Source of the DNA: Desulfuromonas sp.
Lineage (GTDB): Bacteria; Desulfobacterota; Desulfuromonadia; Desulfuromonadales; Geopsychrobacteraceae
Reading direction: 5' to 3'
Assembly (NCBI GenBank): GCA_002868865.1
Contig: PKUC01000041.1
Span: forward strand, 1-44,953
DNA length: 44,953 bases
How positions within the stretch are numbered: the stretch's first letter is position 1; every line of letters begins with the position of its first letter. Below, piece after piece: positions 1-44,953 of this stretch. The notes beneath the pieces were generated by a model. It did no database searches. It was given only the letters and a program-made list of their open reading frames with translations, and was not told where the DNA came from. A program made the translations under genes and the position numbers.

Positions 1-813
1 AGTATCGAATTTGTCGGTGCGCCGGGGGTCGGCAAGAGCACCCAGAAAGCAGCTGTGATCGAGCAGCTCAGCGCTGAAGGCTTCCGCTCGTACCTTACGG
101 TAGAAGATGCGTTGCTGCACGTGGCACGGCGGAACATCGACCGGCCGATGCGGTTGCTGTTAAACTTGCTGCCACGCCCTGTCGGCCGCGATCTTCTGGA
201 GCGGATCGGACCGCGTTCTTACTGGTTTCAGGAAGCCCAGATCCGTTTTCTTGCGGATTCTTACCCCGCGCTTGAGGGTCTGCTCAATGCGCCCATTTTT
301 CAGCAATATTCACCCGCGGATAAACAGGCACTGTTTGCCGGTTTCCTGCCCGCCGGAGCAACCCTGGAGTGCCTGAAGGCGGGAGGACTGAGTCATTCTT
401 CTGTGGTGTTTGATGAGGGCTTGGTTCAGAAATCGATGATGTTTGTCGCGCCCTGCGTTCACGCGCTAGACGAGGAGTCGGTGTCGGTTTATCTCCAGCG
501 GATACCTTACCCCGAGGTGCTTTTTCTGTTCGCTGCCCCCTATGAGACGTGCTTGAAGCGTATGACCGCTCGGCCAAAGGGCACAATAAGGCGACTGCAG
601 GGGGTGTCGGAGCAGGGTCTTAAGCGGATGTATGATAACTCACGGAGGCATTGGGCCTTTGTTGCTGACTGGTTTGACCAGCATACCCGGACCCAGGTGG
701 TCTGGGTGCCCGCACTGCCCCGGGACGAGACCCGGCAGTTTGTTGTGAGTGCGTTGCAGAAAGTCGACATGTGCTCCCATAATTCGCCCCTTATGTGGGA
801 GGAGTCCCATTGA
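1..813 (+). CDS. P-loop nucleoside/thymidylate kinase-like protein (5' end outside window)
   Basis: The reading frame is open from base 1, so the gene begins to the left of the window. The first visible residues read SIEFVGAPGVGKST, a Walker A phosphate-binding loop (GAPGVGKST). A GTG at 55 lies inside this frame but would cut off the loop, so it is not the real start. Late in the protein the segment PEVLFLFAAPYETCLKRM followed by an Arg/Lys-rich stretch resembles the strand and lid region of thymidylate-kinase-like enzymes. The substrate cannot be told from the sequence. The downstream glycosyltransferase starts inside this gene's stop codon (TGATG at 811-815), so the two are translationally coupled. 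Similar kinase-like proteins occur in exopolysaccharide loci, which suggests phosphorylation of a small metabolite or lipid carrier there. That role is inference. Confidence 0.75.
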   Translation, partial: SIEFVGAPGVGKSTQKAAVIEQLSAEGFRSYLTVEDALLHVARRNIDRPMRLLLNLLPRPVGRDLLERIGPRSYWFQEAQIRFLADSYPALEGLLNAPIFQQYSPADKQALFAGFLPAGATLECLKAGGLSHSSVVFDEGLVQKSMMFVAPCVHALDEESVSVYLQRIPYPEVLFLFAAPYETCLKRMTARPKGTIRRLQGVSEQGLKRMYDNSRRHWAFVADWFDQHTRTQVVWVPALPRDETRQFVVSALQKVDMCSHNSPLMWEESH

Positions 814-1964
814 TGAGCAGGATAGATCCGTCATTTCTTGTTTTCTCAGATGATTGGGGCGAGCATCCATCGAGCTGTCAGCATCTGTTCAAGATCATTG
901 CACAGAGCTACCCGGTTCTTTGGGTCAATACGGTGGGGTTGAGGACACCGCGTCCGACCCGTGGCGACCTGAGAAAAGCCGTCACCAAGGTGAAGAAGAT
1001 GTTCGCTGCAGAGAGTGCAGCGACATCGCTGCAGGAGTACGATGGGAACCTTGACGTGCTGCAGCCAGTGATGCTGCCTTTTGCAGGAAATCGTGCTGTG
1101 CAGGCATTTAACCGCCAGCAGGTGGTCAGCGCGGTTAAAAAAAAGATGAGGGTTCGTGAGCAGTCGGCACCGATTATGGTGATAACCGCACCCAACGCCC
1201 ACGACTATATCGGGCACTGTGGAGAGTCGCGCTGTGTCTATTATTCGGTGGACGATTTTTCTGAATGGCCCGGGCTGGACAAAGATCTTGTTGCACGTAT
1301 GGAGACAGAGCTGATCCGTAAGGCGGACCGCTATGTTGCGACATCGCAGTTGCTGATCGATCGAATTGCTGCACAGGGTGGATCAGCGTTACTGTTGACC
1401 CACGGGGTGGATGTCGATTTTTTTGCTCAGATGTCTTCCGAAGAGCACCCGCTGTTGAAACAGATTCCGCATCCGCGGGTGGGATATTTCGGGCTGTTTG
1501 ATGACCGGAGCGACTGTGACCTGCTCGCCGAGGTCGCGGCCCGTCTGCCCGACGTGTCGTTTGTGGTGACAGGCGAGGTTCAGGGCCGCAGCGCCAGGCT
1601 CGAAGCGCTGGATAACTTTTACTTTACCGGGCCGGTCCCCTATCGGCAGTTGCCAGCCGTGGCGGAGGGCTTTTCGGTCTGCATGCTGCCGTATAAAATT
1701 AACCGCTTGACCGATGCCATTCAGCCCCTGAAAATCAAGGAATATCTTGCCACCGGCAAACCGGTGATCAGTACCCCCCTCAAGGAAACCCTCAAACTTT
1801 CTGACTATCTCGAAAACGCCGCTACGGCAGAACAGTGGCAACAGACGATTCGATCCGCCCTCAAGGGCGTGCCTGAACAGCAACGCGCTGCGCGGCAGGC
1901 CTTTCTTTCCAGTGAATCCTGGCAGGAGAAGAGCCGTCTTTTTCTGAGACAGTGTCTCGATTAG
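813..1964 (+). CDS. Glycosyltransferase (GT4-like, TuaH type)
   Basis: A predicted cytoplasmic glycosyltransferase of 383 residues. The C-terminal half has the GT-B nucleotide-sugar domain pattern: RVGYFGLFDDRSD opening the domain, a middle strand DVSFVVTGEV, and the donor-binding segment IKEYLATGKPVIST, whose Glu usually contacts the sugar nucleotide. The N-terminal opening (FLVFSDDWGEHPSSCQH...) resembles TuaH-like and exosortase-associated sugar transferases. I chose ATG 813 because it overlaps the upstream stop and has an AGGAG at about 800-804. A GTG at 795 is in frame but lacks its own ribosome-binding site. The product probably adds a sugar to an exopolysaccharide repeat unit; donor and acceptor are unknown. 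Confidence 0.85.
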   Translation: MSRIDPSFLVFSDDWGEHPSSCQHLFKIIAQSYPVLWVNTVGLRTPRPTRGDLRKAVTKVKKMFAAESAATSLQEYDGNLDVLQPVMLPFAGNRAVQAFNRQQVVSAVKKKMRVREQSAPIMVITAPNAHDYIGHCGESRCVYYSVDDFSEWPGLDKDLVARMETELIRKADRYVATSQLLIDRIAAQGGSALLLTHGVDVDFFAQMSSEEHPLLKQIPHPRVGYFGLFDDRSDCDLLAEVAARLPDVSFVVTGEVQGRSARLEALDNFYFTGPVPYRQLPAVAEGFSVCMLPYKINRLTDAIQPLKIKEYLATGKPVISTPLKETLKLSDYLENAATAEQWQQTIRSALKGVPEQQRAARQAFLSSESWQEKSRLFLRQCLD

Positions 1965-1967
1965 GCG

Positions 1968-2008
1968 CTGTCCCGCCAAGCCGACAAGTGTCAGACTCAG
2001 CGGGACAG
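1968..2008. terminator. Inverted repeat between convergent genes
   Basis: CTGTCCCGC at 1968-1976 and GCGGGACAG at 2000-2008 form a perfect 9-bp stem, and an inner GACA/TGTC pair is possible in the loop. It lies exactly between the converging stops of the glycosyltransferase and the pectate-lyase-like gene, so it may end or protect transcripts from both sides. There is no U-run on either strand, so it is not a textbook intrinsic terminator. Confidence 0.45.
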
Positions 2009-2016
2009 GAGGGGGA

Positions 2017-3603
2017 TCATTCGCTGGTGATGATCGACTCGATGGTCGGTGGTTGAATGACATTCATGCAGGCCGCATCGACGCTAATTGCGCTGTCCGC
2101 CAGTTCATTGATGTAGACTTCGATATTGGTGTAGCGCGCGTTCAGTGTGTAGAGAGCGTCATCGGCGATGGTCGGTTTAGTGCCGCGGGCGATTTCCCAC
2201 GCATCGGGCATGCCGTCACTGTCGGTGTCGGCCTGGGGAGAGGTGCTCGCGTATGTCGGATAGTCCTCCGGATAGGAGATGTTACGCGGAATGATGTAGC
2301 TGTTGGAACTCCAGTCCGTTTTCAGCCGTTGATCGACACTGTCCACGACCGGAACCATGGCCCCCACCCGATTTACGACACAGTTGGCGAATTCTTCACT
2401 GGCGGTAAATGTTCTGGGGCGATATTCGCTGGGGACTTCGTAGGGGGTCGCCTTGCGCCAGGTTTCAGGAGTCCACGCCGCGGGGTAGAGGACCTGGATA
2501 TTCCACTCGGGGTCCGCCGGATTAATGTTCAGATCGGTGCCACGGTTCCCTTCGAGATAGATATGGTTATATTCGGATGGGGTTCCGTAGGTGTTCCATC
2601 CGGAAAATGTGTTGTAGGCGCTTGAGGTTTTTTTGAACCAGTTGCCGATGGCGTTTCCGGCACCGTCATACTCAAAGGTGGAATTGCCATTTTTAAAGCC
2701 GTTTTTGATGATGTTGTTGCGGACATCGACGAAGTCTCCAGGCTGTCTGTCTCCCCCCGAAATCAACGGCTGGCGCGCCTGCGATCCAGTCATGTAATTT
2801 TTGTGGACAGAGATTCTGTTGACGCCGCCATACTTGTACGACAGCAGCAGCCCCTTGCTATGCTCACCCTTGGGGTGTCCGGCGTATCCCAGCCCTTCGG
2901 CGATAATACTCCATTGAATGGTGATATCGTGAGCACCGGTGCCGAGCGTTACCGTCTCATCGACGCCCCAGGAAAAAGAGCAATGGTCGATAATGATGTT
3001 GTGGGCGTCGGCACCACTGAACCAGGACTGCATCGTTCCGCCGTAGATGGAGAAGGTATCGAGAGTTTCCGGGTTGGCGCCACCGGCTATCGCGCAGGGC
3101 ATCCCAGAGGCTGCAGTGGTCACATTCCCCTGGCAGACACCACCGTCCGGTGGGAAAGAATACTGCGGGCGGTCGTAGTAGATGATATCGCCGTTGCTGT
3201 CGCGATTGTAAACCACGTTGGCGGTGCCGGTTCGAAAGTGCATATGGCGGATAATGACGTCATGCGCCCAGACGCTGAAGGTCGCCCCGGCGACGCTGAT
3301 ACCGCCCGGAGAGGTCTGGCCGGCGATAGTGACATGACTGTTTCTCAGAACCAGCATGTTCTCCAGTACGATTGTTCCCGAGACATCAAAGACGATGATG
3401 CGTGGGCCGGTCGCTTCGACCGCCGCCCGGAGAGATCCGGGACCGCTGTCGGCGAGGGTGGTGACATGGATGACGGTTCCACCCCGTCCACCGATAGTGT
3501 CGGAGCCGAAGCCTTCGGCACCGGGGAAGGCGGGGATTCCCGCATAGCTGAAAGTCGTTGCCAGGACTGTCATCAGCACGGCGATAAATACACTTTTGGG
3601 CAT
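2017..3603 (-). CDS. Secreted pectate-lyase-like parallel beta-helix protein
   Basis: A 528-residue exported protein. Residues 1-21 are a signal peptide (basic MPK, hydrophobic core, cleavage after FSYA). The mature start GIPAFPGAEGFG and the segments TLADSGPGSLRAAV, IIVFDVSGTI, VTIAGQTSPGG, IIIDHCSFSWGVDE and ITIQWSIIAEG are typical of PL1-type pectate-lyase beta-helix proteins. Near residue 460, DTDSDGMPDAWE is a thrombospondin-3-like calcium loop. In polysaccharide loci such proteins usually cut or trim the polymer rather than plant pectin. ATG 3603 has AAGGAG about seven bases upstream. It is transcribed away from the methyltransferase/acyltransferase operon, and its long leader holds a GEMM riboswitch (3909-4003) and a terminator (3839-3873), so expression is probably set by a cyclic dinucleotide. 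The true substrate is unknown. Confidence 0.88.
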   Translation of the reverse strand: MPKSVFIAVLMTVLATTFSYAGIPAFPGAEGFGSDTIGGRGGTVIHVTTLADSGPGSLRAAVEATGPRIIVFDVSGTIVLENMLVLRNSHVTIAGQTSPGGISVAGATFSVWAHDVIIRHMHFRTGTANVVYNRDSNGDIIYYDRPQYSFPPDGGVCQGNVTTAASGMPCAIAGGANPETLDTFSIYGGTMQSWFSGADAHNIIIDHCSFSWGVDETVTLGTGAHDITIQWSIIAEGLGYAGHPKGEHSKGLLLSYKYGGVNRISVHKNYMTGSQARQPLISGGDRQPGDFVDVRNNIIKNGFKNGNSTFEYDGAGNAIGNWFKKTSSAYNTFSGWNTYGTPSEYNHIYLEGNRGTDLNINPADPEWNIQVLYPAAWTPETWRKATPYEVPSEYRPRTFTASEEFANCVVNRVGAMVPVVDSVDQRLKTDWSSNSYIIPRNISYPEDYPTYASTSPQADTDSDGMPDAWEIARGTKPTIADDALYTLNARYTNIEVYINELADSAISVDAACMNVIQPPTIESIITSE

Positions 3604-3838
3604 GATCTGTCTCCTTCTTCAGTCTAAGCCGTTTTTCGTTTACTGCATACGCATGCTGTGTCCGGTGCGAGTAGAAATGCGTTTACGTATCGATAGCGCT
3701 CAGTGAGCAGTCCTCTGTCTGTAGTTTACCATCTGCGACAGCATCAGCGGGGGCTGCTCCGTTTTTAATGAGTCTGCTGTTGGCCAGGGCCGATTCAGGC
3801 GCGAGGCCAATGAATAACTTCAGGGTGTTCGCATACAG

Positions 3839-3873
3839 AAAAGGCTCGCTTCCATTGCCGAAAGCGAGCCTTT
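3839..3873 (-). terminator. Intrinsic terminator in the riboswitch leader
   Basis: Read on the minus strand, AAAGGCTCGCTT pairs with AAGCGAGCCTTT in a 12-bp stem around a loop of about ten bases, followed by TTTT. It sits about 38 bases past the GEMM aptamer and 235 bases before the lyase start codon, the usual place for a riboswitch expression platform. Its first strand (ATCAAAG, plus coordinates 3876-3870) can also pair with CTTTGAT (3906-3900) just after the aptamer, giving a 7-bp competing antiterminator. Whether ligand turns the gene on or off cannot be read directly. Confidence 0.65.
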
Positions 3874-3908
3874 GATCGATGAGGTGGTGTCAGGGGAAAA
3901 TCAAAGCG

Positions 3909-4003
3909 TCTGTATCACTTCGGCAACCCGGCTATCCATTGAGGACCCGTGGTTTTGCGTCATCAGATTGCTCTGATTTTGCCCTTTCGGTTTTTTTACA
4001 ACC
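3909..4003 (-). ncRNA. GEMM-I riboswitch aptamer (cyclic di-GMP class I type)
   Basis: On the minus strand the conserved GEMM-I landmarks occur in order. GGGCAAAA (3984-3977) comes first. Next is a perfect hairpin ATCAGA-GCAA-TCTGAT (3977-3962) with a GNRA tetraloop, then GACGCAAA (3961-3954). A second stem starts at ACCACGGGTCC, and the 3' landmark GCCGGGTTGCCGAAG follows (about 3932-3918). These match the Vibrio Vc2 and Geobacter aptamers as I recall them. The base matching Vc2 G20 (middle G of AGGGC) is G here, which points to cyclic di-GMP rather than the cGAMP-preferring variants that have A; this depends on my hand alignment. The aptamer lies in the 5' leader of the pectate-lyase-like gene, ahead of an intrinsic terminator. 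Confidence 0.87.
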
Positions 4004-4163
4004 TCTCAAAAAATAAAAGAAAAGTCAATATGAATCGTAGCTTCTTTCATTGATGCACCATTCTGTCGGTGGGACCATATCCGCGTCGATGGAACCCGTC
4101 GATTTTATTTCATCCCTGCGATTTTTTCGTGCCGCAATAAGTGCCAATTAATGTTCCGCTTGA

Positions 4164-4191
4164 TTGAACGACGAACAAAGTCTGGCATACT
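4164..4191 (+). promoter_or_regulatory. Candidate sigma70 promoter for the acyltransferase operon
   Basis: TTGAAC (4164-4169), a 16-base spacer and CATACT (4186-4191) each match four of six consensus bases. Transcription would start near 4198, leaving a 25-base leader before ATG 4223. This supports 4223 rather than 4151 as the first start codon of the operon. Confidence 0.35.
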
Positions 4192-4222
4192 CAAGGTACG
4201 ATTTCAATTTTGCGGGGGTCCT

Positions 4223-5050
4223 ATGAAAATGTTGTCAGAAGATCTGCCTGTTTTAAAACCGATATGGAACACCGATACGATGAAACATGTGCGGCACTGG
4301 TGGGTTCGCCGTTTCAGCCCGCGTGACCGCTACACCCTGACCCGTTTTTATCGTTCCCCATCTCAGTACGATGTCCTCTGTCGCGATGTCGTGCCGTATC
4401 TGCGTCCGGACGGATCTGAACCGCCGCTTACTGTCGCGTGTCTGGGCTGTTCGAATGGTGCCGAGGCGTACAGTATCGCGTCTGTTCTGAAGAGCAGCTC
4501 GTACCGGGGCCAGTTTTCTGTGGCGGCCTTTGATATCGATAAAGAACTGGTCGCAAGGGCCGCAACCGGACGGTATTTCTCTCCGGAAATTTTTAAAAAC
4601 CCCTTTATAACAGAGACCTTTTTACAGTCTACCTTCGAACGTGTTGACGATCGGTACCTTGTCAGACCCGAGGTGAAACAGCATGTTCGCTTTGCGGTGC
4701 AGGATATCCTTTCGGACGACATGCAGCAGCTTGGTCGGTTTGACATTGTCTATGCTCAGAACATTCTGGTGAATATGCCTCCGGCTTTAGCCCGTCGGGC
4801 CTTTCTCAATATCTGTCAGTTGTTGGATGAGCGCGCGGCTCTGTTTGTTGACGGGGTCGATCTGGGACTGAAAGTGCGCTGGACACGACGCTGCGGACTG
4901 CGCCCGGTCACGACCAACATGGAAGAGATTTATCGTGAGGCCAAAGAGTTTCTCGGAGAGTGGCCGTACTGGTACTCCGGTCTTGAACCCCTTGCCGCAA
5001 CGCGCCGGGACGCTGCGTGGCGGTATGCCACGATTTTCCTCAAAGGGTAA
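4223..5050 (+). CDS. CheR-like SAM-dependent methyltransferase
   Basis: A 275-residue predicted methyltransferase. After a short helical segment (TLTRFYRSPSQYDVLCRDVV, like the CheR 'FFRDP..F' region) comes the SAM-binding loop LGCSNGAEAYSIA, matching CheR CSTGEEPYS. FSVAAFDIDKELVARAATG carries the acidic residue expected to hold the SAM ribose, and FDIVYAQNILVNM is the post-motif strand. No chemotaxis receptor, CheB or CheA gene is near, so a chemoreceptor substrate is unlikely. It heads the operon with three FemAB-like acyltransferases and a DegT aminotransferase, so it may methylate a surface glycan or a metabolite. ATG 4223 has GCGGGGGTC upstream and fits the promoter; an in-frame ATG at 4151 would lie ahead of the predicted transcription start. 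Substrate unknown. Confidence 0.75.
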   Translation: MKMLSEDLPVLKPIWNTDTMKHVRHWWVRRFSPRDRYTLTRFYRSPSQYDVLCRDVVPYLRPDGSEPPLTVACLGCSNGAEAYSIASVLKSSSYRGQFSVAAFDIDKELVARAATGRYFSPEIFKNPFITETFLQSTFERVDDRYLVRPEVKQHVRFAVQDILSDDMQQLGRFDIVYAQNILVNMPPALARRAFLNICQLLDERAALFVDGVDLGLKVRWTRRCGLRPVTTNMEEIYREAKEFLGEWPYWYSGLEPLAATRRDAAWRYATIFLKG

Positions 5051-5055
5051 AATGG

Positions 5056-6159
5056 ATGGAGTATCGGATCGAAGAAGTTCGTACGACCGCAGGTTTGACT
5101 GCTCTGCGGGGCGAGTGGACAGATCTGTTGAATCGCTCCGTCTTCCAGTCCCCATTTTTGACTTATGAATGGTTTGTTCACTGGTGGACGCACTTTTCTG
5201 ACGATCATGACTTGTGCATTTTTGTTGCACGTACTGGACAAGGCAGGGCTGTTGTGATCCTGCCTTTGATGGAAGCACAGTTAAAAATCTGGGGCCTTCG
5301 CTTCAGAGCGCTTCTCTCTCCGACCAATCATCACTCGAACTTTTTCTGCTACCTTCTGGAAACAGATCAATCACCAGCACTTGTGGCGTTGTGGTCACAT
5401 ATCGCCATGCTTAAAAGACGGTGGGATACGGTGCTACTGCAGGAAATTCCCGCTAGCGATGATATCGAGCTGTTTGTCAAGGCTGCCGCACAAAATGGGA
5501 TTCAGAGCCGTGTGTGGAACCGGGGCCGATCAGCCTATATCGATTTTTCATCGGGGTGGGATCCCTTCTGGAAAGCAAGAACGTCCAAGTTCAGGGCGAA
5601 TCTGCGGAACCGACGCCGCAGACTCGAACGTTTAGGATCGGTATCCTGCCGGACCGTCACCGATTGTGATCACGCCGAAACTGCGGTGGTGACGGCGCTT
5701 GAGATCGAAGCAAGAGGGTGGAAGGGGGCAGCGGGATCGGCTATGACCAGTCATCCTCAGGTGGAGCAGTTTTATCTGAGGCTGGCCGCAATCGCCGCGC
5801 GGCAAGGCTGGTTACGACTTTCGTTTCTGAACGTCGATGGCCGTGATATCGCTTTTGATTACAGCGTGCAGTACGGAGACGATCTTTACTGCCTGAAGAT
5901 CGGCTACGATCCGGAATTCAAGGCATTTTCACCCGGACAGTTGCTGGCTCACGAGGTACTGAAACGGTGCACAGAGTCCGGGGTGAAGACCTATGAATTT
6001 CTGGGCGAAATGTCCGTGCAAAAAGGGGACTGGACATCGACTTCACGCGCGATCAACTGGTTCTATTTTTATCATCCGGGTGTCAGGTCGAGATTCCATC
6101 GCCTGGTGAAGTTTGGCCTTGTGCCGTGGATAAAACGTATTCAACAGAGGCAGGGATGA
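5056..6159 (+). CDS. FemAB/GNAT-fold acyltransferase-like protein (paralogue 1)
   Basis: A 367-residue protein of the FemAB-like double-GNAT group. An N-terminal block has FQSPFLTYEWFVHWWTHF. The central block (KARTSKFRANLRNRRRRLER) is very basic. The C-terminal block has IGYDPEFKAFSPGQLLAHEV followed by TYEFLGEMSVQKGDW, characteristic of this fold. Family members transfer acyl or aminoacyl groups to amino sugars, peptidoglycan or exopolysaccharide. ATG 5056 follows the upstream stop by five bases and has AAGGG nine bases before it; an in-frame ATG at 5017 lies within the upstream gene. It ends overlapping the aminotransferase start, suggesting that an amino sugar made by that enzyme could be acylated. 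This link is inference, and the catalytic residues are not certain. Confidence 0.75.
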   Translation: MEYRIEEVRTTAGLTALRGEWTDLLNRSVFQSPFLTYEWFVHWWTHFSDDHDLCIFVARTGQGRAVVILPLMEAQLKIWGLRFRALLSPTNHHSNFFCYLLETDQSPALVALWSHIAMLKRRWDTVLLQEIPASDDIELFVKAAAQNGIQSRVWNRGRSAYIDFSSGWDPFWKARTSKFRANLRNRRRRLERLGSVSCRTVTDCDHAETAVVTALEIEARGWKGAAGSAMTSHPQVEQFYLRLAAIAARQGWLRLSFLNVDGRDIAFDYSVQYGDDLYCLKIGYDPEFKAFSPGQLLAHEVLKRCTESGVKTYEFLGEMSVQKGDWTSTSRAINWFYFYHPGVRSRFHRLVKFGLVPWIKRIQQRQG

Positions 6160-7298
6160 TGCACGCCAACCGCTACCATATTCCGCAACTGCAACCGCTG
6201 CCACCTTCTATTCTTGTAAACCGGCCAGCGGCGCTTTCTTCCTTTTATCCGTTTAACGCTGTGGATGTTTACTACTATTATTTGGCTCGAAATGCCCTCT
6301 GGAACGGAATCGACCTGCTCGGTCTTTCGCCCGGTGATGAGGTGCTCATGCCGGCCTACCACCATGGTGTTGAGGTGGAAACCCTGCTGCGAAAAGGGCT
6401 GAAACTACGCTACTACCGGATTGGCGCAGACTTGCAGGTCGATTTCGATCACCTGCGGGAGATACTGACAGAACGGACCAGGTGTCTCTACGCGATCCAC
6501 TATTTCGGGTTTCCGCAGTCGAATGAAAAATTGAGCGCATTTGCCAGGCAACATCAACTTCTTTATATCGAGGATTGCGCTCTGGCGCTGCTCAGCGGTT
6601 CAGAGGAGCAACCGCTGGGGATGGCCGGAGATCTCAGCATCTTCTGTCTTTATAAAACATTGCCGGTCCCACACGGCGGCCTGCTGGTGATGAACCGAAG
6701 CGTAGGCAGGCGTCCGGCGTTTCCGGATCCGCCTGACCTGCTGTCGACCGCGTCCTGTCTCGGTCACCGTTTGCTCGATAACGTCGGCCTTATCTCTGGG
6801 ACATGGCCGTACCGGATCACCCAGGAATTCAGTGCCGTTGCCCGTGCTGTCAAGCATAGATTGGGAAGGCCGCAGGCCCAGGTCGATTCTGATCTCCTGC
6901 AGGAGGATCTTCTGCCGGTCGGGATTTCTCAACTGACCCGTCATATTTTGCGCAGACTTGATCTGGAGGCAGTTAAAACCAGACGCCAGGAGAATTATCG
7001 TCTGCTCTCTTCATTGCTGGAGGGTGTTGTCGAACGGGTGTTTCCTGAACTCCTTGGGGATGTCTGCCCGCTGTTCTTTCCGGTGTGTGTTGAAGACAAG
7101 GCGAAGGTCCACAGGGAACTGAACACGCGCGGGGTGGAATCGGTCTATTTCTGGTCGAAAAAACACCCCGATGTGCCGGTCGATATGTTTCCTGAGGTGA
7201 ATCGTCTCCGGGATCATCTGCTGGAACTGCCGATCCATCAGGGGATGAGTCGGGCTCATGTGGAATATGTCGCTGAAAAGGTCAGAGAGGTGGTTTGA
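6156..7298 (+). CDS. DegT/DnrJ/EryC1-type PLP aminotransferase
   Basis: A 380-residue sugar-aminotransferase-like protein. GDEVLMPAYHHGVEVETLL matches the early DegT strand and helix. LYIEDCALAL carries the Asp that contacts the PLP pyridine nitrogen. SIFCLYKTLPVPHGGLLV holds the probable PLP lysine at residue 167 in the usual 'K..P...GG' setting. Such enzymes usually convert a nucleotide keto-sugar to an amino sugar for surface glycans. ATG 6156 (immediately followed by a second ATG at 6159) overlaps the stop of the upstream acyltransferase. It lies between FemAB-like proteins, consistent with making an amino group that those proteins then acylate. The sugar is unknown, and the His-His after PAY is not typical of characterised members I recall. 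Confidence 0.8.
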   Translation: MMHANRYHIPQLQPLPPSILVNRPAALSSFYPFNAVDVYYYYLARNALWNGIDLLGLSPGDEVLMPAYHHGVEVETLLRKGLKLRYYRIGADLQVDFDHLREILTERTRCLYAIHYFGFPQSNEKLSAFARQHQLLYIEDCALALLSGSEEQPLGMAGDLSIFCLYKTLPVPHGGLLVMNRSVGRRPAFPDPPDLLSTASCLGHRLLDNVGLISGTWPYRITQEFSAVARAVKHRLGRPQAQVDSDLLQEDLLPVGISQLTRHILRRLDLEAVKTRRQENYRLLSSLLEGVVERVFPELLGDVCPLFFPVCVEDKAKVHRELNTRGVESVYFWSKKHPDVPVDMFPEVNRLRDHLLELPIHQGMSRAHVEYVAEKVREVV

Positions 7299-8426
7299 TT
7301 GACGTCGCTTCAGGTCGATATCGTCACGTCCGGAGAGTGTTTCAGTACGCTGCAAACCGAGTGGAATGACCTGCTGGATAGAAGTACTAGCTCTTCGGTG
7401 TTTCTGCGCTGGGAGTGGCTCTACTCCTGGTGGGAGCATTTTAGCGTGGACCATCGTCTTTTTCTGGTGCTGGTCCGTAATGGACAAGGACTGTTGCTGG
7501 GGATCGGACCCTTCTGCGTTGTCAACAACGCACCGGGGTTACCCCGCAAGGCGCTGACCTTTCTGGGACGTACACCGGCGAGTTCCGAGTACCTGGATAT
7601 TATCGTAGACAAGGAATATGAGGATGAGGTTGGCACCGTGCTGTGCGAGGCCCTGTTGAAGGGAAAGCCCGATTGGTCTGTGTTGCACCTAGAGAGCTTG
7701 TTGCCGAACGCGCTGATAGGCTGTCGCTTAAAGGCTACGCAGCCAGCTGAGGGCTACAGTTTTGACCAATCTTTTCTCTATGAGAGTCCGTATTTGACGC
7801 TTCCGACCGATGAAGGTCAGCTTCTGGAGCAGATTCGGCCAACGCTGCGCACGACGATCCGGCGAAAATCAAAAAAATTGGACAAGCAGCATGGACAGAT
7901 CGATTTTGCGTCTACAGAACAGGTTCCAGAGCGGATGACCGGTCTGTTTGCACTGCATCAGAAGTGTTGGACCCAAAGAGGACAGAGTGGCAATTTCAGG
8001 AATCTGCCAGTGCAGGAATTTCATCACAGCGTTGCTCAGCGTTTTTGTCGCAGCGGTCTCCTCCGATTGGCGACATTGACCGTGGCGGGAGTGCCAGCAG
8101 CCCATCTGTACGGCTTTCGGTTTAAAGAGCGATTTTACTACTACCAGTCCGGATATGATCCGGACTTTACTACGTTGAGTCCGGGGACCTTGCTGATGTG
8201 GGGCTGCCTCCGGCAGGCGATTGCCGATGGTGTCGAGACCTTCGATTTTTTGCGGGGGTCGGAAAAATACAAAGCGCTCTGGACCGATCAGTCACAGGTC
8301 AGTACAACAATGATCCTGCTCCCGCAGGGGCTGAGTTTTGCCCGGTTTTATTATTTTGGTCGAAAACTGCGCAGCAGAGGAGCAACAGCAATCCGGGGAT
8401 TTTTTGAGGAGAGGGCCGATGGTTGA
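7299..8426 (+). CDS. FemAB/GNAT-fold acyltransferase-like protein (paralogue 2)
   Basis: A 375-residue FemAB-like protein with the same plan as its two neighbours. The N-terminal block is SSVFLRWEWLYSWWEHF. The central basic segment contains LRTTIRRKSKKLDKQ. The C-terminal block is SGYDPDFTTLSPGTLLMW followed by TFDFLRGSEKYKALW. The start is an unusual TTG at 7299, directly after the aminotransferase stop, with AGAGAGGTGG just upstream; no ATG or GTG fits better. It overlaps the next gene by eight bases. A probable cytoplasmic acyl-transfer enzyme acting on a surface-polysaccharide precursor; the specific acyl group and acceptor are unknown. Confidence 0.72.
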   Translation: MTSLQVDIVTSGECFSTLQTEWNDLLDRSTSSSVFLRWEWLYSWWEHFSVDHRLFLVLVRNGQGLLLGIGPFCVVNNAPGLPRKALTFLGRTPASSEYLDIIVDKEYEDEVGTVLCEALLKGKPDWSVLHLESLLPNALIGCRLKATQPAEGYSFDQSFLYESPYLTLPTDEGQLLEQIRPTLRTTIRRKSKKLDKQHGQIDFASTEQVPERMTGLFALHQKCWTQRGQSGNFRNLPVQEFHHSVAQRFCRSGLLRLATLTVAGVPAAHLYGFRFKERFYYYQSGYDPDFTTLSPGTLLMWGCLRQAIADGVETFDFLRGSEKYKALWTDQSQVSTTMILLPQGLSFARFYYFGRKLRSRGATAIRGFFEERADG

Positions 8427-9504
8427 TTCGATTCGAATCGAGTGGTTGACCGACATGGATTCAGTCGATGCGATTGCGCACCGCTGGAAACAACTGGCCG
8501 CGGTAACAGCAAAGCGCACCCTGTTCAGTTGCTATGAATGGGTCTCGGTCTGGTACCGTCATTATGGTGCTTACTATGGATATCCGCTGGTCGGGGTGGC
8601 ATCGGACAATGCGCGGGTCGTGGCGATCTTCCCTCTGGTGTTTCGGCAGGCAACTTTCGGAAAAATTCCGGTAAGATTGGCCGAGTTTGCCGGTTTTAAC
8701 GCCGAAGCCGGGGAGCTTCTGGTGGCGCCTGGATATGATGCTGTTGTCGGTGCTCTCGTGTCGTCTTTGTTGGAACAAAACTTCGTCGATATCGTCGCCC
8801 TCAATGGGGTTGAAAAAGTCCATCCGCTGCAATCGGCGCTCAATCCGAATAACAGCAAGGGGTGGTATAAAATTGAACGACAGCAGGATTGCTATGCGGT
8901 TGTCGATCTTAAAGGCGGGTTTGAGGGCTATTGCCAGTCGCTTAAATCGAAACTGCGCAACAACCTCAAACGGCAACGTAAAAAGATCGAGACGGTCGGC
9001 GCCTGGCGCGTCGAAACCTGCGGTCGGGACGCATCCTGTGCTGAGCATCTGTCGGTTCTCGATCGGGTTTTTGCCATCTATGATCGGAGTTGGAAGGCCG
9101 CTTCCGGCGGCGTTTTAAGCGATCTCCACCGCGACTATTATCGAGAGTTGATCTCGCAGTTTGCGCAGCAGAATATGGCGGATACGGCTCTACTTCAGAT
9201 CGACGGCGCTGACGTCGCCTTTATCGTCTGTCTCGTCGAAGGGAATGTTTATTATGATGTGAAAGTATCCTACGATGAAAACTTTGCGGCGCTCTCGCCG
9301 GGGATATTCTTGATGCACAATTATCTTCAGTATGTCGCCGGGCAGGGAGGGGTCTCGGTCGTCTCCCACGGAAATCGCGCTTATAAAAAAAACTGGGCGA
9401 CAGCTTTCGTACCGCGGGAGCGGGTCTATCTGTTTAGAAACAACCTGAAGGGGCGGTTGGCCAATTTTTCAAAGTTCAGGCTTGAGCGCTACCTGCCGGT
9501 ATGA
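8419..9504 (+). CDS. FemAB/GNAT-fold acyltransferase-like protein (paralogue 3)
   Basis: A 361-residue FemAB-like protein, the most divergent of the three. It keeps TLFSCYEWVSVWYRHY near the N terminus, a basic central run (LKSKLRNNLKRQRKKIE), and VSYDENFAALSPGIFLMHNY with HGNRAYKKNW near the C terminus. ATG 8419 has GAGGAGAGG upstream and overlaps the previous stop by eight bases, so translation is coupled. It is the last gene of the operon and meets the lipoprotein gene head-on, with only five bases between stops. The three copies may add different acyl groups, or act at different positions of one repeat unit. That is inference from co-location only. Confidence 0.72.
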   Translation: MVDSIRIEWLTDMDSVDAIAHRWKQLAAVTAKRTLFSCYEWVSVWYRHYGAYYGYPLVGVASDNARVVAIFPLVFRQATFGKIPVRLAEFAGFNAEAGELLVAPGYDAVVGALVSSLLEQNFVDIVALNGVEKVHPLQSALNPNNSKGWYKIERQQDCYAVVDLKGGFEGYCQSLKSKLRNNLKRQRKKIETVGAWRVETCGRDASCAEHLSVLDRVFAIYDRSWKAASGGVLSDLHRDYYRELISQFAQQNMADTALLQIDGADVAFIVCLVEGNVYYDVKVSYDENFAALSPGIFLMHNYLQYVAGQGGVSVVSHGNRAYKKNWATAFVPRERVYLFRNNLKGRLANFSKFRLERYLPV

Positions 9505-9518
9505 CGTTTTTAAAACGT
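9504..9518. repeat. Short AT-rich palindrome at convergent stops
   Basis: ACGTTTT at 9504-9510 and AAAACGT at 9512-9518 are perfect inverted copies around one T. They span the gap between the stops of the acyltransferase and lipoprotein genes. The stem is short and AT-rich, so it would be a weak terminator at best. Confidence 0.3.
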
Positions 9519-9896
9519 GTCCCCGGTGGCCACGATGTTGGAATAGCGACTCTCAGTCCCTCTCTGATCGTATGCCGTCACCATAAAATACTGGATTCCC
9601 TCAGTGTCGAATCCGCTCAGTGTTGCATGTGTCGCCAGGCCGACATCGACCGGAGAGCTTCCCTGGTGGGCTCCGGTGACTCCAAGGGGGAATGAGGGCC
9701 CTGAGTGGCTGTAGTACACTTTGAAGCCGGCGGCGGAGTTGCTCCGGTTGGTCCAGTCGAGGGTGACGGAGCGCCCAGTGTCGGTCGACGGTGAACTGCT
9801 GTCGGATCCGCACCCGCTCAGCAGGAAAAGCAGCGCCAACAGAGTTCCGAATACAAGTGTTTTCTGGGATGTTTTGAGCAGTTTCAGTAAGCGCAT
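9510..9896 (-). CDS. Small lipoprotein with a fibronectin type III-like domain
   Basis: A 128-residue exported lipoprotein. After a basic start (MRLLKLLKTSQK) there is a hydrophobic stretch ending in LFLLSGC, a lipobox with the acylated Cys followed by GSDSSS, which fits outer-membrane sorting. The rest (VTLDWTNRSNSAAGFKVYY ... YFMVTAYDQRGTESRYSNIV) has the Trp, Tyr and strand spacing of one fibronectin type III domain. ATG 9896 has GGGAGG five bases upstream; a longer frame reaching 10022 would put residues ahead of the signal peptide. It lies at the end of the polysaccharide region but on the opposite strand, so it may be a surface protein linked to the matrix. Function unknown. Confidence 0.75.
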   Translation of the reverse strand: MRLLKLLKTSQKTLVFGTLLALLFLLSGCGSDSSSPSTDTGRSVTLDWTNRSNSAAGFKVYYSHSGPSFPLGVTGAHQGSSPVDVGLATHATLSGFDTEGIQYFMVTAYDQRGTESRYSNIVATGDTF

Positions 9897-9996
9897 TGAG
9901 CCTCCCGATCGACAATCTATCCTGTTCTGGTCGAGCTGACTGATCATCATACCCGCTGAAGGGACAGCGACGCAAAATAAAAATTGTTCTTTTCGC

Positions 9997-10025
9997 TTGG
10001 CACAACAGATGCTTTTTGACATAAT
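9997..10025 (+). promoter_or_regulatory. Strong sigma70-like promoter of typA
   Basis: TTGGCA (9997-10002), a 17-base spacer and CATAAT (10020-10025) each match five of six consensus bases. Transcription would start near 10032, about 40 bases before ATG 10073, which has GAGGA upstream. The same bases also resemble a -24/-12 sigma54 element (TGGCAC, five bases, ATGC), but the sigma70 reading is better. Confidence 0.65.
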
Positions 10026-10072
10026 CGCCCGCTTTGGTTTGTGAACCGCACACGATAAATGAGGACGATCCT

Positions 10073-11884
10073 ATGTCGGAAAAAATTAGAAATATCGCGA
10101 TTATTGCGCACGTTGACCACGGAAAAACCACTCTTGTGGATGCCATGTTGATCCAGTCAGGCGTGTTTCGCGAGCATCAGGTGATTACTGAGCGGGTTAT
10201 GGACAGTAATGACCTGGAGAAGGAACGTGGCATTACGATCCTGTCGAAGAATCTGTCGGTTCAGTATAAAGACCTCAAAATCAATATTGTGGATACTCCG
10301 GGCCATGCCGATTTCGGTGGTGAGGTCGAGCGGATTTTGAAAATGGTCGATTCGGTGCTGCTGCTGGTCGATGCCTTCGACGGGCCGATGCCACAGACCC
10401 GCTTTGTCTTGAAAAAATCTCTGGATCTGGGGATCAAGCCGATTGTTGTCATCAATAAGATCGACCGCCCTGGATCGCGTCCTGAAGCCGTTGTCGATAT
10501 GGTGTTCGATCTGTTCTGTGAGCTGGACGCCAACGAAGATCAGCTCGATTTCCCCATTGTCTATGCCAGTGCCAAGCTGGGTATTGCCAAGCGTGAGCTC
10601 GCTGACGAATCGGAGAATCTCGAACCTCTGTTCGATATGATCCGTGAGCGTGTGGCTCCGCCGCAGGTCGATGCAGACGCACCCTTTCAGATGCTGGTCA
10701 CCAATATCGACTACAATAAATTTATCGGACGGACGGCGACGGGCAAGATTTTTAACGGCTCGGTCAGGGCTGGAGAAACCGTCGCCCGCATCGATCGTTC
10801 TGGCACTGTGACCACTGGCCGCATCAGCAAGCTCCTCGGATATCAGGGTCTGCAGCAGATTGAATTGAATGAAGCGTCGGCCGGCGATATTGTCACTATT
10901 GCCGGGTTTGAAGAACTCGGTATCAGTGAGACCCTCGCCGATGTGGAGAGCCCCCAGCCCTTGCCTTACGTTGCGATCGATGAGCCGACCCTGTCGATGA
11001 ACTTTATCGTTAACTCGTCTCCTTTTGCCGGTCGTGAAGGGAAATTTGTCACCTCGCGTAATATCCGGGACCGCCTGATGAAAGAGCTCCGCACCAATGT
11101 CTCTCTGCGGGTGGAGGATACCGACAGCACCGATACCTTTAAGGTGTCCGGGCGCGGTGAATTGCATCTGTCGATCCTGATCGAAAATATGCGCCGTGAA
11201 GGTTTTGAGCTGGCGGTGTCCAAGCCGGAGGTGATCTTCCGTGATATTGACGGCGTTGCCAATGAGCCGATGGAGTATCTGACCATCGATGTCCCGGAAG
11301 AGTTTCAGGGCACTGTCATTGAAAAGCTCGGTACGCGCAAGGCCGAGATGGTATCGATGCAGACCATGGAAGGGACAAACCGCCTCGAATTTATCATTCC
11401 GGCACGAGGTCTGATCGGTTTCCGGACGGAATTCCTTACCGATACCCGTGGAACCGGAGTAATGAATCACACTTTCGAAAAATACGCCCCTTATAAGGGT
11501 GAAATCGAAGGGCGGAAGAACGGTGTCCTGATAGCAATGGAGGCGGGAGAAACGGTCGGATTTTCACTCTTTAATCTGCAAGAGCGGGGCATCCTTTTCG
11601 TTGGTCCCGGGGTGCCGGTTTATGAGGGGATGATTTTGGGCCAGCACGCTAAGGATAACGATCTGGTTGTTAACGCCAGCAAGGGCAAGAAGCTGACCAA
11701 TGTCCGTGCCTCGGGCAGCGATGAGGCGATCAGGCTGACGCCGCCGAATGTCTTGACCCTCGAGCAGGCGCTCGAATATATCAACGACGACGAGTTGGTT
11801 GAGGTGACACCTGAATCGATCCGACTACGTAAAAAATATCTCGACGCCAACGAGCGTAAAAAATTCGAAAAGACCAAAAAGTAG
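10073..11884 (+). CDS. typA: Ribosome-associated GTPase TypA/BipA
   Basis: A 603-residue translational GTPase of the elongation-factor family, full length for TypA/BipA. The G domain shows AHVDHGKTT (P-loop), ERGITI (switch I), [14 protein letters not shown] (switch II) and NKIDRPGSR (guanine recognition). The C-terminal BipA-specific region includes [15 protein letters not shown] and [20 protein letters not shown]. The enzyme binds ribosomes and hydrolyses GTP, aiding 50S assembly and growth under stress or cold. ATG 10073 is preferred to an in-frame upstream start at 10034 because it has GAGGA seven bases before it and begins [13 protein letters not shown], as in the family. It has its own promoter and converges with the sigma54 regulator, leaving eight bases between them. 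Confidence 0.97.
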
Positions 11885-11892
11885 CGAGCGTC

Positions 11893-13281
11893 TTATTTGG
11901 CTGGGGTGTTGAGATTCAGCCGCTTGATCTTTTCGACCAGTGTCGTCCTGTTGATGTTCAGGAGTTCTGCGGCTCTGGTTTTGACGTTGTTGCTCAAATC
12001 CAGGGCCTGGCTGATCATCTGCTGTTCAATCGCTGCAATGGTCGCCGGCATGTCGATGCCGTCTGCTGTGATGTGCGGTGTCAGCGCCGGAGTCTCCTGT
12101 GCGGAAGAAAAGATATCAGGTGGCAGGTCGGTGCGGCGGATGGTTGTCCCGTCCGTCAGGGTCACCGTGCGCTCGATCAGATTCTCCATTTCACGCACAT
12201 TGCCCGGCCAGTCATAATTCTGGATTTCCGCCATCGCGTCCGCTTCAAAGGCCATGATCGGCCGTTCCCTTTCTTGACAGATTCTCTTTAGAAAAAAATA
12301 TGCCAGTAACGGAATGTCAGCGCGCCGCTCCTTGAGGGGCGGTAGCTTGATTGGAATGACATTCAGCCGGTAATAGAGATCTTCCCTGAAGTCTCCCTTT
12401 TGGATCTGTTGCAGCAGGTCGATGTTTGTCGCTGAAATCAGACGAACGTCGAGTTTGATCTTCTTTGTAGATCCAACCCTCTCAAATTCGTGTTCCTGCA
12501 GGACGCGCAGCAATTTCATCTGCAGCTGCAGGGGCATGTTGCCGATCTCATCAAGAAATAGTGTGCCGCCGTTCGCAAGCTCAAACTTACCAGTTTTGTC
12601 GTGAACCGCGCTGGTAAAGGCGCCTTTGACGTGCCCGAAGAGTTCCGATTCAAGCAGGTCGGCGGGGATTGCGCCGCAGTTTATTGCGACAAAAGGCTTC
12701 TGTTTACGCGCGCTGTTGTAGTGGATGGCTTTAGCGACGAGCTCTTTTCCTGTTCCCGATGCCCCCAGAATGAGGATGGTGGAATCGGTGTGGATGACCT
12801 TCTCCATTCGCGAGAAGACCATTTGCATCGGCATGCTGTTTCCGATGATCCGGTCGAAGCGATACTGGCCGTGCAGCTGCTGACGAAGGTAGATGTTCTC
12901 GGCCAGCAGGTGGCTTTTTTCAAGCGCTTTGGCGACCTGGAGTTTTAGCTTTTCAAAATTAAAGGGTTTGGTGATGTAGTCGAACGCGCCTTCACGCATC
13001 GCCTCGACCGCTGTTTCGGTGGACGCGTTTCCGGTGATCATGATGAAGCTGGTGTTGGGGGTGATTTCGCGGGAGCGTTTCAGGACGCCCAGCCCGTTGA
13101 TTCCGGGCAGACGTAGATCGCACAGGATCAGGTCGTAGGATTTTGATTCCAGCAGGGAGAGGGCTTTTTCGCCGGTCGTGCAGCTGATGATCTGGTAGCC
13201 GTCCTGCGAGAGTAGAACCGAAAGGGCTCTGCTGCTGGTCTCTTCATCGTCCACCAGTAATATTTTGTTTTTATCTGGCAT
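11893..13281 (-). CDS. Sigma54-dependent NtrC-family response regulator
   Basis: A 462-residue transcription activator with three domains. The receiver (about 1-120) has KILLVDDEE, phosphoacceptor Asp55 in LILCDLRLPG, MITGNAS and TKPFNFEKL. The AAA+ domain (about 140-380) has Walker A GASGTGKE, the sigma54-contact loop GAFTSA, and GGTLFLDEIGN as Walker B. The C-terminal Fis-type helix-turn-helix (about 415-460) includes RAAELLNINRTTLVEKI. It should activate sigma54 promoters once phosphorylated. The usual loop is GAFTGA, and the fifth residue here is Ser. No histidine kinase gene adjoins it, so its partner is elsewhere. ATG 13281 has GGAGATAGGG upstream; in-frame codons to 13344 lack a ribosome site. 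Target genes unknown. Confidence 0.93.
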   Translation of the reverse strand: MPDKNKILLVDDEETSSRALSVLLSQDGYQIISCTTGEKALSLLESKSYDLILCDLRLPGINGLGVLKRSREITPNTSFIMITGNASTETAVEAMREGAFDYITKPFNFEKLKLQVAKALEKSHLLAENIYLRQQLHGQYRFDRIIGNSMPMQMVFSRMEKVIHTDSTILILGASGTGKELVAKAIHYNSARKQKPFVAINCGAIPADLLESELFGHVKGAFTSAVHDKTGKFELANGGTLFLDEIGNMPLQLQMKLLRVLQEHEFERVGSTKKIKLDVRLISATNIDLLQQIQKGDFREDLYYRLNVIPIKLPPLKERRADIPLLAYFFLKRICQERERPIMAFEADAMAEIQNYDWPGNVREMENLIERTVTLTDGTTIRRTDLPPDIFSSAQETPALTPHITADGIDMPATIAAIEQQMISQALDLSNNVKTRAAELLNINRTTLVEKIKRLNLNTPAK

Positions 13282-13367
13282 CGACCCTATCTCCAGGCTG
13301 TCATAATAATGACGAAGATAGCATGGGGGCTGACCGGGCGGCAAGGGTGCGCCTGGCGCTCCGTTTG

Positions 13368-13396
13368 CTGTTATGGATAAATCTGTTATGAATAAA
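13368..13396. repeat. Two 14-base direct repeats, possible operator
   Basis: CTGTTATGGATAAA (13368-13381) and CTGTTATGAATAAA (13383-13396) differ by one base and are spaced 15 bases start to start. They lie between the divergent regulator and pyruvate carboxylase genes, about 140 bases upstream of the carboxylase -35 box. A tandem protein-binding site is possible, but no regulator can be named. Confidence 0.35.
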
Positions 13397-13533
13397 ACTG
13401 TGGCACAAAGACCAGAAATGGTAAGAAATAATTGATCTGCAAACTACTGTTTTTACGCTCCTGTTCGGTCTGTGACGCGTTCTTGCTCGGGATTAAATGT
13501 TATATCTGATAAAAATAAAACGATATTCTACTA

Positions 13534-13562
13534 TTGACAGTCGATGCCTCTATTTGTATCTT
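13534..13562 (+). promoter_or_regulatory. Sigma70-like promoter of pyruvate carboxylase
   Basis: A perfect TTGACA (13534-13539), a 17-base spacer and TATCTT (13557-13562, four of six matches) form a good promoter. The start would be near 13569, leaving a leader of about 120 bases before GTG 13689. Confidence 0.6.
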
Positions 13563-13673
13563 CGAGTACGGGATGTGATTGTAAATTACTGAAATAACGA
13601 GCTGTATTTATTTTCGGTAAAGAATTTAAGTGAGCTAAAAAAATCCCAGATGAGAGATATTTTAAACGAGAAC

Positions 13674-13680
13674 AAGGAGG
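13674..13680 (+). promoter_or_regulatory. Strong Shine-Dalgarno site deciding the pyc start
   Basis: AAGGAGG lies eight bases before GTG 13689. This fixes the GTG as the start over the in-frame ATG at 13650, which has no ribosome-binding site and would place this site inside the gene. Confidence 0.8.
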
Positions 13681-13688
13681 AAATTCAA

Positions 13689-16600
13689 GTGAATGTAACA
13701 GGGTTCAAAAAAATAATGGCGGCCAACCGCGGTGAAATTGCCATCCGGATTTTCCGTGCGTGTACCGAACTTGGAATTTCGACTGTTGCTATTTACTCCG
13801 AGCAGGATCGGTTGTCACTGCATCGTTATAAGGCGGACGAAGCTTACCTGATCGGGAAGGGCAGAGGCCCGATTGATGCTTATCTGGGATATGACGAAAT
13901 TATCGATCTCGCCCGGCGACTCGATGTTGACGCGATCCATCCCGGCTACGGATTTCTGTCAGAAAACGCTGATTTTGCTGAGGCATGTGAACGGGCCGGC
14001 ATCGCCTTTATTGGACCAACCCCGGAGATTCAAAGACGGTTGGGTGACAAGGTTTCGGGGCGCGAAGTGGCTTTGGAAGCGGGTGTTCCAATTGTTCCCG
14101 GCACGGAAAAACCGATTCAGAGTGATGAAGAAGCGCTTATCTTTGCCAAAGAGGCCGGTTATCCGATCATTATCAAGGCGAGTGCCGGTGGTGGCGGTCG
14201 AGGAATGCGGGTCGCCCGGAACAAAAAAGATCTTCTGGAAGGATTGCGTTCCGCGGCGTCTGAGGCACAGGCAGCGTTCGGCAATGCGGCGGTGTTTCTG
14301 GAAAAATATATCGAAAATCCGAAGCATGTCGAGGTTCAGGTTCTGGGTGATAAGTATGGCAATCTGGTTCATTTTTATGAGCGAGACTGCTCAATACAGC
14401 GGCGTCATCAGAAGGTCATTGAAATCGCCCCCTCTCTCTACCTGACCAAGAAAAAGCGGGAGCAGCTCTGTGATTACGCGCTAAAAATTGCGGGCGCGGT
14501 TGATTATGTCAATGCGGGAACGGTTGAGTTCCTCATGGATCAAAAGGGTGATTTTTATTTTATAGAGGTCAATCCGCGGATTCAGGTCGAGCATACGGTC
14601 ACTGAACTGGTGACGATGCGAAATCTGGTACAGGCGCAGATTCGCATCGCTGAAGGACATAAGCTCTCTGATCCGGAGATCGGTATCAAAAGTCAGAAAG
14701 ATATCGAGCTGCGAGGCTACGCGATTCAATCACGGATTACTACGGAAGATCCACAGAACAACTTTGCGCCCGATTTTGGCACGATTAAGGCGTACCGTAC
14801 CGCAGCTGGCTTCGGGGTGCGCCTCGACGCGGCGGCCGGATACGCAGGAGCGCAGATCACCCCACATTACGATTCTCTGCTGGTGAAGATTTCGACTTGG
14901 GGACTGACATTCGATTGTGCGGCGCGGACGATGCATCGCTCCCTGCAGGAATTTCGCATCCGTGGGGTCAAAACCAATATCGGCTTTCTCGAGCAGGTCA
15001 TTACCCATCCGGTGTTTTTGAAAGGGGAGTGTGATACCTCCTTCCTCGACAAGCATCCCGAAATTTTTGAAATGAGGGAGAAGCAGGATCGCGCCAATAA
15101 GATTCTGTCGTTTATCGGCCATGTCACCGTCAACGGTTACCCTGGCATTGCGCCAGAGAAGAAGTTGCAGTTTAACACACTGCGTGATCCGGATACGCCC
15201 GAAATCCCCTATGGGCGTCCGCACCCGCGTGGATCGCGGGATATTCTGCGAGAAAAGGGACCCGCCGGTCTGGCAGAGTGGGCACGTAAAGAGAAAAAAC
15301 TGTTGTTGACCGATACCACGATGCGCGACGCGCACCAGTCGTTGATGGCCACCCGGTTCCGGACCTTTGATCTCGATCGGATTGCAGAGGCGACCGCTCA
15401 TCTCGGTGGTGGTCTGTTTTCGTTGGAAATGTGGGGTGGCGCAACCTATGACGTATCGATGCGTTTTCTGAATGAGGATCCTTGGGAGCGCCTGGATCGC
15501 CTGCGTGAGAAAGTCCCCAATATCCTTTTTCAGATGTTGCTGCGCGGCTCCAATGCAGTGGGGTACACCAACTATCCTGACAACGTGGTGCAGGAATTTG
15601 TCGACAAGGCGGCCGGTAGCGGCATCGATATCTTCCGTGTTTTCGATTCCCTCAACTGGACGCGGGGGATGCAGGTCGCTATGGACGCTGTCAATAAGTC
15701 GGGCGCTGTCTGTGAGGCGGCAATGTGCTACACCGGCGATATTATGGACCCGAAACGCGACAAGTATCCGCTGGAATATTACGTCAATCTGGCGAAAGAG
15801 CTGGAATCGATGGGAGCGCATATCCTCGCTATCAAGGATATGGCCGGATTGCTGAAGCCGTTTGCTGCGGAGAAACTGGTCAAGGCGCTGAAGAATGAGA
15901 TCGGTATCCCCGTTCATCTGCACACTCACGATACCTCGAGCAACGGCGGGGCCATGCTGATGATGGCAGCACAAGCCGGTGTAGATATTGTCGATGCGTC
16001 CCTGTCGTCGGTGTCAGGTCTGACGGCTCAGCCGAATATGAATGCTCTGCTGTCTACCCTAGAAGGATCGATCTGGGATCCGCAGGTTGACATGGATGGC
16101 CTGCAGAAGCTGGCGAATTACTGGGAAACCGTCCGCACCTATTACGCACCGTTCGAATCTGAGCTGCGGAGCGGCACGGCTCAGGTCTATTATCATGAAA
16201 TCCCTGGCGGGCAATATTCCAACTACAAACCACAGGTCGAAGGGTTGGGGTTGGGTCACCGCTGGGAGGAGTGCAAGGAGATGTACCGCAAGGTCAACGA
16301 CATGTTCGGCGACCTGGTCAAGGTCACACCTTCCTCGAAGATTGTCGGCGATATGGCGATGTTCATGGTGCAGAACGACCTCGAACCTGAAGATATCTAC
16401 CAGCGCGGGCAGGAGCTGTCGTTTCCTCAGGGGGTCATCGATTTCTTTAAGGGGATGATCGGCCAGCCCTACGGCGGTTTCCCGGAAAAGCTGCAGAAGA
16501 TTATTCTTAGGGATGAGCAGCCTCTGACGTGCAGACCAGGCGAGCTTCTGGAGCCAGTCGATTTTGACGCGAAAAGGGTCGAGCTGGAGAAGAAACTCGG

Positions 16601-17141
16601 CCAGCAGGTGACGGACCGGGATGTGCTCTCCGCTGTCCTGTACCCGGGTGTTCTCGAAGAGTTTATCCGACACCGGCAGAAATACAGCGACACCAGCTTT
16701 CTGCCCACTCCGGTCTTCTTCTACGGTCTCGATGTCGGCGATGAAGTAAGCATCGAGATCCAGGCGGGGAAAACCCTGATTGTTAAATTGAATGCGATCG
16801 GTCGGGTTCACGAAGATGGCACGCGCAATATTTACTTTGAACTCAACGGTGAACCCCGTCAGGTGACGGTGCAGGATATGTCGGTAGAGTTGGAGGGGAG
16901 CAGCGCTGTCAAGGCGGACCCGGATGATCAAAAGCAGGTCGGCGCGCCGATGCCGGGCAAAATTTTCAAGATGAACGTTGCCGTCGGTGACAAGGTCAAG
17001 GAGGGAGATACTCTGCTGTCGACCGAAGCGATGAAGATGGAAACGAACGTCAAAGCCAAGAAAGACGGCATCGTCAAAGAGATTCTGGTCAACGAAGGGG
17101 ATCAGGTCGGGCAGGACGATCTGTTGTTGACGCTGGAATAA
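13689..17141 (+). CDS. pyc: Pyruvate carboxylase (single-chain, biotin-dependent)
   Basis: A 1150-residue enzyme that carboxylates pyruvate to oxaloacetate using ATP, bicarbonate and biotin; this is full length for the single-chain form. Biotin carboxylase (about 5-460) begins KKIMAANRGEIAIRIFRAC and has the ATP-grasp glycine loop SAGGGGRGMRV. The carboxyltransferase barrel (about 530-800) begins LLTDTTMRDAHQSLMATR, with the metal-site segment PVHLHTHDTS. A PYC/OADA linker follows, and the biotinyl domain carries STEAMKMET with biotin on Lys1116. It replenishes oxaloacetate for the TCA cycle and gluconeogenesis, a usual anaplerotic route in acetate- or pyruvate-using anaerobes. GTG 13689 is chosen for the perfect AAGGAGG eight bases upstream. 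It is monocistronic, with its own promoter and terminator. Confidence 0.97.
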   Translation: MNVTGFKKIMAANRGEIAIRIFRACTELGISTVAIYSEQDRLSLHRYKADEAYLIGKGRGPIDAYLGYDEIIDLARRLDVDAIHPGYGFLSENADFAEACERAGIAFIGPTPEIQRRLGDKVSGREVALEAGVPIVPGTEKPIQSDEEALIFAKEAGYPIIIKASAGGGGRGMRVARNKKDLLEGLRSAASEAQAAFGNAAVFLEKYIENPKHVEVQVLGDKYGNLVHFYERDCSIQRRHQKVIEIAPSLYLTKKKREQLCDYALKIAGAVDYVNAGTVEFLMDQKGDFYFIEVNPRIQVEHTVTELVTMRNLVQAQIRIAEGHKLSDPEIGIKSQKDIELRGYAIQSRITTEDPQNNFAPDFGTIKAYRTAAGFGVRLDAAAGYAGAQITPHYDSLLVKISTWGLTFDCAARTMHRSLQEFRIRGVKTNIGFLEQVITHPVFLKGECDTSFLDKHPEIFEMREKQDRANKILSFIGHVTVNGYPGIAPEKKLQFNTLRDPDTPEIPYGRPHPRGSRDILREKGPAGLAEWARKEKKLLLTDTTMRDAHQSLMATRFRTFDLDRIAEATAHLGGGLFSLEMWGGATYDVSMRFLNEDPWERLDRLREKVPNILFQMLLRGSNAVGYTNYPDNVVQEFVDKAAGSGIDIFRVFDSLNWTRGMQVAMDAVNKSGAVCEAAMCYTGDIMDPKRDKYPLEYYVNLAKELESMGAHILAIKDMAGLLKPFAAEKLVKALKNEIGIPVHLHTHDTSSNGGAMLMMAAQAGVDIVDASLSSVSGLTAQPNMNALLSTLEGSIWDPQVDMDGLQKLANYWETVRTYYAPFESELRSGTAQVYYHEIPGGQYSNYKPQVEGLGLGHRWEECKEMYRKVNDMFGDLVKVTPSSKIVGDMAMFMVQNDLEPEDIYQRGQELSFPQGVIDFFKGMIGQPYGGFPEKLQKIILRDEQPLTCRPGELLEPVDFDAKRVELEKKLGQQVTDRDVLSAVLYPGVLEEFIRHRQKYSDTSFLPTPVFFYGLDVGDEVSIEIQAGKTLIVKLNAIGRVHEDGTRNIYFELNGEPRQVTVQDMSVELEGSSAVKADPDDQKQVGAPMPGKIFKMNVAVGDKVKEGDTLLSTEAMKMETNVKAKKDGIVKEILVNEGDQVGQDDLLLTLE

Positions 17142-17160
17142 CGACAGAGAAAATATCAGC

Positions 17161-17190
17161 AAAAAAGCCGGGATTCATCCCGGCTTTTTT
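17161..17190. terminator. Near-perfect bidirectional intrinsic terminator
   Basis: AAAAAAGCCGGGAT and ATCCCGGCTTTTTT are perfect inverted copies around a two-base TC centre; the real loop must open a few pairs. Each strand gives a GC-rich stem followed by six U. It sits between the converging pyc and ptsP genes and should end both transcripts. Confidence 0.9.
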
Positions 17191-17248
17191 GCGTTGTCAG
17201 AGCATCGCAAGACGGGCTTCGTTATGTGTTTTGCCGTGACGGTCATTC

Positions 17249-19594
17249 CTAACAACGGGTGAAGTTCATCTTCTGCAGGACAGGTTCGACGATGGCGCGG
17301 ATATCGTGGCTGTCGGCCTGCGTCAGAACCTTCTGTGCTGTCTCCTGGGCGGTTTGTAGGGAAATCTGGCTGAGCAGCTTTTTCAGTTTCGGGATACAGG
17401 GTGCCGACAGGGAGAATTGCTGAATGCCGAGGCCGATGAGGATGATCAGGCAGGCCGGATCTGTCGCCATTTCACCGCAGAGACACAGATCGATCTGCTT
17501 GTCACGTGAAACAACCGCCAATTCAGCCAGTGCGTCGACGACCGCGGGGTGGAGCGGATCGTAGTAGTTTTCTACCAGCGGGTTTGAACGGTCTGCAGCA
17601 AGCATGTACTGAATCAGGTCATTGGTGCCGAGGGAGAAAAAGTCGACTTCTTCGGCGAGGTGAGGTGCCAGACGGACCGCCGCCGGGACCTCGATCATAG
17701 CGCCAAGGGGGATGTCGTCGGTAAATGCAACCCCTTCAGCCTGCAATTTGTTTTTGGCTTCTTCGACCAGTGCCCGGCAGGCCTTGATCTCCTTGATGTT
17801 TGAGATCATGGGAAACAGCAGGCGGACCGGACCATGTACGCTCGCCATCAGAATGGCTTCGATCTGGGTGAGGAAGATTTCCCGGTTGTCGAGACAGACC
17901 CGGACCGATCTCCAGCCCATGAAGGGGTTGTCTTCCCGCGGGGTGGGGAAATAGGGCAGCCCCTTGTCGCCGCCGATATCGAGTGTGCGGATCGTTACCG
18001 ATTCGCCATCGGCGTTTTCGATAACTCGCTTGTAGAGCGTGTACTGGTCCTGTCGGTCGGGGAAAGAACTCCGTGCCATGTAGGGGAATTCGGTGCGGTA
18101 GAGTCCGACACCTTCGGCTCCGTTGCGTCGCGCGACGTCGATATCACTAAGGAGGCCGATATTGGCGCGGAGGATGATGCGGGTCCCGTCTTGGGTCCGT
18201 GCTGGAACGGTCCGCAGTTTGTCCAACCGCTGTTGCTCCTGCTGGCGGTCGTGTTCAAGGCGGAAGTATTCATCGAGGATAGTGCTGTTCGGTTTGAGGT
18301 AGATACATCCGGAATTTGCGTCGAGGATCACCTGTGAGTCGGGTTCTATCTGGTTGACAGCGCCTTTGACCCCAATTAGAGCCGGAATGCCGAGGGATTT
18401 GGCCATGATGACCGAGTGGGCGTTGGCCTCGTTCGATTCGAGAACCATCCCGGTGATCTTTTCGTGGTCAAGGATCGCCATGTCGGATGGCAGCAGGCGG
18501 CGGGCCACCAGAATACCGCTGCGCTGCAGGTGGATGCCTTGTGATGTCTTGCCGACGAGATTGGCCAGTAGGCGGCGACCGATGTCTTCCATGTCGGCGG
18601 CACGTTCGCGCAGGTAGACGTCCTCAATTCCGGAAAATGCGTCGATATAACCAGCGATGACCTTTTTCAAGGCGTACGGTGCGCTGTGTTCGTCGTTGAT
18701 CTGCTTGCGCAGCTTGTCGATAAAACTCCGGTCTTCGAGGATCATCATGTGGGTATGAAAGATTGCTGCATCCTCTTCGGTTAAGCGGGCGGCTACCCGT
18801 TTTTTCAGGTAGAGGGTCTGGATCCTTGTTTGGCGCAGCGCTTCGTCCAGTTTTTTTAACTCGTTTTCGGGGATAACCCCTTTTTCATCGAAGATGTCGG
18901 CAAAACCAAACTGCTGATCGATAATATTGGCAACCCCGGTCACGACGCCCCCATAGGCGACTTTACCTCGCAGTACGGTGGTTTGCGCCGGTGTTTCCTG
19001 TGGAGCGACCTCCGCGTCGGGAGTCGGCAGGTGCGGTAAGGGTTGCTGTAAGTTCTGCTGTTTGTCGATGGTGTCGAGCAGGCGTGCATTGACGACGATA
19101 GAGGCGACCTGAAAAGCGATGGTGTTCAGGGTTGCAGTTTCTTCCGGGGTGTAGCTGCGCGGGGAGCGCGTCTGAATGACAAGAACGCCCAGCGGTTCAC
19201 TGCGGTCTGATAACGGGATGCCGAGAAAGGAATGGAACTGTTCTTCGCGGGTGACGCCAAAATAGCGATACCGCGGGTCGTTTTGTGGTTCTTTGACGGC
19301 AAGGATCTTCTGTGTCTCTGCAACCAGGCCGGTCAGTCCTTCGCCGATCGACAGGGTGACGTTGCCGATCGACTCAGGAGTCAGGCCGTAGGTAGCGCGT
19401 AATACCAGTGTGCTCTGGTTCTCTTCGATCAAGTAGAGTGAGCAGACGTCTGAATGAGCGCGCTCAGCGACCAAGCCGACGATATTTTCCAGTGTCTCAT
19501 CGAGATCGTGAGAATCGAGGATCAGTGCATTGATGTCCTGTAGGGTGCTCAGGCCGAGGCTCGGATCCGATATGTGTCGTTTGGTGGCAGGCAT
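17249..19594 (-). CDS. ptsP: PTS-Ntr enzyme I (GAF plus phosphoenolpyruvate phosphotransferase)
   Basis: A 781-residue cytoplasmic phosphotransferase of the nitrogen-type PTS, which moves phosphate from PEP to an HPr-like protein (NPr) in a regulatory cascade. An N-terminal GAF domain (about 20-165) contains LSIGEGLTGLVAETQKI. The enzyme I part follows from about residue 205. Phospho-acceptor His393 lies in ANAHSVIMAKSLGIPALIG. The PEP-binding barrel has YRTEFPYMARSSFP, TIRTLDIGGDKGLPYF and FSLGTNDLIQYMLAADR. The catalytic Cys706 is in LCLCGEMATDP. ATG 19594 has only a weak ribosome-binding site; no better start is visible. It is not next to rpoN, npr or ptsN here, so partners lie elsewhere. 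It converges on pyc with a shared terminator. Confidence 0.94.
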   Translation of the reverse strand: MPATKRHISDPSLGLSTLQDINALILDSHDLDETLENIVGLVAERAHSDVCSLYLIEENQSTLVLRATYGLTPESIGNVTLSIGEGLTGLVAETQKILAVKEPQNDPRYRYFGVTREEQFHSFLGIPLSDRSEPLGVLVIQTRSPRSYTPEETATLNTIAFQVASIVVNARLLDTIDKQQNLQQPLPHLPTPDAEVAPQETPAQTTVLRGKVAYGGVVTGVANIIDQQFGFADIFDEKGVIPENELKKLDEALRQTRIQTLYLKKRVAARLTEEDAAIFHTHMMILEDRSFIDKLRKQINDEHSAPYALKKVIAGYIDAFSGIEDVYLRERAADMEDIGRRLLANLVGKTSQGIHLQRSGILVARRLLPSDMAILDHEKITGMVLESNEANAHSVIMAKSLGIPALIGVKGAVNQIEPDSQVILDANSGCIYLKPNSTILDEYFRLEHDRQQEQQRLDKLRTVPARTQDGTRIILRANIGLLSDIDVARRNGAEGVGLYRTEFPYMARSSFPDRQDQYTLYKRVIENADGESVTIRTLDIGGDKGLPYFPTPREDNPFMGWRSVRVCLDNREIFLTQIEAILMASVHGPVRLLFPMISNIKEIKACRALVEEAKNKLQAEGVAFTDDIPLGAMIEVPAAVRLAPHLAEEVDFFSLGTNDLIQYMLAADRSNPLVENYYDPLHPAVVDALAELAVVSRDKQIDLCLCGEMATDPACLIILIGLGIQQFSLSAPCIPKLKKLLSQISLQTAQETAQKVLTQADSHDIRAIVEPVLQKMNFTRC

Positions 19595-19985
19595 GTGATG
19601 TCACATTTGTCGCAGTAGTTGGCAAGTCAGTGTGTCATTTTAACGCAATTTGTTGCCGATAGCGATGGAAAAGAGCCGGTAAATTGTATGAAAAAAAAAC
19701 GCCACCAGGGGGAGAGAGGTCCCTGATGGCGTAAGGGGATGTATCTGACCGTTCGGGCGGAACGGAAATATCCCGCTGCATTCATGATATCTTTACTAGC
19801 AAAATAGATGCCACGTGGTTGGGTAGGGGATTGTATGGCGGTGAGACTACGTTTTTTGACCGGGTTCTGCTGTTGATCCGATCACAGACCCTGCAAGTGA
19901 ACTGCAGGTTCGATAGAGAGATTTAAGCGGGGACGCTGACGGTTATCGACGGTTGACAGGTGGTGCGATGAAAAGTGGCTTCTGG
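19595..19985. other. Intergenic region between ptsP and the ABC ATPase genes
   Basis: This 391-base gap holds the terminator at 19691-19731 for the ABC operon and, to its left, the upstream region of ptsP, where TAAAAT at about 19640 is a possible -10 box without a clear -35. The 250 bases right of the terminator contain two small inverted repeats (CCGTTC/GAACGG near 19750 and CCTGCA/TGCAGG near 19892) and no gene I can support. Confidence 0.5.
19691..19731 (-). terminator. Intrinsic terminator after the ABC ATPase pair
   Basis: On the minus strand CGCCATCAGGG pairs with CCCTGGTGGCG (one mismatch position allowed as G-U) around a ten-base loop and is followed by nine T. It would end transcription of the oppDF-like operon before ptsP. 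Confidence 0.85.
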
Positions 19986-20978
19986 TTAGCTGTTGTCGGC
20001 CATGGACGGTGAAAAACGACCGACCTTGTGACTGAAATGACAGGCCACCAGATGCTGTTGCCCCAGATCGGTCAGCCGGGGCTGGGTCTGGCGACAGATG
20101 GCTTCAGCGTAGGGACAACGGGGATGAAAATGGCACCCTGGAGGTGGGGCGAGGGGGGACGGGACTTCGCCCTGAATATGGGGCTTTTGCCCCTTATGTC
20201 CCGGCTCTGGCTTCGGAATTGCGTTTAGAAGAGCCTCGGTGTAGGGATGTCCCGGTTGGCTGTACAGCGTTTTCACCGAAGTTAGTTCGACGATGCGGCC
20301 GAGATACATCACCGCAACCCGGTCGCTGATATGCTCGATAACGGCTAGATCGTGCGCAATGAAGAGATAGCTCAATCCCTGTTGCTGTTGGATGTCGCTG
20401 AGTAGGTTAAGGATTTGCGCCTGTATCGACAGGTCGAGGGCCGAGACCGGTTCGTCGGCGACGATAATCTGTGGTTCGACAGCCAGGGCGCGGGCAATAC
20501 CGATCCGCTGACGTTGACCGCCTGAAAATTCATGCGGATACCTGTGGAGAGTCTCCCCGTCCAGCCCGACCTGTTCGAGCAGTTGAGTGACCCGCTTGTG
20601 ATTTGATTTGCGGTCGGACAGCTGGTGGATTTTCAGCGGTTCAGTAAGGATTTCGCCGATTGTCTGACGTGGGTTCAGTGCCGAAAAAGGGTCCTGAAAG
20701 ACCATCTGCAGCTTGCGTCTGTACGGTTTCAGTTCGCGCTGTGAAAGGCGGGTAAGGTCCTGCCCGTCGAACAGGATTTGACCTGAATCAGGTTTGAGCA
20801 GACTGAGGATTATTTTCCCGGTGGTCGATTTTCCGCAGCCCGATTCTCCGACCAGGCCGAGCGTTTCACCGGCGGCGAGGGTGAAGCTGATATCGTCCAC
20901 GGCGATCAGCTGTTGTCCCTTGCGACGATGGCTGCCAAAGGTTTTGCGCAGGTTTTTGACTTCGAGCACGGTGGACAT
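19986..20978 (-). CDS. Oligopeptide/dipeptide ABC transporter ATPase, OppF/DppF type
   Basis: A 330-residue ATP-binding subunit. [12 protein letters not shown] is Walker [16 protein letters not shown] the ABC signature, IIVADEPVSALD Walker B, and YLFIAHDLAVIEH the switch His region. The C-terminal oligopeptide-transporter extension includes CHFHPRCPYAEAICR, whose Cys pattern fits the iron-sulfur or metal site seen in this subfamily. It would power import of peptides or related solutes together with its partner ATPase. Its start follows the stop of the upstream ATPase by one base. No permease or solute-binding protein gene adjoins the pair, so the transported substrate and the membrane subunits cannot be assigned from this window. 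Confidence 0.92.
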   Translation of the reverse strand: MSTVLEVKNLRKTFGSHRRKGQQLIAVDDISFTLAAGETLGLVGESGCGKSTTGKIILSLLKPDSGQILFDGQDLTRLSQRELKPYRRKLQMVFQDPFSALNPRQTIGEILTEPLKIHQLSDRKSNHKRVTQLLEQVGLDGETLHRYPHEFSGGQRQRIGIARALAVEPQIIVADEPVSALDLSIQAQILNLLSDIQQQQGLSYLFIAHDLAVIEHISDRVAVMYLGRIVELTSVKTLYSQPGHPYTEALLNAIPKPEPGHKGQKPHIQGEVPSPLAPPPGCHFHPRCPYAEAICRQTQPRLTDLGQQHLVACHFSHKVGRFSPSMADNS

Positions 20979-20979
20979 C

Positions 20980-21936
20980 TCAGTCTCTCCAGCAGCGGAC
21001 GAAATGATCCGGTGCGACCTGGTTTAGGGGAGGAAGCTGGTTTTTGCAGGGCGCAAAGTTTTCTGGGCAGCGTTGCAGAAAGGAACAGCCATCTGGTCTC
21101 TTGTCCGCAGCTGGAAGCTGGCCCTCGATGGTTGGCAGAGGGCCCTTTCTGCCGAATTTTGGGATGCAGTTGAGAAGCCCCCGTGTATAGGGATGCCGTG
21201 GATTGTCGAACAGATTCTGTACCGGTGCTTGCTCGACGATCAGCCCGGCGTACATCACCGCGACATCATCAGCGTGCTCAGCCACGACCCCGAGGTCGTG
21301 GCTGATAAGCAGGGTGGCCATTTTTCGCTCCTCTTTGAGCTGGCTGAGGAGGGCGAGAATCTGTGCCTGAATGGTGACATCGAGAGCTGTAGTCGGTTCA
21401 TCGGCGATCAGGAGCTGCGGGTTGCAGGCCAGCGCCATAGCGATCATGATCCGTTGCCGCTGCCCGCCGGAAAGCTGGTGGGGATAATCGTGCATCCGCT
21501 CGGTGGGTGTGGCGATCCCGACCTGTTGCAGCAGTTCGGCCGCTTGCTGCAGAGCGTCGCGTTTGCTCAGACCGCGGTGCAGGGTTAATACCTCGGCGAC
21601 CTGTACTCCGATCCTGAATACCGGATTCAGGGAGGTCATGGGCTCCTGAAAGATCATCGAAATTTTATTGCCACGGATGCGACGCATTTCCTGGTCCGGC
21701 AGGCGCAACAGGTCACGGCCGGAGAAGAAAATTTCGCCGCCGACAACCCGCCCTGGTGTGGGGAGAAGGCGCAGCAGCGAGAGTGCTGTCATCGACTTGC
21801 CACAGCCCGATTCACCGACTATGGCCAGGGTTTTTCCGGCGTCTATGGAAAAAGTGACGCCGTCCACCGCTTTAACTACGCCGGTGCGGGTCATGAAGTA
21901 ACTCTGCAGATTGTGGACGCTGAGAAGTGCTGACAT
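20980..21936 (-). CDS. Oligopeptide/dipeptide ABC transporter ATPase, OppD/DppD type
   Basis: A 318-residue ATPase with [18 protein letters not shown] (Walker A), [15 protein letters not shown] (Q-loop), [15 protein letters not shown] (signature), [12 protein letters not shown] (Walker B) and [13 protein letters not shown] (switch His). The C-terminal [17 protein letters not shown] extension is characteristic of the OppD/DppD group. It pairs with the following OppF-type ATPase as the two halves of one nucleotide-binding engine. It is the first gene of its transcript, divergent from the PHP gene. ATG 21936 has only a modest ribosome site. Absence of adjacent permease genes is unusual. Confidence 0.92.
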
Positions 21937-22182
21937 GAGATTCCATTTTAAGTTAAAGAGGAAATCATAACTACACTGAATGATGGAAGGGGGTCAAGCG
22001 CACGATTGTTCAGGAACGGTCAGTTTTCGCTATACGGTGGAGTCGCACCGCAGGTTGTGTCGGTTCGCTTATGTGTCGGTTTTTTCACCAATTTTGTTGC
22101 TGTTCTCGGTGAATTCGCGTAGTCTGAGGACTCGATGTCCCAATTTGGTCCGTTGAATAATTCTATGGAGGGTAACAGCCCG

Positions 22183-23067
22183 ATGGACAGTGCTGCGCGG
22201 ATAGATCTTCACCTTCATTCGACCTGCTCAGACGGTGTTTATTCGCCTCGGGAGGTTGTGCGCCGCGCGGCGGATGCCGGAATGGTCGCCATCGCTCTGG
22301 CGGATCATGATAACATCGATGGCATCGACGCTGCACAGGATGAAGGGCGCAAGCTCGGAATTCAGGTGCTGTCGGGTGTCGAGCTTTCCAGTCAATGGCA
22401 GTCGTATCATGATATCCACCTGCTCGGGTACGATTTTGACCATCATGATCCTGTGTTTCAACAGGAACTCAAGGAATTTCAGGATTTTCGTTCAAGCCGG
22501 AATCGTCAGATTATCGACCGCGTTAACCTCAAGCTAGTTGATGAGGGACGCGGCCTGCTCGACGCCGATGAGGTCCGGCGGCAGGCGGGTGGAACGATCG
22601 GTCGACCGCATATTGCCCGCGCCTTGCTCGATGCTGGCCATGTGACCAGTAACGATGAAGCGTTTGAACGCTATCTTGTTCCCTGTAATGTCGCCAAGCG
22701 ATATTTCCCTCTCGATCGGGCCATTGCCCTGATTCACCGCTGCGGCGGTGTGGCCGTGCTCGCTCACCCCCCTTACATTACCCGCAGTCAGTTTGAGCTG
22801 GAACAGCTCGTCAAGCTGTTTGCCACCTTCGACCTTGATGGCCTTGAGGCCTATAACAACGGTGCCACCCTCGAAGATATCGACTGGACGATCCGCCTGG
22901 CGCGAAAATACGGCCTGATCGTGACGGGCGGCTCCGATTTTCATGGGACTGAAGGATCTGAGGTGGAGATTGGTACCGGATTCGGGCGGTTGTCGATCCC
23001 CTACAGCTGTGTTGAAGAGGTCCTTGCGGTGAAACGCAAACACTTTGCGCGGGGAGCGGGCGGGTGA
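22183..23067 (+). CDS. PHP-domain phosphoesterase (RNase AM/YciV type)
   Basis: A 294-residue metal-dependent phosphoesterase. The four PHP metal-binding motifs are present: IDLHLHSTCSDG at the N terminus, ALADHDNIDGI, LSGVELSSQW and VTGGSDFHG, with VAVLAHPPY between them. Proteins of this size act on nucleoside 3',5'-bisphosphates and short RNA 5' ends (E. coli RNase AM), a likely but unproven role here. ATG 22183 is chosen because GGAGGG lies ten bases upstream and the protein then begins close to the first PHP motif; in-frame ATGs at 22135 and 22165 are poorer. The stop overlaps the next start (GTGA), so the TPR gene is translationally coupled. Confidence 0.88.
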   Translation: MDSAARIDLHLHSTCSDGVYSPREVVRRAADAGMVAIALADHDNIDGIDAAQDEGRKLGIQVLSGVELSSQWQSYHDIHLLGYDFDHHDPVFQQELKEFQDFRSSRNRQIIDRVNLKLVDEGRGLLDADEVRRQAGGTIGRPHIARALLDAGHVTSNDEAFERYLVPCNVAKRYFPLDRAIALIHRCGGVAVLAHPPYITRSQFELEQLVKLFATFDLDGLEAYNNGATLEDIDWTIRLARKYGLIVTGGSDFHGTEGSEVEIGTGFGRLSIPYSCVEEVLAVKRKHFARGAGG

Positions 23068-23504
23068 AAAGCGAACTTCAAGAGCAGATGAATCAGGGAT
23101 TGGATGAGGCCAGACGTGGAGAGACGGTGCTGGCTCAAATCCATCTTGAAAAGGTTCTGCAGCAGAGTCGCCATCCCGAAGTTCTGGCCTGGTACGGTTT
23201 TTGTCTGGCAAGAAATAAGGGGGCCTTTATCCAGGGGATTGAATTGTGCAAAGAAGCGCTTCGGGCCGCCCCTGATAGTCCCGATATCTACCTGGCGACC
23301 GGAAGGATTTACTTGCTGGCCGGTCGACGCCGCAGTGCGATCAGTGCGTTCAATAAGGGGCTTAAGATGGGGCGCAGTGACGCTATTGTCGGACAGTTGC
23401 AGCGGATCGGGCTGCGCCGGAAGCCCCTTTTTTCGTTTCTGGATCGTGATCACTTTCTGAACGTGTATGTCGGCTTGCTGCTGTCATACCTCAAGTCGCG
23501 CTGA
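23064..23504 (+). CDS. Small TPR-repeat protein
   Basis: A 146-residue soluble protein made mostly of TPR-like helical pairs: AWYGFCLARNKGAFIQGIEL, PDIYLATGRIYLLAGRRRSA and the following AFNKGLKMGR fit the repeat pattern. A C-terminal basic-hydrophobic tail (RKPLFSFLDRDHFLNVYVGL) could be a membrane- or protein-binding segment. It starts with GTG 23064 overlapping the PHP gene's stop, preceded by GGGGAG. Such proteins mediate protein contacts. Its coupling suggests it works with or is co-produced with the PHP enzyme, but no function can be assigned. Confidence 0.78.
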   Translation: MKSELQEQMNQGLDEARRGETVLAQIHLEKVLQQSRHPEVLAWYGFCLARNKGAFIQGIELCKEALRAAPDSPDIYLATGRIYLLAGRRRSAISAFNKGLKMGRSDAIVGQLQRIGLRRKPLFSFLDRDHFLNVYVGLLLSYLKSR

Positions 23505-23514
23505 GGGCTGTTCT

Positions 23515-24297
23515 TCAGCAGTCCTTCCAGTTGGGCTCTCTCTTTTCGAGAAATGCCGCCATCCCTTCTTTCTGGTCTTCCGTCGCAAAACAGAGCGCAA
23601 ACAATTCAGCTTCGTAGTCGATCGCCTTATCGACGGGCATTTCCATACCGTTATCGACTGCCTGTTTGATCAGGCGTACCGCAACCTGAGGTTTTGCCGC
23701 AATTTTTTGCGCCATCTCCAGGGTCGTATCGAACAGCTTGTCGTCGGGCACGACCTTGTTGACCAGCCCCAGTTTTTCGGCCTGCAGCGCCGAAATCATG
23801 TTCCCGGTGAGCATCAATTCTTTGGCCTTTCCTTTACCGATCAGGCGGGGGAGTCGCTGTGTTCCCGCCCAGCCGGGGATGATCCCGAGGTTGATTTCCG
23901 GTTGCCCCAGCTTTGCCGAATCGGCCGCCAGCCTGATATCGCAAGCGAGGGCCAGCTCACAGCCGCCTCCCAGGGCATAGCCGTTGATGGCGGCGAGAAC
24001 AATCTTTGTCGAGTGCTCGATCCGATTAAACAGGTGCTGGGCTTGTCGGGCGACGGTTCGTGCCTGAAGTGGGTTGAGTGGTTGCATCACCGAGATGTCC
24101 CCACCGGCGACGAAGGCCTTGTCTCCCGCGCCGGTGATCATAATGACCTTGGTTGCCGGATTTGCTTCGATCTCGCTGAAGGTCTCGTCAAGCTCCTTAA
24201 GCGTCTCGGGGTTCAACGCGTTGAGGGCGTCCGGTCGGTTGATGGTTATGACGGTGACCTCTCCATATTGCTTTAGCAGCAGGTTTTTGGCGCTCAT
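23515..24297 (-). CDS. Enoyl-CoA hydratase/crotonase family protein
   Basis: A 260-residue crotonase-fold enzyme, full length for short-chain enoyl-CoA hydratase, which adds water across 2-enoyl-CoA (for example crotonyl-CoA to 3-hydroxybutyryl-CoA). AFVAGGDI forms the first oxyanion-hole element and NGYALGGGCELALACD the second. Both catalytic glutamates of true hydratases are present, Glu114 (GGCEL) and Glu134 (GQPEINLG), so hydration rather than another crotonase reaction is likely. Its start overlaps the hrpB stop by four bases, making it the third gene of an aminotransferase-hrpB-crotonase operon. No other beta-oxidation genes are adjacent, so the physiological substrate is uncertain. Confidence 0.92.
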   Translation of the reverse strand: MSAKNLLLKQYGEVTVITINRPDALNALNPETLKELDETFSEIEANPATKVIMITGAGDKAFVAGGDISVMQPLNPLQARTVARQAQHLFNRIEHSTKIVLAAINGYALGGGCELALACDIRLAADSAKLGQPEINLGIIPGWAGTQRLPRLIGKGKAKELMLTGNMISALQAEKLGLVNKVVPDDKLFDTTLEMAQKIAAKPQVAVRLIKQAVDNGMEMPVDKAIDYEAELFALCFATEDQKEGMAAFLEKREPNWKDC

Positions 24298-26765
24298 TGC
24301 GTTCTCCTTTGGTGATTTCTGGTGTGCCGGGTCGGTTGTGCCGTCAACGGGTTGTCCGGCCAGGGATGTTTCGGGTAGCGGCCCTTCATCTCCTTTTTGA
24401 CCTCCGGATAGATCTCTGTCCAGAAGTGTGGCAGGTCCTGAGTCACTTGCAAGGGTCGACCTGCGGGGGAGAGTAGATGAAGCTGAACCGCGATCCGGCT
24501 GTCACAGATCCGTGGCGTGCCGAGGGTGCCGAACATCTCCTGCAGTTTGACGGCCAGGACCGGTGGTCCCGCGGGCTGATACTGCAGCCTGATCTGAGAT
24601 CCGCTGGCGACGCGAATTCGCTCCGGAGCCAGACGATCTAGCTGTTGCTGTTGCGTCCAATCGAGCAGGGCGGTCAGGGCCGGAAGGAGATTGAACCGTT
24701 TTAACTGCTCGGCGCTGCTGCAGTCAGTCAAAAACGGTGCCAGCCAGTCTTCAAGACTCTGCTGCAACGCCTGGTCTGAAAAGTCCGGCCAGGTGTCGGT
24801 TGTGAAGGTCGCCCTGAGCAAGGTGATACGGTTTCGGAATGATTCAGTCTGCTGTGACCAGTTGAGGAGCGCAAGTCCCTTTATCCGAAGTCTTTCGAGA
24901 ATGACCTTGATATTGTCTTCTTCGCAGTTTTTCGCAGGTGTTTCGCTTAGGGGTATGCTGCCGAGCATGGTCACCTGTCGACTGATGACCCGGTCCTTCT
25001 CCTCGTCCCAGAAGGTCAGTTTTTGAGATGGCAGGTCGGGGTAGAGTTTGATTAAATCCTCACGTCTCAGCGGCATTGCCTGCCTGATGTGCGCGTCTGC
25101 CCCCGAACGAACTGTTGATGAGGTGGCCACCAGAAAATCGCAAGCTGTCAGGGGTGAATGCTCCGCGACAAAGCCGCCTTTGCCTGACGTGAATAAAAAC
25201 CGGTGCTTTTCGCTCTTACGTCGTCTGCCGATACGATCCGGATACGCGCTGGCGAGTAGCGCGCCCATCATGCTTTTTTCTTTGTCTGTTAAACGGACGT
25301 GGGTCTTGAGGGAAAAGTACTGATGCCAGTATCGGGCAGCCCTCTCGATAGGGTTTTGTTTGCGGCTGTGGTCTGTGGTGCGTGCGTGGCGCAGTTGTTC
25401 CAGCTGCTCCTGCAGATCGCCACGATGGGATGGCCGTGTTTCCACTTCGCTCAGCAGTGCGACCAGGTCGCATCCCAGCGGCAGACAGTGGGCGTCCTGA
25501 GCCGTGATGAGCAGACGCCCCAGACGCGGGTGGGCGGGGAACTTCGCTATACACTGTCCCAGTGAGGTCAACGTCAGCGCAGGTGTCATGGCGCCGAGCA
25601 GCTGTAACAGCTTTCGCGCCGCATCAAAGGCAGAGGGTGGGGGCGGGTCCAGCCAACACAGGGAAGAAGGATCAGTAATGCCCCAACCGGCCAGATCGAG
25701 GGCCAGTGGAGCTAAGTCGGCGTTTCGCATTTCTGGCGGTGTAAAGGGCAGCAAACTGCCGTGCTCGGCTCTGGTCCACAGTCGGTAGCAGTGCCCGGGC
25801 GAAAGGCGCCCGGCCCGGCCCGCGCGCTGCTCTGCACTGGCTGCGGAAATACGGGTCATTTTCAGCCCAGTCAAGCCGCTGTTGGGATCGAAACGGGGTT
25901 GTCGGGCGTAGCCGCTGTCGATAACGGTTTCGATCCCTTCGATCGTCAGGCTGGTTTCAGCGATGTTGGTAGCGAGCACCACTTTTCGTCGTGGACCGGA
26001 CCGGATCGCCGCTTCCTGCTTGGCGAAGGGCAGAGACCCGTAGAGGGGGTGAACGTCGACCTCTTTAAGGTCCGCAAGTGCCGCATGACATCGCTCAATT
26101 TCACCGGACCCCGGCAGGAAGGTGAGGATGTCACCCCCGGTCCGCTGCAACGCCCGGTGGACAGCGGCGACGGTTTGATCGACCAGAGAGCGTCCCTTAT
26201 GAGGAATGTAGTCGACGGCGACCGGGTATGAACGCCCTTCGCAGGTGATGATAGCGGCGTTCAGCAGTTCGGCAAGGGGCTGACTGTCGAGGGTTGCAGA
26301 CATGATGAGGATTTTGAGATCGTCACGCAGGCCTTGCTGCACATCGTGACAGAGGGCGAGGGCCAGATCGCTGTTGAGGTTGCGTTCGTGAAATTCATCG
26401 AAAATGATCAGCCCGATCCCGTGGAGTTCCGGATCGTTCTGCAGGCGGCGGGTCAAAATGCCCTCGGTAACCACTTCGATACGTGTCTGTGTGGAGACCT
26501 GTTTCTGATAACGGATGGAATAACCGACGGTCTGACCGACCGGTTCACCGAGCAGGTGCGCCATGTAGCGGGCAGAGTTGGTCGCCGCCAGTCGGCGTGG
26601 CTCCAGCAGCAGAATTTTCTGTCCGCTGACATTTTCATCATTGAGCAGGGCGAGTGGCACCTGCGTGGTTTTGCCCGATCCCGGCGGTGCCTGAAGGATC
26701 AGAGTCTGATGGGTTGCCAGGCCTGCATTCAGTTGATCGATGACGTTGAAGATCGGCAGGGTCAT
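24294..26765 (-). CDS. hrpB: ATP-dependent helicase HrpB
   Basis: An 823-residue DExH-box helicase. APPGSGKTTQVPLAL is Walker A, IIFDEFHERN the DEFH box, IMSATLDSQPLAELL motif III, FLPGSGEIERC motif IV and VLATNIAETSLTIEG motif V, with EQRAGRAGRLSPGHCYRLW as motif VI. The HA2/oligonucleotide-binding and HrpB-specific C-terminal region follow (DWLAPFL, ALLDWTQQQQLDRLAPERI). Length and order match bacterial HrpB; its cellular role is poorly known and probably concerns RNA. Overlaps of four bases at both ends place it in one operon with the aminotransferase and the crotonase. Confidence 0.95.
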   Translation of the reverse strand: MTLPIFNVIDQLNAGLATHQTLILQAPPGSGKTTQVPLALLNDENVSGQKILLLEPRRLAATNSARYMAHLLGEPVGQTVGYSIRYQKQVSTQTRIEVVTEGILTRRLQNDPELHGIGLIIFDEFHERNLNSDLALALCHDVQQGLRDDLKILIMSATLDSQPLAELLNAAIITCEGRSYPVAVDYIPHKGRSLVDQTVAAVHRALQRTGGDILTFLPGSGEIERCHAALADLKEVDVHPLYGSLPFAKQEAAIRSGPRRKVVLATNIAETSLTIEGIETVIDSGYARQPRFDPNSGLTGLKMTRISAASAEQRAGRAGRLSPGHCYRLWTRAEHGSLLPFTPPEMRNADLAPLALDLAGWGITDPSSLCWLDPPPPSAFDAARKLLQLLGAMTPALTLTSLGQCIAKFPAHPRLGRLLITAQDAHCLPLGCDLVALLSEVETRPSHRGDLQEQLEQLRHARTTDHSRKQNPIERAARYWHQYFSLKTHVRLTDKEKSMMGALLASAYPDRIGRRRKSEKHRFLFTSGKGGFVAEHSPLTACDFLVATSSTVRSGADAHIRQAMPLRREDLIKLYPDLPSQKLTFWDEEKDRVISRQVTMLGSIPLSETPAKNCEEDNIKVILERLRIKGLALLNWSQQTESFRNRITLLRATFTTDTWPDFSDQALQQSLEDWLAPFLTDCSSAEQLKRFNLLPALTALLDWTQQQQLDRLAPERIRVASGSQIRLQYQPAGPPVLAVKLQEMFGTLGTPRICDSRIAVQLHLLSPAGRPLQVTQDLPHFWTEIYPEVKKEMKGRYPKHPWPDNPLTAQPTRHTRNHQRRTQ

Positions 26766-27943
26766 CGCTGCCCTTTGGAATTGAACTGGGAAAAACGGGC
26801 CACGGCACCGGCGATTTCGTCTTCGCGAATATTGCCAAATGCCAACCGCAGATAGGGATCGAGTCTCGGTCCGAACACCTCGCCGGGCAGGCAGCTGATA
26901 TGAGCTTCATCAAGCAGGCGTTTCGCTGCCTGGCGGCCAGTCAGGTGTGGCCAGGGGTGCTTGATCCACGCAAAAAATGCGCCGCTGGCTTCGAGGGAAA
27001 AGGGTGTGTCCATTGTGAAAAAGGCGTTGCAAAACAGGTCATGACGGCGTCTCATGGCCTGCGCGTTATCCGCCACCCACTGGTCCAGGTTTTGACAGCC
27101 GTAGGCGATGGCGTACTGGGTGATGCGTGGCTGGCAGACAACCATGCCATCTTGTGCTTTCAGAGCCTGATGAATAAAACGTTCCGAAGCTACCAGGGCG
27201 CCGGCGCGGAACCCGGTCAGAGCAAAGGTTTTACCGAAAGAAGCGATATGGATCAGTGTGTCGTCCCAGTCTTTTTTAGCAAACAGCTGATGTGGTTGAG
27301 TGTCGATGAAGGCGTTGTAGGTTTCGTCGAGGACCAGCGCAATATTGTGTGCACTGGCCAGTTGCCACAGTTCCTCCAGTTGCTGCGCGGGGATGGTTGC
27401 TCCGGTCGGGTTGCTGGGCGTGACCAGTAGAATAGCCCGCGTGCGTGGGGTGATCAATTCGGCGATCTGTGCCGGATCGGGCAGGCCATTGTTTTGCGGA
27501 TTATAGGGGGCATAGACCGGAGTTACACCCATAGCCTGCAGCCCCATGGGGTGATCGAAATATGCCGGCAGTTGGAGGATGACCTCATCTCCGGCTTGGC
27601 ACAAAACCGTCATCGCTAACCAGAAGGCCTGACTGGCGCCGATGGTCAGGCAGAGTTCTGCGGGCTGTGGACCCTTCTGATAGCGCCGCTCGTACCAGTC
27701 ACAGACCGCTTTCCTGGTGTCCGCTAGCCCCTCATCGGGGCTATATTTGCAGACCAGTGGATCTGACAGGCGGTTTGAGAGTTCGGATAGGAGGCCCTGT
27801 GGCGGCGTGTAGTCGGGGATCGCCTGACAGAGATCGACCAGCGGCTTACTTGCGGGGAAGGTCCGGCCCGTCAGCCAGTTTTTGACCTCCGAAATCGGTG
27901 GGAAATGGATCTGTTGGATATTGTCAGAGATTGCGAAATTCAT
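26762..27943 (-). CDS. Class I/II PLP-dependent aminotransferase
   Basis: A 393-residue fold-type I aminotransferase. KYSPDEGLADTRKAV is the typical substrate-side loop, VTPSNPTGATIP contains the Asn that contacts PLP, ALVLDETYNAFI the Asp for the pyridine nitrogen, and HIASFGKTFALTGFRAG the PLP lysine (Lys238) and phosphate-binding Arg. The C-terminal YLRLAFGNI carries the substrate carboxylate-binding Arg. It probably transaminates an amino acid with 2-oxoglutarate or pyruvate; specificity cannot be told. It is the first gene of the overlapping hrpB-crotonase operon and begins 58 bases after the PepT-like gene on the same strand. Confidence 0.9.
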   Translation of the reverse strand: MNFAISDNIQQIHFPPISEVKNWLTGRTFPASKPLVDLCQAIPDYTPPQGLLSELSNRLSDPLVCKYSPDEGLADTRKAVCDWYERRYQKGPQPAELCLTIGASQAFWLAMTVLCQAGDEVILQLPAYFDHPMGLQAMGVTPVYAPYNPQNNGLPDPAQIAELITPRTRAILLVTPSNPTGATIPAQQLEELWQLASAHNIALVLDETYNAFIDTQPHQLFAKKDWDDTLIHIASFGKTFALTGFRAGALVASERFIHQALKAQDGMVVCQPRITQYAIAYGCQNLDQWVADNAQAMRRRHDLFCNAFFTMDTPFSLEASGAFFAWIKHPWPHLTGRQAAKRLLDEAHISCLPGEVFGPRLDPYLRLAFGNIREDEIAGAVARFSQFNSKGQR

Positions 27944-28001
27944 CGTTTCAATCTGCCTCTGGGAGAGATGGATCGCTGAAAAAAGAATATTCCAGTCGGC
28001 A

Positions 28002-29135
28002 TCATGCTTTTTTTATCATTTCCACCAGCAGTTCGCTGACTCGGACCATGTCGTCGACGGTGACCTCCTCCTTGACCGAATGGACCTGTTCCATGCCGGT
28101 ACCGAGGATGACCGTCTGAATACCTTTCTCATTGAAAACGTTGGCATCTGAGCCACCACCTGCCATGCCGATGGTCACGGAACGCCCCAGGGCCCGTCCG
28201 GCATCGTTAAACAGGGCCAGAATGGGCGCATCGAGAGGGACATTCATGGCCGGGTAGTCATCACGGATATCGAGGGACAGTGTCGCATGGATCGTTTTGC
28301 CGTCGACCTCGATTGTGGCCCTGCTGACCTCATCCTCCAGGCATTTCAGAATATGATCGGTCTGTTGCCGCAGCTTTTTGTGGCTGTGACTGCGGACTTC
28401 GCCCTTGAGGGTAACCTGTCCTGGAATGATGTTAGAGGCCTGCCCCCCTTTGATGACACCGATATTGGCGGTGGTTTCGTCGTCAATCCGGCCGAGCCTC
28501 ATCCGCGCGATGGCTTTCGCTGCAATGTGGATAGCTGAAATCCCTGTTTCCGGTGCGACCCCGGCGTGAGCCTCCTGGCCACAAATCTGGATCGTCATCC
28601 GGTTGGCGGCCGGGGCACGATGGATAGCTCGATCAACACCGTTGGTGTCGAGGGCGACTCCCCAACGGGCGTCGATTTTGCTGACGTCCAGATTTTTAGC
28701 CCCGAGTAGGCCGATCTCTTCACAGACCGTGATGACAATCTCGAGCGGGACGTGTGGAATGTTCTGCTCTTTGAGCACCTCGACGGCTTCGATAATTTCG
28801 GTCAAGCCAGCCTTGTCGTCGGCGCCGAGGACGGTGTCGCCTTCGCTGCGAAAAACACCGTTGTTCAGCACCGGGACGACATTGTTTGCGGGGGTGACCG
28901 TGTCCATATGGCCCGACAGCATAAATGCTGGTCCCTGTTTTGTGCCGGGGATGCGGGCGATGAGGTTGCCGCTTTCGCTGCCGGTGTGTTTTGCCGAGTC
29001 GTCGAATTCGACCGTCGCTCCCATGCGGGCTAAGCGTTCGGTCAGGTATTGAGCGATGCGTCCTTCCTTGTACGATGGGCTGTCGATACTCGCCTGGCGA
29101 GAAAACTCATCACAGATGCGTTGACGATTGATCAT
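28002..29135 (-). CDS. M20 family metallopeptidase, PepT-like
   Basis: A 377-residue zinc-dependent peptidase of the M20/PepT-like group. Metal-binding and catalytic positions are visible in order: SGHMDTVTPA, VLGADDKAGL (bridging Asp), TVCEEIGLLGA (catalytic Glu and ligand), ALDTNGVDRAI and GTGMEQVHSVKE (last His). The dimerisation domain lies between about residues 185 and 290. Family members remove N-terminal residues from tri- or dipeptides in the cytoplasm. The coding start at 29135 has AAAGGA at moderate distance. It is divergent from the M23 peptidase operon and may be co-transcribed with the downstream aminotransferase, suggesting peptide and amino acid turnover. Confidence 0.9.
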   Translation of the reverse strand: MINRQRICDEFSRQASIDSPSYKEGRIAQYLTERLARMGATVEFDDSAKHTGSESGNLIARIPGTKQGPAFMLSGHMDTVTPANNVVPVLNNGVFRSEGDTVLGADDKAGLTEIIEAVEVLKEQNIPHVPLEIVITVCEEIGLLGAKNLDVSKIDARWGVALDTNGVDRAIHRAPAANRMTIQICGQEAHAGVAPETGISAIHIAAKAIARMRLGRIDDETTANIGVIKGGQASNIIPGQVTLKGEVRSHSHKKLRQQTDHILKCLEDEVSRATIEVDGKTIHATLSLDIRDDYPAMNVPLDAPILALFNDAGRALGRSVTIGMAGGGSDANVFNEKGIQTVILGTGMEQVHSVKEEVTVDDMVRVSELLVEMIKKA

Positions 29136-29269
29136 ATTGAGAAACGTCCTTTACGTCGTTATTTGTGTCGTCGTATGGGTGGTTAACTAAGTCGTTTGTC
29201 GATGTTCCGGTATCCTAGCCTCTTCCACACGGGGAGACAATATGATTGGCCGTCGACGGTCTTGTTTTC

Positions 29270-29299
29270 TGGACAGAACGGCGTTCATGCTGGTATAAC
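29270..29299 (+). promoter_or_regulatory. Sigma70-like promoter of the M23-AOR operon
   Basis: TGGACA (29270-29275), an 18-base spacer and TATAAC (29294-29299) each match five of six consensus bases. The transcript would begin near 29306, after the in-frame codon at 29196, which supports the later start at 29379. Confidence 0.5.
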
Positions 29300-29378
29300 G
29301 TGTGACGGTTTATTCGGTTTGGTTTTTGCTCCGTCACCGCTTTTTGTTTTGGCCGGTAGCGGGTTTCAGGTTGTATGC

Positions 29379-30725
29379 GTGGATAAACAGATCAAAAAAG
29401 ATTTTCAGCCTCCGCGGTCTTCCGGACGGACTGCTCGTTCCCGGCGATCACGTCGTCGTTTTTTTCCCGTTCTTGTCGTTCTTATCGGTCTGACCGTGTG
29501 TGGGCTGCTGTTGTTTGGTACGCCACCTCAAGCCTCACTGCAGGCGCGAACAGCGCCCGTTGAGATCAGTGCCCCCCCTGTTCATCTGCCGGTCCCGCCG
29601 AAACGAGAGGAATTCAAAAACGTCATCCAGCCCGGCGAAACCATCTCTTCTCTGCTGGGTGACTACTTTACCCCTCAGGAAATCCACGAGCTTAATAAAC
29701 GAAGCAAGCAGGTGTTCCCCTTTACCCGCATCTGTGCTGGGCAGCCTTATCGAATTTGTGTGACCGATGACAGGTTTGAGAGCTTTGTCTATGAAATCGA
29801 TGACGAAGAGCAGCTGATCATCCGCACCGGTGAGGGTGAGCCGGTCATCGAAAAGGTCATGATCGAATATCAGGTCGAGACCGATCTGATCCGAGGACAG
29901 ATCGACAGCAGCCTGTTTGAGGCGGTCACTGATGCCGGTGAAAGTTCAGAACTGGCGATCCGTCTTGCGGATATTTTTGCCTGGGATATCGATTTTATCC
30001 GCGATATCCGCGTGGGCGATACGTTTCAGGCGTTGGTTGAAAAGCGCTACCGCGAAGGTGCTCCCGCCGGTTATGGCCAGATTCTGGCGGCGGAATTCGT
30101 CAATCAGGGCCAGAGCTACCGTGCCATCTACTATCAGGACGGGGACAATCCGCCGTCCTATTACGATCCCGCTGGCAAGAGTCTGCGTAAGGCCTTTTTA
30201 AAGGCGCCGCTGGCTTTCAGCCGGATCTCTTCCGGGTTCACCATGAAGCGCTTTCATCCGATCACCAAGACCTGGAAGTCCCACCCGGCTATCGATTACG
30301 CTGCCCCTCGCGGGACACCGATCAAAACCGTCGGCGACGGTACCATCACCCGGATCGGCTATACCAAGGGCAACGGAAATTTTATCGAGATCCGTCACAA
30401 TAACAGCTACACGACCCTCTACCTGCATATGTCTAAATTTGCCCGGAAGATGAAGAAGGGTAAGAAAGTGGCGCAGGGACAGGTAATCGGCTACGTCGGC
30501 AGCACTGGCCTGGCGACTGGCCCGCATCTCTGCTTCCGTATGCGGAAAAATGGTGCACCGGTCAATCCCTATCGGGTCAAGGCGCCAGCAGCGCAGCCGG
30601 TGTCAGCAAAAAAATTGGCGGCGTTTCGCGCTGCTGTCGAGCCGCTTATCGCCCGCCTCGAAGGGCGTGAATACAAGCAGGTCGCCAGCATGGAACCTGA
30701 GCAGCAAACCGAGACGGTTCAATGA
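29379..30725 (+). CDS. M23-family (LytM) murein peptidase, membrane anchored
   Basis: A 448-residue envelope peptidase. A very basic N terminus (RTARSRRSRRR) precedes one membrane segment (FFPVLVVLIGLTVCGLLLFG), then a periplasmic part with an OapA/LysM-like domain (QPGETISSLLGDYFTPQEI) and the LytM domain near the C terminus. Zinc-site residues His302 and Asp306 are in HPAIDY and the catalytic His in TLYLHMS. The last motif, normally HxH, reads HLCF with Cys385 in place of the second His. LytM enzymes cut peptidoglycan cross-links or activate amidases. GTG 29379 is chosen because the promoter at 29270-29299 lies upstream of it; a frame open from 29196 would give 509 residues. The stop overlaps the AOR start. 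Confidence 0.85.
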   Translation: MDKQIKKDFQPPRSSGRTARSRRSRRRFFPVLVVLIGLTVCGLLLFGTPPQASLQARTAPVEISAPPVHLPVPPKREEFKNVIQPGETISSLLGDYFTPQEIHELNKRSKQVFPFTRICAGQPYRICVTDDRFESFVYEIDDEEQLIIRTGEGEPVIEKVMIEYQVETDLIRGQIDSSLFEAVTDAGESSELAIRLADIFAWDIDFIRDIRVGDTFQALVEKRYREGAPAGYGQILAAEFVNQGQSYRAIYYQDGDNPPSYYDPAGKSLRKAFLKAPLAFSRISSGFTMKRFHPITKTWKSHPAIDYAAPRGTPIKTVGDGTITRIGYTKGNGNFIEIRHNNSYTTLYLHMSKFARKMKKGKKVAQGQVIGYVGSTGLATGPHLCFRMRKNGAPVNPYRVKAPAAQPVSAKKLAAFRAAVEPLIARLEGREYKQVASMEPEQQTETVQ

Positions 30726-32461
30726 CCGGCTGGTGGGGACGCCTGCTCGCCGTCGACTTGACGACGGGGACGGCATCGATTGAAACCCTGCCGACTGAGT
30801 TTTTGCACGCCTATCTTGGTGGACGTGGTCTCGGTGTGCGCCTATTTCGTGATTACCACCACCTCGATCCCTTCTCTGCAGACATTCCTCTGATTTTCGC
30901 GGTTGGTCCACTTTGTGGCACGGCCGCTCCGACGGCCGCGCGATTGTCCGTTGTTTCCCGCTCTCCACTGACGGGGACGGTTTATGATTGTTCTGCCGGC
31001 GGACGATTTGCATGGCGGCTTAAAGCGGCCGGATTTGATGCTCTGCGTATCGTTGGACAGAGCCGTACTCCGGTAGCACTGAAGATCACCCCACAGGGGG
31101 GAGAACTGCTTCCTGCCGAAAACAGCTGGGGGAAGAGTGTCTCTGCGACGGTCGCTGACTTTGCCGATAACGGCAGTGTCGCTGCCATCGGTCCCGCCGG
31201 AGAGAACCGGGTCCTGTACGCGAATATCATGATGGGGGAGGGCAACGCGGTGGGGCGCGGCGGCTTGGGGGCCGTTATGGGTGCCAAGCAGCTTAAGGCG
31301 GTGATGGTGGACGGCGACCTGCGGATGGAAGTGGCAGACAAACCGCGGTTCGATCAGGCGCGCCGGGATATCATGCGCCTCTTTCGCGCATCTCCAGTGA
31401 TCTTTGGAGAACTCGGCATCGCGGAATATGGTACGCCGGCGCTGGTCGACCTGATGGCACAGCGTCGCATGGCGCCCACCGAAAACTTCCGTAAAACCTT
31501 CTTTTCCGGTTCAGACAAGTACTCGGGGCCATCGATCCGCAAGGCCTACCAGCCGAAGAAGGACGGCTGTTTCGGTTGTCCGATCCAGTGCAAGAAGAGC
31601 ACGCAGTCCGGAGAACCGCTGCCTGAATACGAGACAGTTTCGCACTTCGGTGCGCTTAACAGGGTTGATGACCTGCACGCTATTGTTCGCGCCAACAGCC
31701 TGTGCAATCAGATGGGGATGGATACCATCTCTGCAGCGGTGACCCTTGCAGCATGGGGGGAGTTGCGCGGCGATTTTCTCAGCGCGCAGGATATCGGTCC
31801 CTTGCTGAAAGATATCGCTCACCGGCGGGGTGATGGCGATGCTTTGGCAGAAGGCTCGGCACGATTGACTGAAGCGCATGGTCAGGCGCACCTGTCGATG
31901 AGCGTCAAAGGGCTGGAACTGCCGGCCTACGATCCACGCGGTGCCTACGGAATGGCACTGGCTTACTGCACCAGCAATCGCGGCGGATGTCACCTGCGCG
32001 CCTATCCAATCTCGCACGAAATTCTGCGTAAACCGGTTGCGACTGATCGTTTTTCGCTGGCTGGCAAGGCACGGATCATCAAGATCGCCGAAGATACCAA
32101 CGCCACCATCGATTCGCTGGTGGCATGCAAATTTTCGTTCTTCGGAGCCAGCCTCGAAGAGTACAGCGAACTGCTCTCCGCGACGACAGCAATCGATTAC
32201 AGTCCGCAACAGCTCAAAGAGATTGGCGAGCGGATTTATCTCACCGAGCGGTTTTATAATCAGAACAACGGTTTTAACGCCGCTGATGATCAGTTGCCTG
32301 ACCGATTTTTTGAGCAGCCGGGAACATCTGGTGGCGGCATCGAGGTGCCACCCATCGATCGATCCCGTTTCGATGAGGAGCTCAGCAAGTACTACCGGAT
32401 GAGGGGCTTATCCGATCAGGGTGTGTTTACGGACGATGGTTTTTTGGAGCGACAACCGTGA
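30722..32461 (+). CDS. aor: Aldehyde:ferredoxin oxidoreductase (tungsten/molybdopterin)
   Basis: A 579-residue enzyme that oxidises aldehydes to carboxylic acids with ferredoxin as electron acceptor, using a bis-pterin tungsten centre and one [4Fe-4S] cluster. The N-terminal AOR domain has LGGRGLGVRLF and the pterin-binding segment GRGGLGAVMGAKQLKAV. Cluster ligands are Cys283, Cys286 and Cys290 (GCFGCPIQCKK) and Cys469 (VACKFSFFG). The length is slightly short of the 600-620 residues usual for the family. It starts inside the M23 stop codon (ATGA) and ends inside the start of the aldolase-like gene. No ferredoxin or pterin-synthesis gene is adjacent. An oxygen-sensitive enzyme like this indicates anaerobic life. 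Confidence 0.93.
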   Translation: MTGWWGRLLAVDLTTGTASIETLPTEFLHAYLGGRGLGVRLFRDYHHLDPFSADIPLIFAVGPLCGTAAPTAARLSVVSRSPLTGTVYDCSAGGRFAWRLKAAGFDALRIVGQSRTPVALKITPQGGELLPAENSWGKSVSATVADFADNGSVAAIGPAGENRVLYANIMMGEGNAVGRGGLGAVMGAKQLKAVMVDGDLRMEVADKPRFDQARRDIMRLFRASPVIFGELGIAEYGTPALVDLMAQRRMAPTENFRKTFFSGSDKYSGPSIRKAYQPKKDGCFGCPIQCKKSTQSGEPLPEYETVSHFGALNRVDDLHAIVRANSLCNQMGMDTISAAVTLAAWGELRGDFLSAQDIGPLLKDIAHRRGDGDALAEGSARLTEAHGQAHLSMSVKGLELPAYDPRGAYGMALAYCTSNRGGCHLRAYPISHEILRKPVATDRFSLAGKARIIKIAEDTNATIDSLVACKFSFFGASLEEYSELLSATTAIDYSPQQLKEIGERIYLTERFYNQNNGFNAADDQLPDRFFEQPGTSGGGIEVPPIDRSRFDEELSKYYRMRGLSDQGVFTDDGFLERQP

Positions 32462-33660
32462 TCTGTCAGGTCAAAAAATACTTTGACAAACTCACAACGG
32501 ACGGCAGTGCCGAACCTTCCCATGTTGCTGTGGTCGCACGGGACGACGAAATTCTTTCTACCGGTGCCGAAGATTTTGTCTCTCTGGCCACAAAGATTCT
32601 CAAACAACTTAATGTTGTCGCACTGGTGGTGGCTGCGCCGCCCTTTGCGTTTCTTGAGGTGCTATTACAGCGGATGCCGCCTGACAGCGCCGAAATAATA
32701 CCCCTCGATACGGAGACGCGAACCTTCCTCCATGATATCCCTGTTGTCCGCGCTGAAGAGTTCAACTCGGAAGATCCGTCGCGGTTGATCGCTTTACTCG
32801 GCCAGCGCAAAGGGGTTCTGGTCGAAGGTGTCGGTATTGTGGCCACCGGCACATTTACTGTCGAGATGGCCTATATCAACTATTCGTCCGTTTATCACGC
32901 GCTATACGTTAAAACCCTGCTCGATTTTCTTCAACAATTGGCTCCGAACCGCGAGGAGTTGAGGACGCTGACCCCTCTGTGGAACCAGCTTGCGGCGAAT
33001 ATCCCTGACCGGTTCAGCCTGGCAGAACAGCCTCTGGATACCCCGGATACCATTCTTGCAGCCATCGACGAGACCGGTCGTAAGACGGTTTCGCTGCGGC
33101 TTGTTGATTCCTTTTTCGGGAACATTTCCTGTCGTTACGACAATGCTCTGTATATTTCGCAGACCGGGGCCAGCCTGGATGAGCTGGCAGGCTGCATCGA
33201 TCTGGTGACCGATGGTAACGTCAGCACCGCCGGAATTACCGCATCCAGTGAGCTGGTGGCGCATCGCGCTGTTTACCGGCAGTCGGATGCGCTGACCATT
33301 GTTCACGGTCACCCGAAACTGACCGTAACCCTCAGTCTGCTGTGTGAGGAGCAGGGGTGCCGGATTGAGGACTGCTGGAAGGACTGTGATCGTGTCCGCC
33401 TGCTAGGTGGACATCCGCTGGTGGCAGGAGAAGTCGGAGCCGGAGGGATTGCCCGCAAGGTGCCTCCGGTGATCGGTCGTACCGGGACGGCGATCGTTTA
33501 CGGGCACGGCGTTTTTGCGACGGGCCGGAGCGATTTTTCCGATCCCTTGCGTACCATGATTCAACTGGAAAACTTCTGTCGCCAGGAGTATCTGCATCGT
33601 CTCAATGCCTGTCTCAATTCTGCGGACAGGGACTTTTTCGCAACGCTCATCGCGTCATGA
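32458..33660 (+). CDS. Tandem class II aldolase/adducin-like protein with a degenerate first half
   Basis: A 400-residue protein with two class II aldolase-like halves. The C-terminal half (about 205-395) has NISCRYDNALYISQTGASLD, the metal-binding pair His283 and His285 in IVHGHPKL, and His350 in IVYGHGVFATG, so a divalent metal site is plausible. The N-terminal half shows the same pattern but without histidines: VVAAPPFAF replaces the HxHP segment and LVEGVGIVATG replaces the HG segment, so it is probably non-catalytic. Family members are sugar-phosphate aldolases, epimerases or dehydratases. It starts with GTG overlapping the AOR stop and ends overlapping AcpH. An aldehyde made by an aldolase and oxidised by AOR is an attractive idea, but unproven. 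Confidence 0.78.
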   Translation: MICQVKKYFDKLTTDGSAEPSHVAVVARDDEILSTGAEDFVSLATKILKQLNVVALVVAAPPFAFLEVLLQRMPPDSAEIIPLDTETRTFLHDIPVVRAEEFNSEDPSRLIALLGQRKGVLVEGVGIVATGTFTVEMAYINYSSVYHALYVKTLLDFLQQLAPNREELRTLTPLWNQLAANIPDRFSLAEQPLDTPDTILAAIDETGRKTVSLRLVDSFFGNISCRYDNALYISQTGASLDELAGCIDLVTDGNVSTAGITASSELVAHRAVYRQSDALTIVHGHPKLTVTLSLLCEEQGCRIEDCWKDCDRVRLLGGHPLVAGEVGAGGIARKVPPVIGRTGTAIVYGHGVFATGRSDFSDPLRTMIQLENFCRQEYLHRLNACLNSADRDFFATLIAS

Positions 33661-34259
33661 ACTATTTGGCCCATCTCTACGTCTCCGATCCCGATCCTAT
33701 CGCCTGGGCTGGTTCGCTGATGGGTGATTTTCTTAAAGGCCCTCTTCCTGAAGGTGGCGATCCGCACCTGCGAAAGCACCTGCTCCTGCACCGCAAGCTC
33801 GACACATTCGCCGCCGGAAATGCCCATTTTCTATCCAGTTGTCGACGCCTCGATACACGCTACCGTTTTGGTCGATCGATCCTGATCGACGTTTTTTATG
33901 ATCATTTCCTTGCCTGTCATTGGAACTCTCTGGCGGATGTTCCTCTCGAAACGTTTTCCGCACAGGTTTATGCGGGATTGAGTGACTGTCAGGAGATGCT
34001 GCCGACCGGATTGCGGCAACTGTTGCCCCGTATGGTGAGGGAGGATTGGCTCTGCTCTTATCGTGATCCGGCAATTGTCGGTCGGGTCCTGATGTCCCTC
34101 GAAAGGCGGCTTCGTCATCGTCTTCCGCTGGCTCAAGGGGTCGATGATCTTACGGACTGTCGTGCTGCGCTGGAAGCGGATTTCGGCCGGTTTATCGCTG
34201 AGGCGGTCGGTTTTGTCGGGGAGTGGAAGGCGGACTACGTAGAAATTCAGCGCAGTTGA
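33657..34259 (+). CDS. acpH: Acyl carrier protein phosphodiesterase (AcpH)
   Basis: A 200-residue protein closely matching ACP phosphodiesterases, which remove the 4'-phosphopantetheine arm from holo-ACP. MNYLAHLYVSD at the N terminus, GSLMGDFLKGPLP, LLLHRKLDTFA, RSILIDVFYDHFLA and the C-terminal ALEADFGRFIAEA are family landmarks; the His and Asp residues in these blocks form the HD-like metal site. Length fits the family. Its ATG overlaps the aldolase-like gene's stop by four bases, so it is the last gene of the M23-AOR-aldolase-AcpH run. It meets the L,D-transpeptidase gene tail to tail with seven bases between stops. Confidence 0.88.
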   Translation: MNYLAHLYVSDPDPIAWAGSLMGDFLKGPLPEGGDPHLRKHLLLHRKLDTFAAGNAHFLSSCRRLDTRYRFGRSILIDVFYDHFLACHWNSLADVPLETFSAQVYAGLSDCQEMLPTGLRQLLPRMVREDWLCSYRDPAIVGRVLMSLERRLRHRLPLAQGVDDLTDCRAALEADFGRFIAEAVGFVGEWKADYVEIQRS

Positions 34260-34266
34260 CGCGGAG

Positions 34267-35625
34267 TTATTGACGTCCTTCGTACAGGATGCGCCAGTCA
34301 CCGTTTTCATGAACGAGGTAGAGACGTTTTGCCATGTCCCCGCTGTAGTTGTTCGATCGGTAGTGCTGCTGAAAGTTGGCGACGATCATCTCCTGCCCGG
34401 CGACACTCTGGCGCGGGTACGCAAACAGGGACAGGTTTGACAGGCTGATGTCCTGCGACTTTTTGCGGGATAGAACCCGTTTTTTGTAGGTCTTCCAGCT
34501 GTTGTAGTCATGTCCGTTTGTCCAGAAATCTGCCGAGTAGTTGTTCAGGTAGGCGCCGATATCGGCACGTTCCCAGTCCTGTCTCCAGTTCTCCAGTTTG
34601 GTCTGAAGCTCAATCGTGCGGTCCAGCCAGTCACTTGGGGAGATCCACTCCACCTGTTCGCTAATGATGACCGGGGTTGTTCCCGGAGCGACGTACTGGC
34701 CGATGCGGGTAAACTCATCGTTGGTAAGGACGACACAGCCTTCGCTGTCGAGGGGAGGGCGGCTGTAGAGGTCTTTGTGGGTGCCGTGCAGCCAGATTCC
34801 GTCCCCTGTTTTGCGCAGGAATCGGTCGTATTCGTTGGGATAGTTGACCGGGAACGCCCCTGAACCGTATTTACGGGGGAGATCTTCGTCGGCGATGTGG
34901 CCGGTGACAAAGTAGATGCCGCTGGGGGTTTTCAGGTCTCCACGCTGTTTTTTGTTGCCGGGTTGCTTGCCGAGGACGATGTAATAGTCGTCGATCAGTT
35001 TGGGGGGCACTGCGGTTCCGGCGTTCTGATAAACGTAGAGACGGTTTTTGCTTTTATCGACGATCAGCGCGTGTTCTACGGTCTGGCTCAGTGAAACCAG
35101 CGCGCGGGGAATGCGGGTGGTGTTGAGGAGTGAAAGGTAGCCCTGCAGTCGTGCTTTTGCCTCTTTTCGCAGTTGGTCAATACGCTGTTCGTCGTCTGAG
35201 ATCAGCTCCGCAAGGATCGGCGCAGAACCGATTTCGTCGAGGAGGTCAAATCGGGCTAGCAACAGGTCGCCGTAAATCAGGTGGGCCAGCTGAAAGCGGG
35301 GGGCCTTGTCGATAAGGGCTTTAAGCTCTTCAAGGGCCGCGTTGAGGCGACCGGTCTGAAAAAAGAATAATCCCTTCAACATCTGTGCTTCGTGATCGTC
35401 TGGATTGACCGCCAGGCGGGTGTTGAGGCGCTCGCGAAACGCAGCCTGCTGATCGGTGAGGTTGCTCAGCCATTCTTTTTCAGCCTGAGTCTCAAACAGC
35501 GCAAAAACTTGCTGCGAAGAGAGAAGCTCCGTCTCCGGTTGGGTCCACAGGGCACCGACCGTTGCCGCCGTGACGGCGAGCAGGGACAGAATCAGACCGC
35601 TGATGATAATCTGTCGGCCTATCAA
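34267..35625 (-). CDS. L,D-transpeptidase with C-terminal NTF2-like (Cds6-type) domain
   Basis: A 452-residue envelope protein. An N-terminal membrane anchor or uncleaved signal (IIISGLILSLLAVTAATVGALW) is followed by TPR-like helices (MLKGLFFFQTGRLNAALEEL). The YkuD catalytic domain (about 185-330) begins ALIVDKSKNRLYVYQN and has WLHGTHKDLYSRPPLDSEGC with the nucleophile Cys297. The C-terminal 100 residues (YLNNYSADFWTNGHDYNSW... GDWRILYEG) resemble the NTF2-like domain of Cds6-type transpeptidases. Such enzymes form 3-3 cross-links in peptidoglycan or attach lipoproteins to it. Its start overlaps the upstream TPR gene's stop by four bases, and that gene has a similar C-terminal domain, so the two probably work together. 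Confidence 0.88.
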   Translation of the reverse strand: MIGRQIIISGLILSLLAVTAATVGALWTQPETELLSSQQVFALFETQAEKEWLSNLTDQQAAFRERLNTRLAVNPDDHEAQMLKGLFFFQTGRLNAALEELKALIDKAPRFQLAHLIYGDLLLARFDLLDEIGSAPILAELISDDEQRIDQLRKEAKARLQGYLSLLNTTRIPRALVSLSQTVEHALIVDKSKNRLYVYQNAGTAVPPKLIDDYYIVLGKQPGNKKQRGDLKTPSGIYFVTGHIADEDLPRKYGSGAFPVNYPNEYDRFLRKTGDGIWLHGTHKDLYSRPPLDSEGCVVLTNDEFTRIGQYVAPGTTPVIISEQVEWISPSDWLDRTIELQTKLENWRQDWERADIGAYLNNYSADFWTNGHDYNSWKTYKKRVLSRKKSQDISLSNLSLFAYPRQSVAGQEMIVANFQQHYRSNNYSGDMAKRLYLVHENGDWRILYEGRQ

Positions 35626-36650
35626 CGCAGGGTCCCCAGCGAACGTTCAGTGGCAATCAGCCAACCCGTTCCATGTGGTTGGAGGCGAAAGTGCTTGAGG
35701 GTTCGGTCCTGAAAACGGTCGTTGCGGTATTTTTGGATCAGCTCGAGATCGACACCTTCTTCGGTTCTTGAGAGGATGCGGATATCTGTCAACTCGATCT
35801 GGATGAAGGCCGGGCGGATAATCCTCGAGCGCCTTTTATTGGCCCAGATCTCGTGGGAACTGAAGGTGTCCGGGTGGTAATCGTTCGGGTAAAACGCCAG
35901 ATAACCCTCGACGTTCTGTGAAGACCAGGCGGTTGCCCAACGGCGCAGAAATGCGAACGGGTCTTCACGAAGAGGCGTCTTCTCTTCAGGCTCTGTCGCT
36001 GCGGCTTGCTCCGGTGTCTTCGTTTTGCTCAGAACTTCTGGTTCGGGTGCCGGGGAGGTATTTTCGGTGACGGTGGGTTCCGGTTCGACAGTCGGGTCCG
36101 TTGGTACCGCGTCGATGACCGGTTCTGTAGCAGTGGAAACGGTCGGCTTTTCGGTCGCCTCAGGATCTGTCTTGGCCGCTGTCAGTTGAGCGATGCCCTG
36201 ACGGTCGAGGATCATCAATTGCGCGTGCAGGGTGCCCGGGTCGATCTCAAGAGCCTTGCCGTAAGAATCGCGGGCCAGTTCCGCATAGATTTTGCTGAGG
36301 TTTTTATAGACAACCGCATAGCCTGGATGCGTGGCTATTGCTTGATCGAGCAGGGTGCGTGCCTGTTCCAGCTTGCCCTGGTAGGCATAGAGTGCCGCCA
36401 GATTGTTGTAGCCGTGCGGCTTATTGGGGAACCTTTCGATGAGGTCTGTGTAGAGCTGTTCGGCAGAAGTAAGATCGCCTGTCTGAAAAAACAGGCTGCC
36501 CCGGTCCAATTGTTCGGCCAGCGCCTCAGAAACCTGTAACTGGGGCGATTGGCGCGACTCCGAACCGGTAATATGGATGACGTAGCCGCAGAGGATGCCG
36601 ACTAGAACGATGAGGCTGTAACGTACAAGGCGAAAAGTCATGGAGGTCAT
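35622..36650 (-). CDS. Membrane-anchored TPR protein with C-terminal NTF2-like domain
   Basis: A 342-residue protein of unknown exact role. It has an N-terminal membrane segment (YSLIVLVGILCGYVIHITG) and then TPR repeats at about 45-150 (RGSLFFQTGDLTSAEQLYTD, PHGYNNLAALYAYQGKLEQA, YAVVYKNLSKIYAELAR). A low-complexity Pro/Thr/Glu linker (about 165-230) leads to a C-terminal domain (AWSSQNVEGYLAFYPNDYHP ... TGWLIATE) like that of the adjacent transpeptidase. The same domain pair and the overlapping stop/start suggest a partner or scaffold for cross-linking. The start is uncertain: ATG 36650 is used here, but a TTG at 36659 has AGGA better placed, and ATG 36641 is also possible. Confidence 0.75.
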   Translation of the reverse strand: MTSMTFRLVRYSLIVLVGILCGYVIHITGSESRQSPQLQVSEALAEQLDRGSLFFQTGDLTSAEQLYTDLIERFPNKPHGYNNLAALYAYQGKLEQARTLLDQAIATHPGYAVVYKNLSKIYAELARDSYGKALEIDPGTLHAQLMILDRQGIAQLTAAKTDPEATEKPTVSTATEPVIDAVPTDPTVEPEPTVTENTSPAPEPEVLSKTKTPEQAAATEPEEKTPLREDPFAFLRRWATAWSSQNVEGYLAFYPNDYHPDTFSSHEIWANKRRSRIIRPAFIQIELTDIRILSRTEEGVDLELIQKYRNDRFQDRTLKHFRLQPHGTGWLIATERSLGTLR

Positions 36651-36725
36651 TGGCGCCAAAAAGAATCCTGTGGAAATTAAACGAACATATTACTGACAGT
36701 TTTTGCAGAAGACCAGTGAAAAAAC

Positions 36726-38063
36726 TCAGGGCAGCTCATCGATCGGCCACTTTTTCTGCGGGTTGGTGGGGTAGAAGGTTTCGCGGGTCCGATTGAAATA
36801 GCCGTATTGCAGATCGGGAAAACGGTCCTGCAGTTTTTTCATCATGGTGACGAGACCGATGCCTTGACCCGAGCCCTGAAGTGCGTCCCAGTAGAGGGCC
36901 GGGTCGATGCTCAGGTTGCGCATCTGGATCAGGTCGATTTGGGTCTCATCGATCAATCGTATCAAGGAATCGATTTCATCCGATCGGTCGGTCATGCCGG
37001 GAAATACCAGATAGTTGAGCATGGTGAACAGGCCGTTTTGTTTGGCGCGCCGGATCGACTCGATGACATCGGCAAACTGATAGCCTTGCGGCCGATAGTA
37101 GGCGTTGTAATAGCGTTCCTGAACCGAGTTCATCGAAACGCGGATAGAGTCGATCCCGGCTGCGGCCAGTCGATCGATACAGTCGGGGATCGACGCATTG
37201 GAATTGAAGTTGATCGTTCCCCGTGCGGTCTGCTTCCGCATTTGTGTGACCGCAGCGCAGATCGTGTCGGTCTGCAGAATCGGGTCGCCTTCGCAGCCTT
37301 GCCCGAAAGAGACAATCGCGTTTTCGGCGGTTTTCAGGTGGGGGACGGCCACCTGACAGAGTTCTTCGACGCTGGGAACAAAGTTTAATCGTTCCTGACT
37401 GGACGGGCAGCAGTCGGGGGCTTCCTGCTTGGAAATACAACCGACACAGCGTGCATTGCAGATCGGTGAACAGGGCAGCGGCGCTTCCCACCGGCCGTAA
37501 AAGAGGTTCTTTGCGGCAAAACAGTGGTAGTCGAGAGCGCAGCGCGACAGCTGTTCGATCAGGCGGTTATCGGGTTGGGCTGCGACACGTTGTCTGACAA
37601 GAGGTTCAAGCTTACGGTCGTCAAAATGATCCGGCTGCCACTGGGTGTTGCGGTCAACCCGTACGGCGGCGACGTAAAAACGTTCTTCTTCGACGCACCA
37701 GCCGACCGCGGTATAGGCCCATAGGGTCAGCTCGGTTGTTTTCTTTGAATAGGCCGCAGCTGGCAGCAGGGTGCGAGTAAAGGCCGGCGAGACAAACGCC
37801 GAGACCGCCTGGATTTTGCCACCACCCCAGCTGCGTGGCAGCTGTTCTACTGTTTTTACCGTGCCTGTGGCAGGGTCCAGCCCCATGGGTGGCGTGTCGG
37901 GGATGGTGAATAATCGGCTGCCCGCCGGTAGCGGGATGAGTTCGTCATTCTCAGGAGCCCGGGCGGTCATACCGTTCATGCCGGCCATCAGCAGATCGGG
38001 GTGCTCAAAAACTTCGCCGCTCTGATCAGCGACGACGGCCAGAATCGTTTTTTTTGGGTTCAT
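36726..38063 (-). CDS. Radical SAM protein
   Basis: A 445-residue protein. The radical SAM cluster motif CNARCVGC (CX3CX2C) supplies Cys202, Cys206 and Cys209. An extra CSPI just before it and the following CISKQEAPDCC segment (three further Cys) could hold or support another cluster. GQGCEGDPIL resembles the GGEP SAM-binding strand, and INFNSNAS and SIRVSMNSVQERYY are later barrel strands. The N-terminal 190 residues are not a known domain to me. The substrate is unknown. It is divergent from the B12-radical SAM gene at 38270 and lies 76 bases before the TPR gene on the same strand, so it may share that transcript. Confidence 0.85.
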   Translation of the reverse strand: MNPKKTILAVVADQSGEVFEHPDLLMAGMNGMTARAPENDELIPLPAGSRLFTIPDTPPMGLDPATGTVKTVEQLPRSWGGGKIQAVSAFVSPAFTRTLLPAAAYSKKTTELTLWAYTAVGWCVEEERFYVAAVRVDRNTQWQPDHFDDRKLEPLVRQRVAAQPDNRLIEQLSRCALDYHCFAAKNLFYGRWEAPLPCSPICNARCVGCISKQEAPDCCPSSQERLNFVPSVEELCQVAVPHLKTAENAIVSFGQGCEGDPILQTDTICAAVTQMRKQTARGTINFNSNASIPDCIDRLAAAGIDSIRVSMNSVQERYYNAYYRPQGYQFADVIESIRRAKQNGLFTMLNYLVFPGMTDRSDEIDSLIRLIDETQIDLIQMRNLSIDPALYWDALQGSGQGIGLVTMMKKLQDRFPDLQYGYFNRTRETFYPTNPQKKWPIDELP

Positions 38064-38269
38064 TCAATGGATCCGCAAAAGGAGAAGTTCAGGCAGATTT
38101 CAGCGTGCGTATGGTCCGCCTGTAATGGGTTGTCTGTCACTGCTTGTGTCTGGAGTTTTGACCCGTACAGTACACGTATGTTTAGGGTCATCCGAGCATA
38201 TCACAGGTGAAATGTACGATGAAAGCTCCGAGGTTGAACGGCGCGGGCCCATGGGGTATCCTGCCGATC

Positions 38270-39958
38270 ATGCGTACTCTGTTGACAACCCTTCACAGTA
38301 AATATATCCACCCCAGTTTAGCGCTGCCCTATCTGGCCGCCTATTGTGGCGATTGCTGCGGCGATATTCTGATCCGCGAGTACACGATTCACGAGCCGAA
38401 GGAGAATGTTCTCGGGCGGATGCTCCGTCTTCAGCCGGACGTGATTGCTTTTTCTGTCTATCTCTGGAATCGCACCCAGACCCTTGAGCTGGTTGAACTG
38501 CTTCTGACCGTTCGCCCCGAACTGAAGATTGTCCTGGGAGGACCGGAAATATCCTTCGAAACCGCGCAGTTTTTTCAGCGATATCCCGTATCTGCGCTAA
38601 TCTGCGGTGAAGGGGAGATCCCACTGCGCAAAGTCCTTCTGGCGTGGAGTCGCGGGCAGACCCCTGTCCCTTCGGCGGGAGTACTTCTGCCGGGTTCATC
38701 GCCTGGGCCTCACACGGTCGCTCAACTTGAGGTCCTGGATGATATCCCGTCGCCCTTTGCCGAGCAGCTGGTGGACTTGAGCCGCGGTTTTGTCTATTAC
38801 GAGAGCAGTCGTGGGTGCCCTTATCGCTGCAGTTTTTGTATGAGTGCACTGGATGACGGGGTGCGCAGTTTTTCCATGGAGCGCATCAAGGCGGATCTGT
38901 CTTTGCTGATGGAGCGCCGTGTCGCCAAAATCAAGTTTGTTGACCGCACCTTCAACTATGATTCCCGCCGCAGTCTCGAGATTTTCCGCTTCATCCTGGA
39001 GAAGAATCGTGGGAGTCACTTCCATTTTGAGATCGGCGCGCACCTGCTGGATGACGGGATCCTCGATCTGCTGGCAACCGTTCCACAGGGGATGTTTCAG
39101 TTCGAGATCTGGGTTCAGTCGATGGTGACGGAGACTTTGCTGCAGGTCGATCGGGCGGTCTCTCTGGAGAAGTTGACTGCCAACGTCCGGCGCTTGCGAG
39201 CCGCGGGAAATATCCACGTCCACCTCGATCTGATCGCCGGTCTGCCGGGAGAGGGTTACAGGCAGTTTCTGTCCTCTCTCGATAAGGTGGCAGCGCTCTC
39301 CCCCCACCATCTCCAGATTGAACCGGTTAAGATTCTCCCCGGTGCACCGCTGCGCGATCAGGCACGTTCCTTAAACTTGAGATTTGATCCAAATCCACCC
39401 TACACCGTTGTTGAAACGGCCGACCTGACCTTTGAGCAGCTCGAGACGCTGCGGAATATCGGTCGGCTGATGGATCTGCTCTGGAACAGTGAACGGTTTA
39501 CGTATTTTCTGGCGGAACTGAGTCGGGTGATCGGCTCTCTGTCGGAGGCACTGGAGGCGTTGCAAGCCTTCTGGGCGGCACGGGACTGTTTTGCCGCACC
39601 CATGTCGCTGCGTGGTGTCTTTACGGTTTTACACGATTATGTTCAGACCCTGCCTGGTGAACCGTGCGCTGTTCTGGGTGATGCATTGGCGCGCGATTTC
39701 GCCCGGAGTGAGCGTGTGGTACCGAATTCAGCTCCAGGCTTTTTCAATACCGATCTGACGGAGGCTGAAAAACGGGCGGTACGAGACAGAGTCCGTGTCG
39801 AGGTTCAGGCTGCGCGGACCACCGGAGGAAAACTGCAACATTTTGCCGCGGTCTTTCATCATCTGCCGGAGATGTCGGGGCGAACCGTTGTGCTGTTTCT
39901 TTACCTGACCCGTAGCGCGTGTCCGCTCGAGATCGAAGAGATCACCCTCACACCGTAA
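38270..39958 (+). CDS. B12-binding radical SAM protein with DUF4080 C-terminal domain
   Basis: A 562-residue protein. The N-terminal part (RTLLTTLHSKYIHPSLALPY ... LKIVLGGPEIS) has the Rossmann-like fold of cobalamin-binding domains. The radical SAM cluster is SRGCPYRCSFCMS, with Cys183, Cys187 and Cys190. Barrel strands include IKFVDRTFNYD, FHFEIGAHLLDDGIL and HVHLDLIAGLPGEG. The C-terminal DUF4080-type region contains YTVVETADLTFEQLETLRNI. Members modify unreactive carbons, often by methylation, but the substrate of this family is not known to me. ATG 38270 begins at the conserved N terminus; in-frame ATGs at 38207 and 38219 add unmatched residues. The neighbouring radical SAM gene is divergent. 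Confidence 0.85.
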   Translation: MRTLLTTLHSKYIHPSLALPYLAAYCGDCCGDILIREYTIHEPKENVLGRMLRLQPDVIAFSVYLWNRTQTLELVELLLTVRPELKIVLGGPEISFETAQFFQRYPVSALICGEGEIPLRKVLLAWSRGQTPVPSAGVLLPGSSPGPHTVAQLEVLDDIPSPFAEQLVDLSRGFVYYESSRGCPYRCSFCMSALDDGVRSFSMERIKADLSLLMERRVAKIKFVDRTFNYDSRRSLEIFRFILEKNRGSHFHFEIGAHLLDDGILDLLATVPQGMFQFEIWVQSMVTETLLQVDRAVSLEKLTANVRRLRAAGNIHVHLDLIAGLPGEGYRQFLSSLDKVAALSPHHLQIEPVKILPGAPLRDQARSLNLRFDPNPPYTVVETADLTFEQLETLRNIGRLMDLLWNSERFTYFLAELSRVIGSLSEALEALQAFWAARDCFAAPMSLRGVFTVLHDYVQTLPGEPCAVLGDALARDFARSERVVPNSAPGFFNTDLTEAEKRAVRDRVRVEVQAARTTGGKLQHFAAVFHHLPEMSGRTVVLFLYLTRSACPLEIEEITLTP

Positions 39959-39976
39959 CCAGCCACCTGATCGGAA

Positions 39977-41668
39977 TCAAGCAAACAACAGACCTCTGAC
40001 GAAACGGGGATCGATATCAGCGATGTCGACTGGGCAGATCTCCTCCTGCCAGATATGGAGACAAAACTCCCCGAATTGACCACCGCCCGGCAGCAGGTTA
40101 TCCAGAAATGCGCAGGTGTCCTGGTGCAAGGCGGGCGCGATCTGTTTGTCGGTACAGATCAGCGCATATAGCTGCGGAACATCGGCAGCGCTCAGGGGGG
40201 TCGGGAGAAAGTTACGCCCCAGCAGCCGATTGGCCAGCGCGGTCAGGAAGAGATCCGACAGGGTCGGGAGCGACTCATCTTCGGGCAGAAGTTCTCCGTC
40301 GGGCTGGTTTTCGCCCGAGGGTAAACCGAAAGGCAGCAGCCCGGAGAACAACTGTTCCTGGATCGTGATCTGCTGCAGTATTCTGGAGGCTTCGGTCAGA
40401 TCGCTGACGGTCTGGAGTGGTTTTTTGTCCTGATAGCGGGTCAGCCTTTCACCGGGGCACAGTTTGGGAGGCGTCTGGCAGAGGCCGGTCAGAAAGCGCT
40501 GATAGGGGGCATCGAGATAGAGGGCAACGTCCTTGGCCAACAGCTGTCCTGCTGCGTTCTTTAGTGATTCAACGAGGCTGTGGCCATATTGAAAAAGTTC
40601 TATCAGGTAACAGGTTTTAAAGAGTTTTTCCGCTTCGCTTACCGATCCACTGGCCAGTGATTCCAGTGCCAGATTCAGGGTCTGATACATCTGGGCCATC
40701 GATTCGGACACCGCCATTTTATCGCTCAGGTCGACTTGGTCGGCGCACATCTTTCGGTTGGCCAGCATCGCCAGTTCCGTCGCCTGCTCATGGGTCAGCC
40801 CGGCGGCGAGAATTTCGGCCAGCAGGTTCTCTGGCTGGGCTTGAGAAAGAAGGGCAACCGGACTCTGCAGGGTGTCGGATTCGAGGTGGAACGGCTGCTT
40901 TTCCGCCCGGGGTCGAAATGTTTGCGGATCGACATAACTGTATAATGAGCGGGCCTCGGTGAGGCTCATCAGGCCGAGATCGAGGAGGCGTCTGCTGCGA
41001 TCCTGAAAGATCTCTTCTTCCAGGGTCGATCCCATTTCACCGCGCACCAGTTCGAGCAGTTGGACGTAAAGACTCGGTTCGCATTTGATGAGTACGCCCA
41101 GCAGGGCCGAGATGATTTTCTGGCTGAGCTCGCTGTTATAGGCGATGTCGTAGAGCCCTTCGAGCCGGTTGGCATTTTCGGCATCGTCATCGTCGTAGGC
41201 TTCGGGGCCGCGAGTGATGGTGATCTGCTTTTTAAGAAACAGAGCCAGAAGAGCAAGGTCGATTTCGTGGACGGTCTGGCAAATTTTGTCTTCTCCGGTT
41301 TCGAGGATGACCTGCAGCCAGTGCAGACCGATCTCTTCGTTGAGCACGTCGTTGTCCCAACAGTCCAGATCGAGAAGGGTGGTCAACTGCTCAGGAGAGA
41401 TGAGCATCATCAACTCCGCGGCATATTCGGTCCCGACCTCGTACACCGTCATGTAGATTTCCTGGGGGTGCAGTTGCGGGACAAGCTGTTCAGCATCCGG
41501 AGCGTCAAGGATCAGATCGACCTTTTTTTTGCCTTCGGCGGCCCTGATCACGTCGATCCGCTGGTCTGCGGACAGAGCTCTATATTCCGGGGTGGACAGT
41601 TGCTTGTGGGTGCTGTGCATCGCCATCGGGTGAACAGTGCGGTGCACGGCAGTTTCTGGTTTTGACAT
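39977..41668 (-). CDS. DUF6178-like protein of unknown function
   Basis: A 563-residue soluble protein, rich in Leu, Glu and Ala, with no signal peptide or membrane segment. It reads as an almost wholly alpha-helical protein. I recognise it only as resembling the DUF6178 family described in Deltaproteobacteria; no catalytic motif or metal site is obvious, though a DDDDAEN acidic run and several scattered Cys are present. ATG 41668 is chosen for CAGGAG nine bases upstream; an in-frame ATG at 41695 lies ahead of that site. It converges on the B12-radical SAM gene (18 bases between stops) and diverges from the hybrid kinase. Function unknown. Confidence 0.7.
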   Translation of the reverse strand: MSKPETAVHRTVHPMAMHSTHKQLSTPEYRALSADQRIDVIRAAEGKKKVDLILDAPDAEQLVPQLHPQEIYMTVYEVGTEYAAELMMLISPEQLTTLLDLDCWDNDVLNEEIGLHWLQVILETGEDKICQTVHEIDLALLALFLKKQITITRGPEAYDDDDAENANRLEGLYDIAYNSELSQKIISALLGVLIKCEPSLYVQLLELVRGEMGSTLEEEIFQDRSRRLLDLGLMSLTEARSLYSYVDPQTFRPRAEKQPFHLESDTLQSPVALLSQAQPENLLAEILAAGLTHEQATELAMLANRKMCADQVDLSDKMAVSESMAQMYQTLNLALESLASGSVSEAEKLFKTCYLIELFQYGHSLVESLKNAAGQLLAKDVALYLDAPYQRFLTGLCQTPPKLCPGERLTRYQDKKPLQTVSDLTEASRILQQITIQEQLFSGLLPFGLPSGENQPDGELLPEDESLPTLSDLFLTALANRLLGRNFLPTPLSAADVPQLYALICTDKQIAPALHQDTCAFLDNLLPGGGQFGEFCLHIWQEEICPVDIADIDPRFVRGLLFA

Positions 41669-41867
41669 ACTTGGTGTCTCCTGATTTTTTTTCATCGGTA
41701 CGTGCTGAAGCTCGACACTCTAAAGCACCGCTGTGGATAGATCAACGGCCAAATGCATCCTGCCACGGTGCCCGATTCCTCTGACAATTTTACTTCGGTT
41801 TTTTTTTCAAAACTGGTACGTTGTCGGGGTGTAAAGTGGACGACTTTAATGTGGCCGAGGGGGCGCG

Positions 41868-44324
41868 TTGAAAACTCATTTGAACAAGCTGTCGATTCAC
41901 AGCAAAATCTCTATTTCCATTCTCGCAACCAGCCTGTTTGTGTTGTTCCTGTTTGGGACCATTTTTGTTATTGCTGAAGTGCAGGCGATCCGCAGTGAGA
42001 TGGCCAGCAACCTTGCTCTGACCACTGATCTCGTCGGAAATTACGCCAGCGAAGCTCTCATTCAGAAAAAACGGATGGATCTTGCACATGTTCTGGCTAA
42101 ATTCGATGTGCGTGACGATGTCCGTGGTGCGTATCTGTTCAATCATGCTGGTGACCCATATGCCTCTTACCTGGCTCCGGAGAGCTATGGTTTTGTCAGC
42201 CGGGCAATCCGTGATGATTTCGACGACCTCTCTCTATCGTTCTGGAAACATTCCCAGCAACAGAAACAGATCTTTAACCGCCATCACCTCAGTTTTTTTT
42301 CTCCCGTTTATTTCCGTGATAAAAAGGTCGGAACCCTCTATGTCGTTTCGGACCTGAGTGGCCTTTACCGCAGGTTGTATGGCGCATTGCTCGCCGGATT
42401 GATCGTTTTTGGTCTGTTGGTCCCGATCGCGGTTCTGATTTCCAGGGTGCTGGCCCGTTCGCTGGCCAACCCTGTTCTTGTGCTGTTGGAGAAGATGACC
42501 CATGTATCTAATACCGGAGATTTCAAGGTCCGCGTAGAGCGCAGCAGCGCTGATGAAATCGGACAACTGGTCGACGGGTTCAACGAGATGCTGACCCAGA
42601 TCGAACTGCGCGATCAGCGGTTGTTGATGTATCAGAAAAATCTGGAGGCGACGGTCGAGGATCGGACGAAAAAACTGAAAGAGACCGTCCAGAAGTTGGA
42701 GGCGTCTGTTGAGGCGGCCGAGGCGGCGAATATTGCAAAATCAAATTTTCTGGCCAATATGACCCATGAATTGCGGACCCCTCTGATCGGCGTCCTCGGG
42801 ATGAATGAGCTGTTGTCACGAACATCGCTGAATACGCATCAGCAATCACTGGTTGAGACGGTTCACAGCTCGGGCGAAAATCTACTGGCCCTGATCAACG
42901 ATGTGCTCGATTTTTCCAAAATTGAAGCCGAGTGCCTTGAACTTGAGGCGGTCGATACCTGTTATTTTGAGGTGGTCGAGGAGACGGCCAAATTACTCTA
43001 CAGCAAGGCGTTCACTAAGGGGCTTTATCTGGTCTGCGATATCGATGCATCGTCGAGGTGGCGTGTGAGCGCTGATCCGGTTCGTTTGCGCCAGATTATC
43101 TTCAACCTTTTGAGTAACGCTATCAAGTTTACGGATCGTGGCGGTGTTGTTGTTCGCCTGGATATGGCGGAGCATCAACCCGGAATCGGACGTTTCACCC
43201 TGACCGTCGAGGACAGCGGCCGTGGAATGTCTACAGACGTTCAGCAGCAGGTTTTTGATGCGTTTGTTCAGGCGGATGTTACGACCACGCGAAAATTCGG
43301 CGGGACCGGCCTGGGCCTGTCGATCGTTCAGCAGTTGACGACTTTGATGAAGGGGGATGTGCGACTCGAAAGTCAGCCCGATGAGGGTACCCGCTTCACT
43401 GTTGAACTCGATCTGCCGCTGATTGTCCCCAACCAGGTCAGTCTGCCAGCAGATCTCGTCGGGCGTAACGTTCTTGTCTATGATCATTCTCCGGCGCAGC
43501 GGCGGGCCCTGAAAAGTTCATTGGCGGGGATGGGGGTTCAGGCCGTGATGGCCGACTCTGCGGATCATGCCTGGTGTTGTTTGACAGGGATTTCGACACC
43601 CTCATCGTTTGATGTCGCGTTTGTTGCTCAGGAGAGTCGTCTTTCGGATGGCAGCCGACTGCTCGATCTTTGCGCGCAAGAGTTGAAATCGACCGGCGTC
43701 CGTATTGTTGAAATCGCTGAGTTGCCAGAAGGTCAGACTCCGCACATGTCGAACACATCAGGCGAGGTTGTCCTGTATCGCCCGATCATAACGTCCGATG
43801 TTGCTCATTGTTTGATCCGGCGGATAAAGTCGATTGAACTGGTGGCGAATCGCAGTGATGATGTGGCGACAAACCCAGGAGCCGTTTCCGCACCAGCTTG
43901 TCCTGATAGGGCTTCCGACCAGCGTCATGTGTTGCTTGTTGAAGACAACGCCGTGACCCGAGAACTCGTCATGCTGTTTCTTGGTAAGTTTGATCTGCGC
44001 ATTACCCAGGCAGACACAGGGCTGGCGGCACTTGATGCAGCAGATCGGGAGACCTTCGACATGATTCTTATGGATTGCAATATGCCGGAAATGGACGGCA
44101 TCGAAACAACCAGGCGTCTCCGCGATAAAGGGGTTACGGTTCCGATTGTCGCTATGACCGCCCACATCGATACCCGGATTTACCAAGCCTGCACCGAGGC
44201 GGGAATGAATGATGCGCTGAAAAAGCCGTTCCACCAGAGCGAACTTGATGCCCTGATCAATAAATGGCTTGGGGAGGGCGGCGACAGCGAGTGCTCCTCA
44301 TTGACATTGGATGTGGTCGAATGA
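41868..44324 (+). CDS. Hybrid sensor histidine kinase with degenerate and intact receivers
   Basis: An 818-residue membrane sensor. Transmembrane segments near residues 13-35 and 165-190 flank a periplasmic sensor domain of about 130 residues (CHASE8-like by appearance). HAMP follows (to about 255), with a coiled coil to about 290. HisKA has phospho-accepting His300 in NMTHELRTPL, and HATPase_c shows NLLSNAIKFTDRGG, DSGRGMS and GTGLGLSIV. A first receiver-like domain (about 525-650) lacks the phosphoacceptor Asp (FDVAFVAQ). The last receiver has LLVEDNAVTREL, Asp736 in LMDCNMPEMDG, and LKKPFHQSEL. There is no HPt domain. It starts with TTG after GAGGGGG and overlaps the LVIVD gene. The signal and output partner are unknown. 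Confidence 0.9.
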   Translation: MKTHLNKLSIHSKISISILATSLFVLFLFGTIFVIAEVQAIRSEMASNLALTTDLVGNYASEALIQKKRMDLAHVLAKFDVRDDVRGAYLFNHAGDPYASYLAPESYGFVSRAIRDDFDDLSLSFWKHSQQQKQIFNRHHLSFFSPVYFRDKKVGTLYVVSDLSGLYRRLYGALLAGLIVFGLLVPIAVLISRVLARSLANPVLVLLEKMTHVSNTGDFKVRVERSSADEIGQLVDGFNEMLTQIELRDQRLLMYQKNLEATVEDRTKKLKETVQKLEASVEAAEAANIAKSNFLANMTHELRTPLIGVLGMNELLSRTSLNTHQQSLVETVHSSGENLLALINDVLDFSKIEAECLELEAVDTCYFEVVEETAKLLYSKAFTKGLYLVCDIDASSRWRVSADPVRLRQIIFNLLSNAIKFTDRGGVVVRLDMAEHQPGIGRFTLTVEDSGRGMSTDVQQQVFDAFVQADVTTTRKFGGTGLGLSIVQQLTTLMKGDVRLESQPDEGTRFTVELDLPLIVPNQVSLPADLVGRNVLVYDHSPAQRRALKSSLAGMGVQAVMADSADHAWCCLTGISTPSSFDVAFVAQESRLSDGSRLLDLCAQELKSTGVRIVEIAELPEGQTPHMSNTSGEVVLYRPIITSDVAHCLIRRIKSIELVANRSDDVATNPGAVSAPACPDRASDQRHVLLVEDNAVTRELVMLFLGKFDLRITQADTGLAALDAADRETFDMILMDCNMPEMDGIETTRRLRDKGVTVPIVAMTAHIDTRIYQACTEAGMNDALKKPFHQSELDALINKWLGEGGDSECSSLTLDVVE

Positions 44325-44953
44325 AACTCTCGATTAAAGGACTGATTTTTTTTGCGGTTATCGCCTACGGGCTCTGTGTCTACTGGGTCGGGTGCTTGTA
44401 TCTGGGGACGTCAGGGGAGACGAACGCTTTTGAGGTGATGAAGGTTCAGCCTGATCGCAAAAACGGTGGGGATAACGGTGCTGAGGTCTGGACCGTGTCC
44501 GGGCACGGTTTTAATCGTGATATGCGTGTCCTGCTGTCCGAGGACCTGTCCAATAGGCATGCTGTTGTCGGTACGGTTCCTCTTGGAGGAAATGCTTACG
44601 GAATCGTCATGGGTGACGGTGTCGCTTATGTTTCCAACGCGACTCAGGGGTTGCAACTTCTCAGTATGTCTGACCCGGAGTCGCCCGCTGTCATATCACG
44701 GTATTACATTGGTGCCAATGTTCATGACGTCTATCTCCACGACAAACTGCTTTTTCTCCTGACGCAGGATGGTGTCTCGATCAAGTCTGTTAAAAATCCA
44801 ACAAAACCACAATTCAATATCGAATTAAAGACCTTTTCTCAACCATATGCGATCCGTGTCGTCGGTGATCTGGCATATGTTGCTGCAGGAAAGAATGGTC
44901 TGATGGTGTTTGATATATCGATGGCGGCTGATAGCTTTGAACAACAAGCGAAG
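44321..44953 (+). CDS. LVIVD-repeat surface protein (3' end outside window)
   Basis: An open frame of 211 codons running off the right edge. ATG 44321 overlaps the kinase stop (ATGA). An N-terminal hydrophobic segment (GLIFFAVIAYGLCVYWVGCLYLG) is a signal or membrane anchor, and Cys25 within it is a possible but weak lipobox. From about residue 85 the protein has repeats of the LVIVD type expected of a beta-propeller: YGIVMGDGVAYVSNATQGL, HDVYLHDKLLFLLTQDGV and YAIRVVGDLAYVAAGKNGL, the last followed by MVFDIS. This predicts an exported ligand- or surface-contact protein. Coupling to the sensor kinase suggests it may deliver or modulate the signal; that is inference. Confidence 0.75.
   Translation, partial: MKLSIKGLIFFAVIAYGLCVYWVGCLYLGTSGETNAFEVMKVQPDRKNGGDNGAEVWTVSGHGFNRDMRVLLSEDLSNRHAVVGTVPLGGNAYGIVMGDGVAYVSNATQGLQLLSMSDPESPAVISRYYIGANVHDVYLHDKLLFLLTQDGVSIKSVKNPTKPQFNIELKTFSQPYAIRVVGDLAYVAAGKNGLMVFDISMAADSFEQQAK

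Follow-up and report, generated by a model that had tools for sequence, protein, structure and literature searches.

A c-di-GMP-I riboswitch and terminator precede a predicted PL1-type polysaccharide lyase gene in Desulfuromonas sp.

Computational analysis of a Desulfuromonas sp. contig reveals that the minus-strand leader of a predicted secreted polysaccharide lyase gene carries a GEMM-I (c-di-GMP-I) riboswitch aptamer followed by a terminator, and that aptamers of this class recur ahead of lyase genes in relatives from the same order. We lean toward a reading in which the leader attenuates transcription of the PL1-type lyase and in which the ligand, by our inference c-di-GMP, would turn the gene off. 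The element itself is a switch of an ordinary kind whose target is informative; most worth pursuing are its recurrence, likely repeated origin and possible sign change. The window, that is, the whole stretch of DNA analyzed here (44,953 bases), corresponds to one entire contig (C73) of a 109-contig, 2.66 Mb genome.

Aptamer, terminator and target gene

At gathering thresholds, Rfam cmscan places covariance-model matches at a single site in the window, both strands considered, namely RF03167 (c-di-GMP-I-GGC) at 3992-3918 of the minus strand (64.6 bits against a threshold of 59, E 4e-13), an overlapping match of the same clan being omitted by the program; the parent model, RF01051, aligns to 3993-3919 minus with 68.5 bits against a threshold of 35. 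The GEMM-I assignment proposed in a first-pass annotation of the letters, with all main landmarks in order, is thus borne out by both models and by rechecked coordinates: GGGCAAAA at 3984-3977 is followed by a 6-bp stem with a GCAA (GNRA) cap at 3977-3962, by GACGCAAA and by GCCGGGUUGCCGAAG, which ends at 3918. Nineteen of the 21 model pairs are standard in the window, and both non-standard ones fall in the closing helix P1, where one of three model pairs is standard. The pocket letters G20, A47 and C92 are all present, at 3983, 3956 and 3923, which we take to be the corresponding positions in Vc2 numbering. The element shares with the riboswitches of RF01051 and RF03167 the core sequence, P2 with its GNRA loop, P3 and the pocket letters, and differs from the RF03167 consensus, which has G at the A47 position, and from both families in having a PL1-type lyase as its target.

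The sub-model name GGC presumably denotes G20/G47/C92, and the window scores above the RF03167 threshold despite lacking the G47-type letter; we therefore reject the match as a sign of a special ligand. A tandem pair elsewhere in the genome (contig C94) also speaks against such a reading, as its copies match c-di-GMP-I-UAU, a different sub-model, yet carry G20. In the available portions of the literature, c-di-GMP-I-GGC appears only as a name.

Downstream of the aptamer, AAAGGCUCGCUU (3873-3862) and AAGCGAGCCUUU (3851-3840) form a 12-bp terminator hairpin whose inner pairs can extend, and the leader folds with a z of -5.8 relative to 200 shuffles. The hairpin had been correctly described before, but its U-run is shorter and weaker than was claimed, consisting of UUUU at 3842-3839, with three of the four U residues inside the stem, followed by CUGU; the terminator is absent from the list produced by a simple terminator scan of the window. 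Three pairings could compete within this leader (Table 1). The 9-bp helix between 3926-3918 and 3863-3855, termed AT1, is modestly unusual in length (169 of 5000 shuffles as long) and not unusual in duplex energy (335 of 1000 as good). Nested inside it, the 7-bp pairing of 3906-3900 with 3876-3870, termed AT2 and put forward in the first-pass annotation as the element that could block the terminator, is exact, but it is unremarkable alone (127 of 1000 shuffles as good) and overlaps only the lowest four terminator pairs; we reject it as sole antiterminator, and the evidence from the family points instead to the aptamer 3' strand as the probable main element. The third pairing joins the linker (3907-3893) to the 5' half of the aptamer and is matched by one of 1000 shuffles. 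Both AT1 and the 15-pair linker match were absent from the earlier account; its transcription-attenuation layout is supported.

Table 1. Features of the riboswitch leader and the lyase gene (window coordinates)
Feature	Position	Strand	Basis
c-di-GMP-I (GEMM-I) aptamer	3918..3992	-	cmscan RF03167 64.6 bits; RF01051 68.5 bits
Base G, aligned to Vc2 G20, favors c-di-GMP	3983	-	covariance-model alignments
P2 hairpin AUCAGA-GCAA-UCUGAU, GNRA loop	3962..3977	-	covariance-model alignment
Base A, aligned to Vc2 A47; RF03167 consensus G	3956	-	covariance-model alignment
Base C, aligned to Vc2 C92	3923	-	covariance-model alignment
Aptamer 3' strand UUGCCGAAG, proposed antiterminator strand (AT1, 5' side)	3918..3926	-	9-bp helix with 3863-3855
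GCUUUGAUUUUCCCC, linker strand complementary to aptamer 5' half (AA)	3893..3907	-	-21.2 kcal/mol, 15 pairs
CUUUGAU, alternative strand of the first-pass annotation (AT2), nested inside AT1	3900..3906	-	exact 7-bp match
AUCAAAG, AT2 partner at terminator base	3870..3876	-	exact 7-bp match
Terminator 5' arm AAAGGCUCGCUU	3862..3873	-	sequence; fold
UUUCGGCAA, terminator upper 5' arm and loop, AT1 partner	3855..3863	-	sequence complementarity
Terminator 3' arm and first base of short U-tail	3839..3851	-	sequence; fold
Ribosome-binding site AAGGAGA, before lyase ATG	3610..3616	-	sequence
PL1-type parallel beta-helix polysaccharide lyase (predicted), 528 aa, TSP3-like C-terminal stretch	2017..3603	-	profile search, model, Foldseek

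About 235 nt separate the end of the terminator from the lyase start codon, a distance that, together with the short U-tail and weak P1, would suit a relic leader without control, the lyase being transcribed from a promoter of its own in 3838-3604. We consider this highly improbable, as the aptamer scores above threshold, the terminator and alternative pairings are intact and the arrangement recurs in relatives; a promoter scan of 3560-4260 found no sigma-70-like promoter, but as evidence this is weak, and it bears equally on the promoter of the riboswitch itself.

The downstream gene encodes a predicted lyase-type enzyme, an assignment made because of its profile and Foldseek relatives and its invariant PL1-type residues. 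Profile searches identify PfPL1 (9buj; E 8.7e-92) and the Vi-capsule depolymerase VexL (6fi2; E 7.7e-25) as the closest solved relatives, and Foldseek searches with a structure model of mean pLDDT 81, showing many short strands as in a beta-helix, return the same proteins as the first two matches (E 3.7e-22 and 1e-10, respectively). The lyase thus resembles both in its predicted beta-helix fold and profile match, and differs from them in its TSP3-like C-terminal part and in sequence, the structural alignments showing 24% identity to PfPL1 and 17% to VexL. Two alignments, one of 10 and one of 26 sequences, show no variation at D206, W212, D215, E216, R277 and P279; we take R277-x-P279 to contain the PL1 catalytic arginine (RxP) and D206, D215 and E216 to be the acidic residues of the Ca site. 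No Pfam family matches the protein at E 0.001, and the NCBIfam PelZ (pectate lyase) model gives 138.6 bits, far under its cut-off of 840. The N-terminus is signal-peptide-like by eye, in agreement, as are the beta-helix relatives, with the secreted lyase-type target named in the first-pass annotation. Neighboring genes encode a CheR-type methyltransferase, three FemAB/GNAT-type proteins, a DegT-type aminotransferase and a glycosyltransferase.

Recurrence and origin of the riboswitch-lyase pairing

GEMM-I aptamers are present in 54 of the 60 genomes searched, the organism's own included (380 matches in total), and lyase matches in 19 of 136 genomes of the order, again with its own. Setting aside that genome and G048, where the match is a short TSP3-type one, 17 lyase-bearing genomes remain, and in 10 of these GEMM-I heads the lyase gene cluster (G037, G039, G046 with two aptamers in tandem, G055, G070, G116, G121 at two places, G132, G133 and G074, where the aptamer precedes a CBM-bearing gene and the lyase is next, 2.3 kb on). 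Genomes of roughly 3 Mb carry about 6 aptamers each, and from this we estimate the chance expectation for such pairings to be far below one. Upstream DNA of the lyase loci yields no GEMM-I match in G051, G059 and G113, nor at the one locus of G124 that has upstream DNA, its other locus lying at a contig start; the loci of G045, G111 and G114 run into contig ends, and weak covariance-model matches in L284 (13.5 bits), L283 (11.5 bits) and one further case (10.6 bits) were left uncounted. The G051 locus carries four lyase-type genes in about 12 kb and no GEMM-I in the 18 kb covered (L077 2467-14220 minus). Among the best 80 lyase loci from other lineages, six of them with less than 1 kb upstream, none carries GEMM-I, so that a wide association of the riboswitch with PL1-type lyases beyond the order is not seen in that set.

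The placement of GEMM-I at the head of lyase clusters in these 10 of 17 genomes is new here: in the open-access papers searched we did not find GEMM-I, riboswitch and pectate lyase together, and subscription target lists (e.g., Kellenberger 2015, Nelson 2015) may already name such genes. In Pectobacterium, lyase transcripts fall in a diguanylate cyclase mutant, and the available text of that study mentions riboswitches as a possibility only (PMC10360401).

Twenty neighbor proteins at seven of the GEMM-I lyase loci were scanned, and five loci hold flippase (G037, G116, G132), glycosyltransferase (G046, G116, G133) or UDP-glucose dehydrogenase (G133) genes; no such polymer genes are found among the partially scanned neighbors in G039 and G055. 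The presence of exopolysaccharide-type genes at relatives' loci supports the earlier suggestion that the enzyme cuts a matrix polymer made next door.

A quick maximum-likelihood tree of 70 lyases, for which 35 of the 80 from other lineages were supplied, with L083 dropped (too few columns) and L111 (stop) and the G070 fragment omitted, gathers 34 of the 35 order lyases besides the window's into one group with SH-aLRT 100, nine of the 10 linked rows being part of these 34. The window lyase pairs instead with a Desulfocapsa protein (57% identity, support 100), near Thiodiazotropha and Bdellovibrionales proteins, and the G074 lyase likewise falls outside the main group. The topology test rejects placing every order row in a single clade (p-AU 2e-9); the tool cautions that such a group ought to be specified in advance. 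Because the window and G074 lyases lie outside the order's own lyase clade, the wiring of GEMM-I to lyases probably arose more than once, and the window lyase was, on this one tree, probably acquired and put under a resident riboswitch type separately from the order's main lineage. Past the aptamer, the window leader is nearest to leaders without a known lyase link, including the second copy of the C94 pair in its own genome (C94b; z 11.4) and a same-genus copy (z 8.1); its scores against lyase-linked leaders reach at most z 5.6, and shared terminator cores inflate such values.

Ligand and related elements in the genome

The own genome contains five GEMM-I aptamers, the window's included. The C94 pair lies before an FN3-like secreted protein, as judged by eye (L011 1014-1337 minus); each of its aptamers has its own terminator, and their nested-folding signs are opposite (+0.25 and -0.27). 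Another, on C61, precedes a metallo-beta-lactamase-fold protein (L012 5078-5167 minus); in this aptamer a conserved G-C pair, which we take to be 21-46 in Vc2 numbering, is apparently swapped to C-G, and its terminator scores weakly. The fifth, an A20 (cGAMP-type) aptamer with terminator (L013 2596-2687; C91:33095-33186), lies before a large cadherin/Ig-domain adhesin-like gene, the product of which has an N-terminus that we take to resemble LapA-type retention modules.

The genome also encodes 24 GGDEF domains, and the substrate position could be parsed in 21, with 18 Asp, two Ser (C94:5326 and C6:4535) and one Asn. Adjoining GAF-GGDEF genes on C94 (L011 5257-7502 minus) carry Ser and Asn where diguanylate cyclases have their hallmark Asp, with the tandem GEMM-I pair about 4 kb away; the Ser protein is a candidate cGAMP synthase, and the Asn neighbor could be its odd partner. 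Ser at this position is a mark of Hypr (cGAMP-making) enzymes, as given in the available text of PMC6456294. Both c-di-GMP and cGAMP signals may therefore be present in this organism, considering the A20 aptamer and the two Ser-type domains.

With G at 3983, the window aptamer does not have the A20 of GEMM-Ib (cGAMP) riboswitches, and c-di-GMP is its likely, though not certain, ligand. The first-pass annotation had read this base as favoring c-di-GMP over cGAMP; G20 is confirmed and c-di-GMP is the likelier ligand, but G20 alone does not exclude cGAMP, as it is called a selectivity factor and not a hard filter in the accessible part of PMC9262584. That statement, the Ser and Asn GGDEF variants and the A20 aptamer before the adhesin-like gene would all accommodate a window aptamer that senses 3',3'-cGAMP, either on its own or alongside c-di-GMP. 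We nevertheless think this unlikely given that each of the 13 lyase-linked aptamers, counting the window's, has G20, compared with 89 of 119 in the order-wide set, which contains six of the 13.

Predicted sign of control

The leader's layout is common in the order, where a terminator-like hairpin soon follows 92 of 119 aptamers, as opposed to one of 115 control stretches taken 400-600 nt downstream; the median spacing in these platforms is 42 nt. The aptamer 3' strand pairs with the 5' arm and loop of its own terminator at a mean of -18.3 kcal/mol (n=92), compared with -17.0 for swapped partners (0 of 5000 permutations), -14.7 for shuffled ones and -11.7 for 59 unrelated terminators, the latter drawn from window, own-genome and lyase-region loci rather than from all 60 genomes. 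UUCGG occurs in 60 of the 92 platform terminators versus none of the 59. Many post-GEMM-I terminators contain a common core of the type CUCAUCUUCGGCAA, complementary to the 3' end of the aptamer before them. The matching persists after composition correction (0 of 5000) and after thinning to 48 rows (1 of 5000), a set not strictly one per genome in that own-genome and lyase-linked rows are kept as separate names, and A20 rows show a smaller effect (-4.1, n=23) than G20 rows (-6.3, n=68). Inner helices of the AT2 type are also better matched than permuted ones order-wide (0 of 3000, n=72).

By analogy with Cd1, an OFF switch of Clostridioides difficile, AT1 and AT2-type helices may act together as a single antiterminator in competition with the ligand-bound aptamer, and this Cd1-like layout predicts that ligand turns expression off in the 92 platforms. 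For Cd1, the available text puts aptamer formation at nt 86 and gives nt 134 as the earliest point at which the antiterminator can fold (PMC9262584), with a terminator well downstream and an antiterminator built with the aptamer 3' strand; complementarity of that strand to the terminator 5' arm is likewise seen in the window's 9-bp helix. The window differs in also having a linker strand complementary to the aptamer 5' half, and its sign is a prediction. With pilM and other GEMM-Ib (cGAMP) ON switches of Geobacter, as far as described in the accessible parts of PMC9262584 and PMC6456294, it shares the aptamer fold, extracellular targets and the occurrence of tandem copies; it differs in having G20, not A20, and a terminator that does not include the aptamer 3' strand, such overlap occurring in one of 93 platforms.

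A folding model applied to 103 platforms sequesters more of the terminator arm when the aptamer is free than when it is locked (p 1.7e-11), an overall tendency toward OFF. The score lies above +0.2 in 21 platforms and below -0.2 in three, a count made without four lyase-linked platforms missed by the terminator search score (L074, L078 and L286, twice). C94a scores +0.25; the window, C94b and L162, an element from the same genus, make up the three opposite cases. One of the eight other lyase-linked platforms scored exceeds +0.2; with the other seven at +0.01 to +0.13, the lyase set itself says little on sign.

For the window, nested folding reads ON. Without ligand, the linker sits on the aptamer 5' half; once the aptamer is locked, the 7-bp helix reaches 0.97 before the terminator 3' arm emerges and 0.38-0.47 at the two longest lengths. 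At equilibrium, most terminator pairs of the full transcript form whether the aptamer is free (0.90) or locked (0.83). The opposite sign has a fair but smaller chance: the ligand-free linker would invade the aptamer 5' half and leave the terminator free, and c-di-GMP, by holding the aptamer, would release the linker to pair at the terminator base so that the lyase is made. The linker match is unusual, its z of -4.8 being the lowest of 114, only four of which lie below -2.5; C94b and L162 behave like the window in the folding model, and genes behind Geobacter cGAMP riboswitches fall on deletion of the cGAMP synthase, marking ON switches in the available text of PMC6456294. Against this, the 7-bp helix leaves all but the four lowest terminator pairs unblocked, and compensatory changes on both sides of the linker pairs are not seen between the window and C94b. 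As a family-wide device the linker pairing is rejected, since it does not exceed shuffles order-wide (p 0.24, n=78), though matched strands outdo permuted ones (4 of 3000 reach the matched value). The folding model, moreover, forbids pseudoknots, and in the ligand-free ensemble the terminator UUUCGG is about half paired with the aptamer 5' CCGAAA; pairing of the linker with the aptamer could free the 3' strand for AT1, giving a pseudoknot and an OFF sign in the window as in the majority.

We therefore give the better chance to an OFF response in the window. Without ligand, 3926-3918 would pair with the terminator 5' arm and loop, helped by the nested 7-bp helix, and the blocked terminator would let polymerase read through into the lyase gene; with ligand, the 3' strand would be locked in the aptamer, the terminator would form and the lyase would be off. 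Low c-di-GMP would then yield an enzyme that cuts acidic exopolysaccharide, probably the cell's own. A more elaborate scenario combines several wirings of riboswitches to PL1-type lyases in exopolysaccharide loci with a sign flipped within this genome, the window and C94b being ON, C94a and most of the order OFF and the C94 tandem a c-di-GMP band-pass filter; we deem it improbable.

A ligand-OFF switch would fit biofilm release, whereas ON control would fit remodeling during biofilm growth. In either case, a direct RNA link from c-di-GMP to a matrix-type lyase would make the leaving or reshaping of biofilms through transcript elongation testable, and the predicted sign contrast among similar platforms would offer a handle on the evolution of riboswitch polarity.
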